The position numbers were made by a program, and so were the translations under genes. DNA of 64,000 nt. Source: an uncultured Sphingomonadaceae bacterium. GTDB lineage: Bacteria; Pseudomonadota; Alphaproteobacteria; Sphingomonadales; Sphingomonadaceae. The stretch's first letter is position 1, and every line of letters begins with the position of its first letter. Location of the stretch: positions 62,001 to 126,000 of the forward strand of contig CALLJS010000005.1 of the NCBI GenBank assembly GCA_938050045.1, read 5' to 3'. Below are positions 1-64,000 of this stretch, piece after piece. The notes below the pieces were generated by a model. That model was not told the DNA's origin and did no database searches. It worked only from the letters and a program-made list of their open reading frames with translations.

Positions 1-329
1 TGCCACAATTTAACAAATATGGTGCATCCTTGCTTAGAGCTTGGGGTATGGCTGCTGGTGGGTGGATTGCGGATATAACTGCCCGCTGGATAATCACCAT
101 GCTCGTCTTGAAATACACCATCTAAGACAATAAATTCTTCGCCGCCAGTGTGGACATGGGGTGAAAAATGGCTGTCTTTTGCGTAGCGAACGATCGTGGT
201 TGCGCGTGCAACTTCATCCCCTATGCGATCTAGCATATGACGCTCCACGCCAGGCATTGGTGATTTTTTCCAGTCGCCTCCGGCAAATGGGACTAAAACA
301 GTTTCATTGAAGTTTGCATTTAAATTCAT
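1..329 (-). CDS. ChrR-like cupin domain protein (partial, C-terminus outside window)
   Basis: The minus-strand frame opens with ATG at 329 and runs without a stop off the left edge, giving about 109 residues. It reads as a cupin of the ChrR (anti-sigma factor) C-terminal type: [18 protein letters not shown] around residues 53-70 carries the HxH...E metal-binding cupin motif, followed by a second strand rich in Gly and Pro. Such cupins bind a metal and either sense oxidants or act as small stress proteins. No zinc-binding anti-sigma N-terminal domain is present, so it is probably a stand-alone cupin. The start is supported by a preceding AGGAAT. The 3' end cannot be judged here. Confidence 0.75.
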
Positions 330-440
330 TTGATTATTCCTGTAGTTAAAAATAAACGATAAATTATATCATAATATCTATCGCTGATTTTCAATATATT
401 TACTTTATTACATTGAATACAATGATAGAGAGCTCAAAAA

Positions 441-1058
441 TTATCCACAACTTGGACGCTTGGCGATACGGTCGCGCCAGGCTGTGAGATTATCCAATCC
501 TTCGGGGATATCCACTTTGGCAAAATCGGCAAAACCCAACCCTGCAAATGCTGTAATATCTGCCATTGAAAATGAATCGCCCGCAACATATTCGCTATCG
601 GCCAATACATCGTTGAGATAGCGCATAGTGTTTTGCGCAGTATCTTTGCGTTTCATTCCCCAGTCTTTATTTTGGTAGGTTTCCAAATCAGGGCCAAGGC
701 CAGGCGTGGCATGGTGGAAATAATCACCAACCGCATCGACTAAACCAGATTCAGCCCGCAAATTCATCATGTGCGTAATCGCGCGCTGTTTTGGGGTGTT
801 GCCAATGAGAGAAGGCCCTTCATATTTACCATCAATATATTCTATAATGGCCGTGCATTGTGAAATATATGTGCCGCACTCTAATTCTGCCATTGGTACA
901 GCCGCATCAGGGTTTTTTGCTCTGAATGCATCCGTACGATGCTCGCCATCCATTACATCAACGGGAATAAATTCTACAGAATCTGTGGCATTTTTTTCAG
1001 CAAGGGCGATGCGGACTCGTGCTGGGTTTGGGAAGCCTTCTACATCATAAATCTTCAT
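441..1058 (-). CDS. Glutathione S-transferase family protein
   Basis: This 205-residue protein has the thioredoxin-fold N-terminal half (KIYDVEGFPNPARVRIAL) and the all-helical C-terminal half of cytosolic glutathione transferases, including the N-capping box region SMADITAFAGLGFAD near residue 165. Family members conjugate glutathione to electrophiles or act as peroxidases or isomerases; the substrate cannot be read from sequence. The start is supported by AAAGGAAAG just upstream. It is followed on the same strand by nothing before the cupin 110 bp away, and is preceded by a rhodanese 23 bp upstream, so it may be cotranscribed with that sulfur-handling enzyme. Length is normal for the family. 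Confidence 0.9.
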   Translation of the reverse strand: MKIYDVEGFPNPARVRIALAEKNATDSVEFIPVDVMDGEHRTDAFRAKNPDAAVPMAELECGTYISQCTAIIEYIDGKYEGPSLIGNTPKQRAITHMMNLRAESGLVDAVGDYFHHATPGLGPDLETYQNKDWGMKRKDTAQNTMRYLNDVLADSEYVAGDSFSMADITAFAGLGFADFAKVDIPEGLDNLTAWRDRIAKRPSCG

Positions 1059-1081
1059 TATACTTTCCTTTTATTGGTTGG

Positions 1082-1936
1082 TTAATTGCTTGGGAAGCCG
1101 GTTTCAATCGGTAGATCTGGGTCATTGGCCCATTCATTCCAAGACCCGAAATAGGTGGCAATATTCTTAAAACCCGCTTGTTTAAGCGCGACATAGCTGT
1201 TGGAAGTGCGTGCGCCTTTAAAGCAATAGAGCCATATTGGTTTGTCTGTATCCATACCAATATTTTGAACTTCGGCGCGGATCTCATCAGCATCTTTGAT
1301 ACGCGAAATATCACCATCGGGTTTCATCATGCGATACCATTCCAGCCATTTTGCACCTGGGATTCTTCCTTTTCGGGGCGCAAAATCGGTGCCATAAGGA
1401 GAGCTGCTTTTTCCGATCCATTCATCGACATCTCTAACGTCTAATAATGTGACACGGTCTTTACCAATTTCTGCCAAGACATCTTCTTTGCCGACAACCA
1501 TAGCGATATTGGTATTGGATGCATTAAATGTTGATTTTTTGGGAGCGGGGATTGTGTCCGTCATAGCGAAACCTGCATTTGTCCATGCTTTGAGCCCACC
1601 ATGCAATATATAGCTATTTTCATTACCAAGGTAGCTTAAAATAAAATGCCCTCGGCAAGATTGGCCATAACCAGTGCCCATACCGCCTTCATAAAATATT
1701 GTTTGGGTGGTTTCTGATATACCAACTTTCTCAAACGATGATGCAAAAAATGTTCGCATTTCTGCTATACCTTCGGGGGTAGACGATGCAAGGAATGTGA
1801 AAATATCATGAATATTAACAGCCCCTTCAATATGGCATTCCTTATATTCTTCAGGGCTTCTTGTATCCACAATAACAATGTCTTGGTTAAGCATCATTTC
1901 CTTTAATTCAACGGGTTCAATTAATATCTGTGTCAT
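1082..1936 (-). CDS. Two-domain sulfurtransferase (rhodanese)
   Basis: The 284-residue protein holds two rhodanese domains. The N-terminal one (about residues 5-125) contains IVDTRSPEEY and a possible pseudo-active loop around Cys94. The C-terminal one (about 145-275) contains LLDVRDVDEW and the active loop with Cys238 in WLYCFKGARTS. Such enzymes move sulfane sulfur from thiosulfate or mercaptopyruvate to a thiol acceptor through a Cys persulfide. The first basic residues of the loop (CFKGAR) differ from the CRKGVT of bovine-type thiosulfate rhodaneses, so donor preference is open. It is upstream of the glutathione transferase on the same strand with a 23-bp gap. Confidence 0.88.
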   Translation of the reverse strand: MTQILIEPVELKEMMLNQDIVIVDTRSPEEYKECHIEGAVNIHDIFTFLASSTPEGIAEMRTFFASSFEKVGISETTQTIFYEGGMGTGYGQSCRGHFILSYLGNENSYILHGGLKAWTNAGFAMTDTIPAPKKSTFNASNTNIAMVVGKEDVLAEIGKDRVTLLDVRDVDEWIGKSSSPYGTDFAPRKGRIPGAKWLEWYRMMKPDGDISRIKDADEIRAEVQNIGMDTDKPIWLYCFKGARTSNSYVALKQAGFKNIATYFGSWNEWANDPDLPIETGFPSN

Positions 1937-2096
1937 AATTTTCTCTTTATTTTACCTTCTGGATGATAGGCGTAATCTTTGTCATTAATTGTCAGTATTT
2001 TTTCATTCTAAGAATATATGATTATAATTATTCCATGAAAATTATGATTATAGAATATCAATATAAGCTGATATTTGAAGCGATACTGCGATGCGC

Positions 2097-2115
2097 CATA
2101 AGCATGACACTTATG
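2097..2115. promoter_or_regulatory. Inverted repeat CATAAG-N7-CTTATG upstream of DUF547 gene
   Basis: Two perfect 6-bp arms separated by CATGACA lie 80 bp before the DUF547 start, in a non-coding A+T-rich stretch of about 260 bp between divergent genes. It resembles an operator for a dimeric repressor or activator. No matching known consensus is asserted. Confidence 0.3.
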
Positions 2116-2195
2116 TAACTTTGTGATAGAATATTACGAACTGCTTTTCATAACATGCACATTTTGATGCGCACATTATTGCCAAAGGAAATGAG

Positions 2196-3137
2196 ATGAA
2201 AAAATATATAGCCCCACTTATGTTATCCTTAGTGATGAGTATTTCTATGCCTGTAATGGCGCAGAGTTTCGATCATCAAGCATGGGATGATATTGTCAAA
2301 AAAAATGTTAAGCCCATTGGGCCTGGCGCGACAAGCTTTGATTATGCCAATGTACACAGCAAACATCATCAGCTAAAAACCTATTTGGAACAATTATCTG
2401 TTATCGACCAAGCAACATTTGATGCATGGTCCACCGATGAACAGCTCGCATTCCTCATCAATGCATATAATGCTTTTACAGTCGATTTAATTCTTACAAA
2501 ATATCCTAATCTCAAATCGATCCGAGAATTAGGCGGAACGTTTAAATCGCCCTGGAAAAAAAAATTTATTCCATTATTGGGTCAAAATATATCGCTCGAC
2601 ACTATTGAACATGATATGATTCGCGGCAGTGGACGTTATAATGAACCGCGCATACATTTTGCCGTAAATTGTGCTAGCATTGGGTGCCCCCCATTAATCA
2701 ACGAAGCATTTACGGGCGATACGGTGGATGCGCAGCTAGAAAAAGCAACGCAAGATTTTTTAACAGACCGCACCCGTAACTTCATCAATGGAGATAGCGT
2801 CACTGTATCAAAGATTTTTGACTGGTACCGTGGCGATTTTGAAGCGGGATGGCGCGATGCAATCGACCTTGGCGAATTTTTAGCCCTTTATGGCGATAGT
2901 CTGGGCCTTTCTGCTGAACAAAGCGAAGCCCTTGCTGCGGGTGAATATGATATAAAATTTAGCGATTATGATTGGCGTTTGAATGATGTCATGGTTCCAA
3001 AAGACACAGTTAGTGCGAGCATTTCTCCGCTATGGATTGCCAATATATATCCGATTAACGTTGGTATCGGTATTTTGATATTATTGGGTCTATCATATGG
3101 CGGATGGCGCTTAGTGAAACGCCGTAAATCAGCATAA
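2196..3137 (+). CDS. Exported DUF547 domain protein
   Basis: The 313-residue protein starts with a signal peptide (about residues 1-22, ending VMAQ). The DUF547 domain follows at about 60-230 with the signature FLINAYNAFTVDLIL and HFAVNCASIGCPPL, whose two cysteines are typical of the family. A single membrane helix near the C-terminus (about 285-305) followed by KRRKSA should anchor it in the inner membrane with the domain in the periplasm. The biochemical role of DUF547 is unknown; the fold is papain-like in some descriptions, but that is not shown here. DUF547 genes are often near rSAM-associated glycosyltransferases, which matches the genes at 3.2-9.3 kb. Confidence 0.85.
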   Translation: MKKYIAPLMLSLVMSISMPVMAQSFDHQAWDDIVKKNVKPIGPGATSFDYANVHSKHHQLKTYLEQLSVIDQATFDAWSTDEQLAFLINAYNAFTVDLILTKYPNLKSIRELGGTFKSPWKKKFIPLLGQNISLDTIEHDMIRGSGRYNEPRIHFAVNCASIGCPPLINEAFTGDTVDAQLEKATQDFLTDRTRNFINGDSVTVSKIFDWYRGDFEAGWRDAIDLGEFLALYGDSLGLSAEQSEALAAGEYDIKFSDYDWRLNDVMVPKDTVSASISPLWIANIYPINVGIGILILLGLSYGGWRLVKRRKSA

Positions 3138-3167
3138 GAGACTATAATTATAACAGAAACTATATTG

Positions 3168-3189
3168 GCCCAGCAGTGAAATGTTGGGC
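3168..3189. terminator. Hairpin between convergent genes
   Basis: GCCCAGCA pairs with TGTTGGGC (one G-T pair) around the loop GTGAAA, placed between the stops of the DUF547 gene and the converging glycosyltransferase. No strong T run follows, so it may act weakly or in both directions. Confidence 0.45.
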
Positions 3190-3238
3190 TATTATCTCAT
3201 GGAGCAATGGATTAAATAATTCATATTATATGTTTTAA

Positions 3239-5200
3239 TTAACGGAAAAAAGCCTCGCGTCCGATTACATATAATATTTTGGTGCCAGCACCCCAGACAC
3301 CGCTGATCGTTCCTGATATTTTTGAAATACCAATACGCTTGCGATAATTGGCAGGGCGTTCCAAAACCCGCATTTCATACTGTATCGCTTTCACTTGCAT
3401 TTCAATCGTCCAGCCAAAATCACGATCCGCCATTTGTAACCGTTCCAGAGCATCACGGCGTATCGCCCTAAATGGGCCAAGGTCGGTGATATTTTTTTGC
3501 CATATTAATTTTACAAGCCGCGTAGAGAGCCAATTTCCAAATCGCTGCGGTGGCGTCATTGCGCCATTTTCTATATGCCCTAAAGCGCGCGAACCAATAA
3601 CCATATCGGCATGGCCATCGATGATCGGTTGCAGCAAATTGGGGGCTTCTTCGGGTACATCTGACCCATCGGCATCAATAAAAAGAATGATATTCACATC
3701 ATCGGGCAAGGCTGCAATGCCTGCCAAACAAGCAGCACCATAGCCTTTTTGCCTCTCATTCACAATATGCGCTCCTGCGGTGATAGCATGATTGGCCGTT
3801 TCGTCCATGGACCCATTATCAGCTACGATAATTGCAGCATCTAAATGACGCAGCGATGACACGACGCTGCCAATGGAATCTTGCTCATTCAGCGCGGGAA
3901 TAACAACCCCAATCTGGGGGTGCTTTATTGGTGTAGGGGGCAGAGATATATGTGTTTCGTTGCGCCTAGATTGGATATAATCATAAATTAACGCAGCCAA
4001 TATAGCGATTATTTCAATATACCATGCTATAGGATGTACTTCAAATTCGCGCAAAGCCTCTGTGTCTAATGTGAGGCCCGTTATATAGCTTAGGGGAATG
4101 AAGCTTGCGGCAACAAAAGGCCAAATCTGGCGCGATCCAATGGCAAATGGTAATATCCAAATCATATACCAGCTATTGACGGCTGGAGCCAAAAATAAAA
4201 TAACACCAAAAATCGCCGCTAGAGGCGGAAACTCCTTATCATATGTGCGAGCATGGATGAGCATTATGACCAAAATACCGATAATGGCGGCTAATAAACG
4301 AGCAATATTTTGCGGTGCAAGGATCGAAAGCATAGCAAACCCCATTGGATTAAAGAGCCATTCATTGGCAAATGTGCGGGTGGAGTCAAAGCCTATGCTA
4401 GGCCCTAATATTATAAAATATCCATAGAGGAATGCTACTGTAATCATGGCTGCAATAAGGGCTTTTTTGGGCCAACGCAGCATTAATGGCCACGCCGCCA
4501 ATGCAATGATTTTCACGCCCGTTGCTGCGCCCCATAATATACCCGCCAAGAGCGGATGTTTGCGCGCTAACCAAATACCAGCAGCTAAGAATATGGCCAT
4601 TATCCCATCGGGGTGAATGTGAATTATTATGTCGGTTACGACCAAGGGACACCAAGCATAGAGCGCGACGTGATGCAGGGGATAACGGCGCGTTAATATA
4701 GCTATCAGCCCTATATTGATGAAGGCAAAAATAATCCGCAAGCCGATTGGATCGCTGTTAAATATAGTATATATGGCCGCAAATATAAATTGTAGAGTTG
4801 GGCCATAGATGGTCGGAACATTGGGGTTATTTACATTGTCTAAAATGGGCCATAAATGCCCTGGCACATTGGGGTTGGTATAAAATTCAGCGGGCGCTTT
4901 GCCATAAGGCGTGCCTTGTAATACCTGCCATCCATCCCAGATAAATCGGAAATAATCATCCTCATAGAGGGCAACACCAAATAGCGCGATGCCATGCAGC
5001 GTGGCTGTGATTGCCCAAAATAAACCAGAATCAAGCTGCGTTGTTTTGCGCAATAGGGCAAAGATTAATGCGCTAGAGAGCGACAAAGTGGCTATATAAT
5101 AGAGGATTGATATGTCTAAATATCGCGATATTAAAACAAGAACGGCCACACTGGTTATAGAAACCGATGCAGCCGTAATATTATATGGATTTATAGACAC
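3239..5200 (-). CDS. Membrane GT-C-like domain fused to a GT2 polyprenyl-phosphate-type glycosyltransferase
   Basis: The 653-residue protein has two halves. Residues 1-410 are a polytopic membrane region with many hydrophobic helices and an early acidic loop YEDDYFRFIWDGW, as in polyprenyl-phosphate-dependent GT-C mannosyltransferases. Residues 430-653 form a cytosolic GT2 domain (IGVVIPALNE, FIDADGSD near 509-514) like dolichyl-phosphate mannose or polyprenyl-phosphate glucose synthases. One polypeptide could thus charge a polyprenyl phosphate with a sugar and use it on the other side of the membrane. The start is GTG with no good ribosome binding site; an in-frame stop lies 25 bp upstream and no ATG is nearby. 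The exported CxxC gene precedes it by 36 bp. Confidence 0.8.
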   Translation of the reverse strand: MSINPYNITAASVSITSVAVLVLISRYLDISILYYIATLSLSSALIFALLRKTTQLDSGLFWAITATLHGIALFGVALYEDDYFRFIWDGWQVLQGTPYGKAPAEFYTNPNVPGHLWPILDNVNNPNVPTIYGPTLQFIFAAIYTIFNSDPIGLRIIFAFINIGLIAILTRRYPLHHVALYAWCPLVVTDIIIHIHPDGIMAIFLAAGIWLARKHPLLAGILWGAATGVKIIALAAWPLMLRWPKKALIAAMITVAFLYGYFIILGPSIGFDSTRTFANEWLFNPMGFAMLSILAPQNIARLLAAIIGILVIMLIHARTYDKEFPPLAAIFGVILFLAPAVNSWYMIWILPFAIGSRQIWPFVAASFIPLSYITGLTLDTEALREFEVHPIAWYIEIIAILAALIYDYIQSRRNETHISLPPTPIKHPQIGVVIPALNEQDSIGSVVSSLRHLDAAIIVADNGSMDETANHAITAGAHIVNERQKGYGAACLAGIAALPDDVNIILFIDADGSDVPEEAPNLLQPIIDGHADMVIGSRALGHIENGAMTPPQRFGNWLSTRLVKLIWQKNITDLGPFRAIRRDALERLQMADRDFGWTIEMQVKAIQYEMRVLERPANYRKRIGISKISGTISGVWGAGTKILYVIGREAFFR

Positions 5201-5236
5201 AGACGATATTTTGGCGTCTATATGCTAAAATAGCAA

Positions 5237-5566
5237 TCAGGTTTTTACACGATAGCGTTGTGACATATAATAAAGTAAATCTTCTTGATGGCTTTTCTTC
5301 AGCTTGATTTGACCATTTTTCACCTTTGTTACAGCATCTTGTGCTTGCTTGGTGGACGTAATGCCGCGTGGGAATGCACATTTGGAACAAGATAAAGACT
5401 TTTTGAATATTTTCTGCCCGCGCTGAAATGAACGCTGCTCTGGGCTTAGTTTAACGCGGGGTGAACCGCCGCTATAACCGCTGCCGCCATAACCGCCGCC
5501 GCCAGAGGCTAAGGCCGGTGACGCTACTGCAATTGCCGCTATTGTTGCTATCATTTTAATTTTCAT
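5237..5566 (-). CDS. Small exported CxxC protein, function unknown
   Basis: This 109-residue protein has a clear signal peptide (MKIKMIATIAAIAVASPALA), then a Gly/Ser/Tyr-rich stretch of about 15 residues, then a basic globular part with one CSKC motif in FKKSLSCSKCAFPRG. The layout GQKIFKKS...CxxC is reminiscent of small cytochrome c or thiol proteins, but no CxxCH heme motif is present, so covalent heme is unlikely. It could bind a metal(loid) or form a disulfide in the periplasm. It is the first gene of a two-gene unit with the membrane glycosyltransferase. GAGGA sits 9 bp before the ATG. Confidence 0.75.
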   Translation of the reverse strand: MKIKMIATIAAIAVASPALASGGGGYGGSGYSGGSPRVKLSPEQRSFQRGQKIFKKSLSCSKCAFPRGITSTKQAQDAVTKVKNGQIKLKKSHQEDLLYYMSQRYRVKT

Positions 5567-5729
5567 GATCTCATTCCTCGTCTATTAAAAACAATTAATC
5601 AATGGTCACAATCCTATTCGAGAGATATGTTTTAATGGTTACAAGCGCAGAATTTTTTATTTTATCTTGAAATCGAAGAATAAGATATTCAAGCATAATA
5701 TTATTTAATAGACCATTTAAGCGATTATC

Positions 5730-6371
5730 ATGGTGGATATGCCAGAAACTCAAAATATACGTCTTATCATATTTGCGCGTTATCCTGTTGCGGGCCAAGC
5801 AAAGACCCGTCTTATCCCCGCTGTTGGCGACGTAGGGGCGGCCCAAATTCATAAAATATTGGCGCGTCATACTGTTAACACTCTTTATAATGCTTGGCTC
5901 TCTCTGGCTAATAGCCAAATCATTATATCATTTACTGGCGGAAGTTTAGACCAATTTAAGCAATGGCTCGGCGCGGGTGATATAAGGTATGAGCGACAAG
6001 CCGATGGAGATTTATCGGAGCGACTTTTAGCCTGTTTAGACCCAGCGCCTGTGATATTTTTTGGATCGGATACACCAGATTTAACCGAAGGCCATGTGAA
6101 AGATGCAGTGAACGCTCTGCACGAATATGATATAGTCATAGGCCCTGCTTTGGATGGCGGCTATTATCTTATTGGAATGAATAGCTCTTATGAGGGGCTA
6201 TTCAAAGATATGCCTTGGAGCAGTGATGCGGTGCTCCCAACCACATTGGATCGCTGCGAGGCTATGGGACTAACGGTCAAGATGTTAGAACCATTGAGCG
6301 ATTGCGATATGCCCGAAGATTTGGTGCGCTGGCCTTGGCTTTGCGAAGCCATGAACGATGTGATATTATGA
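5730..6371 (+). CDS. TIGR04282-type glycosyltransferase (rSAM-associated transferase 1)
   Basis: The 213-residue protein matches the nucleotide-sugar transferase family named for its link with radical SAM/selenodomain or arsenosugar loci: IIFARYPVAGQAKTRL at the N-terminus, FFGSDTPDL near residue 110 and IGPALDGGYYLIG near 137. The fold is that of GT-A/nucleotidyltransferases with an acidic metal site at the SDTPDL turn. Its last codons overlap the start of the next gene (ATGA), so the two are translationally coupled. An alternative ATG lies three codons downstream at 5739. The sugar donor and acceptor are unknown; the arsenosugar role is from family naming and context only. Confidence 0.88.
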   Translation: MVDMPETQNIRLIIFARYPVAGQAKTRLIPAVGDVGAAQIHKILARHTVNTLYNAWLSLANSQIIISFTGGSLDQFKQWLGAGDIRYERQADGDLSERLLACLDPAPVIFFGSDTPDLTEGHVKDAVNALHEYDIVIGPALDGGYYLIGMNSSYEGLFKDMPWSSDAVLPTTLDRCEAMGLTVKMLEPLSDCDMPEDLVRWPWLCEAMNDVIL

Positions 6372-7096
6372 AGCTCTCTATTCTCATACCCATTTATAAC
6401 GAAGCCGCAGTGCTTCCATCGTCTATTGCCGCGTTAAGATTGCTCGAACCACAACCCGATGAAATAATATTGATTGATGGTAAAAGCGAAGATGATAGCG
6501 TTAAAATTGCTAAAAATGCTGGGCTAAAGGTCATATTATCCCCAATAAGAGGCCGCGCGGCGCAAATCAATTATGGCGTTGAAAAAGCCAGTGGAGATGT
6601 GATTTGCATTTTGCATGGCGATTCTATGCTGCCCAGCGATGGTGTTGCTGTGATGAAATCTGCCATGCTAGATAAAGGCTTGGCCTTGGCGGGATTTACG
6701 CCGCGTATAGCGGGTGAAAATGGCACGCGATGGGGTTCTACGATTCATAATTGGCTAAAAACTTGGTACACGCCTATGTTGTTTCGACCGCGTCTATTTT
6801 TCTTTCATGGGGTGCGATTACTCTATGGCGATCATGCCATGTTTTTCCGCCGAGACCATTTCAGAGCTGCAGGGGGCTGCGATGAACGTGTAGTCGTGAT
6901 GGAAGAGGCTGACCTTTGTATAAAATTAGCCCGCTATGGAAAAACCAAAATATTAATGCGCTGGGTATGGACGTCGGATCGCCGTATCGCGCAGTGGGGG
7001 CGATGGCGGGCCAATTATATCTATCTAAAAGTCGGTCTTATGTGGGCTTTTGGCGCGCGCGAACGTCTGGCAGAACATTATCCTGATATTCGATGA
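6368..7096 (+). CDS. TIGR04283-type glycosyltransferase (rSAM-associated transferase 2)
   Basis: The 242-residue protein is a GT2-family transferase: KLSILIPIYNEAAVLP at the start, DGKSEDDS near residue 38 and the HGDSM metal-binding segment near 86. It belongs to the family that usually follows TIGR04282 in arsenosugar or rSAM loci. The start chosen is the ATG inside the ATGA overlap with the previous gene; the longer frame from 6302 lies within that gene and is rejected. Its stop at 7094-7096 touches the stop of the converging arsM with no base between. It probably adds a sugar to the product made by the neighbouring methyltransferase and radical SAM enzyme. Confidence 0.88.
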   Translation: MKLSILIPIYNEAAVLPSSIAALRLLEPQPDEIILIDGKSEDDSVKIAKNAGLKVILSPIRGRAAQINYGVEKASGDVICILHGDSMLPSDGVAVMKSAMLDKGLALAGFTPRIAGENGTRWGSTIHNWLKTWYTPMLFRPRLFFFHGVRLLYGDHAMFFRRDHFRAAGGCDERVVVMEEADLCIKLARYGKTKILMRWVWTSDRRIAQWGRWRANYIYLKVGLMWAFGARERLAEHYPDIR

Positions 7097-8155
7097 TTAA
7101 CAGCAAGCCGCAGGTTCTGCTGCTTTGCTTACGCTATCCATATCATAGGGCAGCCCGCCACCGCATCCATCGAAAACGCCATAATGTTTGGAAAAATCGC
7201 CTATATATCTGAAATATTTGGCAAAGCGTGTATCGGCAAGCATTTTCCAGCTATTGCCGCAAATAGGGAAGATATGTCCAGCCTCTATGCTATGATGTTT
7301 ATCCAAAATAAAAACGCGCTCTTGGTCAATAACACCGCCTTTATAAATAACAGCCTGTCCATAATCTTCGCACTCGGGTTCTAAATCTGCAATGTTGAAC
7401 AAGCGATATGTCGAAGAGAAAAAATTTATCCCGTCTAATTTGGCTGCAATTTTATCATCGCCAATGCCCAATGGTCGGTCATTGACTAAGCGTGGATCGC
7501 CAAATCCAGATTGTTTGGCAATAGCCATAAAGTCGCCCCAATAAAGCGCACCCGATAGGCATTCACCATGCAAAATAGGGTCATTAAGTAGCGCGGCGGG
7601 GACCCGGCGATCGGAATATACATCTGAAAAATAGAGTTCGCCGCCTGGTTTTAATAATTTTTGGGCCGCGCGAAATACCGCGCCCTTGTCAGCCACAAGA
7701 TTGATGACACAATTGGAAACAATGATATCAAAGCTTGCTGCTTCGAGATCTAGCGCGTCTAATTTTTCAATATCGCCCTCGATGAAGCTGACATTTGATT
7801 GGGCATAGCCAAATTTTTTTCGGTGCCATTCGATATGATTATTGGCAATATTTAGCTGCGCAGGCGTAGCATCAACGCCAACGATGCTGCCATGTTCGCC
7901 GACCAATTGAGCGAGCAAATAAGCATCTTGGCCGCTGCCAGAGCCAAGGTCTAATATGCGAGCCCCTTCGATAGCGGCAGGAGCAACAAGTCCGCAGCCA
8001 TAATAGCGTGATTTAACCTCTTCATGAACATTTGATAATGCTTTGCGTACGCGCAATGAGGGCATGTCAGCCATGGTGCAAGCATCGGTTAGCAGATCAT
8101 CAGATCCACCCAAAACTTCACCATAATAATTTTGACTATTTTCAAGGTTCATCAT
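7097..8155 (-). CDS. arsM: Arsenite S-adenosylmethionine methyltransferase
   Basis: The 352-residue protein has a Rossmann methyltransferase core with DLGSGSGQD (residues 69-77) for SAM and the arsenic-binding cysteines expected of ArsM: Cys54 in RYYGCGL, Cys149 in VSNCVIN and Cys199 in HGECLSG, plus an extra Cys26. The tail ends in vicinal Cys351-Cys352 (PAACC), common in ArsM proteins and able to bind trivalent arsenic. ArsM transfers methyl groups from SAM to As(III), giving mono-, di- and trimethyl arsenicals in the cytoplasm. AGGAA lies 4-7 bp before two adjacent ATG codons. It diverges from the radical SAM gene over a 166-bp intergenic region with dyads and repeats. Confidence 0.93.
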   Translation of the reverse strand: MMNLENSQNYYGEVLGGSDDLLTDACTMADMPSLRVRKALSNVHEEVKSRYYGCGLVAPAAIEGARILDLGSGSGQDAYLLAQLVGEHGSIVGVDATPAQLNIANNHIEWHRKKFGYAQSNVSFIEGDIEKLDALDLEAASFDIIVSNCVINLVADKGAVFRAAQKLLKPGGELYFSDVYSDRRVPAALLNDPILHGECLSGALYWGDFMAIAKQSGFGDPRLVNDRPLGIGDDKIAAKLDGINFFSSTYRLFNIADLEPECEDYGQAVIYKGGVIDQERVFILDKHHSIEAGHIFPICGNSWKMLADTRFAKYFRYIGDFSKHYGVFDGCGGGLPYDMDSVSKAAEPAACC

Positions 8156-8193
8156 TATTTCCTAAATCTGTAAACATATATTTCTAAGCTGAG

Positions 8194-8208
8194 CTATAAT
8201 TGTTATAG
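8194..8208. promoter_or_regulatory. Perfect dyad CTATAA-TTG-TTATAG in the arsM/radical SAM divergent promoter
   Basis: A 15-bp perfect inverted repeat (6-bp arms, 3-bp centre) sits 39 bp upstream of arsM and 114 bp upstream of the divergent radical SAM gene. It is a candidate binding site for a dimeric regulator. No ArsR gene is in the window. Confidence 0.4.
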
Positions 8209-8239
8209 TCCTAACGCTGTGATATTACATTTGCATGAC

Positions 8240-8275
8240 AATAATAGCGCATCTTGATAAATAATAGTGCGTCTT
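8240..8275. repeat. Direct repeat, 16-bp units with 20-bp period, upstream of the radical SAM gene
   Basis: AATAATAGCGCATCTT (8240-8255) is repeated as AATAATAGTGCGTCTT (8260-8275), 14 of 16 identical. The 20-bp spacing is about two helical turns, as for tandem regulator sites on one face of DNA. It ends 46 bp before the radical SAM start. Confidence 0.5.
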
Positions 8276-8321
8276 ATTATATGTCCCGTAACCTTTTAAT
8301 GAAAATAACGAAATTATAAAT

Positions 8322-9305
8322 ATGTCCTCAATCATAAAGAGAGAAATTGATGCTGTATCGCCTTTTGTCGAGGCCGACTGCAAAGCGTTAAGAAGCGATA
8401 AGTTTCAGAATCCAGATTTTACCGCAACGGGAGATGCAAGAGCATCGGTTGCGATGGCGCAGTTTGAGACTCTGTGGTTCAATACAGGCACATTATGTAA
8501 TTTGGCGTGCAAAAATTGTTATATTGAAAGTTCGCCCAAAAATGATGCTCTGGTCTATATAACTCTGGACGAAGTGCGCGTATATTTAGATGAAATAATA
8601 CAAAAAAATCTTCCCATTAAGGAAATAGCCTTCACGGGCGGCGAGCCTTTTATGAATCCTGATATGATAGCAAGTATATCGCTTTGTTTGGAACGCGGCT
8701 TCAAAATTTTGGTGCTGTCCAATGCGATGCGGCCCATGCGCAGATTTGAACAGCAATTACTGGATTTACCAAAACGCAATCGGCTCACTTTTCGCGTAAG
8801 CCTTGACCATTTTACGCAGGCCATTCACGAAGAAGAACGTGGCCCTAATAGCTGGGATAAAGCGATTGATGGTCTAAAATGGCTTGCAGCTCATGATTTC
8901 CCTTTGGCAATCGCAGGACGTCATTTGCCTGGCGAGGGTCATACGGCAGCTATGCAAGGGTATGCGGCTCTATTTTCCGAAAATGATTTGCCGCTCGATG
9001 CTGCTAATCCAGCACATCTGATGCTGTTTCCAGAGATGGATGCGCGCGCTGATGTCGCCGAAATCACAACATCTTGCTGGGGTATATTGGATGTTGATCC
9101 AGCCAATATTATGTGTTCGAGCAGCCGCATGGTGGTCAAACGCAAAGGCGAAGATGCACCGCGCGTAGCGGCCTGTACTTTGCTGCCTTATGATCCGCAA
9201 TTTGATATGGGAGCAACGCTGGAAGAATCGATGCAGGATGTGAAATTAAACCATCCGCATTGTGCTAGATTTTGTGTGCTTGGCGGCGCAAGCTGCTCTA
9301 TATAA
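8322..9305 (+). CDS. Radical SAM enzyme with Cys-rich C-terminal tail, arsenic locus
   Basis: The 327-residue protein has the radical SAM cluster motif CxxxCxxC at Cys59, Cys63 and Cys66 (TLCNLACKNCYIES) and the SAM-binding TGGEPF near residue 105. A second set of cysteines (252, 265, 285, 314, 318 and 325) suggests one or more auxiliary iron-sulfur clusters or an arsenic thiolate site; the last are in CARFCVLGGASC near the end. It is not the classical arsenosugar enzyme ArsS, which has a different motif context and a DUF3641 tail. Position next to arsM and two arsenosugar-type transferases suggests it acts on methylated arsenic, perhaps transferring a 5'-deoxyadenosyl group. No clear Shine-Dalgarno precedes the ATG. 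Confidence 0.85.
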   Translation: MSSIIKREIDAVSPFVEADCKALRSDKFQNPDFTATGDARASVAMAQFETLWFNTGTLCNLACKNCYIESSPKNDALVYITLDEVRVYLDEIIQKNLPIKEIAFTGGEPFMNPDMIASISLCLERGFKILVLSNAMRPMRRFEQQLLDLPKRNRLTFRVSLDHFTQAIHEEERGPNSWDKAIDGLKWLAAHDFPLAIAGRHLPGEGHTAAMQGYAALFSENDLPLDAANPAHLMLFPEMDARADVAEITTSCWGILDVDPANIMCSSSRMVVKRKGEDAPRVAACTLLPYDPQFDMGATLEESMQDVKLNHPHCARFCVLGGASCSI

Positions 9306-9331
9306 TAGGTCGGCGCAAGCTGCTCTATATA
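9284..9331. repeat. 21-bp direct duplication across the stop codon of the radical SAM gene
   Basis: The same 21 bases, beginning CGGCGCAAGC and ending CTCTATATA, occur at 9284-9304 and 9311-9331 with a 27-bp period. The first copy encodes the final GASCSI and leads into TAA TAG; the second lies after the stops in the same reading frame. Confidence 0.9.
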
Positions 9332-9357
9332 CTTATTTGGTACATTAAACGCTTATT

Positions 9358-10227
9358 CTATGCCTTTAACGCCCGCCCCGCAACCGCGTCCAATTTTGCA
9401 ATAAGCTCTGGATTGCGTGCCGAGGGCTCGGTGATTAGGGCAAAATCTAATCCTGTATCAATCGGGCTGGCCTCTCTTTCTTTTGGCAATGAACGCATCA
9501 AATGCACGATCATATGACGGGCTTTTTCGGCATTGCTCTGTAATTGCGCGATGATGGTTTCAACCTCTACATGGGCTTCGTTTTCGCGCCAGCAATCATA
9601 ATCTGTTACCATCCCGATTAAGGCGTAAGGCAGTTCCGCCTCTCGGGCTAATTTGGCCTCTGGCATAGCCGTCATACCAATAATATGCGCCCCCCAAACA
9701 CGATATATATTGCTCTCTGCCCTAGAAGAAAATTGCGGGCCTTCCATCGCCAAATATGTCCCCCCGCGATGAACATTGGCATCCGCTTTTTCGGCGGCAT
9801 TTGCTGCATAATCAGACAGGCGTGGACATACTGGTTCTGCCATAGATATATGCGCGACAACGCCTTCGCCAAAAAAGCTTTTTTCCCGCGCAAAAGTTCG
9901 ATCAATAAATTGGTCTACAGCTATGAAATCGCCTGGGGCCATTTCTTCGCACAGCGATCCTATAGCAGAAATAGAGATTATATCAGTAACGCCAGCGCGT
10001 TTTAATATATCAATATTGGCTCGAAAATTAAGCTGGCTTGGCCCTATGCGATGGCCACGTCCATGGCGCGGCAAAAATATACATTTTATGCCTTTTATTG
10101 TGCCGCAAAGCAATTCATCTGATGGAGTGCCCCATGGGGAATCAATCTTAATCCATTGGGGGTTTTCCAGAGCATCTAGAGCATAAAGGCCCGATCCGCC
10201 AATAATACCGATAACCCATTCGCTCAT
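9358..10227 (-). CDS. mtnP: S-methyl-5'-thioadenosine phosphorylase
   Basis: The 289-residue protein is an MTA/purine nucleoside phosphorylase: IGIIGGSGLYAL at the start, the phosphate-binding PRHGRGH near residue 54, AMEGPQFSSRAES near 160 and IGMTAMPEAKLAREAEL. It splits 5'-methylthioadenosine with phosphate to adenine and 5-methylthioribose-1-phosphate. Related enzymes also use 5'-deoxyadenosine, the by-product of radical SAM chemistry. I chose the ATG at 10227 because GGAG lies 6 bp before it; the ATG four codons upstream has none. It converges on the radical SAM gene and is divergent from pabB, so it may be housekeeping, but a role in removing adenine from an adenosylated arsenical is possible. 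Confidence 0.9.
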   Translation of the reverse strand: MSEWVIGIIGGSGLYALDALENPQWIKIDSPWGTPSDELLCGTIKGIKCIFLPRHGRGHRIGPSQLNFRANIDILKRAGVTDIISISAIGSLCEEMAPGDFIAVDQFIDRTFAREKSFFGEGVVAHISMAEPVCPRLSDYAANAAEKADANVHRGGTYLAMEGPQFSSRAESNIYRVWGAHIIGMTAMPEAKLAREAELPYALIGMVTDYDCWRENEAHVEVETIIAQLQSNAEKARHMIVHLMRSLPKEREASPIDTGLDFALITEPSARNPELIAKLDAVAGRALKA

Positions 10228-10327
10228 AATTTGCTCCATCGCTCAGTGAAGCTTGGCATAGCCGTGCTGGAGTCTGGGTGCAATATTCTAATGTTCCCAT
10301 GACGTCATAATCGTTTATAGGGCTTAT

Positions 10328-11467
10328 ATGTTATCGCTAGAGCGGCCCTTCATATTATTCGATGATGCGCGAGCATCGGGTGCTGCGCATGGTCGTTATT
10401 ATCATGATTTGCACGAAGAAATCTCTCTCAATTGCGCTGCGGATATATATGCGATGCAGGGTAAATTGCGCGATGCGCTAGAGCGTGGTTATCATGTAGC
10501 AGGCTATTTATCTTATGAAGCGGGCCTGTTGTTGGAAAAGCGCACTGCAGTCTTGGCGGGTCGGAGCGATTTTGGATGGTTTGGTATTTTTAACTCTTAT
10601 GATTCCGTAAAAGATATTATGCCTTTGCTGCCAAGCGCGCAAAATGTGTCTTGGCAAAAATTGGTGCCAGAAATCAGCCAGTCAGAATATATTGATATGT
10701 TTGATTCCATCCAAAAATATATTGAGCAAGGCGATATTTATCAGGCCAATTTAACCTTTCGGTGTTGCGCAAAATTTGCAGGTCCTCCTTTGTCGCTTTA
10801 TGCGGCATTGCGCGCGAAAGCGGCAGCGGGATATGGCGGTATTATAAATGGCGGTGGTATCCAATTACTATCTTATTCGCCCGAATTATTTTTCACGCTC
10901 AAAGATAGGAAAATCACCGCACGGCCGATGAAGGGAACGGCTAAGGTTTGGGCCGATCAAGATGATAATTTAGCTGCTATAGCAGCCTTATGCTCTGATC
11001 CAAAGCAGCGCGCAGAAAATTTGATGATCGTCGATTTATTGCGTAATGATTTATCAAAAATATGCATGCCATCAAGCGTGAAAGTCCCCCAATTATTCCA
11101 TGTTGAGAGCTACCCCACTGTGCATCAAATGACATCAACGGTGAACGCTACTTTATCCGATGATAAAGACGCTTTGGATATTTTGATGCATATATTCCCG
11201 TGCGGTTCGATAACGGGAGCTCCAAAAATTAGAGCTATGGAGATTATTGATGAAATTGAAAATAGCCCACGAAATGCCTATTGCGGCTCGATGGGGTGGA
11301 TAGAACCCAATGGGGATGCGGCCTTTAATGTTGCAATTCGCAGCCTATCCATGCAGCATGGTGATGATCGTTTTACTATGGGATTGGGTTCGGGGATAGT
11401 TTCGGATTCCAATGCCGCCGACGAATGGGCAGAATGCTTAACAAAAGCGGCATTTATCGCAGGATAA
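10328..11467 (+). CDS. pabB: Aminodeoxychorismate synthase component I
   Basis: The 379-residue protein is a chorismate-binding enzyme of the PabB/TrpE family. The C-terminal half carries SYSPELFF, RPMKGTAK, ENLMIVDLLRNDL and CGSITGAPKIRAMEIIDE, the expected catalytic and Mg-binding segments. With an amidotransferase partner it converts chorismate to 4-amino-4-deoxychorismate for folate synthesis. The N-terminal portion is short, as in the PabB forms that are often fused to PabC in this group; here the lyase is a separate gene 24 bp downstream. The RPMKGT motif is typical of PabB rather than TrpE. The start is the first ATG after the divergent mtnP promoter region. Confidence 0.92.
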   Translation: MLSLERPFILFDDARASGAAHGRYYHDLHEEISLNCAADIYAMQGKLRDALERGYHVAGYLSYEAGLLLEKRTAVLAGRSDFGWFGIFNSYDSVKDIMPLLPSAQNVSWQKLVPEISQSEYIDMFDSIQKYIEQGDIYQANLTFRCCAKFAGPPLSLYAALRAKAAAGYGGIINGGGIQLLSYSPELFFTLKDRKITARPMKGTAKVWADQDDNLAAIAALCSDPKQRAENLMIVDLLRNDLSKICMPSSVKVPQLFHVESYPTVHQMTSTVNATLSDDKDALDILMHIFPCGSITGAPKIRAMEIIDEIENSPRNAYCGSMGWIEPNGDAAFNVAIRSLSMQHGDDRFTMGLGSGIVSDSNAADEWAECLTKAAFIAG

Positions 11468-11491
11468 CCAAACGGCGATCAAGAGGGGCAG

Positions 11492-13415
<1,924 letters not shown>

Positions 13416-13565
13416 AATACTGATATTACATAATATAATTTTAATCATCGCCATTATCATTATTTTTGACCAACTATTGAAACCTTTTTTGCATTTACCA
13501 CGAAACCCATAGCGAACATTCTCAAGAATTTTTTGAGATATTTGGTAAATGAAATTAGGCGTAAA

Positions 13566-13739
13566 ATGACAAAATTACTTAAAATGCTATCTTCGGATTT
13601 AATCGTCACTCTCATAGGTGGTATGACTATCGGCTTTATGGCGATTAGCTATGTTGAGCCAGAGAATGAAGGTCATAAACATATATATGAAGAGGTGCGC
13701 GCTATCAGCGTAGAGCAACCCATTATTGCGAATAGCTAG
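13566..13739 (+). CDS. Small predicted inner-membrane protein
   Basis: A 57-residue frame begins MTKLLKMLSSDL with AGGCG four bases before the ATG. It contains one hydrophobic helix (about residues 12-31, IVTLIGGMTIGFMAISYV) and an acidic, soluble C-terminal part, suggesting a single-pass membrane protein. I do not recognise a family. It stands alone between aspC and the converging lpdA; about 150 bp before it are non-coding. The residue composition looks protein-like, but the evidence for expression is limited to the start signal. Confidence 0.45.
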   Translation: MTKLLKMLSSDLIVTLIGGMTIGFMAISYVEPENEGHKHIYEEVRAISVEQPIIANS

Positions 13740-13928
13740 AGCGTTTTGAAGCGTCATAAGCACTTTCAATAGTCATAGGGGCTATCCATAACCACAGTCC
13801 TCGATCATCAAAATAAAACGCCCAAAACACCCGCCGCTAAAGCAAAAATTGCTGCGCCGCTATAATATATCTAAATAAACAATGGTGCGGCTAATGCGAT
13901 AGGGTCAACATTCAATATAGGCTCGTCA

Positions 13929-15335
13929 TTACATGTGAATAGGTTTGCCCAGAACGGCCATAGCAGCTTCTTTAACAGCTTCGCTGTGCGTTGGATGCGC
14001 ATGGCAAGTATAGGCAATATCTTCTGATGTAGTACCAAATTCCATAGCTTGCGCAATTTGAGCAATCAAAGTTCCAGCTAGAGATGATATGATATGAGCA
14101 CCTAATAGGCGGTCGGTCTCGGCATCGGCCAAAATTTTCACAAAGCCATCGGTATCACGATTAGTTTTGGCTCGGCTATTTGCCATAAATGGGAAATTAC
14201 CAACTTTATAATCTATGCCAGCCTCTTTAAGTTCTTCCTCAGTTTTGCCAACCGATGCTATTTCTGGGTGAGTATAGACTACGCCTGGAATGATGTCATG
14301 ATTTACTATGCCTGTTTGACCAGCGATGTTTTCGGCAACGGCAATGCCTTCGTCTTCGGCGCGGTGGGCTAGCATAAGCCCAGGTGCAACATCACCAATG
14401 GCCCAAATGCTGGGCACAGATGTTTGCATGCGATGATCCATTTCGACTTGACCGCGACCATTGGTTTTAAGGCCAGCAGCTTCTAGGTTAAGCGCGTCGG
14501 TATTAGGGCGTCGGCCAATGCAAACGAGCACAGCATCAGCTTCGATTATTTCTGTATCGCCGCCTTTGGCGGGTTCAACCGAGACGATGGCTTTCTTGTC
14601 TTTCACGCTCACACCTGTGACCTTCGTAGACATTTTCAGGCCAAAGCCTTGCTTCTTAAAAATCTTAGCGGCTTCTTTGCGCACGCCGCCGTCCATGCCT
14701 GGTAGGATTTGGTCAAGATATTCGACCACGGTTATTTTTGCACCCAGACGACCCCAAACGCTGCCAAGCTCCAGACCAATAACGCCGCCGCCGATGACCA
14801 CCAAATGTTTGGGTACGGCGGGTAAGTTTAATGCCCCTGTGCTATCGACTATTATACCGCCATCATTATCAACCTCAACGCCGGGAAGCGGTGCAACGCT
14901 AGAGCCCGTTGCAATGATAATATCTTTGGCTGTGACGCTTTGGCCATCAACCTCGACGCTGTTAGGGCCTGTAAAGCCAGCATGCCCTTTAATCCATGTG
15001 ACTTTATTTTTCTTAAACAAAAATTCGACGCCGCCAGTAAGCTCGCCTACGGCTTTATCCTTTTCCGCGTGCATTGCATCCAGATCAAGTTCAGCGCCTT
15101 TTACCTTTACGCCGAATTTTTCCATCGCCCCAGACGAAGCTTCGTGAAATAATTCTGATGCGTGTAACAGCGCTTTGGATGGAATACAGCCGACATTGAG
15201 GCATGTGCCGCCCAATGTTTCACGGCTCTCGACGCAAGCGGTTTTTAATCCCAATTGTGCCGCGCGTATGGCCGCAACATAACCGCCTGGGCCAGCACCA
15301 ATAACAACTACATCATAATCAAAATTATCAGCCAT
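13929..15335 (-). CDS. lpdA: Dihydrolipoyl dehydrogenase (E3)
   Basis: The 468-residue flavoprotein has the FAD motif GAGPGGYVAAIRAAQLG, the redox disulfide Cys45-Cys50 in GGTCLNVGCIPSK, the NAD motif VIGGGVIGLELGSVWGRLG and the C-terminal catalytic HAHPTHSEAVKEAA. It reoxidises the dihydrolipoyl arm of the 2-oxoglutarate dehydrogenase complex, whose other subunits lie just upstream. It is the last gene of the TCA run mdh-orf-sucD-sucA-odhB-lpdA, starting 41 bp after odhB. Length is normal. Other E3 copies may serve pyruvate dehydrogenase elsewhere. Confidence 0.96.
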   Translation of the reverse strand: MADNFDYDVVVIGAGPGGYVAAIRAAQLGLKTACVESRETLGGTCLNVGCIPSKALLHASELFHEASSGAMEKFGVKVKGAELDLDAMHAEKDKAVGELTGGVEFLFKKNKVTWIKGHAGFTGPNSVEVDGQSVTAKDIIIATGSSVAPLPGVEVDNDGGIIVDSTGALNLPAVPKHLVVIGGGVIGLELGSVWGRLGAKITVVEYLDQILPGMDGGVRKEAAKIFKKQGFGLKMSTKVTGVSVKDKKAIVSVEPAKGGDTEIIEADAVLVCIGRRPNTDALNLEAAGLKTNGRGQVEMDHRMQTSVPSIWAIGDVAPGLMLAHRAEDEGIAVAENIAGQTGIVNHDIIPGVVYTHPEIASVGKTEEELKEAGIDYKVGNFPFMANSRAKTNRDTDGFVKILADAETDRLLGAHIISSLAGTLIAQIAQAMEFGTTSEDIAYTCHAHPTHSEAVKEAAMAVLGKPIHM

Positions 15336-15376
15336 ATTTTATTCCATTCGCATTACCACTAAAAGGCTTATTATAG

Positions 15377-16666
15377 TTATAGATCAATCAAAAGACGGGT
15401 GGGATCTTCAATCGCTTCTTTGACGATTTTGAGGAAGGTTACCGCCTCGCGACCATCAATGAGTCGGTGGTCATAGCTTAGTGCAATATACATCATGGGG
15501 CGAGCTGCAATGCTGCCATCAGCCAAGACAACAGGACGCTGTTCTATTCTGTGAAGGCCCAAAACTGCACTTTGCGGGGGGTTAATGATAGGTGTTGACA
15601 TGAGGCTGCCAAACACACCGCCATTGGAGATGGTAAAAGTACCACCTTTCATCTCATCCATGGTGAGTTCGCCTCTTTTGGCCCGTTTACCAAAATCACC
15701 TATGGTTGATTCAATTTGAGCAAAGCTCATACTATCCGCATTGCGAACCACAGGAACAACCAAACCATTGGGGGCACTGACTGCGACACTTATGTCCATA
15801 TAATGATAATAGACAATTTCATCACCATCAATTTGCGCATTGACCGATGGAACGCTTTTCGCGGCTAGGGCTGCTGCTTTGGCAAAAAAGCCCATGAAGC
15901 CCAATTTCACCCCATGTTTTTTCTCGAATAATTCTTTATATTTTGCACGAGTCTCCATAACCGCGCTCATATCCACATCGTTAAATGTGGTGAGCAAGGC
16001 TGCCTCTTCTTGCGCTGATTTCAATCGCTTAGCAATGGTTTGACGCAGGCGTGTCATACGTTGACGTTCTTCTATACGTTGACCAACCATAGGGGCATTA
16101 ACCAGAGGGGCATTAACCAGAGGGGCATCAACCATAGGGGCATCAGCAATAGCGGGGGCTGGGGTGCTGACAATAGGGGCAGACGATGCGCTTGAAGCTG
16201 CTGCGCTGCTACCTTGCGTTTCAACCGCAGCTAGAATATCTTCTTTGGTGAGGCGGCCATCTTTTCCTGTTCCATTAACTTTGGTAGGATCAATACCATG
16301 TTCGAGTACCAATCGTCTAACGCTAGGCGACATGGTCGGCATTTCACCGCTCGTCACCGCTGTTGTGCTGGCCGGAGCGGCGGGAGTGTCAACCGTTTCT
16401 TGTTTTTCAACGGGAGCCGTAGCGGCTTGACCATCTTCGATCATCGCGATAATCGCACCAACTTCAACCGTATCACCAAGCTGAGAAATATAATCGCCCA
16501 TCACGCCAGCGCTAGGGGCGGGCACTTCGATAGTCACCTTATCGGTTTCGAGGCTCGCAATAGGTTCATCGCTCTCAACTGCCTCACCAGGTTTTTTGAG
16601 CCACTCGCCAATTGTTGCTTCGGTAATAGATTCGCCCAATACGGGGACTTTAACTTCGCTTGCCAT
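15377..16666 (-). CDS. odhB: Dihydrolipoamide succinyltransferase (E2 of 2-oxoglutarate dehydrogenase)
   Basis: The 429-residue protein has one lipoyl domain (lipoyl Lys43 in [13 protein letters not shown]), an E3-binding domain near 112-145 ([25 protein letters not shown]) and a catalytic core ending with [12 protein letters not shown]. It passes the succinyl group from the E1-bound intermediate to CoA. The linker between the E3-binding and catalytic domains is made of repeated APLVN-like pentapeptides that come from a 15-bp tandem DNA repeat. It sits 30 bp after sucA in the operon. Confidence 0.95.
16086..16150. repeat. 15-bp tandem repeat in the odhB linker
   Basis: Four full units (16086-16100, 16101-16115, 16116-16130, 16131-16145) of ACCAKAGGGGCATYA plus a partial fifth encode [20 protein letters not shown]. 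The 15-bp period keeps the frame, lengthening a flexible interdomain linker. Confidence 0.9.
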
Positions 16667-16696
16667 AATATTCTGCCCTCAATCTAAAAGGAAAAT

Positions 16697-19477
16697 TTAT
16701 TGATGCCCTAATGCTTGCGCGACTAGAGTATTTTGCTGTTCTTTGTGTACAGGAGCAAATCCTGTCGCGGTTGATGCTGATGCATCCCGTCCAGCATAGG
16801 TTGGACGTTGGGGTTTTACGCCAGCATCTATCATACATTGCTCGATAATCGGATTAACAAAGAACCAACTGCCATTATTTTGCGGTTCTTCTTGCGCCCA
16901 AACCACCTCTTCTAGGTTAGTCATCCGTTTCAGGCGCGTCACCAATGGTTCGCTCGGGAACGGGTATAGCTGTTCGATACGGACGATGGATGTATTTTTA
17001 TCTTGAGCAACATCGCGCGCTTCGATTAGATCAAAAGCGACTTTACCCGAGCATAATACCAGACGCTTCACATTTTTATCAGCGGGTGGGTTGGTATCCG
17101 ATTTGATCCGCATGAAATGATTGTCGCCTTGAAATTCTTTGGCTTCGGAGACGGCCATTTTGTGACGTAGCAGCGATTTGGGTGCCATAATCACCATCGG
17201 CTTGCGGAATGAACGCAGCATTTGACGGCGCAACACATGAAAATAATTGGCCGGTGTTGTGATGTTGCACACTTGGAGGTTATCGCCAGCACAAAGTTGC
17301 AAGAAACGCTCTAAGCGCGCACTGCTATGCTCTGGCCCTTGTCCTTCATAACCATGTGGCAAGAGCATCACCAATCCATTAGCGCGCAGCCATTTAGCTT
17401 CACCGCTGGCAATGAACTGATCGATCATGATTTGTGCTCCATTAGCAAAATCGCCAAATTGTGCTTCCCAAAGAACCAATGACTTGGGGTCGGCCATGGC
17501 ATAACCATATTCAAAACCAAGCACACCATATTCAGATAAGGGACTGTCTAAGACTTCAAAACGGCCATGCGGCACGGTGGATAGAGGGATATGTCGGTCG
17601 CCTGTTTTTTGATCAATCCATACAGCGTGACGATGGCTGAAAGTACCCCGACCACTGTCTTGGCCCGATAGGCGAATATTATAGCCCTCGCTGATGAGCG
17701 AACCAAAAGCCAAAGCTTCGCCCGTTGCCCAGTCAAACCCTTTACCCTCATCAAACATTTTTTGTTTAGCCGATATGACACGGCCTAATGTTTTGTGAAT
17801 ATGGACATGATTAGGAATAGTGGTGAGCGTGCGGCCTAAGCTTTCAAACAATTTGGCATCGATTGCCGTTTCAACATTACGGCGCGCAGTTTCTGGATCG
17901 GCTGGTGCGCTTAATCCGCTCCAACGCCCTTCAAACCAATCGGCTTTGTCGGGTGTATAATCTTTACCCAATTCAAATTCAGTTTCGAGAAAATCATTAT
18001 ATTCTTTGGTGATAGCATCGATCCAAGGTTGATCGACCACGCCTTCATCAATGAGACGTTTCCCATATTGCTTGCTGACTTTGGGATGTTTTTTAATTTC
18101 AGTATACATAAGCGGCTGCGTGAACATGGGTTCATCGCCTTCATTATGGCCAAAGCGGCGATAGCACCACATATCAATAACAATATCGCGTCCAAATTTT
18201 TGGCGAAACTCAATGGCGATTTTACAAGCGAATGTAACCGCCTCTGGATCATCTCCATTGACATGGAATATGGGGGCTTGAACGCCTTTAGCGACATCAG
18301 ATGAATAAGGAGATGAGCGCGCAAATTGCGGACTAGTTGTAAAGCCAATTTGGTTGTTGACGATAAAATGGATACAGCCGCCCGTGTTATAGCCACGAAT
18401 CCCAGAGAAGCCTAAACACTCCCATACGATTCCCTGGCCAGCAAAAGCGGCATCGCCATGCAGTAATACAGGCAATACTGTGCTATGGTTTTTCAAATCA
18501 TCAGCGGCCACTTGTTGCGCCCGCACCTTGCCCAGTACAACGGGGTTGACCGCTTCGAGATGCGACGGGTTGGGCACAAGCGACATATGCACGCTTATAC
18601 CATCAAATTCACGATCGGTTGACGTACCAAGGTGATATTTTACATCGCCGCTGCCGCCGACATCATCGGGGTTAGAACTACCGCCAGAAAATTCATGAAA
18701 AATGACATGATAGGGTTTGGCCATCACATTAGACAGGACGTTCAAGCGTCCGCGATGCGGCATACCATAAATAATTTCTTCGACACCATATTGACTGCCA
18801 TATTTAATCACGGCTTCTAATGCTGGTAACATGGCTTCGCCGCCATCTAAGCCAAATCGTTTGGTGCCTACATATTTTTTACCCAAGAAGCTTTCATAGA
18901 CTTCGCCTTGGATTACTTTGGATAAGATTGCCTTTTTACCCTCTGGTGTAAATTCGACAACCGCATCTTTACCTTCCATCCTATCTTGCAAGAAACGTCG
19001 TTCTTCGATGTCAGATATATGCATATATTCTAGGCCTACATTGCCGCAATAATTGGCACGCAGCGTATCCACTATTTGGCGAACATTAGCATATTCCTCG
19101 CCCAATGTTCCGCCCATATAAATTTCGCGATCCATATCTTCTTCTTTGAATCCATGAAATTCAGGGGATAAATCGCGCGGCTGTTCCATTTTTGAGAGGC
19201 CCAGCGGGTCTAAATTGGCTGCATAATGGCCGCGCACCCGATAGGTGCGGATGAGCATCATCGCGCGAATGCTATCGCCCGCCGCTTTCGTCAGTGCTTC
19301 ACCAGATAATTCTTGCCCCCGCGATGCGCTTGCGCTTTTGATTGCTGCTTCCATTTGCATCGGGTCGAGCGCGGTGGTCAAATCATCTGCATCAATCAAA
19401 GGCCAGCCAGCATTTTGCCAGCTCGGCCCCTTTTGCGGCGCATCATTTGGATTTATGTCTAAATTCTCGTTACCCAT
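16697..19477 (-). CDS. sucA: 2-oxoglutarate dehydrogenase E1 component
   Basis: The 926-residue thiamine diphosphate enzyme has the typical N-terminal extension, the 2-oxoglutarate E1 segment MPHRGRLNVLSNV, the metal/ThDP region HGDAAFAGQG and CYRRFGHNEGDEP, and the C-terminal pyrimidine-binding half with EFGYAMADP. It decarboxylates 2-oxoglutarate and succinylates the lipoyl arm of OdhB. The start MGNENLDIN is preceded by TAGGAATTATTA. Length agrees with alphaproteobacterial SucA. It lies between sucD (44 bp upstream) and odhB (30 bp downstream) on one transcript. Confidence 0.96.
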   Translation of the reverse strand: MGNENLDINPNDAPQKGPSWQNAGWPLIDADDLTTALDPMQMEAAIKSASASRGQELSGEALTKAAGDSIRAMMLIRTYRVRGHYAANLDPLGLSKMEQPRDLSPEFHGFKEEDMDREIYMGGTLGEEYANVRQIVDTLRANYCGNVGLEYMHISDIEERRFLQDRMEGKDAVVEFTPEGKKAILSKVIQGEVYESFLGKKYVGTKRFGLDGGEAMLPALEAVIKYGSQYGVEEIIYGMPHRGRLNVLSNVMAKPYHVIFHEFSGGSSNPDDVGGSGDVKYHLGTSTDREFDGISVHMSLVPNPSHLEAVNPVVLGKVRAQQVAADDLKNHSTVLPVLLHGDAAFAGQGIVWECLGFSGIRGYNTGGCIHFIVNNQIGFTTSPQFARSSPYSSDVAKGVQAPIFHVNGDDPEAVTFACKIAIEFRQKFGRDIVIDMWCYRRFGHNEGDEPMFTQPLMYTEIKKHPKVSKQYGKRLIDEGVVDQPWIDAITKEYNDFLETEFELGKDYTPDKADWFEGRWSGLSAPADPETARRNVETAIDAKLFESLGRTLTTIPNHVHIHKTLGRVISAKQKMFDEGKGFDWATGEALAFGSLISEGYNIRLSGQDSGRGTFSHRHAVWIDQKTGDRHIPLSTVPHGRFEVLDSPLSEYGVLGFEYGYAMADPKSLVLWEAQFGDFANGAQIMIDQFIASGEAKWLRANGLVMLLPHGYEGQGPEHSSARLERFLQLCAGDNLQVCNITTPANYFHVLRRQMLRSFRKPMVIMAPKSLLRHKMAVSEAKEFQGDNHFMRIKSDTNPPADKNVKRLVLCSGKVAFDLIEARDVAQDKNTSIVRIEQLYPFPSEPLVTRLKRMTNLEEVVWAQEEPQNNGSWFFVNPIIEQCMIDAGVKPQRPTYAGRDASASTATGFAPVHKEQQNTLVAQALGHQ

Positions 19478-19521
19478 TAATAATTCCTATTTGTTAGTGG
19501 GTGGGGGGGAGGCAGAATTTT

Positions 19522-20409
19522 TTATGCGTCAGCTAATAATCCTGCTAATGTCGTGCCTAGCTCTGATGGGCTTGGCGATACGCGAATGCCAGCGGCTTCC
19601 ATGGCAGCAATTTTGTCATCAGCACCGCCTTGACCGCCCGATACAATCGCACCAGCATGGCCCATGCGGCGTCCTGGCGGTGCTGTGCGTCCTGCGATGA
19701 AACCGACGGTGGGTTTGCTGCGGCCTTTTTTGGCTTCGTCGGCCAAGAATTGCGCGGCTTCTTCTTCGGCGCTGCCGCCAATTTCACCAATCATAATGAT
19801 GGATTTTGTAGCATCATCGGCCAGGAATAATTCCAATACATCGATGAAATTTGTACCATTTACGGGATCACCGCCAATACCAACGGCGGTGGTTTGCCCC
19901 AATCCAACGGCGGTGGTTTGATGCACAGCTTCATAAGTGAGCGTGCCTGAGCGCGATACCACGCCGACGCTGCCCTCCATGAAAATGCTACCAGGCATGA
20001 TACCTATTTTGCACTGATTTGGGGTTAAAACGCCGGGGCAATTTGGGCCGATAAGGCGTGATTTTGATCCTTTAAGTTTTGCTTTCACTTGCACCATGTC
20101 TAGCACGGGAACGCCTTCGGTAATCGCCACGATTAATTCTATCTCGGCCTCAATAGCTTCGATGATCGAAGCTGCGGTAAATTTTGGCGGCACATAAACA
20201 ACGCTTGCGCTTGCGCCCGTTGCATCTTTGGCTTCGGCGACGGTGTTAAAATTGGGCAGACCCAAATGCTCGGTTCCGCCTTTGCCTGGCGTTACACCCG
20301 CCACCATTTGCGTGCCATAGGCCAGAGCTTGCTCGGTATGGAATGTACCAGTTTTACCCGTCATGCCTTGGGTGATGACCTTGGTATTTTTATCGATTAA
20401 AATGCTCAT
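19522..20409 (-). CDS. sucD: Succinyl-CoA ligase, alpha subunit
   Basis: The 295-residue subunit has the CoA-binding Rossmann region ([16 protein letters not shown]) and the active-site histidine in [15 protein letters not shown] that is phosphorylated during the ATP/GTP-linked conversion of succinyl-CoA to succinate. The beta subunit gene sucC is not adjacent; it lies alone at 50.2 kb. Start supported by GGGGAGCTTTCA upstream. The near-repeat [16 protein letters not shown] is a normal family motif. Confidence 0.95.
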
Positions 20410-20465
20410 TGAAAGCTCCCCTGTGTTTCCTCTATTGGCGTATAGATTACGCCATTTGATTTATT

Positions 20466-20828
20466 CTATATTTGACGTTTTTCTATATTAGCAAAACATG
20501 TAAAAGCATATTCCGTTGTATTACCGTTGATATATTTTCCTGACGGCGCAACGAAAGTTCTATTCTGATTGCTTCTTTTCAATGTTTTTGGGTTATAATC
20601 AATATTAGGATAGCTGAAGATGAAATTTCCATCACCTTCATAATCCATATAGTGCTGGTCTATATCGCCTATTTTTAGAGCAATATCATAATTATCTATG
20701 AGCGATGGCTCAGGGAAAGCTTCTAATGGGTAATTCAAACAAGCTTTGGCAGCATTCTCTTTGTTTTTCGACCAAAAGGTTGGAGGCCTACTAGCTGTTA
20801 CGGTTGAGAGAATTAGAGAAGAAGCCAT
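20466..20828 (-). CDS. Hypothetical protein in the mdh-sucD gap, possibly exported
   Basis: A 120-residue frame starts with ATG only five bases after the mdh stop (a GTG one codon earlier is also open). The first 14 residues (MASSLILSTVTASR) are short and hydrophobic and may be a weak signal sequence. The rest is rich in Asn, Tyr and Asp with two cysteines (KACLNYP and FTCFAN) that could form a disulfide. I do not recognise a family. The position is where sucC stands in many alphaproteobacteria. Cotranscription with mdh and sucD is likely from spacing. Low similarity to known folds by eye; its reality rests on close packing and length. Confidence 0.6.
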   Translation of the reverse strand: MASSLILSTVTASRPPTFWSKNKENAAKACLNYPLEAFPEPSLIDNYDIALKIGDIDQHYMDYEGDGNFIFSYPNIDYNPKTLKRSNQNRTFVAPSGKYINGNTTEYAFTCFANIEKRQI

Positions 20829-20833
20829 CACTT

Positions 20834-21814
<981 letters not shown>

Positions 21815-21843
21815 TCAGAATAGATATTGTTGGTATGGGCAAT

Positions 21844-21881
21844 AAAACCAATGATTATATAACAAAACCAATAATTATATA
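21844..21881. repeat. 18-bp direct repeat, 20-bp period, upstream of mdh
   Basis: AAAACCAATGATTATATA (21844-21861) recurs as AAAACCAATAATTATATA (21864-21881), differing at one base. It is 48 bp before the mdh start in the likely promoter of the TCA operon. Confidence 0.55.
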
Positions 21882-22072
21882 TTCTCTAGGCTTATTGTCC
21901 CGCAGTTTCAACCTTAGTTTGCCAGACTTTACCAGTTATTTTTGCTATTAGTTCGCAATAGTAATTAGAAGATTATTTGCAATATAATAGCGATAAAAAA
22001 AGTATGATTTTTAGACCTTATTTGACATATAAATATGGCTGTTTATTATCATCAAAATTAAGGGGAAATTTT

Positions 22073-22807
22073 ATGAATTTATTTTATAAATTATGCGTTT
22101 TTGCATTTTTGGCCAGTCCGATTACAGCGCAAGCTGAAGTAAAAAGTTTGAGCGCAGAGGTTAACGGAAAAACAATCCGCTATAAAGTTGTTTTGCCATA
22201 TGGTTATGATGAAACAAAGAAATATCCTACAATTATAGCAATACCCGGCGGGCGTCAGGACATGAACCGCGTGACAAGAGACTTGAATGATTATTGGAAA
22301 GATGAAGCCGAAAAAAGAGGCTATATAGTTATATCTCCAGCGGCTATTGGCTCGCGTCTCTATTACAAAGCTGGTGCCAGCTACATTCCAGAATTTATGG
22401 AGCAAATGAAAGCGCAATACCCCATAGATGCAGATAATATGCATATTGCGGGCACTGCTAATGGCGGTCAAAGTGCATTTCATATCGCAGGCATGTTGGC
22501 TGGAGAATTTCGTTCCGTAATTGCTTTACCTGGGTTTTTTCCGAAATTATCAGTAAATCTTACCAATGATAATTATGCGGCCATGCGCAAATCTTGTTAC
22601 ACTATTTTTACGGGGCAACGGGATCGTCCATATACAGATGAAGCAGAAACACAGACGGACAAGCTGCGCCCATTACTCATAAATATTAGCCATATAGTTG
22701 AACCAAAAGAAGAGCAGTCAATGACTAGTTTGCAAGGTGAAAATAGCTATCGCCTATTTGACCGTATAGAAGAATGGAAAACTTGCCCATTTATGGAGTC
22801 AAAATAA
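22073..22807 (+). CDS. Exported alpha/beta-hydrolase-like protein lacking the nucleophile serine
   Basis: The 244-residue protein has a signal peptide (MNLFYKLCVFAFLASPITAQA) and an esterase/PHB-depolymerase-like fold: YKVVLPYGYDETKKYPTIIA, IPGGRQDMNR, and the nucleophile elbow. In the elbow, the expected G-x-S-x-G reads HIAGTANGGQ, with Ala in place of the catalytic Ser. It is therefore probably inactive as a classical hydrolase, or uses another residue. AAGGGGAAA lies before the chosen ATG; the frame opens earlier at 21977 without a signal. The gene stands alone between mdh and zapE and is flanked by 13-bp direct repeats. Confidence 0.7.
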   Translation: MNLFYKLCVFAFLASPITAQAEVKSLSAEVNGKTIRYKVVLPYGYDETKKYPTIIAIPGGRQDMNRVTRDLNDYWKDEAEKRGYIVISPAAIGSRLYYKAGASYIPEFMEQMKAQYPIDADNMHIAGTANGGQSAFHIAGMLAGEFRSVIALPGFFPKLSVNLTNDNYAAMRKSCYTIFTGQRDRPYTDEAETQTDKLRPLLINISHIVEPKEEQSMTSLQGENSYRLFDRIEEWKTCPFMESK

Positions 22808-22819
22808 TATTTGCGTTGT

Positions 22820-22872
22820 AACAATAAGGTTATGTGAGGTAAAATTTTACTATCAATTTAGACCTTATTGTT
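22820..22872. terminator. Nested inverted repeat between convergent genes
   Basis: AACAATAAGGT (22820-22830) pairs perfectly with ACCTTATTGTT (22862-22872); the 31-bp interior contains the 12-bp palindrome GTAAAATTTTAC (22839-22850). It lies between the converging hydrolase-like gene and zapE and its right arm covers the first bases of the zapE stop. A bidirectional terminator is the simplest reading. Confidence 0.5.
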
Positions 22873-23989
22873 AAGCATCATCGCTGCAAATGCCATGCGC
22901 TTGGGATAGATATTCTTCGGACTGCATTTCTATCAAGCGCGATACTGTCCGTTCAAATTCAAATTTCCCATCGCCTTCTTCATAGAGATTATCTGGCGAT
23001 GCATCCGCGCTCGCCATCAGCTTGACCTTATATTCATATAGTGCATCGATGAAGGTGACAAAACGAGCCGCTTCATTGCGGTTTTCAGGGCCAAGTTTTG
23101 GAATGCCGACCATGATGACGCTATGATATTTACGAGCAATGGCCAGATAATCTGAAGATCCCCGCGCTTGGGCACATATTTTTTTGAAAGAGACAACCGC
23201 AACGCCTTTTAGCGCGCGCGGAATTTCCAATGTACGGCCCTCGCTAATTTGTAATATTTCGCACGGAACATTGTGATCGGGTGGAAAGTCGGTTAGGCGA
23301 AAAAATATATCGCTCAATGCTTTGGTTGCTTTTTCTCCATTGGGGCTATGCCATATTGTTGCATTGCCTAGTCGTTCGCGGCGATAATCAACAGGACCAT
23401 TGAGCGAGATAATATCTAATTTTTCTTCGATTAAATCAATAAAGGGCAAGAATAATGCGCGGTTAAGCCCATCTTTATAGAGTTCTGCTGGGACACGATT
23501 TGATGTCGTAACAATAGTAACATTGGCGGCTATTAAACCGGTGAAAAGTCGCGACATGATAGCAGCATCGGCCATATTATTGACCACCATCTCATCAAAG
23601 CATAGCAATCTTGCATCATCTGCAAGGTCTTCGACGAGCTGGGGTATAGGATCTCCTTTTTCCTTATCGCGTTCGATGCGTAATCGCGCATGAATATCGA
23701 GCATAAATTCATGGAAATGCACGCGCTGTTTACGGTGAATTTTGACATTGTCATAAAATAAATCCATCAACATAGACTTACCGCGACCAACCCCACCCCA
23801 CATATATATACCGCGTATAGCATCTGGTTTGCGCCCCAAAGCGCGCCATATAATGCTGCCGCGCGGTGGCACAGCTTCTAATTCTTCTTTGACGCGCGAT
23901 AAGATTTCAACCGCAGTGCGCTGGCTGGGATCGGCTGTTAATTCACCGCTTTCGATCAATCGTTCATAATGTTTGATAAATTTGGGCAT
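22871..23989 (-). CDS. zapE: Cell division protein ZapE / AFG1-family ATPase
   Basis: The 372-residue protein is an AFG1-like P-loop ATPase: Walker A GGVGRGKS at residues 65-72, Walker B LLCFDEMVVNN near 151 and the sensor segment TSNRVPAELYKDGLNR. In E. coli ZapE destabilises FtsZ polymers during constriction; mitochondrial AFG1 affects respiratory complex turnover. It is placed between sdhB and mdh, as is common in alphaproteobacteria. The gene starts 3 bp after the stop of the thioesterase gene, so the two are likely cotranscribed. Confidence 0.92.
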   Translation of the reverse strand: MPKFIKHYERLIESGELTADPSQRTAVEILSRVKEELEAVPPRGSIIWRALGRKPDAIRGIYMWGGVGRGKSMLMDLFYDNVKIHRKQRVHFHEFMLDIHARLRIERDKEKGDPIPQLVEDLADDARLLCFDEMVVNNMADAAIMSRLFTGLIAANVTIVTTSNRVPAELYKDGLNRALFLPFIDLIEEKLDIISLNGPVDYRRERLGNATIWHSPNGEKATKALSDIFFRLTDFPPDHNVPCEILQISEGRTLEIPRALKGVAVVSFKKICAQARGSSDYLAIARKYHSVIMVGIPKLGPENRNEAARFVTFIDALYEYKVKLMASADASPDNLYEEGDGKFEFERTVSRLIEMQSEEYLSQAHGICSDDA

Positions 23990-23992
23990 GGT

Positions 23993-24469
23993 TTAGCTGG
24001 ACTGTTTTTTATGGTGGGATAATTTTTTGACCAAGGCCGTGAAGGCCATAATTGATTCATCATTTTGCGTCGCTGTACCGCGCATAAAATAGAGGCTGCG
24101 GGTTTCTTTGGTAATATAGATTTGAGCTTCAATCGCATGGCCAATTTTGACAGCAGATGTAAATTGGGTCTGCAAATCTACCGTCACGGCATAAGCCGCC
24201 CAGCTATCCCGCAATATGTGCAATGCTCCAAATAGAGCAACATCTATGAAACCTAACATGGCCCCGCCATGCATTGCGCCGCCAAAATTACTATGTTTTT
24301 GTTGCGGTGTCATGCGCACCAAAGCATGGTCGTCATTATCAAAATTACTATTTTTACGAACTAATAATTTACCCAGCGAAGCATTAAAACTGCTCGTATC
24401 TTTGATAGTCCAATGCAACCAATCAGGATATTCGGTATCGGGCGTGAATATAAAGGGTTGCGCATCCAT
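23993..24469 (-). CDS. PaaI-family thioesterase
   Basis: The 158-residue protein is a hotdog-fold thioesterase with the HGGAMLGFID helix motif (in AMHGGAMLGFIDVALFGAL, near residue 70) and a C-terminal strand TRSLYFMRGTA. Such enzymes hydrolyse small acyl-CoA thioesters in the cytoplasm. Residues 1-45 are a family-variable N-terminus. It lies 3 bp upstream of zapE and 44 bp downstream of sdhB, all on the minus strand. The substrate cannot be inferred. Confidence 0.85.
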   Translation of the reverse strand: MDAQPFIFTPDTEYPDWLHWTIKDTSSFNASLGKLLVRKNSNFDNDDHALVRMTPQQKHSNFGGAMHGGAMLGFIDVALFGALHILRDSWAAYAVTVDLQTQFTSAVKIGHAIEAQIYITKETRSLYFMRGTATQNDESIMAFTALVKKLSHHKKQSS

Positions 24470-24513
24470 ATGTTCAACCCATCCTCATTATTAATTGCAT
24501 TAATTGGTGCTGA

Positions 24514-25296
24514 TTAAATTTGACGTTCTGCCACCATTTTTTTGGTTTCTGCAATGGCTTTGGCCGGAGAGAGGCCTTTGGGACATGCATTGGCGCAATT
24601 CATGATGGTATGGCAGCGATAAAGACGAAATGGATCTTCTAATTCATCTAATCGCTCGCCTGTCATTTCATCGCGGCTATCGGCTAACCAACGATAGGCT
24701 TGCAACAAAATTGCTGGACCTAAGAATTTATCGCTATTCCACCAATAGCTAGGGCAACTGGTTGAACAGCAAGCGCATAAGATGCATTCATAAAGACCGT
24801 CTAATTTTTCACGGTCTTCTGGTGATTGCAGACGTTCTTTATCGGATGGCTCTGGGGTCACGGTTTGCAACCAAGGCTTTATCGACGCATATTGCGCATA
24901 AAAATGTGTAAAGTCAGGCACCAAATCCTTGATGACTTCCATGTGCGGGAGCGGTGTAATTTGCACATCGCCTTTAATATCTTCAATGGCTGTGGTGCAA
25001 GCAAGGCCATTTTTACCATCGATATTCATGGAGCATGATCCGCAAATACCCTCGCGGCAAGAACGGCGGAATGTGAGCGATGGATCTTGTTCGCTTTTCA
25101 TTTTAATGAGCGCATCAAGCACCATGGGTCCGCATTCTTCAAGATCAATCTCAAAATTATCATAGCGCGGGTTTTCGCCGCTATCGGGATCATAACGATA
25201 GACTTTGAAATTCTTTACCTTATTTCCGCTTTCAGCTTTATGCACTTCGCCTTTGCTGCGAATTTTGCTATTTTTTGGCAATGTAAAAGCGGCCAT
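24514..25296 (-). CDS. sdhB: Succinate dehydrogenase iron-sulfur subunit
   Basis: The 260-residue subunit has all three cluster motifs: [2Fe-2S] in [22 protein letters not shown], and the [4Fe-4S]/[3Fe-4S] cysteines in [17 protein letters not shown] and [15 protein letters not shown]. It passes electrons from the flavoprotein SdhA to ubiquinone at the inner membrane. The start [11 protein letters not shown] has AAGGA before it; the longer frame to 25335 lacks one. No sdhA, sdhC or sdhD is present; the next gene upstream is an unrelated nucleotidyltransferase. Confidence 0.95.
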
Positions 25297-25381
25297 AATT
25301 TTTTCCTTATTACTGATAGAGATAGCCTTAGACAAATCTACGCTTCATCTCAAGAGATTCATTGTAAATATATCGGCAAAA

Positions 25382-26188
25382 CTATTGTATTCTTGCTGTA
25401 TCTACATCCATAATATGCTCGGTCAATATTATATCCTCGGGTTTATCAACATCTATACAAGCTTGGGCCTGGGGCATGGAGACGAGGGCGATGTCTGCAC
25501 CAAATTTTTGCCCTGCTTTTTTAATCGCATTAGGAAGCGTGATTAAACGCAAGATTGATGCCAGTAAAAAACCAATGCCAAAGGCCCTGATAATCTTGCG
25601 GCCTTTCTTACGATCGTGTTCAATGCTTTGCCAAAATTTTAATATTGGCAAGGCCTTATCTCTATTGCCAAGCCAAAACATATTGGCGCCAGACCATTTC
25701 CCGCCGCGAAATTTTAGCCATGTGCGTTTCGATTCAGGATATTGCGCGAGCAATATTTTGCTCTCAACCATCGCAACTGCAATGTCATGATGCTGAGCAG
25801 CACCAGAAAAATGTGCAATCATTTCTTGGTCTAACAGCACATTATCCCCCGTAGTAAGCAGCATAGGGCCATTGGCATATTCGCTCATTAAAATGCTAAC
25901 GGAGCTGCTAATGCCAGCACCGCTTTGATGCATTATCACGCGCGGGTCATTTATCATTTTTGATAATATCGGGTCATTATCAAAGGCATGAATATCCTGA
26001 TGCAGCACCCAAATTTTGTTGATTTTGGGGTGCAATAATAATGTTTTAAGCGGATAATATAGCATCGGCTTGCCCGCTATTGGTACCAATGCTTTGCACG
26101 ACACATCGGCGTTTTGCGATAATATCTCAACGCCAGGCCTGTTGCCTGCTAATAATATCGCATCAAATCGAACAATATTATCCTGCAT
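25382..26188 (-). CDS. NTP-transferase (MobA/GlmU-like) domain protein
   Basis: The 268-residue protein has the nucleotidyltransferase opening FDAILLAGNRPG, then KALVPIAGKPMLYYPL, and TTGDNVLLD near residue 115, all placed as in sugar-phosphate or molybdopterin nucleotidyltransferases. The usual LAGGxSxR is LAGNRPG, so the NTP loop is altered. A basic, hydrophobic segment near 200-225 may touch the membrane. I chose the ATG at 26188 because GAGAAG precedes it by 7 bp; this overlaps the stop of the upstream esterase by 11 bp. The nucleotide and substrate are unknown. Confidence 0.75.
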   Translation of the reverse strand: MQDNIVRFDAILLAGNRPGVEILSQNADVSCKALVPIAGKPMLYYPLKTLLLHPKINKIWVLHQDIHAFDNDPILSKMINDPRVIMHQSGAGISSSVSILMSEYANGPMLLTTGDNVLLDQEMIAHFSGAAQHHDIAVAMVESKILLAQYPESKRTWLKFRGGKWSGANMFWLGNRDKALPILKFWQSIEHDRKKGRKIIRAFGIGFLLASILRLITLPNAIKKAGQKFGADIALVSMPQAQACIDVDKPEDIILTEHIMDVDTARIQ

Positions 26189-27089
26189 CAACATGCTTCT
26201 CAATAAAGGTGATGCTATCTTCTAACGCTGGACCATATCCACGAAACGGCCGAGCATAGGCCATAATGATTCCATAATGATCCATATTAGGATATTCGAT
26301 AATTTCCACCTCTCCGTTCACATCATTAATAGCGGCTGTTAATTTTTGGCCATTGCGCGGTAATACGGTTGTATCATCCGTCCCCGTTAGCAAGAGCATG
26401 GGGGCGGCATCGCCTCTTGCATAAGTGATAGGTTGTGTTTCCTCGGGTTTGGGCCACCCACCAAGCGCAACCTTTGCCGCCTCGCTGTCAAAGGGAAGAA
26501 AATCATAAGGGCCAGCCAGACCAATAATCCCCCTAATTTTTGTAGGATCGCTGTTCAATGCGTTGAGATATTTGGGATTAAGACCAATGAGCATCATCAA
26601 ATGCGCCCCTGCGCTATGCCCCATGATGAAAATATTATTGGCATCGCCTCCATAGCGCGCGATATTTTTTTCTGTCCAGACAAAGGCGCGGGCTGCATCC
26701 GCAACAAATGATGGGAAAATATGATCTGGTATTTTCCGATAATCGGCAATCACCGTTACATAGCCGCGCTTTGCCAAAGCTCGCCCTAAATAGGCATATC
26801 CCGCTCTTTCACCATCGCGCCAAGAGCCGCCATGATAAAATATCACAACGGGTGATTTACCATCCTCTGCTTGGGCATTCTCGCCTTTTTGTTCGGGCCA
26901 ATATACGTCCAATTTTTGCTTTTCATCATCGCCAAAAGCAATATCTTTATGAGCATAAGCAAATTGGCGTTCACCTATGAGATAGGCTTTATCTGCAAAA
27001 TTGAGCTTTTGCGGGCCGCTTAATCCGTTAAACCAAAGTATGAAACCAATGATAAGGGCCAAAATGGCTATGATAATATATTTTGTCAT
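26178..27089 (-). CDS. Membrane-anchored alpha/beta hydrolase (carboxylesterase-like)
   Basis: The 303-residue protein begins with a membrane anchor (residues 2-22) and continues with a BD-FAE/kynurenine formamidase-like hydrolase: oxyanion motif FYHGGSWRDGERAGY, nucleophile Ser in IMGHSAGAHLMM, acid in TGTDDTTVLPRNG and His in NMDHYGI. All catalytic residues are present, in contrast to the hydrolase-like protein at 22.1 kb. It likely cleaves small esters at the periplasmic face. It overlaps the downstream nucleotidyltransferase gene. Confidence 0.85.
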   Translation of the reverse strand: MTKYIIIAILALIIGFILWFNGLSGPQKLNFADKAYLIGERQFAYAHKDIAFGDDEKQKLDVYWPEQKGENAQAEDGKSPVVIFYHGGSWRDGERAGYAYLGRALAKRGYVTVIADYRKIPDHIFPSFVADAARAFVWTEKNIARYGGDANNIFIMGHSAGAHLMMLIGLNPKYLNALNSDPTKIRGIIGLAGPYDFLPFDSEAAKVALGGWPKPEETQPITYARGDAAPMLLLTGTDDTTVLPRNGQKLTAAINDVNGEVEIIEYPNMDHYGIIMAYARPFRGYGPALEDSITFIEKHVDAG

Positions 27090-27212
27090 GACTGCTTATT
27101 GCCTTAAATTAATAGGATGGGCAATAGTCCGCTAGCCCGCAATTAATTTAATGTTTATCTGGCTTTAATCATATTATGGCATAGGTTAGAGCCGCTGCAA
27201 CAGGGATGGAAT

Positions 27213-29147
27213 ATGGCTTCGGCTTTCGCATATCGAAAAGAGATTGATGGACTAAGGGCGCTTGCGGTCCTGCCTGTCATTTTATTCCACGCTGGTTTTG
27301 AGGTTTTTTCTGGCGGCTTTGTTGGCGTTGATATATTTTTTGTGATTTCTGGCTATTTGATAACATCGATAATTCTGAGCGAAATGCAGGATCAAAATTT
27401 TTCTTTGCTCAAATTTTATGAACGGCGCGCGCGGCGTATCTTGCCTGCATTGTGCACGGTAATATTATGGACTGCAGTGGCCGCTTATTTTATCATGCTA
27501 GAAGAGCAATGGCGCGACTTTTTGCAAAGCGGAATATCGGTTATATTTTTCGCCTCTAATATTTTCTTTTGGCTGGAAGATGACTATTTCGCCGCTGTTT
27601 CAGAAGAAAAACCGCTGCTGCATAGCTGGAGTTTAGCAGTAGAAGAGCAATATTATATATTCTTCCCCATCATGATAATGGCATTATGGCGATTTGGCCG
27701 TAATCCCATGCTCTATAGCATTGGGATTTTGGCTGCGATAAGCTTGATAAGCGCAGAATATGGATCGCGCTATTATCCCAGCGCGAATTTTTATTTATTA
27801 TTCGGCCGTGCTTGGGAAATATTGGCAGGCACTATGGCCGCTTTTTATATGCAAAAGCCAAGGCCGTATGAAAGCAAAGATGATCTGCTTGCTTGGCTTG
27901 GTTTCACATTGCTTTGCATAGCGATTTTCTTATTTGATAAAGAGACGCCTTTCCCCTCTGTTTATGCTGCATTGCCCGTGCTGGGTACATTGATAATCAT
28001 AATCTGCGCGCGCAGCGATAGAGGTCTTGGTAAGCTATTATCTAACCCGCTGTGTGTGGGTATTGGTTTGATTAGCTATAGCCTATATTTATGGCATCAA
28101 CCCGTTTTTGCTTTTGGCCGTTTGTTGGTATTTGAAATGGGCTGGATGTTAAAAATTGGCTTGATAATCTTGTCAATTATCTTAGCAATATTGAGCTATT
28201 ATAGTATTGAAAAACCAGCGCGCTATGCTTGGTTAAAAGATATAAAGCCGCTCAATTTCTTTATAAAGGCCATGATAATTCCGCTTGCTTTAGTTCTGAC
28301 ATTTGGGTTTTTATTATGGACTCAGGCAGGGCCTCTAAATAATGGAAACCACCATCGTTATGCTGGCGAGAATAAGCCGTGGAATTATGCTAATGAGGCT
28401 GGTCATAATAAACGCATAATCCTCTATGGCGACAGCCATGCGCGCCAATATGCCGCTGCAATCGAAAATTATGCCGCCAAAGAAAAATTTGATTTTGAAT
28501 TGATAGCTGGGCCGGCCTGTCTTGCGCTGCCAGATTTGACCAACTATTATAAAGGAGCAATTTCTGCTGATTGCATAAGCCAATTACACATTCTAAAAGA
28601 TAAAATTCATCGATTGGCCAAAGATAAATCAAATGAAAATATCATCATTATAGCGCATCGTTGGGGGCCTTTGCTGTCCAATTTAGAGGGCAAAGTCATA
28701 GGTAAAATTGACAGTAGTTTAAGCAAAGATAATCCGCAAAAGGCGCAAGCCGCTCTATTTGCATCTTTGCGTAAAATGATTGATAGTTTTCCTGCCTCTC
28801 AAAAGCTCATATTTATCGGCAATGTTCCCGCAGTGACGCCATTATCTGAACAGATGGAACAGGGCCCCGCCAGATGCTTGCAATTTATCAATGGGAATTG
28901 CCCCATGAGCTTTGCCCGCGAAAAAGGTGAGTTATTTGGATTTAATCAAGATTTGCGCGCTATGCTCAAGGCTTATCCCAAAGCTTATTTCCTTGATCCT
29001 TATGATAGTTTTTGCGATGATGAGATATGTTATGCAGGGCGCAACGATGAGATATATTATTCGGATGATGCGCATCTAACGGCATCTGCTGCGCATATTT
29101 TCATGGCGCGAGAAACACCAATTTTAGATGCAATAATAGAGAAATAA
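27213..29147 (+). CDS. Acyltransferase-3 / SGNH fusion protein (OafA-like)
   Basis: The 644-residue membrane protein has an N-terminal acyltransferase-3 domain with about ten helices (YRKEIDGLRALAVLPVILFH, FFVISGYLITSIIL, SWSLAVEEQYYIFFP) and a C-terminal periplasmic SGNH hydrolase domain from about residue 390 (ILYGDSHARQY with the Ser, DDAHLTASAAH with the Asp-His). Such fusions acetylate or acylate surface polysaccharides, lipopolysaccharide or peptidoglycan. It is monocistronic: divergent from the esterase and converging on rpsI. GGGATGGA precedes the ATG. Confidence 0.92.
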   Translation: MASAFAYRKEIDGLRALAVLPVILFHAGFEVFSGGFVGVDIFFVISGYLITSIILSEMQDQNFSLLKFYERRARRILPALCTVILWTAVAAYFIMLEEQWRDFLQSGISVIFFASNIFFWLEDDYFAAVSEEKPLLHSWSLAVEEQYYIFFPIMIMALWRFGRNPMLYSIGILAAISLISAEYGSRYYPSANFYLLFGRAWEILAGTMAAFYMQKPRPYESKDDLLAWLGFTLLCIAIFLFDKETPFPSVYAALPVLGTLIIIICARSDRGLGKLLSNPLCVGIGLISYSLYLWHQPVFAFGRLLVFEMGWMLKIGLIILSIILAILSYYSIEKPARYAWLKDIKPLNFFIKAMIIPLALVLTFGFLLWTQAGPLNNGNHHRYAGENKPWNYANEAGHNKRIILYGDSHARQYAAAIENYAAKEKFDFELIAGPACLALPDLTNYYKGAISADCISQLHILKDKIHRLAKDKSNENIIIIAHRWGPLLSNLEGKVIGKIDSSLSKDNPQKAQAALFASLRKMIDSFPASQKLIFIGNVPAVTPLSEQMEQGPARCLQFINGNCPMSFAREKGELFGFNQDLRAMLKAYPKAYFLDPYDSFCDDEICYAGRNDEIYYSDDAHLTASAAHIFMARETPILDAIIEK

Positions 29148-29167
29148 GACCATAAATATTGCGTGCA

Positions 29168-29192
29168 TAAAAAAGGCGACCTTTGGGCCGCC
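29168..29192 (-). terminator. Rho-independent terminator of rplM-rpsI
   Basis: On the minus strand GGCGGCC pairs with GGTCGCC (one G-T pair) around CAAA, followed by a run of seven T. It is 26 bp after the rpsI stop. Confidence 0.9.
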
Positions 29193-29217
29193 TCTCTAAT
29201 TTCGATAATCGCAAAAC

Positions 29218-29730
29218 TTAACGTTTTGAGAATTGGAAGCTGCGACGTGCTTTCGCGCGACCATATTTCTTACGCTCAACAACACGGCTATCGCGTGTCA
29301 GGAAGCCAGCAGCTTTTACCGCGCCGCGTAATTTGGGTTCATAGCGGGTTAATGCTTGTGAAATACCATGTTTTACCGCACCAGCTTGGCCCGATAGACC
29401 GCCGCCTTTTACGGTGGCAACAACATCATATTGGCCCGTACGTTCGGTTAGGTCGAATACTTGGTTGATAACCAAACGCAACGTTGGGCGCGCAAAATAT
29501 TCGGTTTGATCGCGGCCATTGACGATGATAGAGCCTTTGCCAGGTTTTAGCCAAACACGCGCGGTGGCGTCCTTACGGCGGCCAGTAGCATAGGCGCGGC
29601 CAAATTTATCAAGCTCTTGCTCGCGCAATGGAGCAGGCTCTTGGATAGTCTCAGCAGGTGCGATTGTTTCTAAATCAGCCAAAGACGTTTTGGGTTCTTC
29701 TGCGGTATTGGTTTCAGTGGTTTCAGACAT
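29218..29730 (-). CDS. rpsI: 30S ribosomal protein S9
   Basis: The 170-residue protein has the normal S9 domain from about residue 45 ([19 protein letters not shown]) to the basic tail [11 protein letters not shown] that reaches the P-site tRNA. The first 40 residues are an acidic extension ([17 protein letters not shown]) seen in sphingomonad-type S9. It overlaps the last base of rplM, a standard coupled pair, and is followed by a strong terminator. Confidence 0.97.
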
Positions 29731-30209
29731 TATGCATCTACCTTATTTTTACGATTTTTAGAGGCAATATCAAGCATGGTTGGTTTTTGACCGTCATGCG
29801 GATGTTCGGTGCCATTATAAAGATGCAAGGCGCGCATTTGATCGCGACCTAATGGGCCACGCGGAACCATACGCTCCACAGCTTTTTCAAGCACACGCTC
29901 TGGGAATTGACCTTCAAGCACTTTTTCTGCTGTTACACCCTTAATGCCGCCTGGATGACCCGTATGGCGATAATATGTTTTTTGTTTCAGCTTATTGCCA
30001 GTAAAACGCACTTTATCAGCATTGATAACGATCACATGATCGCCGCAATCAACATGCGGAGTGTAGCTGGGTTTATGCTTGCCGCGCAAAATATTGGCGA
30101 TAATGGTGGCAACGCGGCCAACAACTAAACCATTGGCATCAATAATGTGCCAGGCTTTTTCGACATCTTGCGGGCGAATCGATTTGGTGGTTTTTGATAG
30201 CGCCTTCAT
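29730..30209 (-). CDS. rplM: 50S ribosomal protein L13
   Basis: The 159-residue protein matches L13: [42 protein letters not shown] and [22 protein letters not shown]. It is the first gene of the two-gene ribosomal operon. A promoter with TTGACT lies about 60 bp upstream. Confidence 0.97.
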
Positions 30210-30268
30210 GGGTTCAACCTCTTAAAATGAGACTATAATAGAATCGCTCGGATGAGCAGTGATGCGCG

Positions 30269-30297
30269 CTATTGAGGTTTTTTATGCGCTAAGTCAA
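30269..30297 (-). promoter_or_regulatory. Sigma70-type promoter for rplM-rpsI
   Basis: On the minus strand TTGACT (30297-30292) is followed after 17 bp by CAATAG (30274-30269). A transcript would begin near 30262, about 50 nt before the rplM ATG. Confidence 0.5.
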
Positions 30298-30377
30298 GCT
30301 GTAAAGGCTTTTTCAGGAAGGTAAAATAATACCACTTGCTTTGGTGGCGCAAAAATTTGATTAAGCCCGATATTATT

Positions 30378-31154
30378 TCATGGTAATTTCACCTCTATTT
30401 CGGTCACTATTTTGCGCTTCTTATCTCCTTGGGATTGATTGATACGTGTTAATTTATGCACGAGCCCTGTCTGATGGGAGACATAAAAATCGCTAGTTTC
30501 AGCAATTAAACCATTTTGGCGATCGTGGCTTTGCGTGACTTTAACCAACATTTCATCTGCATCATTAGTGGGGATTATTTTACCAATAAAAGAGAGTAAT
30601 AAAGCCATATCTTGGGACAGAATGGCAGTGCGGCTGCGCGGTGGGATATTTTGAATAGCATCCACTAATTTTTTATCTTCTATGCGCTGCGCTTGAGACC
30701 TTGCTTCAGCATTTTGGATGATTTTATCAATCGAAGCCATCATGCCTATCCATATTTTGTCGCTATTATGCAAAGTCAATCTTTCATTAGCTTCATCATA
30801 TGAATATTGACTGATACTACCAACAGTAGGATGGGCATTTGCCAATAGCCCGATAATCTTTGAATCGCCCTCTATTTTTATATCAATAATTTCGACACTG
30901 ATGTCATAGCCTATGAACATATCGTCACTGCGAGGCTTGAAAACCATATCTTTCACTAAGTGCAGCGCAAACTGCTTGTCACCAATATGATGTATTTGTG
31001 TTTTGTTTAGACGCAGAGGCACATTAATGGGCGGCGATAGACCGACTTTTTGAGATTGAGCCTCTTTGGTTTCTATCGTATCGGTGCTTGAAATTGGCTG
31101 TGCTATTAAGAGCGATGGTGCTAGTAATAGAGATAGAGAGCATAAAAGCGTCAT
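30378..31154 (-). CDS. Exported protein of unknown function after heme A synthase gene
   Basis: The 258-residue protein starts with a signal peptide (MTLLCSLSLLLAPSLLIAQP). The rest is a beta-rich domain with no cysteines or known motif that I recognise; it may bind ligand or form an outer-membrane-associated fold. The start is the ATG in the ATGA overlap with ctaA; the longer frame to 31430 runs antisense-like through ctaA and is not real. Translational coupling suggests a link to ctaA expression, though no cytochrome oxidase role is seen. Confidence 0.75.
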   Translation of the reverse strand: MTLLCSLSLLLAPSLLIAQPISSTDTIETKEAQSQKVGLSPPINVPLRLNKTQIHHIGDKQFALHLVKDMVFKPRSDDMFIGYDISVEIIDIKIEGDSKIIGLLANAHPTVGSISQYSYDEANERLTLHNSDKIWIGMMASIDKIIQNAEARSQAQRIEDKKLVDAIQNIPPRSRTAILSQDMALLLSFIGKIIPTNDADEMLVKVTQSHDRQNGLIAETSDFYVSHQTGLVHKLTRINQSQGDKKRKIVTEIEVKLP

Positions 31155-32215
31155 GGCCTGAGCGTCTTTCGACTGTTTTGTAGCCCGATATGGTGAAAAC
31201 CCCATGTTACCGATGCAACGACCAACGCCCCTACAGCTTGATGCAGCACCGCCAGAGCAAAATTCATCCCGCTCATAACCGTGGCAATGCCCAGCAATAT
31301 TTGTATACCCAAAGCACTGTGAATTGCGAGAGAAATATGCCGCGCACCCGTAGCTTTCACGCGGCGGGCCAGCACCACCAATGCTATAACCAAAACCCAA
31401 GCCCACCAACGATGCGCAAAATGCAGCCAAAAAGGATCATTGCCAAGCATGGACAAAAAACCATTGCTGCTATCGATACCATCTGGAATGAATCTATCGT
31501 TCATGAGCGGCCAATCAGAGGCAACATAGCCTGCGCGTAATCCAGCCACATAAGCACCCAATAAGAGTTGGATAAATAATATGGCGGTAATGAGTTTGCA
31601 GAAACGGGGGAAAGAAGCGGGCTTTTCTGTGCGGTATAATGATCGTAAATCCAATGCCGTCCAGATAAGCCCTGCCATTATGAACAGAGCCGTTAATAAA
31701 TGAACGGCTAGACGATAATGGCTAACATCGGTGCGCATAGACAGGCCAGATGCAACCATCCACCACCCGATAGTGGCTTGTAAAGCACCCAGTGCCAATA
31801 GAGCCAATAGCCGTGGCTTATATCCTTGCGGGATGCTATTTTTCATCCAAAACCAGAATAATGGAACGGCAAAAGCCAAACCAATGAAACGGCCCAATTG
31901 GCGATGCGCCCATTCCCAAAAATAGATAAATTTGAAATCATCCATGGCCATGCCTTTGTTGATTTGCTGATATTCTGGGATTTGTTTATATTTCTCAAAT
32001 TCGCTAGCCCAATCGGCTTCATTTAGCGGCGGCAAAGCCCCTGTAATCGGTTTCCATTCGGTTATGCTAAGCCCCGATTCGGTCAGGCGCGTTATGCCGC
32101 CAACGACCACCATTAAAAATACCAAAACAGCAACCGCCAACAGCCAATTTGCAATAGCAATAGGGCGCGTCAGCGATGGGGTATTTGCAGTATCAATATT
32201 GGCTGAAACACTCAT
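31151..32215 (-). CDS. ctaA: Heme A synthase, alphaproteobacterial COX15 type
   Basis: The 354-residue membrane protein has eight predicted helices and the conserved histidines of COX15/CtaA in WAHRQLGRFIG, HYRLAVHL, HFAHRWWAW and LHQAVGAL. It oxidises the C8 methyl of heme O to a formyl group, making heme A for aa3-type oxidase. The segment VGGITRLTESGLSITEWKP is a family signature. It is the first gene of a unit with the exported protein that overlaps its stop. Confidence 0.93.
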   Translation of the reverse strand: MSVSANIDTANTPSLTRPIAIANWLLAVAVLVFLMVVVGGITRLTESGLSITEWKPITGALPPLNEADWASEFEKYKQIPEYQQINKGMAMDDFKFIYFWEWAHRQLGRFIGLAFAVPLFWFWMKNSIPQGYKPRLLALLALGALQATIGWWMVASGLSMRTDVSHYRLAVHLLTALFIMAGLIWTALDLRSLYRTEKPASFPRFCKLITAILFIQLLLGAYVAGLRAGYVASDWPLMNDRFIPDGIDSSNGFLSMLGNDPFWLHFAHRWWAWVLVIALVVLARRVKATGARHISLAIHSALGIQILLGIATVMSGMNFALAVLHQAVGALVVASVTWGFHHIGLQNSRKTLRP

Positions 32216-32356
32216 ACAAACGCTATGGCAATCTTAAATATGAGATGCAAGCATATCTCCATGGAATCGGTGAGATAATTTTTGCTCTATTATGATTGCA
32301 TATTCTATCTGAATTTTTGCATTGTCAATGAAGCATGCGATAACCCACCGGCAAAA

Positions 32357-33244
32357 TTATATACCATCAAGGCCTTTGCTGACGAGAATATTTACAGCAA
32401 CACGCCGGTTTTGCGCTTTGCCCTCTGGCGTATCATTATCGGCTATCGGGTCTGCTTTTGCCATGCCTGTTGGGGTTAGCATACGATAGGGTTTCCACCC
32501 GCAAGCTTGCTGCAAATAATTGACAACATTAGCGGCTCTTTTTTCACTAAGCCTTTGATTTAGCTCTTGAGAGCCCGTTGAGTCTGTATATCCTACAACA
32601 AGCAATAATGCATTATCGGTTGCCTCGGCTTGGGATGCCGTTTCGCACAAAGCAGATTTATCTTGAAAGGAAAGTATAGCTTTACCCGTATCAAAATTCA
32701 CATTGGTTGTTGATTTTATATTATATTTATCAATATCACTAACGCGAGAGCGCAGCGCATCAGTAGCTGCGGTTTGCTCTGCAAAACCCTGAGCAGTGCC
32801 AGTATGGATCATATTCGCGATTCTTAAATCTTTGTTTTTGAATTTAATCTGGCTGGCAAATAAATCATCATTTGATTGCAGTGTTTTAACCGTAACTGGC
32901 AGGCCTGTTAATAGAGCATCTTCGGGGAGTGTATTGCTGTTAAGACCTAAAAAACCCTTGCTCACTTTTACTTTAGTGCTTGCATTAACTGCAATGGTTG
33001 TTCGGGTGCCATCATCCGATATGACTTGAAACTTATTGCCTTTTTGGGTCGAGATTATGCCTTTAATTTCTGGCCCTTCGATCGCATTATCATCGGTTAT
33101 ATTACTATTAAGATCAGGATTTTTCTGGCCATTTACTATCACAGCCTCTGCTCTATCCTCTTGGGCAAATATATCATTTTGCGCCATGATCGCGATGGAT
33201 GACAGCATGATAGTGATTTTTATATTCTTGGAAAAATTATTCAT
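32357..33244 (-). CDS. OmpA-family cell-envelope protein
   Basis: The 295-residue protein has a signal peptide (about 1-28, ending in DIFAQ), a beta-rich middle with KFQVISDDGTRTTIAV, and a C-terminal OmpA/MotB peptidoglycan-binding domain (about 180-290) with VVGYTDSTGSQELNQRLSEKRA and NRRVAVNI. Asp and Arg of the diaminopimelate-binding site are present. It likely anchors the outer membrane or an envelope complex to peptidoglycan. The N-terminal region is not a transmembrane barrel as in classical OmpA. It is alone on its strand. Confidence 0.85.
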   Translation of the reverse strand: MNNFSKNIKITIMLSSIAIMAQNDIFAQEDRAEAVIVNGQKNPDLNSNITDDNAIEGPEIKGIISTQKGNKFQVISDDGTRTTIAVNASTKVKVSKGFLGLNSNTLPEDALLTGLPVTVKTLQSNDDLFASQIKFKNKDLRIANMIHTGTAQGFAEQTAATDALRSRVSDIDKYNIKSTTNVNFDTGKAILSFQDKSALCETASQAEATDNALLLVVGYTDSTGSQELNQRLSEKRAANVVNYLQQACGWKPYRMLTPTGMAKADPIADNDTPEGKAQNRRVAVNILVSKGLDGI

Positions 33245-33634
33245 TATTTCGCTCCTTAAAAGAATATGATCGGCCCTGCCCGTTCATAATTTCTGACAGA
33301 CCAATGAGCGGTTTGCCAGACTATAAGAAGCCCCCAGCAGGCATGATTGTATACTTGAAAAATGACATTTATAATAAAACAACTTTTGTCAGATGAATAT
33401 AATAATATGTACCCTGAACATCATAATAAGAGTATGTTTTATTATCATAAATTTGACCTGATATTAGACCAAATAGAGAGGCATTTTGGGCATATTATCC
33501 ATGCAGTGAATGAAATAATCCTGCGAGCGTCTCAAAAAAAATACAATTTTTAACGGAATATCATCAATGATATGTTGTAACGTGAAGCAAGTTACCCTAT
33601 GTAGGTCGTACTGGAAATATAAAGATTCGTAAAA
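33245..33634. other. 390-bp intergenic region, no supported gene
   Basis: The stretch is A+T-rich and lies between divergent ompA-like and merC genes. A 63-codon frame at 33362-33553 has no ribosome binding site and a composition unlike neighbouring proteins, so I do not call it. An inverted repeat GTAAC-N9-GTTAC lies at 33577-33595. Confidence 0.6.
33577..33595. promoter_or_regulatory. Inverted repeat GTAAC-N9-GTTAC upstream of merC-zur
   Basis: Two perfect 5-bp arms 40 bp before the merC start. As Zur regulators often control their own locus, this is a possible Zur or other operator; it does not match a textbook Zur box closely. Confidence 0.25.
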
Positions 33635-34012
33635 ATGTTAGCAAAGCTAGAAAATTGGTCCGCAAAAGGACATTTTGATAGCCTCGGTTTGGGGCTGGCT
33701 GGCTTATGTCTTATCCATTGCCTTGCTAGTGCTGTTATCATTACCCTATTAGCATCAGCAGGCGGCATATTATTGCATCCCGCAGTGCATGAGATTGGCA
33801 TATTATTCGCCCTATTATTTGGCGGTCTTGCTTTGATTAGCGGTTTTTATCGCCACGGCTTCATCTTACCTCTCGCGATTGGTTCTGTTGGACTTGGCAT
33901 GATGCTGGGTGCATTGACTTTGCCGCATGGGGGTGGCGAGATATTATATACTATCATGGGGCTTGCGGTGCTGGCTTTGGGCCATGATCTTAATTATCGC
34001 GCCATGCATTAA
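33635..34012 (+). CDS. MerC-domain membrane protein
   Basis: The 125-residue protein has four predicted membrane helices and the MerC signature with two cysteines in LAGLCLIHCLAS (Cys24 and Cys28). MerC moves mercuric ion inward in mercury operons; MerC-domain proteins next to Zur are thought to handle other metals, perhaps zinc. No mer genes are here, so mercury is unlikely. The start is the first ATG of the hydrophobic protein with only a weak ribosome binding site. The zur gene follows 101 bp downstream. Confidence 0.85.
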   Translation: MLAKLENWSAKGHFDSLGLGLAGLCLIHCLASAVIITLLASAGGILLHPAVHEIGILFALLFGGLALISGFYRHGFILPLAIGSVGLGMMLGALTLPHGGGEILYTIMGLAVLALGHDLNYRAMH

Positions 34013-34113
34013 CCCGCGCATTTCTCATGATAGATCTATGAGCCCAATAAGCGTCAAGGGCACTGCGCTCATATCAGCTTGCTCTGTGCAAAAAAAAGCC
34101 GTAAACACTGCTT

Positions 34114-34581
34114 ATGGTTCATTCACATAAACATGACGAACATGCTGGCGATGCTCTAACGGATGCAGCGAAGCAGCAATTATCGCTATCTGGCGAACAA
34201 TGGACACAGATGCGCGAGGACATATTCACCGTTTTGGCGGATTTCAAAAAGCCAGCATCGGCCTATGATATAGCCGATATTGTGTCGCAAAAACGCGGCA
34301 AACGTGTGGCGCCAAATAGCGTTTATCGTATATTGGATTTGTTCGTGGATACCAATCTGGCGCGCAAGGTAGAGAGTAGCAATGGATATTTGGCCAATAG
34401 CCATCCTGCTTGTATGCATGATTGCATCTTTTTAATTTGTGATAATTGCGGATGCGCTGTCCATTTGGACGATGATGCCTTGACCAAAAATGTGCGTAGT
34501 GCGGCTGAAAATGCGGGTTTTGCAAATGTACGTCCAGTGATAGAAGTACGCGGGATTTGCTCCGATTGCGATAAAAATTAG
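34114..34581 (+). CDS. zur: Zur/Fur-family metal-responsive transcriptional repressor
   Basis: The 155-residue protein has a winged-helix domain (about 30-95, with RVAPNSVYRILDLFVDTNLARKV) and a metal-binding dimer domain with CDNCG (Cys near 110 and 113) and a final CSDC pair. The cysteine pattern is the structural zinc site of Fur proteins; the His-rich N-terminus HSHKHDEH is extra. As a MerC-domain transporter precedes it, zinc is the likely ligand. No good ribosome binding site precedes the ATG. A Fur assignment remains possible but less likely. Confidence 0.82.
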   Translation: MVHSHKHDEHAGDALTDAAKQQLSLSGEQWTQMREDIFTVLADFKKPASAYDIADIVSQKRGKRVAPNSVYRILDLFVDTNLARKVESSNGYLANSHPACMHDCIFLICDNCGCAVHLDDDALTKNVRSAAENAGFANVRPVIEVRGICSDCDKN

Positions 34582-34680
34582 GATGACGATAGTTCATCTT
34601 GCTTTCATAAACGGATGTTAATTAATCATTATCGCTAATATTGCTTTGTAACTATGTGCTAAATAAGCTTAAGAGAATAT

Positions 34681-36612
34681 ATGACGAATAGCCAAAACCC
34701 AGCGACTCCATTGCTAGATCAAGTGCACTATCCTAGTGATTTACGCAAATTACCATCCGATGCGTTGCCAACATTAGCCGCAGAATTGCGAGCAGAATTG
34801 ATTGATGCGGTTTCGGTAACGGGCGGGCATTTAGGTGCAGGGCTTGGTGTGGTGGAACTGACGACCGCGATTCACTATGTATTTAATACGCCCGAAGACC
34901 GGCTGATTTTTGATGTAGGACATCAATGCTATCCCCATAAAATTCTTACTGGACGCCGCGATCAGATTCGCACTTTGCGCAAAGGCGGTGGTTTGTCTGG
35001 CTTTACCAAAAGAAGCGAGAGCGGATATGATCCTTTCGGTGCAGCGCACAGCTCCACCTCTATTTCGGCGGCATTGGGATTTGCTGTCGCCAATAAAATT
35101 GCTGGCAAAGAGGGCAAAGCGATTGCCGTCATTGGCGATGGTGCTATGAGCGCGGGTATGGCCTATGAAGCGATGAACAACGCCGAATCGGCGGGCAATC
35201 GATTGGTAGTCATCTTGAATGATAATGACATGTCTATCGCGCCTCCCGTTGGCGGATTATCGGGTTATTTGGCGCGTTTAGTGTCTTCATCCGAATATTT
35301 AGGCCTTCGTAAATTAGCCAGCAAAGTTACCGCAAAATTATCGCGGCGTATGCATAGTGCAGCAGAGCGCGCCGAGGGATATGCGCGCGGTATGGCTATG
35401 GGCGGCACATTGTTCGAAGAATTGGGCTTTTATTATGTTGGGCCGATTGATGGGCATGATATAGAGCAACTTATTCCCATATTGGAAAATGTGCGCGATA
35501 ATGCACAAGGCCCCGTGCTCATCCATTGTGTTACCAAAAAAGGCAAAGGCTATGCTCCTGCTGAGGCTTCGGCTGATAAATATCATGGCGTAGCTAAATT
35601 TGACGTGGTGACGGGCAAACAGGATAAAGGCCCTGGCGGCGGCCCGCCTGCCTATCAAAACATCTTTGGTGAAACCTTGGCAAAACTTGCCGAAAAAGAC
35701 CCAAAAATTTGCGCTATTACAGCGGCGATGCCCTCGGGTACGGGCGTTGATAAATTTGCCGCAGCACATCCCGATAAAAGCTTTGACGTTGGCATTGCCG
35801 AACAACATGCCGTCACCTTTGCCGCTGGCTTAGCAGCGCAAGGGATGCGCCCATTTTGTGCGATTTACTCAACATTCCTCCAGCGCGCCTATGACCAAGT
35901 GGTGCATGATGTCGCGATCCAAAATCTGCCCGTGCGTTTTGCGATTGACCGCGCAGGTTTGGTTGGTGCAGATGGCGCGACGCATGCGGGCAGCTTTGAT
36001 ATTACCTATTTGGCGACATTGCCCAATTTTGTGGTCATGGCACCCAGCGATGAAGCCGAATTGGTTCATATGACCTACACCGCTGCTCAGCATGATAGCG
36101 GGCCAATCGCGCTGCGCTATCCGCGCGGCGGCGGTACAGGTATCGCGTTACCAGATGCTCCAGAAGTTCTGGAGATCGGCAAAGGCCGCATCGTCCGAGA
36201 GGGCAAGAAAGTGGCTATATTGTCGCTGGGTACACGCCTTGCTGAGGCGCAAAAAGCGGCGGATATTTTAGACAGCAAAGGCCTATCTACCAGCGTTGCG
36301 GATCTCAGGTTTGCTAAGCCTTTGGACGAAGATTTGATTGCCAAATTAATGACGACGCATGAAGTGGTTTTGACCATTGAAGAGGCAGCGATAGGCGGCT
36401 TGGGTGCGCATATCTTAACGATGGCATCGGATAGAGGTTTGCTCGATGCGGGCCTTAAAATCCGTACATTACGCCTCCCTGATATATTCCAAGATCAAGA
36501 TAGTCCCGACAAACAATATGCGCAAGCTGGCCTCGATGCGGATGGCATTGTGAATAGCGCTTTGGCAGCCCTGCGCCATAATAGCGCAGGGGTTAAGGAT
36601 GCTATTGCATAA
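34681..36612 (+). CDS. dxs: 1-deoxy-D-xylulose-5-phosphate synthase
   Basis: The 643-residue thiamine diphosphate enzyme has [31 protein letters not shown], the GDG-N metal site ([20 protein letters not shown]...LNDNDMSI) and the pyrimidine-binding [15 protein letters not shown] with the catalytic Glu. It joins pyruvate and glyceraldehyde 3-phosphate in the first step of the methylerythritol phosphate pathway to isoprenoids, and feeds thiamine and pyridoxal synthesis. It is monocistronic, with ubiA for ubiquinone elsewhere in the window as a user of isoprenoid. Confidence 0.96.
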
Positions 36613-36655
36613 GCCTTGAGAGTAAGAATGGATGGTTCGATCTGATAAATAAGTC

Positions 36656-36683
36656 AAAAAATAAAGCCCGCGAAAGCGAGCTT
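36656..36683 (-). terminator. Rho-independent terminator of the ileS-lspA-DUF3035 run
   Basis: On the minus strand AAGCTCGC pairs with GCGGGCTT (one T-G pair) around TTTC, followed by TATTTTTT. It lies 26 bp after the DUF3035 stop and in the plus direction may also end dxs. Confidence 0.85.
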
Positions 36684-36709
36684 CATTCTCTATAAAATAT
36701 ATTAAATAT

Positions 36710-37120
36710 TCACTCTGGCGTTGTTGCCTGTGCGTTACGGCCAGCCCCTTCGGGGGCTGCGATAATATCGCGCGTTACATTGCCCTTGGCAACGGTGTTG
36801 GTTTCTGGATCATCGACGCTGCTACGGATAGCGGCATCGGCATCACCAGCCTGTTTCAGAACGCCGCTCTCAACGGCACTACGCGCTGCTTCGCCGCCAA
36901 ATAATGCGCTTAAAACTTGCTCTTGCGCGCTGGTTGCATTGGGGCGTAGCGCGCCATTTTGCGGCGGCACAAGTATGAAGTCTGGCGGAACTACCAATGG
37001 CGCTTGGCGCGATACGGCAAATTCATCGGGACGCTGGCGATCAAATACACCGCCTGATCCGCATGCCGATAACAATGTTACCATGCTTAAAGCGACTATT
37101 GTTGAGGCAGTTTTGCGCAT
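36710..37120 (-). CDS. DUF3035 lipoprotein (BamF-type)
   Basis: The 136-residue protein has a lipoprotein signal with lipobox LLSAC (Cys20) and a disordered-looking, Pro/Ala-rich mature part with the conserved PDEFAV and PLVVPPDFILVPP segments of DUF3035. NCBI-type annotation names this family a subunit of the outer-membrane barrel assembly machine, BamF, in alphaproteobacteria. It follows lspA, the lipoprotein signal peptidase that would process it, by 81 bp. It ends the operon before a terminator. Confidence 0.82.
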   Translation of the reverse strand: MRKTASTIVALSMVTLLSACGSGGVFDRQRPDEFAVSRQAPLVVPPDFILVPPQNGALRPNATSAQEQVLSALFGGEAARSAVESGVLKQAGDADAAIRSSVDDPETNTVAKGNVTRDIIAAPEGAGRNAQATTPE

Positions 37121-37201
37121 TATTTCGTCTCCATTAAGTTTTATTCAAAACGCATTATCAAAAATATTATGAACGCGCCATTACTATTTCGGATTGCGTC
37201 T

Positions 37202-37744
37202 TCATTCTGCAGTTTCAATATCATTTCCGTTGTTGGGGGCTTCCTCGGCGGGGGTTTCAGTGCCATCTTTCATGAAAATCGCGCGCAGCAATAATATGGC
37301 CACACCAATGCTGATGGCGGCATCGGCGAGATTGAATATGAAAAAAGGACGAAAGCTACCAAAATGCAAATCAGCATAATCAACGACATAGCCATAGCGC
37401 GCGCGATCCACAATATTGCCCATTGCCCCCCCCAATACTAGGGACAGGCACAGAATATCGCCGCGTAATTTCTCGCGCCAAATCCAGATTAAGACGCCAA
37501 TGGCAATGGCAGCGGTAAGGGCGACTAAGGCCCAGCGAGCCGTCTCGCTCTCTGCGGTGAGAAAGCCCATCGATACGCCGCGATTTTCCGCCCAGCGTAA
37601 ATCAAAAAAGCTGATGATATGAATGACGCCGCGACTTTTGAGCTGCAGCGGCCCAATCATCGCATATTTAATCGCTTGATCGGCAAAAAATACCATCGAT
37701 GCGAGCATGATCGCTTGTAGGCGATATTTTTGAATCTTATCCAT
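37202..37744 (-). CDS. lspA: Lipoprotein signal peptidase (signal peptidase II)
   Basis: The 180-residue membrane protein has four helices and both catalytic aspartates, in GNIVDRARYGYVVDY and FNLADAAIS. It cleaves prolipoproteins before the lipid-modified Cys. Its ATG overlaps the ileS stop by 8 bp, the usual ileS-lspA coupling in bacteria. The C-terminal 20 residues are acidic and extra. The next gene encodes a lipoprotein. Confidence 0.95.
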   Translation of the reverse strand: MDKIQKYRLQAIMLASMVFFADQAIKYAMIGPLQLKSRGVIHIISFFDLRWAENRGVSMGFLTAESETARWALVALTAAIAIGVLIWIWREKLRGDILCLSLVLGGAMGNIVDRARYGYVVDYADLHFGSFRPFFIFNLADAAISIGVAILLLRAIFMKDGTETPAEEAPNNGNDIETAE

Positions 37745-40610
37745 ATATCACATCCTCACAACGACCACATAAATCGCCATCTTCGCTGACTTCGGGCAGC
37801 AATCGCCAACACCGACCGCATTTATAATGTTCGGTTTTGGTAACGGATAGCGCGCCATCGGTCAAATCCGCCACGATACATAATTCGGTAAATTCTTCGC
37901 TGCTTATGGGTAAATCTTGCAATGGATATTGCACTTCTGCTTCTAGGCTTGAGCGGATGATTTTATCACGGCGAAGCGGCTCAATAGCTTCTGTAACGGC
38001 AACGCGCGCTTCACGAATGAACGCCCATTTATCATTGAGCGCATCATCTTGCCATGCTGCATCAATTTCGGGCCAGACTTTCAAATGGATGCTGTCATTG
38101 TCATCGGGGAAGCGGCTTTGCCAAATTTCCTCAGCGGTAAAGACCAGCACAGGCGCAATATAGCGGGTGAGGGCGTGGAATAATATGTCCATTGCGCTGC
38201 GATAGGCGCGGCGTTTCGGATCGCTCGGTGCATCGCAATAAAGACAATCTTTACGAATATCGAAAAAGAAGGCCGATAAATCATCCTGCGCAAAGCTTGA
38301 TAGAGTCCGCATATAAGGGCCAAAGGCGAAATTATTGATATGCTCTTTTAGCTGCGCATCGACTAGTGCCAAGCGGTGCAGAATATAACGCTCAAGCTCT
38401 GGCATGTCGCTCGGGTCAATGCGCTCGCTTTCGTCAAAATCAGATAGACCACCCAGCATATAGCGGAACGTATTGCGCAGCTTACGATAAGTGTCGGTGA
38501 CGCCTTTTAGGATTTCATCACCAATGCGGTGGTCCTCGGTATAATCGACGCTCGCTGCCCAGAGCCGCAAAATATCAGCACCATTGACGTTGATAATCTT
38601 TTTCGGATCAATGGTATTGCCCAGCGATTTGGACATTTTCTTGCCATTTTTATCCATGGTAAAACCGTGCGTTAGCAATGCTTTATAGGGCGCTTCGCCG
38701 CGCGTACCGCAGCTTTCTAATAAGCTACTTTGGAACCAACCACGGTGCTGGTCAGAGCCTTCTAAATATAGATCCGCCTTCCAGCTTTGCGATGGCCATA
38801 TATCGGATTCGAGCGTGAAAACGTGCGTGCATCCGCTGTCGAACCAAACGTCCAAAATGTCGGTGACAATATCATAATCGTCGAGATTATAGGCATCGCC
38901 CAAAAATTCCTGATGATCGGCGTTGAACCAAGCATCGGCACCGCCCGTTTTGAAGGCTTCGATAATGCGGGCATTCACCGCAGAGTCATTCAAATAATTA
39001 CCCGTTTTGCGATCCAAGAATAGCGCGATAGGAACACCCCAAGCGCGTTGACGAGAAAGCACCCAATCGGGACGCCCCTCAACCATAGATGAAATGCGGT
39101 TGCGGCCTTTTTCGGGGACAAAGCGAGTGTCGGCGATTGCTTTAACGGCCTTTTGGCGCAATGTTTCATCGCCCTCCTGTGTAGAGCGATCCATCGGAAC
39201 GAACCATTGCGGCGTGCAGCGATAGATGATTTTTGCTTTGGAACGCCAGCTATGCGGATAGCTGTGCTGGAAATCATCGGCTGCCGATAATAATGCACCT
39301 GTTTCGCGCAAGTCGCTGCAAATTGGCCCGTCTTTAGCGGTAAATTTCTTGTTGATGACGCTGCCTGCGCGCTCATCACCGCGCGGCAACCATGCCCAAT
39401 CTTCGCGGTACACGCCATCGCCATCGACGGCAAATACGGGGTTGATGCCATTGGCTTTGCACAAGGTAAAATCATCCTCGCCATGATCGGGCGCCATATG
39501 GACGAGACCCGTACCCGCTTCGGTGGTGACAAAGGATGATCCATTAAGAAAGGGGCGGGGTTTGTTATAAAAATCGCTGTCGGGAAATTTATCCGCCATC
39601 GGATGTTTCGCCATCGCCCCAGCAAGCTCTGAGCCTTGTAACATAACAATGCCATTCAATAAAACTCTCGTATCATATTGCTTATCGAGACGTTCATTGA
39701 ATGCACTGAGCAGCTTCCGCGCTATAAAGAACTTTTTGCCTTTTAACTCTTCGACGTTGATTGCTTCTACTAGGCCGTACTCAATATCCGCGCCATAAGC
39801 CAAAGCTTGGTTCACAGGAATTGTCCACGGCGTCGTCGTCCAAATCACAGCATGAATTTTCTCGCCTGCATCAATCAGCTCTTGAAGTTTTGGTGCATTG
39901 GGCGCTGCGGTAATTTCAAACGCCACATCAATCTGCGTTGATGTAATCTCCTCATATTCCACTTCGGCTTCGGCCAATGCGGTTTTTTCAACGGGAGACC
40001 ACATCACCGGTTTTGCGCCGCGATATAATTGGCCGCTTTCGGCAAATTTGAGCAGCTCGGAAACAATGGTGGCTTCGGCATGATAATCCATGGTGAGATA
40101 AGGTTTGTCCCATTCGCCCATCACGCCCAAACGCTTAAATTCCTCGCGCTGTACATCGACCCATTTGTCGGCATATTCGCGGCACTCGGCGCGAAACTCG
40201 CTTGGCGGTACTTCGTCCTTATTGCGCTTTTTCTTACGATATTGTTCTTCGATTTTCCATTCAATCGGCAGACCATGACAATCCCAACCGGGAACATAGG
40301 GCGCGTCTTTGCCGAGCAAGGATTGGCTGCGCACCACCAAATCTTTCAAAGTTTTATTGAGCGCATGACCGATATGGATATTACCATTGGCATAGGGCGG
40401 GCCATCGTGCAGGATGAATTTCTCTGCCTCTTTGCGGCTTTCGCGCAATTTTTGATAAAGCCCAATATTCTCCCAACGCTCTAAAATCGCGGGTTCTTTA
40501 TTGGCCAAGCCTGCTTTCATAGGAAAGGCGGTTTTGGGCAAAAAAACCGTATCTTTATAGTCGGGCTTTTCAGCAGCGTCTTGCGCTTCATTTTTGGGCG
40601 TATCAGTCAT
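37737..40610 (-). CDS. ileS: Isoleucyl-tRNA synthetase
   Basis: The 957-residue class I synthetase has the HIGH motif (PYANGNIHIGHALNK), the KMSKS motif (KKMSKSLGNTI) and an editing domain with TTPWTIPVNQALA. The C-terminal zinc knuckle CGRCWRLLPE...CGRCEDV is intact. I start it at MTDTPKNEAQ (40610); the frame extends to 40646 but the extra residues are not family-like. The preceding AACAGG is a weak ribosome binding site. It overlaps lspA at its end. Confidence 0.96.
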   Translation of the reverse strand: MTDTPKNEAQDAAEKPDYKDTVFLPKTAFPMKAGLANKEPAILERWENIGLYQKLRESRKEAEKFILHDGPPYANGNIHIGHALNKTLKDLVVRSQSLLGKDAPYVPGWDCHGLPIEWKIEEQYRKKKRNKDEVPPSEFRAECREYADKWVDVQREEFKRLGVMGEWDKPYLTMDYHAEATIVSELLKFAESGQLYRGAKPVMWSPVEKTALAEAEVEYEEITSTQIDVAFEITAAPNAPKLQELIDAGEKIHAVIWTTTPWTIPVNQALAYGADIEYGLVEAINVEELKGKKFFIARKLLSAFNERLDKQYDTRVLLNGIVMLQGSELAGAMAKHPMADKFPDSDFYNKPRPFLNGSSFVTTEAGTGLVHMAPDHGEDDFTLCKANGINPVFAVDGDGVYREDWAWLPRGDERAGSVINKKFTAKDGPICSDLRETGALLSAADDFQHSYPHSWRSKAKIIYRCTPQWFVPMDRSTQEGDETLRQKAVKAIADTRFVPEKGRNRISSMVEGRPDWVLSRQRAWGVPIALFLDRKTGNYLNDSAVNARIIEAFKTGGADAWFNADHQEFLGDAYNLDDYDIVTDILDVWFDSGCTHVFTLESDIWPSQSWKADLYLEGSDQHRGWFQSSLLESCGTRGEAPYKALLTHGFTMDKNGKKMSKSLGNTIDPKKIINVNGADILRLWAASVDYTEDHRIGDEILKGVTDTYRKLRNTFRYMLGGLSDFDESERIDPSDMPELERYILHRLALVDAQLKEHINNFAFGPYMRTLSSFAQDDLSAFFFDIRKDCLYCDAPSDPKRRAYRSAMDILFHALTRYIAPVLVFTAEEIWQSRFPDDNDSIHLKVWPEIDAAWQDDALNDKWAFIREARVAVTEAIEPLRRDKIIRSSLEAEVQYPLQDLPISSEEFTELCIVADLTDGALSVTKTEHYKCGRCWRLLPEVSEDGDLCGRCEDVIYG

Positions 40611-40689
40611 CCTGTTGCGATTAAGCAAATAGTGCGCGCCTCGCAAGCCTTTAGTTTGCTAGCGCATCCAATATAAGAGTCTTTAGGGC

Positions 40690-41529
40690 TTATCTTATTA
40701 ATGCAGTGCCTAGATTTTTAATATCATCTATCCATATATTGCCCACAAAACTATCGGGTATATCGCTATAACTATCCACGTCATCAAGGCCGATGATTTC
40801 ACCATCTAATATCTCTTTAACGACAAAAATTTCAACATCATTTTCGGCAAAACGTTGCATGAGGCGATCGGGCCAACCCCATAGGGTAAAGCCATCATTT
40901 AGCGTAATAATGGCCGTGCCTTGGGCGCAGCTATTGGGGATGTTCCCATACCATCCGCTGTTTTTATAATCATTGATACATTGGCGCGCCGCTGAAACGG
41001 GCAGTGCTTTTACGGTCGGAAGAGCATCGGCGACTTTTTTTGTAAGGTCATTATCCCCATATACCCAGATTTGTTTGGGATAAGTTTTGCCTGTTAGGGC
41101 GGCTATCATCGCATTGGCTTTATCATCATCGCTAGCTCTTAAAGGCATGAAGATTTCCAGTGCCGACATCGCCGATATGGCATCATTTATGTTAGAGCGT
41201 GGGCGATTTTGATCCGCTGCGCAATCGGTTTTTGGCGGCCGTGGGATCAGCAATTGATTGCCAACCAATTCGGTTTCAAACTTAACCGCATCGGCATCAT
41301 GGGCGGCAATGGATCGTAATGATCGCACATCGGCATTGTAAGGCGTCTCATTATAAGCCAATTCAGCATCGATAATACAATTTTGCTTATCAACGGGGAG
41401 CGGCCAACTGCCATGTCCTATGAGGATAATCTCGCCATCAGTTTCATCGGCGAGCCATGATGCATTTAGCAGATATATTCCATAGATAATGAAACAGAAA
41501 ACCCCAAATATGATCTTTTTCTTACTCAT
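40690..41529 (-). CDS. Divergent glycerophosphodiester phosphodiesterase-like membrane-anchored protein
   Basis: The 279-residue protein has an N-terminal anchor (residues 4-22) and a GDPD-like TIM-barrel outline: HDADAVKFETELVGNQLLIPRP resembles the second-strand motif, and WGWPDRLMQRFAENDVEIFVV and the end GNIWIDDIKNL match the C-terminal strands. The hallmark HRG-x-PENT of active enzymes reads GHGSWPLPVDKQN, so catalytic residues are altered and activity is doubtful. It sits 3 bp after ribF and 80 bp before ileS on the minus strand, in the middle of the long operon. The assignment is by eye and moderate. Confidence 0.55.
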   Translation of the reverse strand: MSKKKIIFGVFCFIIYGIYLLNASWLADETDGEIILIGHGSWPLPVDKQNCIIDAELAYNETPYNADVRSLRSIAAHDADAVKFETELVGNQLLIPRPPKTDCAADQNRPRSNINDAISAMSALEIFMPLRASDDDKANAMIAALTGKTYPKQIWVYGDNDLTKKVADALPTVKALPVSAARQCINDYKNSGWYGNIPNSCAQGTAIITLNDGFTLWGWPDRLMQRFAENDVEIFVVKEILDGEIIGLDDVDSYSDIPDSFVGNIWIDDIKNLGTALIR

Positions 41530-41532
41530 AAG

Positions 41533-42456
41533 CTATTCTAATAATGCTCTCGCACGATCACAATCTAATGCCATTTGTGTTTTTAATTCTTCTATATTGT
41601 CAAACTTTGCTTCACCGCGCAAGAAATGATGTAATTCGACTTCGATGGTTTGACCATATAAATCTTCGTTAAAATCGAAAAAATAAGGCTCTAACAGCTC
41701 TTTGGGCGGATCAAAGCTTGGGCGCATTCCCAAATTGGCAGCCCCATCCAATATGCGGCCATCGGGCAAGCGACCTTTTACTGCATAAATGCCATATTTA
41801 GGGCGCAAATATTGGTTCATCTCTATATTGGCGGTGGGATAACCGAGCAACCGCCCATTTTTATCACCATGAATGACGTCGCCCTTGATAGTGAATGGAC
41901 GGGTGAGAAGCTGCATTGCATTTTGCGGGTTGCCCTCTTGCAGGGCTTTGCGAATGCGGCTGGATGAAATGACTTCATCGTCTTTCATGACTTTTACCGC
42001 CTTAGCCGAAAGCCCCACCATAGCCCCATAGCCATGCAGCAATAATATGTCGCCTTTTGCGCCTTGGCCAAAGGTGAAATCTTCCCCCGTGACAACGCCA
42101 TAAGCCCCTAAATGATCGACCAATAAATGGGCTATGAAATCGTCTGCTCTAGTGCTCGCCAATGCTGCGTTGAAAGAAAAAACCAGCATCGCATTTGCGC
42201 CTGCTTGGCCAAAGAGCTCTGCGCGTTGTTCGAGCGTTGTCAAGCGAAAGGGTGGTGTGTCGGGACGAAAATAGCGTACTGGGTGTGGATCAAATGTTGC
42301 TATGATTAGAGGCCGGCCTTTGCTTTGCGCCCAATCATAAGCGGTCTTGGTTACCAGTTGATGCCCTTTGTGGAATCCATCAAAATTACCAAGCGCAATG
42401 ATCGCTCCGCGCACATCATCGGGGATTTTTTCATCGGAATAATAAATTGGGGTCAT
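41533..42456 (-). CDS. ribF: Bifunctional riboflavin kinase / FAD synthetase
   Basis: The 307-residue protein has the FAD synthetase domain with GNFDGFHKGHQ and ISSSRIRKAL, and the C-terminal flavokinase domain with GDKNGRLLGYPTANIEM. It makes FMN and FAD from riboflavin and ATP. It lies 3 bp after the dipeptidase stop and 3 bp before the GDPD-like gene, so it is part of a long unit. In many bacteria ribF precedes ileS-lspA, as here with one gene inserted. Confidence 0.95.
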   Translation of the reverse strand: MTPIYYSDEKIPDDVRGAIIALGNFDGFHKGHQLVTKTAYDWAQSKGRPLIIATFDPHPVRYFRPDTPPFRLTTLEQRAELFGQAGANAMLVFSFNAALASTRADDFIAHLLVDHLGAYGVVTGEDFTFGQGAKGDILLLHGYGAMVGLSAKAVKVMKDDEVISSSRIRKALQEGNPQNAMQLLTRPFTIKGDVIHGDKNGRLLGYPTANIEMNQYLRPKYGIYAVKGRLPDGRILDGAANLGMRPSFDPPKELLEPYFFDFNEDLYGQTIEVELHHFLRGEAKFDNIEELKTQMALDCDRARALLE

Positions 42457-42459
42457 TCT

Positions 42460-43632
42460 CTATAAAGGCTCTATTCCTGCTTTCAAAAAGCGTATTGCAT
42501 TACCGCCCATGACAGCTCGAATTTCTGCATTCGTGAATCCAGCCTCCATGAGGGCTTGGGTTATATGCACCAATCCCGAAGTATCAAATCGCGCTGTAAT
42601 AGCACCATCATAGTCGCTGCCCAATGCTATATAGTCTATGCCCGCAATATCGCGTATATGTTTCATAGCTGCGGCAATGGAAGCGGGCGAAGTATCGCAC
42701 ACTGCACCCTCCCAATATCCAATACCGATGAGACCACCATTCGCCGCAATAGCCAGGATTTCATCATCATTAAGATTGCGATTCGCATTACATTTGGCTT
42801 GCACCCCGCCATGGCTCGATACCACGGGACGCCGCGCCATAGTCAGCACATCTGTAACGGCTGCGCGGCTGGCATGGGCAATATCAACAATCATACCCTT
42901 TTCTTCCATGGCGATAACAATCTCTTTGCCAAAATCCGTGAGACCATATTTTTTTGTGCCGTGCATAGAGCCAGCGACTTCATTATCAAAAAAATGCGCC
43001 AGACCCGCCATGCGAAAACCGGCATCGTATAATTTATCTAAATTTTCGCGCTTGCCCTCTAAATTTTGCAATCCCTCGATGGATAGCATCGCGCCAATGC
43101 GCTTGCCTCCATTGGAGCGCGCGTTGAGCATTCTGTCAATCGAGCGGCTAGATTTGATAGTAACCATAGCGTCTTTGGTCTTAGCGACAACATCATCCAT
43201 TTTTTCGGCATGATAGAGCGAGCGGTTGAGCAGCGAATTCCATGTGTGTATTGGCTGTAATTGGCTGATAGCAAGCAATGTGATATTATCGCTTTCATCG
43301 CTATTGCTGTCATAATTCTGGCCACTGGGGGTCTTTGTTACCGATGAGAAAATTTGAAGCGCGACATTGCCATCTTGCAAACGTCCTAAATCCATATGGC
43401 CATAATCGGCATCGTCGAGCAAAGATCGCTTCCACAATAATGTGTCCGAATGAAGATCAACGATGGTTAAACTATCGTGTAATTTTTGGGCCTCAGCCGT
43501 GATGGTTGGCAGTGGTTTGCCATCAATCTTATTGGTATTGCTATCGAATATTTTGGGTATAAATGTGAAATAGGCAATCACCAGTAGGATGATAAATAGG
43601 ATGAACCCATATAATAGTCTCTTTTTGGTCAT
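42460..43632 (-). CDS. Membrane-anchored renal-type dipeptidase (M19)
   Basis: The 390-residue protein has a membrane anchor (about 7-27) and an M19 domain: VDLHSDTLLW with the metal-binding HxD near residue 60, LSIEGLQNLEG with the bridging Glu, ISSHGGVQAKCN-like VVSSHGG and LGSDYDGA with the final Asp. Such zinc enzymes cleave dipeptides in the periplasm. It overlaps folA by 4 bp (ATGA) and lies 3 bp before ribF. All metal ligands are recognisable, so it should be active. Confidence 0.9.
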   Translation of the reverse strand: MTKKRLLYGFILFIILLVIAYFTFIPKIFDSNTNKIDGKPLPTITAEAQKLHDSLTIVDLHSDTLLWKRSLLDDADYGHMDLGRLQDGNVALQIFSSVTKTPSGQNYDSNSDESDNITLLAISQLQPIHTWNSLLNRSLYHAEKMDDVVAKTKDAMVTIKSSRSIDRMLNARSNGGKRIGAMLSIEGLQNLEGKRENLDKLYDAGFRMAGLAHFFDNEVAGSMHGTKKYGLTDFGKEIVIAMEEKGMIVDIAHASRAAVTDVLTMARRPVVSSHGGVQAKCNANRNLNDDEILAIAANGGLIGIGYWEGAVCDTSPASIAAAMKHIRDIAGIDYIALGSDYDGAITARFDTSGLVHITQALMEAGFTNAEIRAVMGGNAIRFLKAGIEPL

Positions 43633-44144
43633 ATTTTTCTTACCAATGTAATAAAGCTATGCGCGGCTTGTTTATCAACAGCTTCGTGATAGACGCGCTG
43701 CGTCTCTTGCCAGACCGATGTGTCAAATTTGTCCATCATCGTATCACCATGGGCATTAATATGCACCTGCGTCAATATGATTTTATCTGCATAGTTTTCA
43801 AATAATTTATATATTTGCGCTCCGCCAATGATAGAAATTTTGGGTGTACCCGCTATTTTAATGGCGTCATCGAGCGTGCTAGCTTTTTCGGCTCCTTGCG
43901 CAGTCCAGTTGGGATCACGGGTTAAAACTATGTGGCGTCTTCCTGGTAATAATCCTGGCAGGCTATCAAATGTTTTGTGCCCCATAACCATGGGCGATCC
44001 TTTGGTTATGGCTTTGAAATGTTTGAGATCAGCAGGCAGATACCATGGTAATTTACCTGCATCGCCAATGATGCCATTATCCGCCATAGCCAAAACCATA
44101 GTGATTTCAGGCGTTGAGGCGCGTTTGTAACTATCAATAGTCAT
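43629..44144 (-). CDS. folA: Dihydrofolate reductase
   Basis: The 171-residue enzyme has ITMVLAMADNGIIGDAGKLPWYLPADLKHFK (start of the fold with the catalytic acidic residue in strand B), KGSPMVMGHKTFDSLPGLLPGR and ISIIGGAQIYKLF. It makes tetrahydrofolate. It overlaps the dipeptidase by 4 bp and follows purK by 8 bp. With pabB/pabC in the same window it serves folate metabolism, though they are in separate operons. Confidence 0.95.
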   Translation of the reverse strand: MTIDSYKRASTPEITMVLAMADNGIIGDAGKLPWYLPADLKHFKAITKGSPMVMGHKTFDSLPGLLPGRRHIVLTRDPNWTAQGAEKASTLDDAIKIAGTPKISIIGGAQIYKLFENYADKIILTQVHINAHGDTMMDKFDTSVWQETQRVYHEAVDKQAAHSFITLVRKI

Positions 44145-44152
44145 ATCAGTTA

Positions 44153-45226
44153 TTAATCAAAATAAAGGCGCGTAACATGGCCCATTTTTCGACCTTCGAG
44201 AATCTTATCTTTGCCATATAGATGCAAATTATTGCGACTATCGCTCAAAATATTATCCAATTGATCGGTATAATCGCCAATTAAATTTTTCATTTCAACA
44301 CGGTCTGATAGAGTCTTTGTGGCACCAAGCGGCATACCCGTGATGGCGCGAATATGGTTTTCAAACTGGCTTGTTATCGTTGCCTCTATTGTCCAATGGC
44401 CGCTATTATGAACCCGTGGGGCCATTTCATTAAAGACAGGGCCGTTCGCGGTGGCAAAAAATTCGATCGTGAGCACACCGATATAATCCAATTCATCTGC
44501 AATACGGCTGGCTAATTTTCGCGCTTCGCTCCTCTGCGAATCTATTAATGGGCCTGTGGGGAAGGATGATTGTTTCAATATTCCATGCTGATGGACATTT
44601 TTCGAAGAATCCCATAATATGATATTACCCTCGAAGGTACGGGTTAAGATAACCGAAAATTCGGCTTCGAAATCAACATATTCTTCTAATATAGCATCGT
44701 TCTGGCCCACCGCCATCCATGCACCCGATAGGTTGGTGCTCTCATCGATACGCGCCTGGCCTTTGCCGTCATATCCTAGCCTATCGCTTTTCAATATAGC
44801 ATCAGCGCCCAATTTTACGATAGCAGCTTCAATATCCTCGCGTTTTGATATGGGAACATAGCGCGCCGTTACCGCACCGCATTTTTCAGCAAATTTCTTT
44901 TCACTCACGCGGCTTTGCGCAATTTCCAAGGCTTTAGCACTTGGCCGTAACACATATTTTTTTTCTAGTTTTTTTAGATTATCTACTTTGACATTCTCAA
45001 ATTCATAGGTGATGACATTGCAATCAGATGCAAATTTCATCAAGGCATCCAAATTATTATAAGATCCGCACGTAAATCGTGCTGAAACTTCTGCGGCGAC
45101 ATTATTTTTTTCTGGAGCATAAATATGAACTTTATACCCTAAGGTAGTTGCTGCAATGCTTAACATTTTGGCTAATTGACCGCCGCCCAAAATCCCAATG
45201 ACTGAACCAGGTTTTAAGAAATTCAT
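44153..45226 (-). CDS. purK: N5-carboxyaminoimidazole ribonucleotide synthase
   Basis: The 357-residue ATP-grasp enzyme has the opening [17 protein letters not shown], the ATP-grasp central part [16 protein letters not shown] and the Mg site [16 protein letters not shown]. It carboxylates aminoimidazole ribonucleotide with bicarbonate and ATP in purine synthesis. Its ATG overlaps the purE stop by 4 bp, the normal purE-purK coupling. Confidence 0.95.
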
Positions 45227-45768
45227 AAATTATCACCATTATCTATAACATTTTCAGCGATAGTATTGCTTTGTTCTTTGCGCCAATATTCTAATTTTTG
45301 CGCGATCTTATCATCCTGTGTCGCCAATATTGAAATAGCCAATAAGGCCGCATTTTTTGCTCCAGCATTGCCTATCGCCAATGTGCCAACAGGAATGCCC
45401 GCTGGCATTTGAACGATGGATAAAAGACTGTCCATTCCATCCAAAGCTTTGGATTGCACAGGCACGCCAAGCACAGGCAAGCGCGTCATCGATGCAGCCA
45501 TGCCTGGTAAATGTGCGGCACCGCCTGCGCCTGCAATAATGACTTTTAATCCGCGCTTGACCGCTGTTTTTGCATAATTATATAGGCGATCGGGTGTTCG
45601 GTGCGCGGATATTATTTTGACGTCATGCGCAATGCCAAAATCATGCAATATCATAGCGGCATGCCGCATCGTTGCCCAGTCTGATTGGCTGCCCATGATA
45701 ATCCCAATTTGCGGATTTGCATCGCTGTTCGGATATTCAGATTTCTGTATGTTCGATTGTGAGCTCAA
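45223..45768 (-). CDS. purE: N5-carboxyaminoimidazole ribonucleotide mutase
   Basis: The 181-residue class I PurE has [23 protein letters not shown] with the active-site His, and [14 protein letters not shown]. It moves the carboxyl group from N5-CAIR to C4. The start is probably TTG at 45768: AAGGAA lies about 7 bp before it and no in-frame ATG exists before residue 25. It heads the long purE-...-DUF3035 run on the minus strand. Confidence 0.93.
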
Positions 45769-45982
45769 AACATGTTCCTTTTAGCAGCAACTTTTTATAA
45801 CAGACTGTTTTTAAGCTCTTAGCCTTTAATCTAATATAAAGGTTTGCGCAATCCATGATTAAAAAATATGAAAGGGTTGCCATAGGCTTGTAAAAAACTG
45901 TAAATAGAAACGCATTCTTCATCATTTGTAATTAAATGAATGTAATATATGCTGAGTAAACCATAGTGCGGTAAAGAGATAA

Positions 45983-46564
45983 ATGAACTTTTTAGATAAA
46001 AATGAATTACAACGATTGCGCCGCGAAAATGAGCGGTTACGCTGTGAAATCATATCGTTAAAGCAAGCCCTTAATCAAGATGATTTCACTTTAACGCACA
46101 ACCGCAAATATTTTTTAGAATTATTAGAGGATACTTGCCGTAATTGTAATGATCCTTTTTCTATATTGTTCATTGATGTCGATGGTTTGAAATTTGTGAA
46201 TGATAATTTTGGTCATGCCGCTGGAGATGAGATATTATTGCAAGTCGCTCATATGCTGAGCGCAGCGGTTGGTAAGCGCGATATTTTGGCGCGCATGGGC
46301 GGCGATGAATTTGCAATTTTAATGCATGATGTTGGGCATCGGGATAATGCACGGTTGGTTGAGGGTCTGTTAGAAAATATCTATGCTATCGATTTTCAAA
46401 TTGATAATATGCAAATGTCTATCACCGTATCTATTGGTATCTCTAATGGGTATAAAGGTGCTAAGCCAGAGCAATTATTGGCCGAAGCAGACCTTAATAT
46501 GTACCATCACAAAAAGCATAAAAATATAAATGATAATCAGCCTGCTATCGGCGCAGCTTCCTGA
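45983..46564 (+). CDS. Stand-alone GGDEF diguanylate cyclase
   Basis: The 193-residue protein has a short coiled coil (residues 5-32, ELQRLRRENERLRCEI) and one GGDEF domain (about 36-175) with LFIDVDGLKFVND and the intact active site RMGGDEFAIL. It should make cyclic di-GMP from two GTP. The inhibitory RxxD site, expected five residues before GGDEF, reads GKRD and is absent, so product inhibition through that site is unlikely. There is no sensor domain; the coiled coil could pair it with a partner or drive dimerisation. It is the only cyclic di-GMP gene here. Confidence 0.9.
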   Translation: MNFLDKNELQRLRRENERLRCEIISLKQALNQDDFTLTHNRKYFLELLEDTCRNCNDPFSILFIDVDGLKFVNDNFGHAAGDEILLQVAHMLSAAVGKRDILARMGGDEFAILMHDVGHRDNARLVEGLLENIYAIDFQIDNMQMSITVSIGISNGYKGAKPEQLLAEADLNMYHHKKHKNINDNQPAIGAAS

Positions 46565-46596
46565 TTTCTATAAGAGACATAAACAGCCAATCAGCG

Positions 46597-47283
46597 TCAT
46601 ATTTCTGATAAATAATAACGGTTTAGGGCATTAAGATCATCATCCAAATCATAAATGAAGGGTTGGCCTGTTGGAATTTCTAGGCCTGTAATATCGTCAT
46701 CAGAAATATTGGATAGATGTTTAACCAAAGCGCGCAGGCTGTTACCATGCGCAGAAATTAAAACCGTTTCCCCAGATTTTAGTGCCCGTGTAATGCGGCT
46801 TTCCCAATAGGGTAGCACCCGCTCGATCGTGTTTTTGAGGCTCTCTGATTTGGGAACATCACTATCAGCATAGCGCGGATCATTGCTCATTTGATACTCA
46901 CTATCATCATCCATGGTGGGCGGTGGCACATCAAAGCTGCGACGCCAAATATGCACTTGCTCATCGCCATGTTTATCGCGCGTTTCTTGTTTATTAAGGC
47001 CAGTTAGTCCGCCATAATGACGTTCATTCAGACGATAATCTTTTTCGACCGGCAACCATAATTGCCCCATCTCTTCGAGGGCGAGATTTAATGTTTTGAT
47101 GGCTCTGGTTTGCAGGCTTGTAAAACAGAGCGTTGGGACAATATTTTTTTCTTTCATTAATTTGCCAGCATCTCGCGCCTCTGCTGCACCTTTTTCGGTA
47201 ATATCAACGTCCCACCATCCCGTAAAACGATTTTCCAAATTCCATTGAGATTGGCCATGGCGGATGAGAATAAGCTGAGGCAT
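46597..47283 (-). CDS. gpmA: 2,3-bisphosphoglycerate-dependent phosphoglycerate mutase
   Basis: The 228-residue enzyme has the phosphohistidine motif LIRHGQSQWNLENRFTGW, ERHYGGLTGLNKQET and the second His in ISAHGNSLRALVKHL. It interconverts 3- and 2-phosphoglycerate in glycolysis. It converges with the GGDEF gene and follows the M14 peptidase gene by about 40 bp on the same strand. Length is typical of bacterial dPGM. Confidence 0.95.
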   Translation of the reverse strand: MPQLILIRHGQSQWNLENRFTGWWDVDITEKGAAEARDAGKLMKEKNIVPTLCFTSLQTRAIKTLNLALEEMGQLWLPVEKDYRLNERHYGGLTGLNKQETRDKHGDEQVHIWRRSFDVPPPTMDDDSEYQMSNDPRYADSDVPKSESLKNTIERVLPYWESRITRALKSGETVLISAHGNSLRALVKHLSNISDDDITGLEIPTGQPFIYDLDDDLNALNRYYLSEI

Positions 47284-47324
47284 TGCGGGGCTTTCTTATA
47301 TTGGTTATGATAGATTATATGGCA

Positions 47325-48446
47325 TTATAGTGACAATGCTAATGCACGCAAACAATCATGCGCAAGCAATTTGCAGCGTTCAGGAGACCAACCTTGGTCG
47401 CTGCACGCAAGTTCATGATTGTCTTTGAACGGCATTTCTAATGTCATTGCTATCGCTTGATAGCGTTCCGCAACGGCATTGGTTGATATGGTCAAATTTG
47501 CTTGGCCTTCCGCGCTGATAGGATAGCCTAGCGCGGTTTGGAAATCTGGCGTGCTGCGCGCTAGTAAATCTTTATAATCGTTAAGCTTTGTTTGCATGGC
47601 ATTTGTGATAGATGGTATGCCCTCAAAACCAGCTATAAAAACCGCAGGAATGGCCTCATCACCATGAACATCCAAGGCCCAATCAACGCCAGTTTCGTCC
47701 ATTTTATTACGAATTGCCAAAATTTCGGGCGATCGTTTTGCGCTGGGGTCTTGCCATTCGCGATTCAAATTTACGCCGACTGCATTGGTGCGCAAATGAC
47801 CCCGAAATGAACCATCGGGATTACAATTGGGGACAATATGGAAACGGCATTTATGGCGTAAATCGCGCGCATGCGGGTTGGCAGAATCAAGCAACATTTC
47901 GATTGCGCCCTCCATCCACCATTCGGCCATGCTCTCGCCAGGGTGTTGCCTTGCATAGAGCCAGACTTGCGTATCGCCTGTTCCCAATGCTAGATAATCG
48001 ATAGACCGACCATCCAATGTTTGGCCTATTATCGCATGCTCTACCCCCTCATATTCGGCAGCATCGGCGATAAGATCATTGTGCCGCTCCATAGAATAAG
48101 GTGCAAAATATGCGAAATAACATATTGGGCTTGTGGGCGTATATGTGATCGTTAATGTACCGCCAGCTTCTGCGCTGTCAAAATGGCTGTCTGCGCGCCC
48201 CCAATATTCACGATCTTCGCTCACTACGCTATTATAATCTTCCCAACCTTTGGGATAGGCGCTGTTATTAAGATCAGAAATTTTCAGGGTTATTTCTTCT
48301 CCGACATCCGCAGAGACTTGGAAATAATACCATTGGAAAAAATCGCTATCTTTATCGAGTCGTATAGATAGATTCGCGCGCGGTCCATCAATCGAAATAA
48401 TAGTGATATTGCCCGCATCAAAGCTGCTTAAAATATTATGTATCAT
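47325..48446 (-). CDS. M14-family carboxypeptidase, cytosolic (AGBL-like)
   Basis: The 373-residue protein has an N-terminal beta domain (about 1-125, [18 protein letters not shown]) typical of cytosolic carboxypeptidases, then a zinc carboxypeptidase domain with the metal ligands His and Glu in [16 protein letters not shown] and the third His in NREW...[12 protein letters not shown]. No signal peptide is present, so it acts in the cytoplasm; bacterial members remove C-terminal amino acids from unknown targets. It overlaps the preceding lipoprotein gene by ATGA. Confidence 0.88.
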
Positions 48447-49033
48447 TTGACCTCAATAGTTTCTCCTGAGCGTCCTGGGAACCCCAGAAATAAAGAAGAT
48501 GCTAGTTTTGATGCCGCAATGCCCTCTTGGGCTGCGGGTGTTCCTGTTTTTGCGCTTTGTAATGCACGACCTTCCCATACGCTGCTGCCATTTTTGGAAA
48601 TGCGCGTCGATAATTCGGTATGGGTTCTTTTCTTGCGGCCGCTAAGATTAATGCCTAGTCCAAGGCCTACGCCAGAGCCAAAGCTGCCCGTTGACGCTCC
48701 GCCACCAACGGAAACATTAGAATTTTTGGGACGCTCGCTATCATAGCGATCAACCTTGATGCTAATCATATAATTGGCCTGTGCATCGCTTGTCGCCGTA
48801 AATCCTAGGCGCTGCATTTCACGCGCGATAGCGGCGCGATAGGGAGCTAATGATAGAGAAGACTCTCTATTGTCAAAAGCAAAGCTGCCAGCATATTGAC
48901 CATTGACTTGTTCAAATTCACTTTCTTGAACAAAGCGCGTAACATCAACGGGCCCTGTTGGTGTTGCGCAAGCCGTTAAGGTGCTGGCGATTAATGCGGT
49001 GCTGATAAGATAAGCTTTACGTCTGAAAATCAT
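48443..49033 (-). CDS. DUF4136-like lipoprotein
   Basis: The 196-residue protein has a lipoprotein signal with LTAC (Cys22) and a DUF4136-like domain with [17 protein letters not shown]. The Gly/Ser-rich loop [16 protein letters not shown] is unusual and may be flexible. I start at 49033, where AAAGGGTG lies upstream; the frame extends to 49120 without a signal. It overlaps the peptidase gene by 4 bp. Function unknown; envelope-associated. Confidence 0.8.
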
Positions 49034-49174
49034 ATTATTCACCCTTTCAGCTTCATCATAGGAATTTCTGCAAGAATCGGCAATGGAAATGAGTTGTTGC
49101 TTGACATTGACCTCACTCACCCATAGTTACCCGCCTTCGTAATCAAGATTCTTTTATGCAACGGGTATTTTCCG

Positions 49175-49300
49175 ATGAAAATCGTCAACTCACTAAAATC
49201 ACTCAAGGGCCGTCATCGTGACAACCGTGTAATTCGCCGCCGTGGCCGTGTTTATGTGATTAACAAAACCAACCGCCGTTTCAAGGCGCGCCAAGGTTAA
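49175..49300 (+). CDS. rpmJ: 50S ribosomal protein L36 (zinc-free type)
   Basis: A 41-codon gene encodes [20 protein letters not shown] and a basic tail ending [13 protein letters not shown], matching L36 of the C-minus (type B) form, which lacks the zinc-binding Cys3-His set. It is the usual L36 in alphaproteobacteria. It is immediately followed by a terminator at 49311-49332 and precedes a HAD gene. The gene is too short for most ORF thresholds. Confidence 0.95.
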
Positions 49301-49310
49301 TATGAGAGGA

Positions 49311-49332
49311 TAAGGGCATTAGCTCTTATTTT
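49311..49332 (+). terminator. Rho-independent terminator of rpmJ
   Basis: TAAGGGC pairs with GCTCTTA (one G-T pair) around ATTA and is followed by TTTT. It starts 10 bp after the rpmJ stop. Confidence 0.7.
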
Positions 49333-49456
49333 ATCGTATAATGTAAATAATGGTATATTCCCGTTCTCCCTAATAGGGTAGGGCGGTTTTTCTATATAAA
49401 TTTGGTGATATAGCTCGCACAAATCATTTCGATATTGCGCGTATGAAAGACGAATC

Positions 49457-50059
49457 ATGATTAAAAATGTGATCTTTGATGTGGGCCGCGTATTGTTCGA
49501 TTGGGATTTACGCCATTTATTTGAAAAATTAATCAGCGATCCTGACGAACTTAATTGGTTTTTGGCAAATGTTGTGACGCCAGAATGGCATTTTGAGCAT
49601 GATGCAGGGCGCGCGCTTGCCGATATGGCGGCTAAGAGGATTGCGCTATTCCCCAAATATGAGACCCATATTCGCGCTTACACCATGCGCTTTAACGAGA
49701 CTATCCCTGGCCCTGTGACAGGTTCGCTGGAAATAGTGGCGGCGTTGGCATCGCAGAATATCCCATTATATGCGATTACCAATTTTGGTGCTGAATTTTG
49801 GGATGCGTTTCGGCCAACGCAACCCATATTTGACCATTTTGATGATATTGTGGTTTCGGGCCGTGAAAAATTGGTCAAGCCCGATCCTGCGCTATATAAA
49901 TTGGCTATTGAACGTTTTGAGATAAAGGCCGATGAGTCGCTGTTTATTGATGATATGAACGCCAATGTAGAGGCCGCTAAATCGTCTGGGATGCGCGGGC
50001 ATATGTTTAAAAATGCCGATGCTTTGCGCGATGAACTGATGCGATTGGGATTGCTGTGA
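49457..50059 (+). CDS. HAD-superfamily hydrolase (subfamily IA)
   Basis: The 200-residue protein has motif I IFDVGRVLFDWD, motif II AITNFG near residue 105, the Lys in KLVKPDPALYKLA and motif IV FIDDMNANVEAA. The DxG form of motif I is usual for this IA subgroup. Members include haloacid dehalogenases, sugar phosphatases and nucleotidases; substrate unknown. It stands alone between rpmJ and sucC. Confidence 0.88.
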   Translation: MIKNVIFDVGRVLFDWDLRHLFEKLISDPDELNWFLANVVTPEWHFEHDAGRALADMAAKRIALFPKYETHIRAYTMRFNETIPGPVTGSLEIVAALASQNIPLYAITNFGAEFWDAFRPTQPIFDHFDDIVVSGREKLVKPDPALYKLAIERFEIKADESLFIDDMNANVEAAKSSGMRGHMFKNADALRDELMRLGLL

Positions 50060-50214
50060 TTATGTATCTGCTAATTGCGCCGCAAATTATAGAAATTCAA
50101 ATCATAAAAAATTAGCTTTACTATCAGATTCGCCCTAGCCAATTGCGGGTTGATATGCTTTAGCTTTCGGCAAAGTTTTCACCAATTTATATCTAACCAA
50201 ATAAGGGTGTCAGT

Positions 50215-51411
50215 ATGAACATTCACGAATATCAAGCCAAAGAACTTCTTGCCAAATATGATATAGGAATACCAACTGGCTTTGCCGCTATGACCGTTGA
50301 AGAAGCGGTGGCAGGGGCCGAAAAGCTTCCTGGGCCTCTCTATGTTGTGAAGGCGCAAATCCATGCAGGCGGTCGTGGTAAAGGCAAATATAAAGAGCTT
50401 GGCCCAGATGCATCGGGCGGTGTTCGTTTGTCTAAATCAATCGAAGATGTCAAAGCCAATGCACAAGAAATGCTGGGCAATACATTGGTGACTATTCAAA
50501 CGGGTGAAGCGGGCAAACAAGTGAATCGCCTGTATGTGACCGATGGTGTCGACATACAAAGCGAATATTATCTCTCTATGCTGGTGGATCGTGCGAGCGG
50601 CCAATTGGCGATGATTATTTCTACCGAAGGCGGTATGGATATTGAAACCGTGGCGCATGACACGCCAGAGAAAATTACAACTATCACCCTTGATCCGCTG
50701 GTTGGCTTTACCGAAGCCGATGGCAAAAAAGCAGCGCAAGCATTAAAATTAAGCGGTGATTTAGCTACCGAATGCCAATCGCTAACGGCCAAACTCTATA
50801 AAGCCTTTACCGAGATGGATTGCGAAATGGTAGAGATTAATCCGCTGGTTGAAACCAAAGACGGTCAATTATTGGTGCTCGACACCAAAATGAGCTTTGA
50901 TGGTAATGCATTGTTCCGCCATGCCGATATTGCGTCGCTTCGCGACGAAACAGAGGAAGATCCTGCCGAAGTTGAAGCCTCTAAATATGATCTGGCCTAT
51001 ATTAAATTGGACGGTAATATTGGCTGTATGGTCAATGGTGCTGGTCTGGCTATGGCGACAATGGACATCATTAAATTAAACGGCGCATTCCCTGCAAATT
51101 TCTTGGATGTTGGCGGCGGTGCTACTACAGAAAAAGTAACCGCAGCCTTCAAGATTATTTTGGCTGATCCAGCGGTGGAGGGTATTTTGGTCAATATATT
51201 TGGCGGCATTATGAAATGCGATATCATTGCGCAAGGCATTGTCGAAGCTGCTAAAGAAGTTAATCTCGCGGTTCCATTGGTCGTTCGTTTAGAAGGTACT
51301 AATGTTGAGCAAGGCAAAGAAATTCTGGCCAATAGCGGCCTGCCAATCGTGTCGGCATCCGATTTGGGTGATGCGGCGAAGAAAATTGTTGCGCAAGTGG
51401 CTAAAGCTTAG
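50215..51411 (+). CDS. sucC: Succinyl-CoA ligase, beta subunit
   Basis: The 398-residue ATP-grasp subunit has [50 protein letters not shown] and [15 protein letters not shown]. It partners with SucD, encoded 30 kb away on the other strand. AAGGGTG precedes the ATG. A strong terminator follows, so it is monocistronic. Subunit separation means the two genes need separate promoters. Confidence 0.96.
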
Positions 51412-51473
51412 GCCGAAAGCATAGGCCCTAAGCTTTGGGCCTGCCTCTCATCGCGTGATAATGATTATTAAAT

Positions 51474-51503
51474 GGCGGAGGTGAGGCCATCTCCGCCTTT
51501 TTT
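51474..51503 (+). terminator. Rho-independent terminator of sucC
   Basis: GGCGGAG pairs perfectly with CTCCGCC across a 10-bp loop and is followed by six T. It is 62 bp after the sucC stop. A second inverted repeat AGGCCC...GGGCCT (51423-51442) lies between them. Confidence 0.9.
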
Positions 51504-51550
51504 GTGCCGCTATTTATATTGTAGCTATGATGCGCTGAGAGATTTTTATT

Positions 51551-52309
51551 CTACTTGCCTGTCCAATTAGGCTTGCGTTTTTCAGCAAAAGCCCGCGCCC
51601 CTTCTTTGGCATCATCGGATGCAAAAACATGACCGCTTAATGCCATCTGTTTGGCCCACATTTCTTCGCTTGACCAATCGGGGCGTTCGTTAATAATGCG
51701 TTTCGTCGCAATCAGAGCGAGAGGGCCATTCGCGGCAATTTTAGCGGCTAATTCTAATGCACCATCCAGCGCGGCACCCTCTGTGATACGATTGACAAAA
51801 CCCATTTCATACGCGCGATGGGCGTCGATGAAATCACCCGTAAGGGCAAGTTCCATCGCCATACGTTTACCAACAATAGAGGGCAGGCTGAGCAAACCGC
51901 CCGCAGCAGCAACCAAAGAACGTTTTACTTCGGGGATACCAAATTGCGCTTTATCATTGGCAACCACCAAATCAGAAGCAATCGCGACCTCCATACCGCC
52001 TGCTAGTGCGTAACCCTCAACAGCAGCTATCAATGGTTTTTTGGGAGGCGATTCAATAAAACCAGCAAAGCCCTTGCCTTTAATGGATGGTAATTCGCCC
52101 GTTAAAAAAGCTTTGAGATCCATGCCAGAGCAAAATGTACCGCCCGCGCCCGTGATTATGGCCGCATTGATGCTATTGTCGCTATCAAGCCTGTCCATGG
52201 CATCGGCAATACCCTCGGCTACTGCTCGATTGACTGCATTTTTTGCCTCGGGGCGGTTGATGGTGATGACCATTACGCCATCTTGGGTTTGCGTTAATAC
52301 TTCGCTCAT
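51551..52309 (-). CDS. Enoyl-CoA hydratase/isomerase family protein (crotonase)
   Basis: The 252-residue protein has the crotonase fold with the oxyanion segment FCSGMDLKAF near residue 62 and a second one in AVEGYALAGGMEVAIASDLVVA near 105. FGIPEVKRSLVAAAGGLLSLP carries the usual catalytic-region glutamate. The exact reaction (hydration, isomerisation or hydrolysis) is not clear. It lies 55 bp downstream of the acyl-CoA dehydrogenase gene on the same strand, forming a small fatty or branched acyl-CoA unit. Confidence 0.9.
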   Translation of the reverse strand: MSEVLTQTQDGVMVITINRPEAKNAVNRAVAEGIADAMDRLDSDNSINAAIITGAGGTFCSGMDLKAFLTGELPSIKGKGFAGFIESPPKKPLIAAVEGYALAGGMEVAIASDLVVANDKAQFGIPEVKRSLVAAAGGLLSLPSIVGKRMAMELALTGDFIDAHRAYEMGFVNRITEGAALDGALELAAKIAANGPLALIATKRIINERPDWSSEEMWAKQMALSGHVFASDDAKEGARAFAEKRKPNWTGK

Positions 52310-52364
52310 ACTATTCTCTTTCTTTCTAAAACATTGTCGAGCCTGTTTCGGTTATAATCGAACA

Positions 52365-53576
52365 TCATCGGGTTTTGGGCAGCCCCAGCACATGTTCGCC
52401 GATGATGTTGCGCTGAATTTCCGATGTACCACCGCCGATAGTGGCGGAAAAGCTGTTGAGATAGCTGCGATGCCAATGCCCATCATCAACGGCATTTTCA
52501 TCACCCACATAATAGCCTGCTTGGCTGCCCTGAAATTGTAATGAGAATTGAGTCAATTCCCTAATCATTTCAGTGCGCGCTAATTTGTTCATAAGCGGCA
52601 GGCCCATCGGCCTATCGCTGTTGAGAGGCGGCATACGGCGGCGTTGATTATTGAGATTCTGCGCTTGAATATCGATCATAAATTCGGTTAATTTGTCCCG
52701 TAATATTGGATCTTCTAACACAGGCTTACCGCCGCGTTTCGAAGTACGCGCCAGATCAACAATGCTCATTACATCCATTTCTTTGACGAAATAGCCGCCA
52801 ACGGGATTGACTTTTGCACCTCGTTCATACTCAAGGGTTTTCATCGCTACCATCCAGCCTTGCCCTTCTTCGGCGACCAAGCTGCTCGCGGGAATACGTG
52901 CATCGGTAAAGAAGCATTGGGTAAAACCATATTCACCCGTAAGCTTTTTAATCCGCGTCGTTTCAATGCCTTTTATTTTCATCGGTGATAGGAAAAAGCT
53001 TAATCCTGCATATTTATTAGATGTCTCAAAATCGGTGCGCGCGAGCAAGATCATCATATCGGCGCGATCACCCAGCGATGTCCATATTTTAGAACCATTG
53101 ATGATATAGTCATCACCATCGCGCACTGCCTTGCACTGAGCATTACCCAAATCGCTGCCATTTTCGGGTTCGCTAAAGCCCTGACACCAAATATCTTCGG
53201 CGGATAACATGGGTTTAATATAGCGTTGTTTGTCTGCCTCGCTGCCAATATCGAGCAACAGCGGCCCAGCCCAACCATTACCAATAGCATTAATCATGAT
53301 CGGTGCGTCATGCTGTTTCATAATCCGCGTTGCGATGCGCTGATAATCGCTGTGCATCCCGCCGCCGCCATATTCTTTGGGCCAGCTCATCCCCAGATAC
53401 CCTGCTTCATAGACTTTGCGTTGCCATTCGCGCAGGAAATCAAATTGTTGATCGGTGCTGACCTCCATAAAGGTCAACGGCAGCATGAAGCCTGGATTAG
53501 CTTGTGTATTTTGGGCAAACCAAGCATCACAATCTTGGGTAAATTCGTCTTGTTCTGCAGCGGTTGGCTTGCTCAT
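52365..53576 (-). CDS. Acyl-CoA dehydrogenase
   Basis: The 403-residue flavoprotein has FSEPENGSDLGNAQCKAVRDGDDYIINGSKIWTS, the FAD-binding segments and the C-terminal GGTSEIQRNIIGEHVLGL. It oxidises an acyl-CoA to the enoyl-CoA, passing electrons to ETF. The catalytic Glu of the classical MCAD position is not identifiable by eye. It precedes the crotonase by 55 bp, consistent with a beta-oxidation-like pair. Length is normal. Confidence 0.92.
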   Translation of the reverse strand: MSKPTAAEQDEFTQDCDAWFAQNTQANPGFMLPLTFMEVSTDQQFDFLREWQRKVYEAGYLGMSWPKEYGGGGMHSDYQRIATRIMKQHDAPIMINAIGNGWAGPLLLDIGSEADKQRYIKPMLSAEDIWCQGFSEPENGSDLGNAQCKAVRDGDDYIINGSKIWTSLGDRADMMILLARTDFETSNKYAGLSFFLSPMKIKGIETTRIKKLTGEYGFTQCFFTDARIPASSLVAEEGQGWMVAMKTLEYERGAKVNPVGGYFVKEMDVMSIVDLARTSKRGGKPVLEDPILRDKLTEFMIDIQAQNLNNQRRRMPPLNSDRPMGLPLMNKLARTEMIRELTQFSLQFQGSQAGYYVGDENAVDDGHWHRSYLNSFSATIGGGTSEIQRNIIGEHVLGLPKTR

Positions 53577-53653
53577 TCACTGTCTCCATCTCTCACGCTA
53601 TTTAATTGCGTGATTAAGATGGAAATGCAAGCAAAGAATTAATGTTTCAGCCT

Positions 53654-53839
53654 TTATATTTTATTGACATCGGCCAATATTTGCGCGGACACATCTTCGA
53701 TTGAGCCAGTAACAAGCAAGGGTGAACCGCCCACCATACCGACATTGGTTTGGCCATTTTCGCCCGTGCGCAGCCACGCAATATTGCTGGCCACTACCAT
53801 ATAATCGCCGCCGCGTGATTGTAATTTGATGAATTTCAT
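53654..53839 (-). CDS. Conserved-looking 61-residue protein
   Basis: A 61-residue protein starts MKFIKLQSRGGDYMVVASNI, with GGAGAC 6 bp before the ATG. It predicts as beta-strands and one C-terminal helix and has the outline of FlbD-like small proteins (short first strand, residue pair at 18-20, hydrophobic C-terminal helix), but the match is loose. The frame extends 12 codons further without a signal. It lies 77 bp downstream of the acyl-CoA dehydrogenase region. Function unknown. Confidence 0.6.
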   Translation of the reverse strand: MKFIKLQSRGGDYMVVASNIAWLRTGENGQTNVGMVGGSPLLVTGSIEDVSAQILADVNKI

Positions 53840-53945
53840 GCAATGTCTCCTGACCAATGAGGCGTTATACCACAAGCCTCTAAAATTGATTAATAGAGAT
53901 AATAATTAATATAAACTGATACTATCTCTGGGCAATATTATTTAA

Positions 53946-55025
53946 TCACATTAATCTATCATGCTTCATGGCATTTGTATTGGCAGGCAAAGTGAAGAGC
54001 ATACCGTCCTCACCAATGATGATGGGGCCATTAAAATATTCCTCTGCATCGCCCAAAAATGCCGGATAAAAATAGCGGCTTGGGATGGGCGGCACCAAAT
54101 GGCTCAAAACTAGCTGTTTGACGCCCGCGATTTCCGCAGACTGAGCCGCTTCTTCTGGTGATGCATGATAATCCAATATATCACGGGTGATAGTGGCTGT
54201 GCTGGCTAAGCCTTTATCGTTCAGTGCTTTGGTCATTTTTTTGACCAAATTGGGCTGTAATGAATCATGCACCAAAATATCGGCCCCTTTTGCTGCATGC
54301 TCTAGCGATGGCGATTTTGATGTATCGCCGCTAATCACAACGCTGCGCCCTTTATAATCAAATCGATAACCAACCGCAGGTTTAATTGGATTATGGTCAA
54401 CCTTAAAAGCGGTTATAGTCAAACCAGAGCGTTTTAATATCACTTGGCTTTCAGAGGTCATGGTAAATGGTTTAGCAATCGCGCCCGCCCCCGAGGGAGG
54501 TACAATTTTTTCGCCATGGTGTGCGATACGATAGCCATTATCAATTTTATAAACAGCATTAAATCCATCGATAATAGACTGCACGCCGCTTGGCCCATAA
54601 ACTGGAAGCGGCGATGTTGCACCGCCAGTCCAATGAAACAGCATCATAGGCCCCATGCCATCGATATGATCGGAATGAAAATGGGTGAGCAAGACAGCAT
54701 CGACAGTAGCTGGAGCGATACCCATGAGGTTAAGGTTTCGTGCACCGCCTTCGCCAATATCTATTACGAAAACTTGTTTGCCTGCAACCACTATATTGCA
54801 AGGGCCAGCGCGCCCTACATCGGGCAACGGCGATCCTGTGCCGCATAAGCCAAGGTGCAGACCATCGGGCAAGCTACTTAGATTATCGACCCCAACACGC
54901 TCGTTCACCGCGCGCTCAAATATTGATAGGCCAATCGATTTTTGAAATATGAAAAATATGGCTATAAATATCAATATTATTGCCATGCCAGTCATAGATA
55001 TTTTAAGCGATATTTTTTTAATCAT
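53946..55025 (-). CDS. Membrane-anchored metallo-beta-lactamase-fold hydrolase (RNase Z/arylsulfatase-like)
   Basis: The 359-residue protein has a signal anchor (about 9-30) and an MBL domain with the zinc motif LLTHFHSDHIDGM, GDTSKSPSLEHAAKGADILVHD and the final His in VLSHLVPPI. The order of motifs follows the RNase Z-like branch, but the anchor argues against tRNA processing; periplasmic hydrolysis of an ester or lactone is more likely. It lies divergent from the degraded transposase. Confidence 0.85.
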   Translation of the reverse strand: MIKKISLKISMTGMAIILIFIAIFFIFQKSIGLSIFERAVNERVGVDNLSSLPDGLHLGLCGTGSPLPDVGRAGPCNIVVAGKQVFVIDIGEGGARNLNLMGIAPATVDAVLLTHFHSDHIDGMGPMMLFHWTGGATSPLPVYGPSGVQSIIDGFNAVYKIDNGYRIAHHGEKIVPPSGAGAIAKPFTMTSESQVILKRSGLTITAFKVDHNPIKPAVGYRFDYKGRSVVISGDTSKSPSLEHAAKGADILVHDSLQPNLVKKMTKALNDKGLASTATITRDILDYHASPEEAAQSAEIAGVKQLVLSHLVPPIPSRYFYPAFLGDAEEYFNGPIIIGEDGMLFTLPANTNAMKHDRLM

Positions 55026-55140
55026 GGTTTTCCCCTAGCTTTCAGCAAAGCATAGAGAATTAATGGGCGCAATAATAAAATGATACAAGGCCTCTAAAAT
55101 AGGGGCAGCCACATGACTTTAGATAAGTTAGGAGTTATGG

Positions 55141-55501
55141 ATGCATGTAAAGTATTGTAAGTTAATTAGAAATAAGCAATTAGAATTGATGAAATATTTT
55201 GTTGCAGCTTAAGCAGCCCGAACAGCGGCCGATTTAGCTGGCATTCATCGTAATGGTGCAGCTTGTTTGTTGCATTAATTGCGCAGTGCTATCGCACCCA
55301 AATAGCAAGAGCGTGCGGCGCAATTTACAAAGCGAGATAGAGGGGGATGAGAGCTATTTTGACGGGTTCCGCATCGCCAATCTCGCCAGGGGGCTGTACG
55401 CAAAATATAAAATATCCCGTTTAGCACCCGCCGGTCATCCCGCCGCAAGAGGGCCGCGCAGGGCCAATCTTGATCCAGAAACCGAAGCACAAATATTTTA
55501 A
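55141..55501 (+). pseudogene. Decayed N-terminal fragment of an IS1595-family transposase
   Basis: The frame from 55141 reads KYCKLIRNKQLELMKYFVAA, a stop, AARTAADLAGIHRNGAAC, a stop, LRSAIAPK, another stop, and after a frameshift EIEGDESYFDGF. This follows the order of IS1595-family transposases (helix-turn-helix then the DESYFGG catalytic Asp-Glu). At least three stop codons and a frameshift plus loss of the C-terminal half make it a relic. The 3' part runs into the soxR stop at 55498. No terminal inverted repeats were found. Confidence 0.72.
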
Positions 55502-55935
55502 AGCACGAGTCTGGGCCCCGCACCCAAGATAGCGGCTCGATCATCGGGGTTATACAGCGCGCATTTTTTCAAGCTTAAACAACCGCAACCAATACAGCCA
55601 TCGAGCCTGTCTCTGGTGCGCTCCAACTGTGATATTCGATCATCAAGCATCGCCTTCATCGCGCGGCTAATCTTATTCCAATCGGCCTGCGTTGGTGTGC
55701 GGCCATGCGGTAATTTTTTGAGCTGCTCTTCAATCTCATTAATGCTTAATCCCAACTGCTGCGCGATTAAAACAAATGATAATCGGCGAATATCAGACCG
55801 TAAAAATCGCCTCTGCCCGCCATTGGTGCGAAAAGGTTCAACCAATCCTTTTTCTTCATAAAATCGAATAGCAGAAACGCTTAACCCAGTACGGCGCGCC
55901 AAATCGCCAATCGATAATAGTCTATTTTCAGGCAT
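55498..55935 (-). CDS. soxR: Redox-sensitive transcriptional activator SoxR
   Basis: The 145-residue MerR-family protein has the winged helix (IGDLARRTGLSVSAIRFYEEKGLVEPFRTNGGQRRF), a dimer helix and the [2Fe-2S] cysteines 114, 117, 119 and 125 in CIGCGCLSLKKC. Oxidation of the cluster by redox-cycling compounds or NO activates it. A SoxR box lies in the intergenic region toward the divergent VOC gene. As in most non-enteric bacteria there is no soxS, so SoxR probably controls its target genes directly. Confidence 0.95.
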   Translation of the reverse strand: MPENRLLSIGDLARRTGLSVSAIRFYEEKGLVEPFRTNGGQRRFLRSDIRRLSFVLIAQQLGLSINEIEEQLKKLPHGRTPTQADWNKISRAMKAMLDDRISQLERTRDRLDGCIGCGCLSLKKCALYNPDDRAAILGAGPRLVL

Positions 55936-55956
55936 AAAATATCTTTCATATAAAGC

Positions 55957-55987
55957 TTGACCTCAACTTAACTTGAGATTGTACGAA
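55957..55987 (+). promoter_or_regulatory. SoxR-dependent promoter for the VOC gene
   Basis: TTGACC (55957-55962) and TACGAA (55982-55987) are separated by 19 bp, the overlong spacer of MerR-type promoters. The dyad CCTCAACTTAACTTGAGA (55961-55978) matches the known SoxR box CCTCAAGTTAACTTGAGG at 16 of 18 positions. It directs transcription to the VOC gene 88 bp downstream. Confidence 0.85.
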
Positions 55988-56074
55988 TCGCAAGTCAGCA
56001 ATTTTTGACAATAATTATGGCCCATGGTTTTGCCACATAATCGGCCTCTTAAATGAAAGATAAGGATGTGAAGA

Positions 56075-56491
56075 ATGACCCAGAAACAATCCCAAAAACT
56101 ATATGCCCAGAAAGTGAATGCTAATATCGAACATGTGAACATCAGCGTAAGCGACCCTCAAAGATCCGCCGATTTATTTATCGCGCTTTTCGGGTGGCGT
56201 ATCCGGTGGGAGGGGCCAACAATGTCGGATGGCCATATGATCCACGTTGGAAATGATAGTCAATATATTGCCCTATACACCGATAACACCATAGGTGCTG
56301 CCAATCCGCAACATCAAAAGGGCGAGCCGTTGAACCATATCGCCATCACCGTTGATGATTTAGAGGCCCTAGAAACCAAGGTCAAAGCCGCAGGCCTCGA
56401 ACCTTTTGGGCATGATGATTATGAACCTGGTAAGCGATTTTACTTTTTTGATTGGAATCATATTGAATTTGAAATCGTCAGCTATGTCTAG
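56075..56491 (+). CDS. VOC-family (glyoxalase/bleomycin resistance) protein, SoxR-controlled
   Basis: The 138-residue protein has two beta-alpha-beta modules: NIEHVNISVSDPQRSADLFIALFGW and LNHIAITVDDLEALETKVKAAGL, ending FDWNHIEFEIVSYV. His and Glu in these segments are the usual metal ligands. VOC proteins isomerise, cleave or sequester small molecules. AAGGATGTGAAGA precedes the ATG. The SoxR box suggests a role against redox-active compounds or quinones. Its stop codon overlaps that of the converging acylase gene. Confidence 0.88.
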   Translation: MTQKQSQKLYAQKVNANIEHVNISVSDPQRSADLFIALFGWRIRWEGPTMSDGHMIHVGNDSQYIALYTDNTIGAANPQHQKGEPLNHIAITVDDLEALETKVKAAGLEPFGHDDYEPGKRFYFFDWNHIEFEIVSYV

Positions 56492-58650
56492 TTGCTCTTA
56501 TCCATCGGATGATAGCGTTCGGTTGCGGCGGCCTCGACATCGGCGCGGGTGATATGCGCTTTACGCCATTTTTGCGCCGCGAATATCGGAGCTTGGTCAG
56601 CATAATATTTGGATTTACGCTTCATGGTTGCGCTGCCAAATTGATGGATGATTTCGGCACTTTGTTTGCCATCTGCATCCCATTCAACAAGGCCAATCCA
56701 TGTGTCGCCAGCATTGGCATGCAATTGCCCATCGGGCCTTACAGCCAGCGGATATATAGCCCGCAATACATCTGGTGCACCGCTAATCGGGATATTGACA
56801 TCCCCGCGTTTCAGGCGGTTCACCTCGCCCCATGTGGGGTCAATGCGCCCATGGTGTTTATGCAGATAATTCACAGTCAGACGAAACGCCTCCAGCGGCG
56901 GTGGGGCTTTCTCACCTGTATAACGCTCTACCGTTGCTTTAAGCGTTGATAGCACGCCCAAAGCAGCATGAGTGCTATCCATATCGCTACTCAAGTCCCA
57001 TGCGCGCAGATGATCGCTCGCAGCTTGCAAACGTTCATCACCGCTCCAATCATGCGCCAAAATTGCGCGCACCACATTGGCTGCCAATGATTGTTGCGCA
57101 TAGCTATTATCGAACTTCATCGCTAATAATCGCTCACGAGAAATCGGCTGCGTTGGATCGCTCAATTCCAATATGCGCAATGAACGATTGGTATGATCGT
57201 CTTGCAAGAGCATCGATGATGGGAAATCCTCTGGCTTCAAATTATCGCTGCCATCGGTGGCATTATAGATACGGTTATTGGCATTCCAGATAAAGCCCGA
57301 TTCGGGATTGGATAGAATGGGTACAAATGAATAAGGGCGATAGCCTTGCCAGATTAATGCGCTGCGATCACCAGGCATATCTTTGCTCCAATCCCATCCA
57401 TCGATGCGGTTTGGATATTGGCCATTATGGATGATAGCTACCGTGCCTTCGCGGTCGGCAAAGACATAATTTATCGACGGCAAAGCATTCATCGCCATAG
57501 CTTGGTTAAATTCGGCAAAATTCTTGGCCTTGGTATATTTAAGGCGTTGTTCTAATTGACGCACCTCACCCATACCAGCATAGCGAATAGCAAAGGTGCC
57601 ATTTTCATTTTTGAGCACTGGCCCATGCTCGCTGCGCAGCACTTCTTCTTCGATAGTAAGCGCAAATGGCCCAAATAAACGCACATCAATCACAGCCGTC
57701 TTGCGTTCAAAATCGACCCATTCACCATCCAGCCGATATTGATAGTCATTGTCGGGGTTAATCGTGAGTTGATAAATATCGACTAAATCAGGGCTATTGA
57801 CCGTATTGGCCCACCCCAGATAAGGGGTAAAGCCTTGCAAAATAAAGGGCGATCCAGGAAAAGTTGCCCCGTTGATATTCAACCCCTCTTCGGACACCAT
57901 ATGCGCTTCATACCAGGCCACCGGCCCCGTCATCGGTTGGTGCGAATTGATAATGAGCCGCGTCACGCCATCGCCCGAACGCTGCGGTGATACGGCAAAA
58001 GCATTGCTCCCGCGCGGCGGCGTTTTTTGCGCAGAGGCTATCCAGTTTGCAACGCCCGTTGATGGATCAACAGATAATTCCATATTGCGATCAGGCTCGG
58101 CTAATTTCAATAACTCTTTATCCAAGCCATAGAAAAAGGGGGTAATGAAAATTGAACCAGCGGTCGCATCTTGCTCGGTAAAGGGTTTGAAACCTGGTGC
58201 TAATTCTTCGGGGTGCTGCGCTGCATAAAGGTTTAATCCATCGGCATAGGCTTTGCTAATATCTTTGATATTTTGCGGGACATCGCTCTCATATTTTTCA
58301 TCCACGGTTTCCCATATTTCAAATAAATGAACCAAATAATCCGTAACCGCTGCATCAGCACCTTTTATATTCGCCAGCTCACCGCGTACAGCAATGGAAC
58401 GGTCTTGGATGGTTGCAAAATCATCTTCTGCATGCGCATATCCCATTCCAAAAGCTGCATCTGCATCTGTTTTCCCATAAATATGCGGCACACCAAATTC
58501 ATCGCGAATAATTTCCACATCATATTGATCTGCACCCGCAGCTAACGCTTGCGCACTGGGCGCAGCAGGATGCGGGTTCCAAGTATAAACGCCTCCAATA
58601 AGCAACAGAGTAAGAAAGCCAATTCCAGCATATTTCACATATTTTTTCAT
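56488..58650 (-). CDS. Penicillin acylase family protein
   Basis: The 720-residue Ntn hydrolase has a signal or anchor (about 8-24), an alpha chain, a linker and a beta chain whose first residue is the catalytic Ser215 in PPRGSNAFAV. Family members are made as a precursor and cleave themselves before that Ser; they hydrolyse penicillin, acyl-homoserine lactones or other amides in the periplasm. The substrate is not readable from sequence. The start is ATG at 58650, with GAGAGGGATAAG before it. Confidence 0.92.
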   Translation of the reverse strand: MKKYVKYAGIGFLTLLLIGGVYTWNPHPAAPSAQALAAGADQYDVEIIRDEFGVPHIYGKTDADAAFGMGYAHAEDDFATIQDRSIAVRGELANIKGADAAVTDYLVHLFEIWETVDEKYESDVPQNIKDISKAYADGLNLYAAQHPEELAPGFKPFTEQDATAGSIFITPFFYGLDKELLKLAEPDRNMELSVDPSTGVANWIASAQKTPPRGSNAFAVSPQRSGDGVTRLIINSHQPMTGPVAWYEAHMVSEEGLNINGATFPGSPFILQGFTPYLGWANTVNSPDLVDIYQLTINPDNDYQYRLDGEWVDFERKTAVIDVRLFGPFALTIEEEVLRSEHGPVLKNENGTFAIRYAGMGEVRQLEQRLKYTKAKNFAEFNQAMAMNALPSINYVFADREGTVAIIHNGQYPNRIDGWDWSKDMPGDRSALIWQGYRPYSFVPILSNPESGFIWNANNRIYNATDGSDNLKPEDFPSSMLLQDDHTNRSLRILELSDPTQPISRERLLAMKFDNSYAQQSLAANVVRAILAHDWSGDERLQAASDHLRAWDLSSDMDSTHAALGVLSTLKATVERYTGEKAPPPLEAFRLTVNYLHKHHGRIDPTWGEVNRLKRGDVNIPISGAPDVLRAIYPLAVRPDGQLHANAGDTWIGLVEWDADGKQSAEIIHQFGSATMKRKSKYYADQAPIFAAQKWRKAHITRADVEAAATERYHPMDKSN

Positions 58651-58692
58651 GACGCTCTTATCCCTCTCCTTCTCTGCGCTATTGCCCTAGCA

Positions 58693-58742
58693 TGGGGTTT
58701 AAAGACTGGGGTTTAAAGACTGGGGCTTAAAGACTGGGGTTT
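58693..58742. repeat. 14-bp tandem repeat across the stop codon of the dehydrogenase gene
   Basis: TGGGGTTTAAAGAC occurs at 58693-58706 and 58707-58720, with a one-base variant at 58721-58734 and a partial fourth copy. On the minus strand the last copy encodes NPSL and the TAA stop of the upstream gene; the others lie after it. Confidence 0.9.
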
Positions 58743-59863
58743 ACCAAAAATTTAGTCCCCGTCGCTTTGGCATCATACGCTTTGACCGTATCAATATCTA
58801 TCATATCCGCTAGCGATATTTCTTTGGTATAATGGCTAGCGAAAATACCATTGCGCTCTTTCATAACCCGCATCCGCATCTCCATAAATTTCTCCATACC
58901 AATTTTTTGAATATGCGGCGTTAAGAGCCAACCCGATACGCCCCAGAATAATCCATAACCGCCCGTCAATGTGGTTGGGCCCGTGTCCAAACGTCCATAT
59001 TGATAGACTTGTTTGTGCGTGGTCGAACCATAGACGCTAAATTCTTCACCGCGCTTGCCAGCGGCTGTTTCCATCGCCACCAATATGGTGCTGGCCAATG
59101 TGCCGCCGCCAATCGCATCAAAGGCGATAGTCGCACCCGTCGCCACCAAAGCATCAACCAGATCATTAAAGAAACTTTCTGCGCTGCTATCGACAACATG
59201 GGTCAGGCCAATGTCGGTCAAAATTTTGGCTTGCGCTGCGCTGCGCACAATCGCCACCAATGGAATATCATCGGCCAAGCATAGCTTTGCGAGCATCTGC
59301 CCTAGATTTGATGCCGCTGCGGTATGCACTAATGCGCTATGCCCTTCCATCCGCATCGTGTTGGTCATGCCAATGGCTGTGAGAGGATTCACAAATAAAG
59401 ATGCGCCCTCGCGCGCCGCTGCGCCATCGGGTAAGGGCATAACTTCCATCGCTTTCATAGTGCGGTGCGTTGCATACATTTCGCCGCCCGCCATAGATAC
59501 GGTCTTGCCCATCAAGGCTTGCGCTGCGTCGGATGAACCCGCAGCGACCACAGTTCCAGCGCCTTCGTTACCAGCGGGCAATTTATTGCCTGCACGTCCG
59601 CCAAATACTCGTTGCATTTGCGCGCTCACATCTGCCACCAATTTTAACGCATCACCATCATCTTCGCGGCGTAATGTGCTCATTTCTGCAGGCGCGGTGA
59701 GCAAACCCAAATCCGATGGATTAATCGGCGTTGCTTCCATTTGCACCACGACTTCATGCTCATCTGGCGCAGCAACGCTCATCGGTTCAATGGTAAATTC
59801 GAGCGTGCCTTCCTTGGTTAAGGTGGTGAAAAATTGCTTTGCGTTTGAAAAATCTGCGCTCAT
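58727..59863 (-). CDS. Zinc-binding dehydrogenase / quinone-reductase-like MDR protein
   Basis: The 378-residue medium-chain dehydrogenase has an N-terminal catalytic fold (ATPINPSDLGLL) and a Rossmann domain with HTAAASNLGQMLAKLC and FDAIGGGTLASTILV. Structural zinc cysteines are not seen, so it is of the zinc-free quinone reductase-like type. It probably reduces an enone or quinone with NADPH. AAGGAAATATA precedes the ATG at 59863; the longer frame to 59959 overlaps the next gene and is rejected. It follows the monooxygenase by 16 bp. Confidence 0.88.
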   Translation of the reverse strand: MSADFSNAKQFFTTLTKEGTLEFTIEPMSVAAPDEHEVVVQMEATPINPSDLGLLTAPAEMSTLRREDDGDALKLVADVSAQMQRVFGGRAGNKLPAGNEGAGTVVAAGSSDAAQALMGKTVSMAGGEMYATHRTMKAMEVMPLPDGAAAREGASLFVNPLTAIGMTNTMRMEGHSALVHTAAASNLGQMLAKLCLADDIPLVAIVRSAAQAKILTDIGLTHVVDSSAESFFNDLVDALVATGATIAFDAIGGGTLASTILVAMETAAGKRGEEFSVYGSTTHKQVYQYGRLDTGPTTLTGGYGLFWGVSGWLLTPHIQKIGMEKFMEMRMRVMKERNGIFASHYTKEISLADMIDIDTVKAYDAKATGTKFLVNPSL

Positions 59864-59879
59864 TATATTTCCTTTTTCA

Positions 59880-60821
59880 TTATGCGTTAAAATTTTTATC
59901 GGTTGAATAACGGCCCAACCGAGCGGTAATTTCAAAAAATTCAGCGATGGTTTCGTCAATTATTTGCTTCGCTGTTTTTATGTCATTAATCAAACCAGCC
60001 GATTGCCCCGCCAAGCCAACGGCCGCCTCCATATCACCGCCAAAATAAAGATCCAATATCCCCTTAAATGTATCGGGCGGCATAAGACCATCTTCGTAAA
60101 TTTTACGGGTGCGTTCGGTCTTCAAAGCGCGAATACAGGGTGTGGCTTTTTTATTCAGCACATAAGTGCCTGTTTCTTTAGCATCCAAAATCGCTTGCTT
60201 ATAATTATGATGCACAGGGCTCTGTGCCGAGGATACAAAGCGCGTTCCCATTTGGATAGCCTCTGCCCCCAATGCAAAAGCCGCCGCCATGCCTTTGCCA
60301 TCGCAAATACCGCCAGCCGCAATCATCGGCACATCGCTTTGCGCCCTTATGGCTTGCAGCAATACTAATGTAGATACTTCTTCGGGGTTTTTAAACCCGC
60401 CGCCTTCGCCGCCTTCGACTACCAATCCATCAATACCCGCTTCGACGCATTTCATCGCCGCATCCACGGTCGGCACGGCATGATAAACGATGATACCCGC
60501 CTCTTGCAAAGGCCCCAAAAATTTGCGCGGACTACCCGCAGAAGTGGTGACAAATTTCACGCCCGAACCGCAGATATAATCTAATATCGCAGGGTCCTTC
60601 AAAAACATAATCGGCAGGTTCACACCGAAGGGCGCATCGGTGAGAGCGGCCATTTTTTCTATTTCAGCCATGCAATTTTCGGTCTCGCCCGATGATGTTT
60701 CAATCACCCCAAGGCCGCCCGCATTGCATACAGCCGATGCCAAAGGCGCGCGCGCTATCCAGCCCATTGGGGCTTGGACGATCGGATATTTTGCGCCGCT
60801 ATGCGCCAAAAATCTATTCAT
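59880..60821 (-). CDS. Nitronate monooxygenase family flavoprotein
   Basis: The 313-residue TIM-barrel FMN protein has APMGWIARAPLASAVCNAGGLGVIE, GVKFVTTSAGSP, VVEGGEGGGF and IAAGGICDGKGMAAAFALGAEAIQMGTRF, the pattern of nitronate monooxygenases and FabK-like enzymes. It would oxidise nitroalkanes to carbonyls. GAGGAG precedes the ATG. It is the middle gene of a three-gene unit with the aldo/keto reductase and the dehydrogenase. Confidence 0.9.
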   Translation of the reverse strand: MNRFLAHSGAKYPIVQAPMGWIARAPLASAVCNAGGLGVIETSSGETENCMAEIEKMAALTDAPFGVNLPIMFLKDPAILDYICGSGVKFVTTSAGSPRKFLGPLQEAGIIVYHAVPTVDAAMKCVEAGIDGLVVEGGEGGGFKNPEEVSTLVLLQAIRAQSDVPMIAAGGICDGKGMAAAFALGAEAIQMGTRFVSSAQSPVHHNYKQAILDAKETGTYVLNKKATPCIRALKTERTRKIYEDGLMPPDTFKGILDLYFGGDMEAAVGLAGQSAGLINDIKTAKQIIDETIAEFFEITARLGRYSTDKNFNA

Positions 60822-60834
60822 TTTCTCTCCTCAT

Positions 60835-60853
60835 AAATGGGGCGACCCCATTT
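60835..60853 (-). other. Perfect hairpin before the monooxygenase ribosome binding site
   Basis: AAATGGGG-CGA-CCCCATTT is an 8-bp stem with 3-nt loop between the aldo/keto reductase stop and the monooxygenase start. No T run follows, so it is unlikely to terminate; it may stabilise or process the message. Confidence 0.6.
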
Positions 60854-60857
60854 CATT

Positions 60858-61874
60858 TCATCCCATTGGGTATAAAATATCCTTGGTCACAGCATCAATT
60901 TTTTGCATCACATCATCGCTTAGCTCTAATTCGCTTGCGGCCAATATATCCGCCAATTGATCGCTATGCGATGCGCCCACGATGGTAGAGGCCACAAAAT
61001 CATGCTGCTTTGACCATGCCGCCGCCAGCGTTACTGGCGCAATAGCAGCATCCTTGGCAATCGCCATGAAGCATTTGGTCGATTCCTCGGTCCGCTCGTT
61101 CACAAAACGCGCTGCCATCGCCACATGGCGTCCACCCAAGCTCAGATATTTTGAGAAGCGCGCACCTTCGGGACGCGCACCATCATTATATTTGCCCGAC
61201 AGCATCCCTCCACCGAGCGGCGAATAAGCGATAAGGCTAACATTTTCTTGGCGGCAAACTTGGGCCAATTCATCTTCGAAACGGCGGTTATTCATGCTAA
61301 AATTATTTTGGATAGTGCAATAGCGCGCAAGCCCCAAACGTTCTGATGCTTCCAATGATTTCATAAGACCCCAACTTGTTTCATTCGAACAGCCAATAGC
61401 GCGAATTTTGCCTTGACGAATTTGCTCATCCAGCACTTCCATCGTTTCATCATAGGCCACGCCATGGTCGGGCCAATGCACTTGATAAAGGTCGATATAA
61501 TCGGTCTGCAAACGCTTTAGACTCTCATCCAATGCTTTGACAATATTATGGCGATCGAGCGCCGTCATGCCAGCGCGCTGCGCTGCCTTAAACCATCCAT
61601 GGCTAGGCCCTGCGACCTTAGACGCGATAATCAGGCCATCGCGGTCTTTATCTTTCATCCAACGGCCAATAATTTCTTCGCTGCGCCCAGCATATTCAGG
61701 CTTTGGCGGGACGGGGTACATTTCTGCTGTATCAAAGAAATTGATGCCAGCTTCCACCGACATATCCAGAATTTTATGCGATTCCGCTTCATCGGTTTGC
61801 GAACCAAATGTCATAGTGCCCATACATATATCGGACACATAAATTGCGCTCTTTCCTAAACGGCGATGCTTCAT
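60858..61874 (-). CDS. Aldo/keto reductase
   Basis: The 338-residue TIM-barrel reductase has GTMTFGSQTDEAESHKILDM, the catalytic Asp and Tyr in FFDTAEMYP, the Lys in IIASKVAG, and the His in LYQVHWPD. It reduces carbonyls with NADPH. AGGGAGATG-like GGAGAGAT precedes the ATG at 61874; the longer frame to 61907 lacks one. It leads the unit with the monooxygenase and dehydrogenase, which may form a redox detoxification operon. Confidence 0.92.
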   Translation of the reverse strand: MKHRRLGKSAIYVSDICMGTMTFGSQTDEAESHKILDMSVEAGINFFDTAEMYPVPPKPEYAGRSEEIIGRWMKDKDRDGLIIASKVAGPSHGWFKAAQRAGMTALDRHNIVKALDESLKRLQTDYIDLYQVHWPDHGVAYDETMEVLDEQIRQGKIRAIGCSNETSWGLMKSLEASERLGLARYCTIQNNFSMNNRRFEDELAQVCRQENVSLIAYSPLGGGMLSGKYNDGARPEGARFSKYLSLGGRHVAMAARFVNERTEESTKCFMAIAKDAAIAPVTLAAAWSKQHDFVASTIVGASHSDQLADILAASELELSDDVMQKIDAVTKDILYPMG

Positions 61875-61995
61875 ATCTCTCTCCAGAGGTTTATAGCCAC
61901 TAATCAAGTTTGGCCTTTGGTTTCATCGTGCAACATGACCAGAAAAATTATAAGTTTCAAGCAGCAAAATTAAGTAATAGTGAGCCTCGGGCTAA

Positions 61996-62967
61996 TTATG
62001 CCGATTGCCCTACGGTCAAGCAGGCCAAAAATAATAATAATCCTGCAAATCTATTTGAACGAAACTTTTGCACTGCATCGCTATGATCGTCTTTTAAGCT
62101 CATCGCTTGCCAGAAAAGATGCAATGCCATGGGTATGATCGCCAATAGCACCATCGTCTGCGCGCGGATCAACCAAAATGAGGTCGCCCAACAAACCAGT
62201 GCCAAAATATAAAATATCGCAACACCCAACCGTACATTTTGTCCCAATCGCAATGCGCTAGAACGCACGCCTATCAGAGCATCATCTTCTGCATCTTGCA
62301 GGGCATAGATAGTATCAAATCCTATCACCCAAAATAGGCTCCCTAAATAGAGGGCGAGCATCGGATACAGGTTATAGCTTAGCAATAGTGGATTAATCTG
62401 TAACCATGCGACCAATGCCCCCCAACTAAATACCATACCAAGCCAGGCTTGCGGCCACCATGTGATACGCTTCATAAACGGGTAAGCTGCTACCAACAAT
62501 AGGCTGCTAAGGGCCATGATTTGCGCGGTTACATTTAATTGCAATACGACCAACAGCCCGATCAAAGATAAGGATAGCAGCCATAATATAGCGGCTTTCG
62601 GACTGATGCGTCCGCTAGCGATAGGACGCGCAGCCGTGCGTGCTACTTTGCTGTCTAAGTCTCGATCAATAATATCATTATAAACGCAGCCCGCGCTGCG
62701 CATCACAATCGCGCCCAATAATAACCATAATAACATATCCCATCGCTCGATTGCGCCGCCAGCTAATGCCAAACCCCATGCGCAAGGCCAGAATAATAAC
62801 CACCATCCTATTGGACGATCAAAGCGCGCTAGCAATGCATAGTCGCGCAATAGCGGTGGCAATATCGCCATTAAACCACGATATTGGCTGTCGGTCACAA
62901 TATCGGACTCTATTTCTGCGCTCATATTCGTAGCTTCGCTCTGGTCATTATGGATTTTTTTGGCCAT
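61996..62967 (-). CDS. ubiA: 4-hydroxybenzoate polyprenyltransferase
   Basis: The 323-residue membrane enzyme has nine predicted helices and both Asp-rich motifs: VYNDIIDRDLDSKVARTAARP and YALQDAEDDALIGVRSSALRLG. It joins a polyprenyl chain to 4-hydroxybenzoate in ubiquinone synthesis. The start at 62967 gives a long N-terminus; an ATG at 62925 (MSAEIESD) is also plausible. Its start is 10 bp from that of the divergent rsmE, so promoters must overlap the genes. Confidence 0.93.
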   Translation of the reverse strand: MAKKIHNDQSEATNMSAEIESDIVTDSQYRGLMAILPPLLRDYALLARFDRPIGWWLLFWPCAWGLALAGGAIERWDMLLWLLLGAIVMRSAGCVYNDIIDRDLDSKVARTAARPIASGRISPKAAILWLLSLSLIGLLVVLQLNVTAQIMALSSLLLVAAYPFMKRITWWPQAWLGMVFSWGALVAWLQINPLLLSYNLYPMLALYLGSLFWVIGFDTIYALQDAEDDALIGVRSSALRLGQNVRLGVAIFYILALVCWATSFWLIRAQTMVLLAIIPMALHLFWQAMSLKDDHSDAVQKFRSNRFAGLLLFLACLTVGQSA

Positions 62968-62977
62968 AGCGTCTTTT

Positions 62978-63730
62978 ATGACTGCAATACCCGCTTGGCC
63001 ATTAAATTCTTTACCGCGACTCTTTATCGATGAAAAATTATCGGTGGAACAAAGCGTGGTTATCGACGGCCAAGCTTTTCATTATCTATGCCGTGTGATG
63101 CGCCGCACCGTTGGCGATTATATCAAATGTTTTGATGATCGTAGCGGTGAATATTTGGCCGAAATAAGGGGTGTTGATAAACGCAAATGTCAGATCATGC
63201 TCATCGCTAAATTGAATGAGCGCGAAGAAACGCCCGATTTATGGTTATGCGCTGCGCCTATCAAGCGCGATCGATGGACTATGATGGCAGAAAAGTCTTG
63301 CGAATTGGGTATATCTGCCTTTGTCCCTGTGCAAACCAAGCGTAGCATCATTGATAAAATTAAAGATGATAAATTACGGCATTGCATGATCGAAGCTGCC
63401 GAACAATGTGAGCGTACTGCTTTGCCGACGATTCACCCTTTACAAAAATTAACCCATTTTTTGGCCGATTTTCCCGAAGGCCGCACCCTCTATTTTTGTG
63501 ACGAAAGAGGCGGCAATAAGGCCATAGAAATGTCTCAAAAATTAGACGCCAATGCGCCATCGGCGGCTATTTTAATCGGCCCAGAAGGTGGCTTCACCGA
63601 TGAAGAAAATGCGCTGATTCGAGCTCATCCTTCTGCAAAGCCAATATCTCTTGGCCCGCGCATATTAAGGGCCGAAACGGCGGCCATAGCGGCCATATCA
63701 ATTTGGATGGCCCAAACTGGGCATTCCTAG
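62978..63730 (+). CDS. rsmE: 16S rRNA m3U1498 methyltransferase
   Basis: The 250-residue SPOUT methyltransferase has LPRLFIDEKLS at the start, RDRWTMMAEKSCELGISAFVPV, CERTALPTIHPL and the knot motif ILIGPEGGFTDEENALI with LGPRILRAETAAIAAISIW. It methylates U1498 in the decoding centre. The ATG at 62978 is chosen; the frame begins with TTG at 62960. It precedes the glutamate-cysteine ligase gene, as in many alphaproteobacteria. Confidence 0.94.
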   Translation: MTAIPAWPLNSLPRLFIDEKLSVEQSVVIDGQAFHYLCRVMRRTVGDYIKCFDDRSGEYLAEIRGVDKRKCQIMLIAKLNEREETPDLWLCAAPIKRDRWTMMAEKSCELGISAFVPVQTKRSIIDKIKDDKLRHCMIEAAEQCERTALPTIHPLQKLTHFLADFPEGRTLYFCDERGGNKAIEMSQKLDANAPSAAILIGPEGGFTDEENALIRAHPSAKPISLGPRILRAETAAIAAISIWMAQTGHS

Positions 63731-63885
63731 CTTTCAGAATATAATCAGAATACTAACGTCATAATATCATGCCCGCTGTGCCAATATTATCCATAAATTC
63801 CTCTTAAAGTTTTGGAATTGAGATAAATAATGGTTAATTATAAAATTATCTAGCAAAGAGCTTATAATCTTCCTAAACCCTATGT

Positions 63886-64000
63886 ATGAGCACAAAGACA
63901 ATATCCAATATAAATCAGCCTATCATATCTAACAAAGCCGAATTAATTTTACCTATGGCCAATGGTGAAAAACCTAAGAGCGCGTGGAAAATTGGCACGG
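63886..64000 (+). CDS. gshA: Glutamate-cysteine ligase (partial, cut by window end)
   Basis: The frame starts ATG at 63886 and reads through the right edge. Its first residues, ending PMANGEKPKSAWKIGT, match the N-terminus of alphaproteobacterial/plant-type glutamate-cysteine ligase, where the segment before the ATP-binding HEKF motif has this form. It makes gamma-glutamylcysteine for glutathione. Only 38 residues are visible, so the call rests on N-terminal likeness and position after rsmE. Confidence 0.8.
   Translation, partial: MSTKTISNINQPIISNKAELILPMANGEKPKSAWKIGT

Follow-up and report, generated by a model that had tools for sequence, protein, structure and literature searches.

A radical SAM protein other than ArsS beside ArsM in a probable arsenosugar-type gene cluster of a Sphingomonadaceae bacterium

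We describe a gene cluster that probably encodes an arsenosugar-type pathway, in which a radical SAM protein distinct from ArsS would adenosylate methylated arsenic. The cluster lies in a stretch of 64,000 nucleotides from an uncultured Sphingomonadaceae bacterium, referred to below as the window. ArsS is the radical SAM enzyme that adenosylates arsenic in arsenosugar synthesis, working with ArsM (PMC12159101, PMC8552651), and two bacterial radical SAM routes to carbon-arsenic bonds are named in PMC12159101, namely ArsS adenosylation and the arsinothricin route. The 327-residue radical SAM protein of the window, proposed here as the stand-in for ArsS, was labelled 't1', and a related radical SAM type 't2'.

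A sequence-only reading had placed seven gene families within 8 kb, and all seven were recovered at or very near the expected positions. An exported DUF547 protein on the forward strand (2196-3137; PF04784, 97.3 bits) has, as judged by eye, a leader at its N-terminus and a membrane anchor at its C-terminus. It is followed on the reverse strand by a membrane glycosyltransferase (GT) fusion with multiple membrane spans and a GT2 domain at residues 432-588 (3239-5200), and by a small exported open reading frame (5237-5566), absent from the sequence-only reading and at most a possible cluster member, for which no NCBIfam or Pfam match was found at E 0.01. The latter precedes the forward-strand gene of a TIGR04282 (DUF2064) nucleotide-sugar-transferase-like protein (5730-6371; 177.8 bits, cut-off 134), which matches the solved structure 3cgx at 73.6 bits. 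This gene overlaps by 4 bp that of a TIGR04283-type GT2 glycosyltransferase (6368-7096, forward strand). Of the two transferase assignments in the sequence-only reading, that to TIGR04282 thus holds by score, whereas TIGR04283 is the top match of the second protein but stays below its cut-off (165 of 182 bits). The gene of the 352-residue arsenite methyltransferase ArsM (7097-8155, reverse strand) is separated by a gap of 166 bp (8156-8321) from the divergent t1 gene (8322-9305, forward strand), beyond which lies the gene of an S-methyl-5'-thioadenosine (MTA) phosphorylase (9358-10239, reverse strand). Gene directions are mixed and the cluster is not one operon. Shared promoters were rejected, promoter-like sites being no commoner than in shuffled sequences (20, compared to a mean of 25.5); terminator-like sites numbered 15, compared to 8.9 in shuffles, and were not used as evidence. 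The cluster is real: its linkage is kept in relatives, which argues against a chance neighbourhood.

ArsM was recognized by its similarity to solved arsenite methyltransferases (5evj, 329.9 bits; 4fr0, 260.4 bits) and by three cysteines, C54, C149 and C199, which we take to be those that bind arsenic. Each of the three has a counterpart cysteine in 5evj and is kept without exception in an alignment of orthologs (11 of 11), as expected from the earlier claim that the full set is retained. The protein scores below the NCBIfam cut-offs for ArsM (NF008823, 150.7 of 263 bits; NF038099, 80.7 of 400; NF040538, 118.3 of 500). In a sample of 385 genomes of the class Alphaproteobacteria, just 8 pass the NF008823 cut-off, and t1 is present in 6 of those. 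A similar divergent arrangement, with a FAD oxidoreductase-t1 pair opposite ArsM, is present in another genome (G244, locus L069).

The absence of ArsS, also claimed before, was confirmed: no match above the TIGR04167 cut-off was found in the window's draft genome, which is 99.28% complete. Arsenosugar clusters are recognized by ArsM linked to ArsS, and in the window ArsM is linked to t1 instead. The radical SAM motif CX3CX2C of t1 (C59, C63 and C66) lies in a core matching PF04055 (68.7 bits), and six further cysteines, C252, C265, C285, C314, C318 and C325, are invariant. These six, together with the SPASM/twitch-type enzymes among the nearest folds, make the C-terminus SPASM/twitch-like as far as sequence can tell, clusters themselves not being visible there. 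Membership of t1 in the ArsS family was rejected, since it reaches 60.5 of the 300 bits of TIGR04167, over residues 45-190 only, and since no DUF3641 (PF12345) match was listed at E up to 10, although the filters of HMMER remove the majority of matches above 0.1; in the same search, DUF3641 was matched by a true ArsS at 178.5 bits. The top NCBIfam match over the core, to the Rv1681-family radical SAM model NF049973, covers residues 50-199 only and is far below cut-off (88.9 of 380 bits), and none of the best 25 of 56 NCBIfam matches was to an ArsL model.

Similarities with ArsS are nonetheless found at several levels. The two proteins are of similar size, both have a CX3CX2C radical SAM core, and both have a C-terminal cysteine run ending, by eye, in a G-[SA]-S-C motif. 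Both hold the place after ArsM and have partners in common, namely TIGR04283, TIGR04282, a VTT protein, a FAD oxidoreductase, a metallophosphoesterase and DUF547. BlsE is the top solved-structure match of t1 and of an ArsS model. It and DesII, two radical SAM enzymes that modify sugars and carry auxiliary domains at the C-terminus, rank among the nearest solved folds for t1 and the ArsS model alike; they act on other substrates, and identity is 13-19%. On the other hand, C102 and C132, invariant in ArsS, are matched by no cysteine in t1 (SLPCY in ArsS, SLDHY in t1), and C252 is extra in t1. Lacking these two cysteines as well as DUF3641, t1 must differ from ArsS in its active site. When the profiles of t1 and ArsS are aligned, the result is firm only across the common radical SAM core; the C-termini alone gave E 1e-3 and a probability of 22%, compared to 0.2 to 2.7% for eight column shuffles. 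Because SPASM-type enzymes in general have C-terminal motifs of the G-[SA]-S-C kind in common, we do not claim full-length homology between t1 and ArsS. We found no biochemistry of t1.

The type t2 is homologous to t1 over the full length (hhalign probability 100, E 8e-67) and forms a separate clade with similar kinds of neighbours, and the single t2 row of the cysteine alignment (L071) has all nine cysteines of t1. Named t2 carriers, among them Nitrosomonas marina, Marinobacter zhejiangensis and Alcanivorax S71-1-4, are mostly Gamma- and Betaproteobacteria by record title. The one t2 scanned against NCBIfam (L219) scored at best 121.6 of 380 bits and received no family name.

These three radical SAM types replace one another beside a single ArsM lineage. 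The fetched DNA of 80 named ArsM loci, the best 80 of at least 563 ArsM relatives, contained ArsS at 12 loci, t1 at 11 (one a fragment) and t2 at 8, and none of these 80 loci had two radical SAM kinds. A count at the genome level, covering 60 of the 80 loci (the 20 outside it include L171 and L173), gave 31 named genomes with t1, 9 with t2, 19 with ArsS and one where none was found, all with the same ArsM. No ArsS over cut-off was detected in 25 whole genomes with t1 or t2, a search that covered 16 of the 31 named t1 genomes, and neither t1 nor t2 was detected in 16 whole genomes with ArsS. Among 29 further ArsM genomes, 23 had t1 or t2, and 5 of the remaining 6 had ArsS on the fetched DNA. 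Among the pairs searched, t1/t2 and ArsS were mutually exclusive per genome.

Placed on the ArsM tree (72 rows, with L171, which has the t1 fragment, and L173 labelled t1), these partners require a minimum of 10 changes, one of them within Alcanivorax. The well-supported branches alone force only 1 change for t1, 2 for ArsS and 2 for t2, and 26 of the 68 inner branches are weak. Alcanivorax S71-1-4, which has t2, and A. jadensis, which has ArsS, are sisters in this tree (SH-aLRT 97). Partner exchange, exclusivity where searched, and the neighbours in common argue for the idea, put forward in the sequence-only reading, that a different radical SAM protein fills the slot of ArsS.

Co-occurrence was then considered across the class. 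ArsS exceeded its cut-off in only 2 of the 385 genomes (G014 and G147), while t1 or t2 was present in 115 (117 hits minus two weak ones, G268 and G355). A TIGR04282 match accompanied t1/t2 in 111 of these 115 genomes, compared to 38 of the 270 others; the proportions were 86 of 115 and 23 of 270 at the family's own cut-off, and 39 of 40 and 15 of 97 with one genome per family. TIGR04282 was located 6 kb or less from the radical SAM gene in 17 genomes, where about 0.7 were expected. We conclude that the co-occurrence of t1 with TIGR04282 is near-obligate. Among the 38 genomes with TIGR04282 and neither t1 nor t2, only 2 had ArsS. As for ArsM, all 11 genomes with a close ortholog (E < 1e-70) had t1 or t2, compared to 104 of the 374 others (p 1e-6), and the same was true of 36 of the 45 genomes with an ArsM-like match (at least 95 bits), compared to 79 of the 340 without; both thresholds were set after viewing the match lists.

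The sequence-only reading had itself named, as evidence against it, a radical SAM family occurring mostly without ArsM. Taken literally, this is what was found: an ArsM-like match of at least 95 bits was lacking in 79 of the 115 t1/t2 genomes, and a single-protein search at E 1e-10 gave none in 78. The objection is weakened by the TIGR04282 match kept in nearly all t1/t2 genomes, and by the two ArsS genomes, G014 and G147, which have no ArsM match either. It may also suggest that t1 and the TIGR04283-TIGR04282 pair belong to an older alphaproteobacterial pathway with a substrate that is not an arsenical (in the metabolism of methionine or sulfur, for example), which only lineages with ArsM then turned to arsenic, an explanation that we consider unlikely.

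Gene neighbourhoods bear on this question. Not counting the window, they were read at 91 loci, which come from 90 of the 115 genomes; the t1 of one locus (L140) was located by profile search. At 32 loci, metZ lies downstream of t1 or t2 with no ArsM nearby, and in L086 metZ is joined near t1 by two further open reading frames, presumably metE and metF as judged from their N-termini. This fits a methionine-related pathway, but 6 of the 32 metZ loci keep an ArsS-cluster gene: a metallophosphoesterase in L106, L118, L123 and L136, a FAD oxidoreductase in L126, and a VTT protein in L086. The strong association of ArsM-like matches with t1/t2 also speaks against a non-arsenical role, as do the occurrence of ArsS itself without an ArsM match and the swapping of all three radical SAM types next to one ArsM lineage. 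Overall, one or more ArsS-cluster genes were present at 27 of the 91 loci. The TIGR04283-TIGR04282 pair recurs next to t1, t2 and ArsS alike. In 94 t1/t2 genomes TIGR04282 does not lie near the radical SAM gene; of 20 TIGR04282 flanks hand-picked from these, 18 had the pair. Fusions were encountered between metallophosphoesterase and t1 (L311) and between TIGR04283 and TIGR04282 (L317 and L318).

Another explanation, which we hold to be highly improbable, is that t1 acts on arsenic but moves a different SAM fragment, as with the 3-amino-3-carboxypropyl group of ArsL, to yield an arseno-amino acid or other organoarsenical. ArsL of arsinothricin synthesis is, like t1, a radical SAM protein beside ArsM, it makes a carbon-arsenic bond, and it is described as a partner of ArsM with chemistry other than that of ArsS (PMC8552651); the active-site region of t1, which differs from that of ArsS, also speaks for this explanation. 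However, the neighbours of t1 are those of ArsS (TIGR04283, TIGR04282, metallophosphoesterase, FAD oxidoreductase and VTT protein). In addition, t1 has six further conserved cysteines at its C-terminus, and only three conserved cysteines are described for ArsL, a protein of 428 residues with CX3CX2C at 194-201 and with ArsQ as a transporter partner (PMC8552651).

Two members of the window cluster are less firmly placed. The phosphorylase, cast earlier as the enzyme that removes adenine, is indeed an MTA phosphorylase (MTAP), but of the canonical methionine-salvage type (PRK08931, 455.7 bits, cut-off 437), so that we do not count it as an enzyme dedicated to the arsenical. MTAP-like genes occur within ArsS clusters, some divergent (L087, 276.5 bits; L088, 272.7 bits) and some nearer the ordinary type (L224, 419.8, and L229, 426.1, of 453 bits for PRK07432), which makes a role for the window enzyme plausible; it may have a second activity on an arseno-nucleoside or be a mere neighbour. 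DUF547 matches were likewise present in two ArsS clusters (L193 and L212). Whether the GT fusion belongs to the pathway is uncertain. The GT87 match at its N-terminus does not reach the gathering threshold (19.3 of 25), its GT2 part is AglJ-like (127.7 of 325 bits), and among the 80 named ArsM loci counterparts were seen in L174 (711 bits) and, weakly, in L226 (229 bits). The sequence-only reading had proposed that this fusion might pass the product to a lipid carrier, a speculative step for which these two relatives are the sole basis. The housekeeping type of the MTAP and the mixed gene directions might suggest chance neighbours or simple shared ancestry, with ArsM methylating for detoxification and the rest unrelated. 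Against this stand the linkage, which recurs in lineages far apart, the fusions, of which there are two kinds, and an exchange of partners that was mutually exclusive in the genomes searched; we regard this explanation as disfavoured and barely credible.

In the arsenosugar-type pathway that we favour, ArsM would convert arsenite to dimethylarsenite, and t1 would generate from SAM a 5'-deoxyadenosyl radical, whose addition to the arsenic would produce a nucleoside of the 5'-dimethylarsinoyl-adenosine type. Adenine would then be removed by a phosphorylase, here possibly the ordinary MTAP, which could serve because As(CH3)2 would resemble S-CH3, and the TIGR04283/TIGR04282 pair would elaborate the arseno-ribose.

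Among the organic forms of arsenic, arsenosugars predominate in seafood and in many marine algae. More tentatively, and with a rather low probability, t1 and the TIGR04283-TIGR04282 pair might represent an organoarsenic pathway, as yet unnamed, that is widespread in Alphaproteobacteria. Its carriers would include SAR11-like genomes that are small and low in GC (G098, G297 and G375, of 1.2 to 1.3 Mb, with 28 to 31% GC in the fetched stretches of G098 and G297), and they would turn methylated arsenic taken up from seawater into arsenosugars even where ArsM is lacking. If so, free-living heterotrophs would produce marine arsenosugars on a large and unrecognized scale, and would fill a gap in the methylarsenic cycle of the oceans. 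If t1 and t2 act as ArsS does, surveys based on ArsS as a marker overlook the capacity of Alphaproteobacteria (2 compared to 115 of 385 genomes). Having three radical SAM proteins for one slot also provides a natural comparison of arsenic handling among such enzymes, and the origin of marine arsenosugars becomes a testable question.

The eight ORFs within 2196-10239 of the window encode a DUF547 protein, a membrane-GT2 fusion, a small exported protein, a TIGR04282 protein, a TIGR04283-type GT2, ArsM, a radical SAM protein and an MTA phosphorylase (MTAP), in a 28-contig draft genome of 2.42 Mb and 99.28% completeness. ArsM, credited with all three arsenic cysteines in the sequence-only reading, is by its sequence a convincing arsenite methyltransferase: it matches the solved enzyme 5evj at 329.9 bits, and shares with it three cysteines, conserved in each of the 11 orthologs aligned, that we take to bind arsenic. 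Its nine best relatives in an ArsM-profile scan of the genome collection (69-73% identity) carry titles of Sphingomonadaceae or Erythrobacteraceae types. MTAP proved to be the canonical salvage enzyme (455.7 bits; PRK08931 cut-off 437). Of the proposed transferase pair, the TIGR04282 protein passes its cut-off, but the TIGR04283-type protein falls slightly under (165 bits against 182). Between the GT fusion and TIGR04282 lies the small exported ORF (5237-5566, minus strand), glycine-rich with a CSKC motif, for which a search returned no family match. The fusion had been suggested to act on a lipid carrier. Among 80 ArsM loci it matches strongly at L174 (711 bits) and weakly at L226 (229 bits); beyond this, lipid-carrier transfer found no further support.

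The radical SAM protein (327 aa, 8322-9305, plus strand), called t1 together with its family, is not ArsS, the radical SAM enzyme of the known arsenosugar pathway: it scores 60.5 of the 300 bits required by the ArsS model, and shows no match to the C-terminal DUF3641, for which a true ArsS gave 178.5 bits in the same search. A profile search of the draft genome found nothing over the ArsS cut-off, in agreement with the claimed absence of ArsS. No NCBIfam model names t1 (best 88.9 of 380 bits); as of June 2026 that collection named neither the window protein nor the single t2 scanned, t2 being a full-length sister family (hhalign E 8e-67). CX3CX2C and C252, C265, C285, C314, C318 and C325 are shared by the 11 members aligned. 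The solved folds nearest to the AlphaFold model of t1 (pLDDT 85.2) are BlsE, SkfB, SuiB and DesII, and a weaker model of true ArsS (pLDDT 76.7) likewise places BlsE, SkfB and DesII at the top. A point against ArsS-like function is that the ArsS motif SLPCY is SLDHY in t1 and that C102 of ArsS has no counterpart, so that substrate handling must differ in detail.

What speaks most strongly for t1 and t2 doing the job of ArsS is their exchange beside ArsM. In the best 80 named ArsM loci (flanks up to 10 kb) of at least 563 relatives from the ArsM-profile scan, the fetched DNA held ArsS at 12, t1 at 11 (one, L171, a fragment) and t2 at 8, and never two of these kinds together. TIGR04282 and TIGR04283 were both present in 9 of the 12 ArsS, 8 of the 11 t1 and 4 of the 8 t2 loci. 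Whole-genome searches found no ArsS over cut-off in 25 t1/t2 genomes (17 with the radical SAM gene beside ArsM, 8 with it elsewhere) and no t1 or t2 in 16 ArsS genomes (the 12, plus Sedimenticola hydrogenitrophicus, Alcanivorax jadensis, G014 and G147), where the best other radical SAM scored 72 bits. Among 29 further ArsM genomes, 22 had t1 (at least 428 bits), one had t2 (297 bits) and the remaining six lacked both; five of the six have ArsS on the fetched DNA (481-558 bits), and in the sixth, a Gemmatimonadetes MAG (G442), a search for all three found none. The totals for 60 named ArsM genomes are 31 with t1, 9 with t2, 19 with ArsS and one with none, the ArsS-model search having covered 16 of the 31 t1 genomes.

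An ArsM tree of 72 rows requires a minimum of 10 partner changes; the tree was built quickly, with no bootstrapping, and 26 of its 68 inner branches are weak. It places Alcanivorax S71-1-4, which has t2, as sister to the ArsS-bearing A. jadensis (SH-aLRT 97). The proposal that a different radical SAM protein fills the place of ArsS is favoured by the exchange, but well-supported branches alone force few changes (t1 1, ArsS 2, t2 2). Taxonomy is part of the pattern, the 31 named t1 genomes having alphaproteobacterial titles, but not all of it, since in the window's own class ArsS is present in G014 and G147, and t2 occurs in G116 and in an Emcibacteraceae MAG. An ArsS-bearing MAG titled Klebsiella pneumoniae isolate MaE-04nov19-357 (L215), perhaps wrongly, has one of the longest ArsM end branches (0.71). 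On a Synechococcaceae-titled MAG contig (L235) ArsS occurs with an ArsM that shares 58% identity with the window protein, which hints at transfer or misbinning.

In the alphaproteobacterial sample, 117 of 385 genomes matched t1; dropping two weak matches left 115, by identity 114 t1 and one t2 (G116). The co-occurrence check bore out the link with TIGR04282, matched (E 1e-15) in 111 of the 115 against 38 of the 270 others (odds ratio 169, p 1e-57, ignoring kinship); at its own cut-off the counts were 86 and 23 (odds ratio 32), and when each family was represented by a single genome (137 genomes, by listed family codes) they were 39 of 40 and 15 of 97. In 17 genomes the two genes are at most 6 kb apart, against about 0.7 expected. 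On the other side stand the 38 genomes that match TIGR04282 without t1 or t2. Two of them (G014, G147) have ArsS; for others, such as G028, G128 and G335, the reason may be a different partner, gene loss or incompleteness of the genome.

The class loci fetched number 91 without the window, and 27 of them had at least one ArsS-cluster gene: TIGR04282 16, TIGR04283 16, metallophosphoesterase 8, FAD oxidoreductase 6, VTT-domain protein 5, ArsM 5 and MTAP 3. The class's two ArsS loci (L087, L088) run TIGR04282, VTT-FAD fusion, ArsS, MTAP-like, TIGR04283-like, metallophosphoesterase. Around 20 hand-picked TIGR04282 genes distant from t1, the TIGR04283-TIGR04282 pair recurred in 18 loci, and metallophosphoesterase, FAD oxidoreductase, VTT protein, ArsM and MTAP in none. 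The pair is a single ORF in two low-GC genomes (L317, L318; L317 scores 114.3 and 76.3 bits on the two models, both under cut-off), and a 642-aa ORF of a Devosia MAG (L311) is a fusion of metallophosphoesterase and t1. Two t1 copies occur in G436 and also in G095, whose second copy (L112, contig C26) lies in an ORF called at 616 aa, possibly a fusion or frame extension; next to this ORF or upstream are matches to metallophosphoesterase, FAD oxidoreductase and VTT.

Against an arsenic role, t1/t2 occurs mostly without ArsM in the class sample, a finding that the sequence-only reading had said would refute its proposal: 79 of the 115 genomes lack an ArsM-like match of at least 95 bits, and 78 lack one in a single-protein search at E 1e-10 (37 have it). 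Moreover, metZ (confirmed by profile for one example) follows t1 within four genes in 32 of 91 class loci (window counted, L140 left out), mostly with apaG and folE next (e.g. L118, L125, L129); no ArsM was found near t1 in these 32, six of which have a metallophosphoesterase, FAD oxidoreductase or VTT gene. Yet ArsM-like genes are enriched, 36 of 45 genomes that have them carrying t1/t2 against 79 of 340 others, and t1 or t2 is present in each of the 11 class genomes whose ArsM is a close ortholog (E < 1e-70). G014 and G147 have ArsS with no ArsM match, and therefore a pathway for arsenic is not excluded by a missing ArsM alone, since the methylated form could be supplied from outside. A SAR11 strain is reported to demethylate dimethylarsinate by enzymes not yet determined (PMC6426599).

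Four ArsM-like methyltransferase genes (L259-L262; genomes G313, G208, G093, G281) each contain one in-frame TGA in a conserved context, IDLWT(A/S)-TGA-IAGG(L/M)PC. By eye, the TGA of these four falls near the GEC cysteine position of ArsM, and the SNC cysteine is a glycine there. A single TGA is also spanned by matches in G194 and G287 and by a second match in G196; on sequence grounds these are candidate selenoprotein methyltransferases.

In Synechocystis, ArsS together with ArsM carries out the first steps towards arsenosugars, in which arsenic is adenosylated by a radical SAM enzyme (PMC8552651, PMC12159101). Given its position and the exchange, t1 most likely has the chemistry of ArsS: a 5'-deoxyadenosyl radical would add to dimethylarsenite, and adenine would then be removed by phosphorolysis, a step to which the MTAP-like genes of such clusters point. 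Divergent ones (272.7-289.7 bits on PRK08931) occur at L087 and L088 (ArsS), L079 (t1) and L219 (t2), and two ArsS loci have genes nearer the ordinary type (L224 419.8 and L229 426.1 of 453 bits on PRK07432). The t1 locus L169 (457.5 bits) and the window have the ordinary type, so the window MTAP may serve as the adenine-removing enzyme. The TIGR04282/TIGR04283 pair would probably activate and attach the arseno-sugar or its aglycone, since the window TIGR04282 protein is similar to 3cgx, a nucleotide-sugar transferase, and TIGR04283 belongs to the GT2 enzymes. Among the papers listed by searches of the open-access literature, none dealt with arsenosugar synthesis by a radical SAM enzyme other than ArsS, which is weak evidence of absence. 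Arsenosugar synthesis itself is already known; what would be new here is arsenosugar-type synthesis with a radical SAM enzyme other than ArsS.
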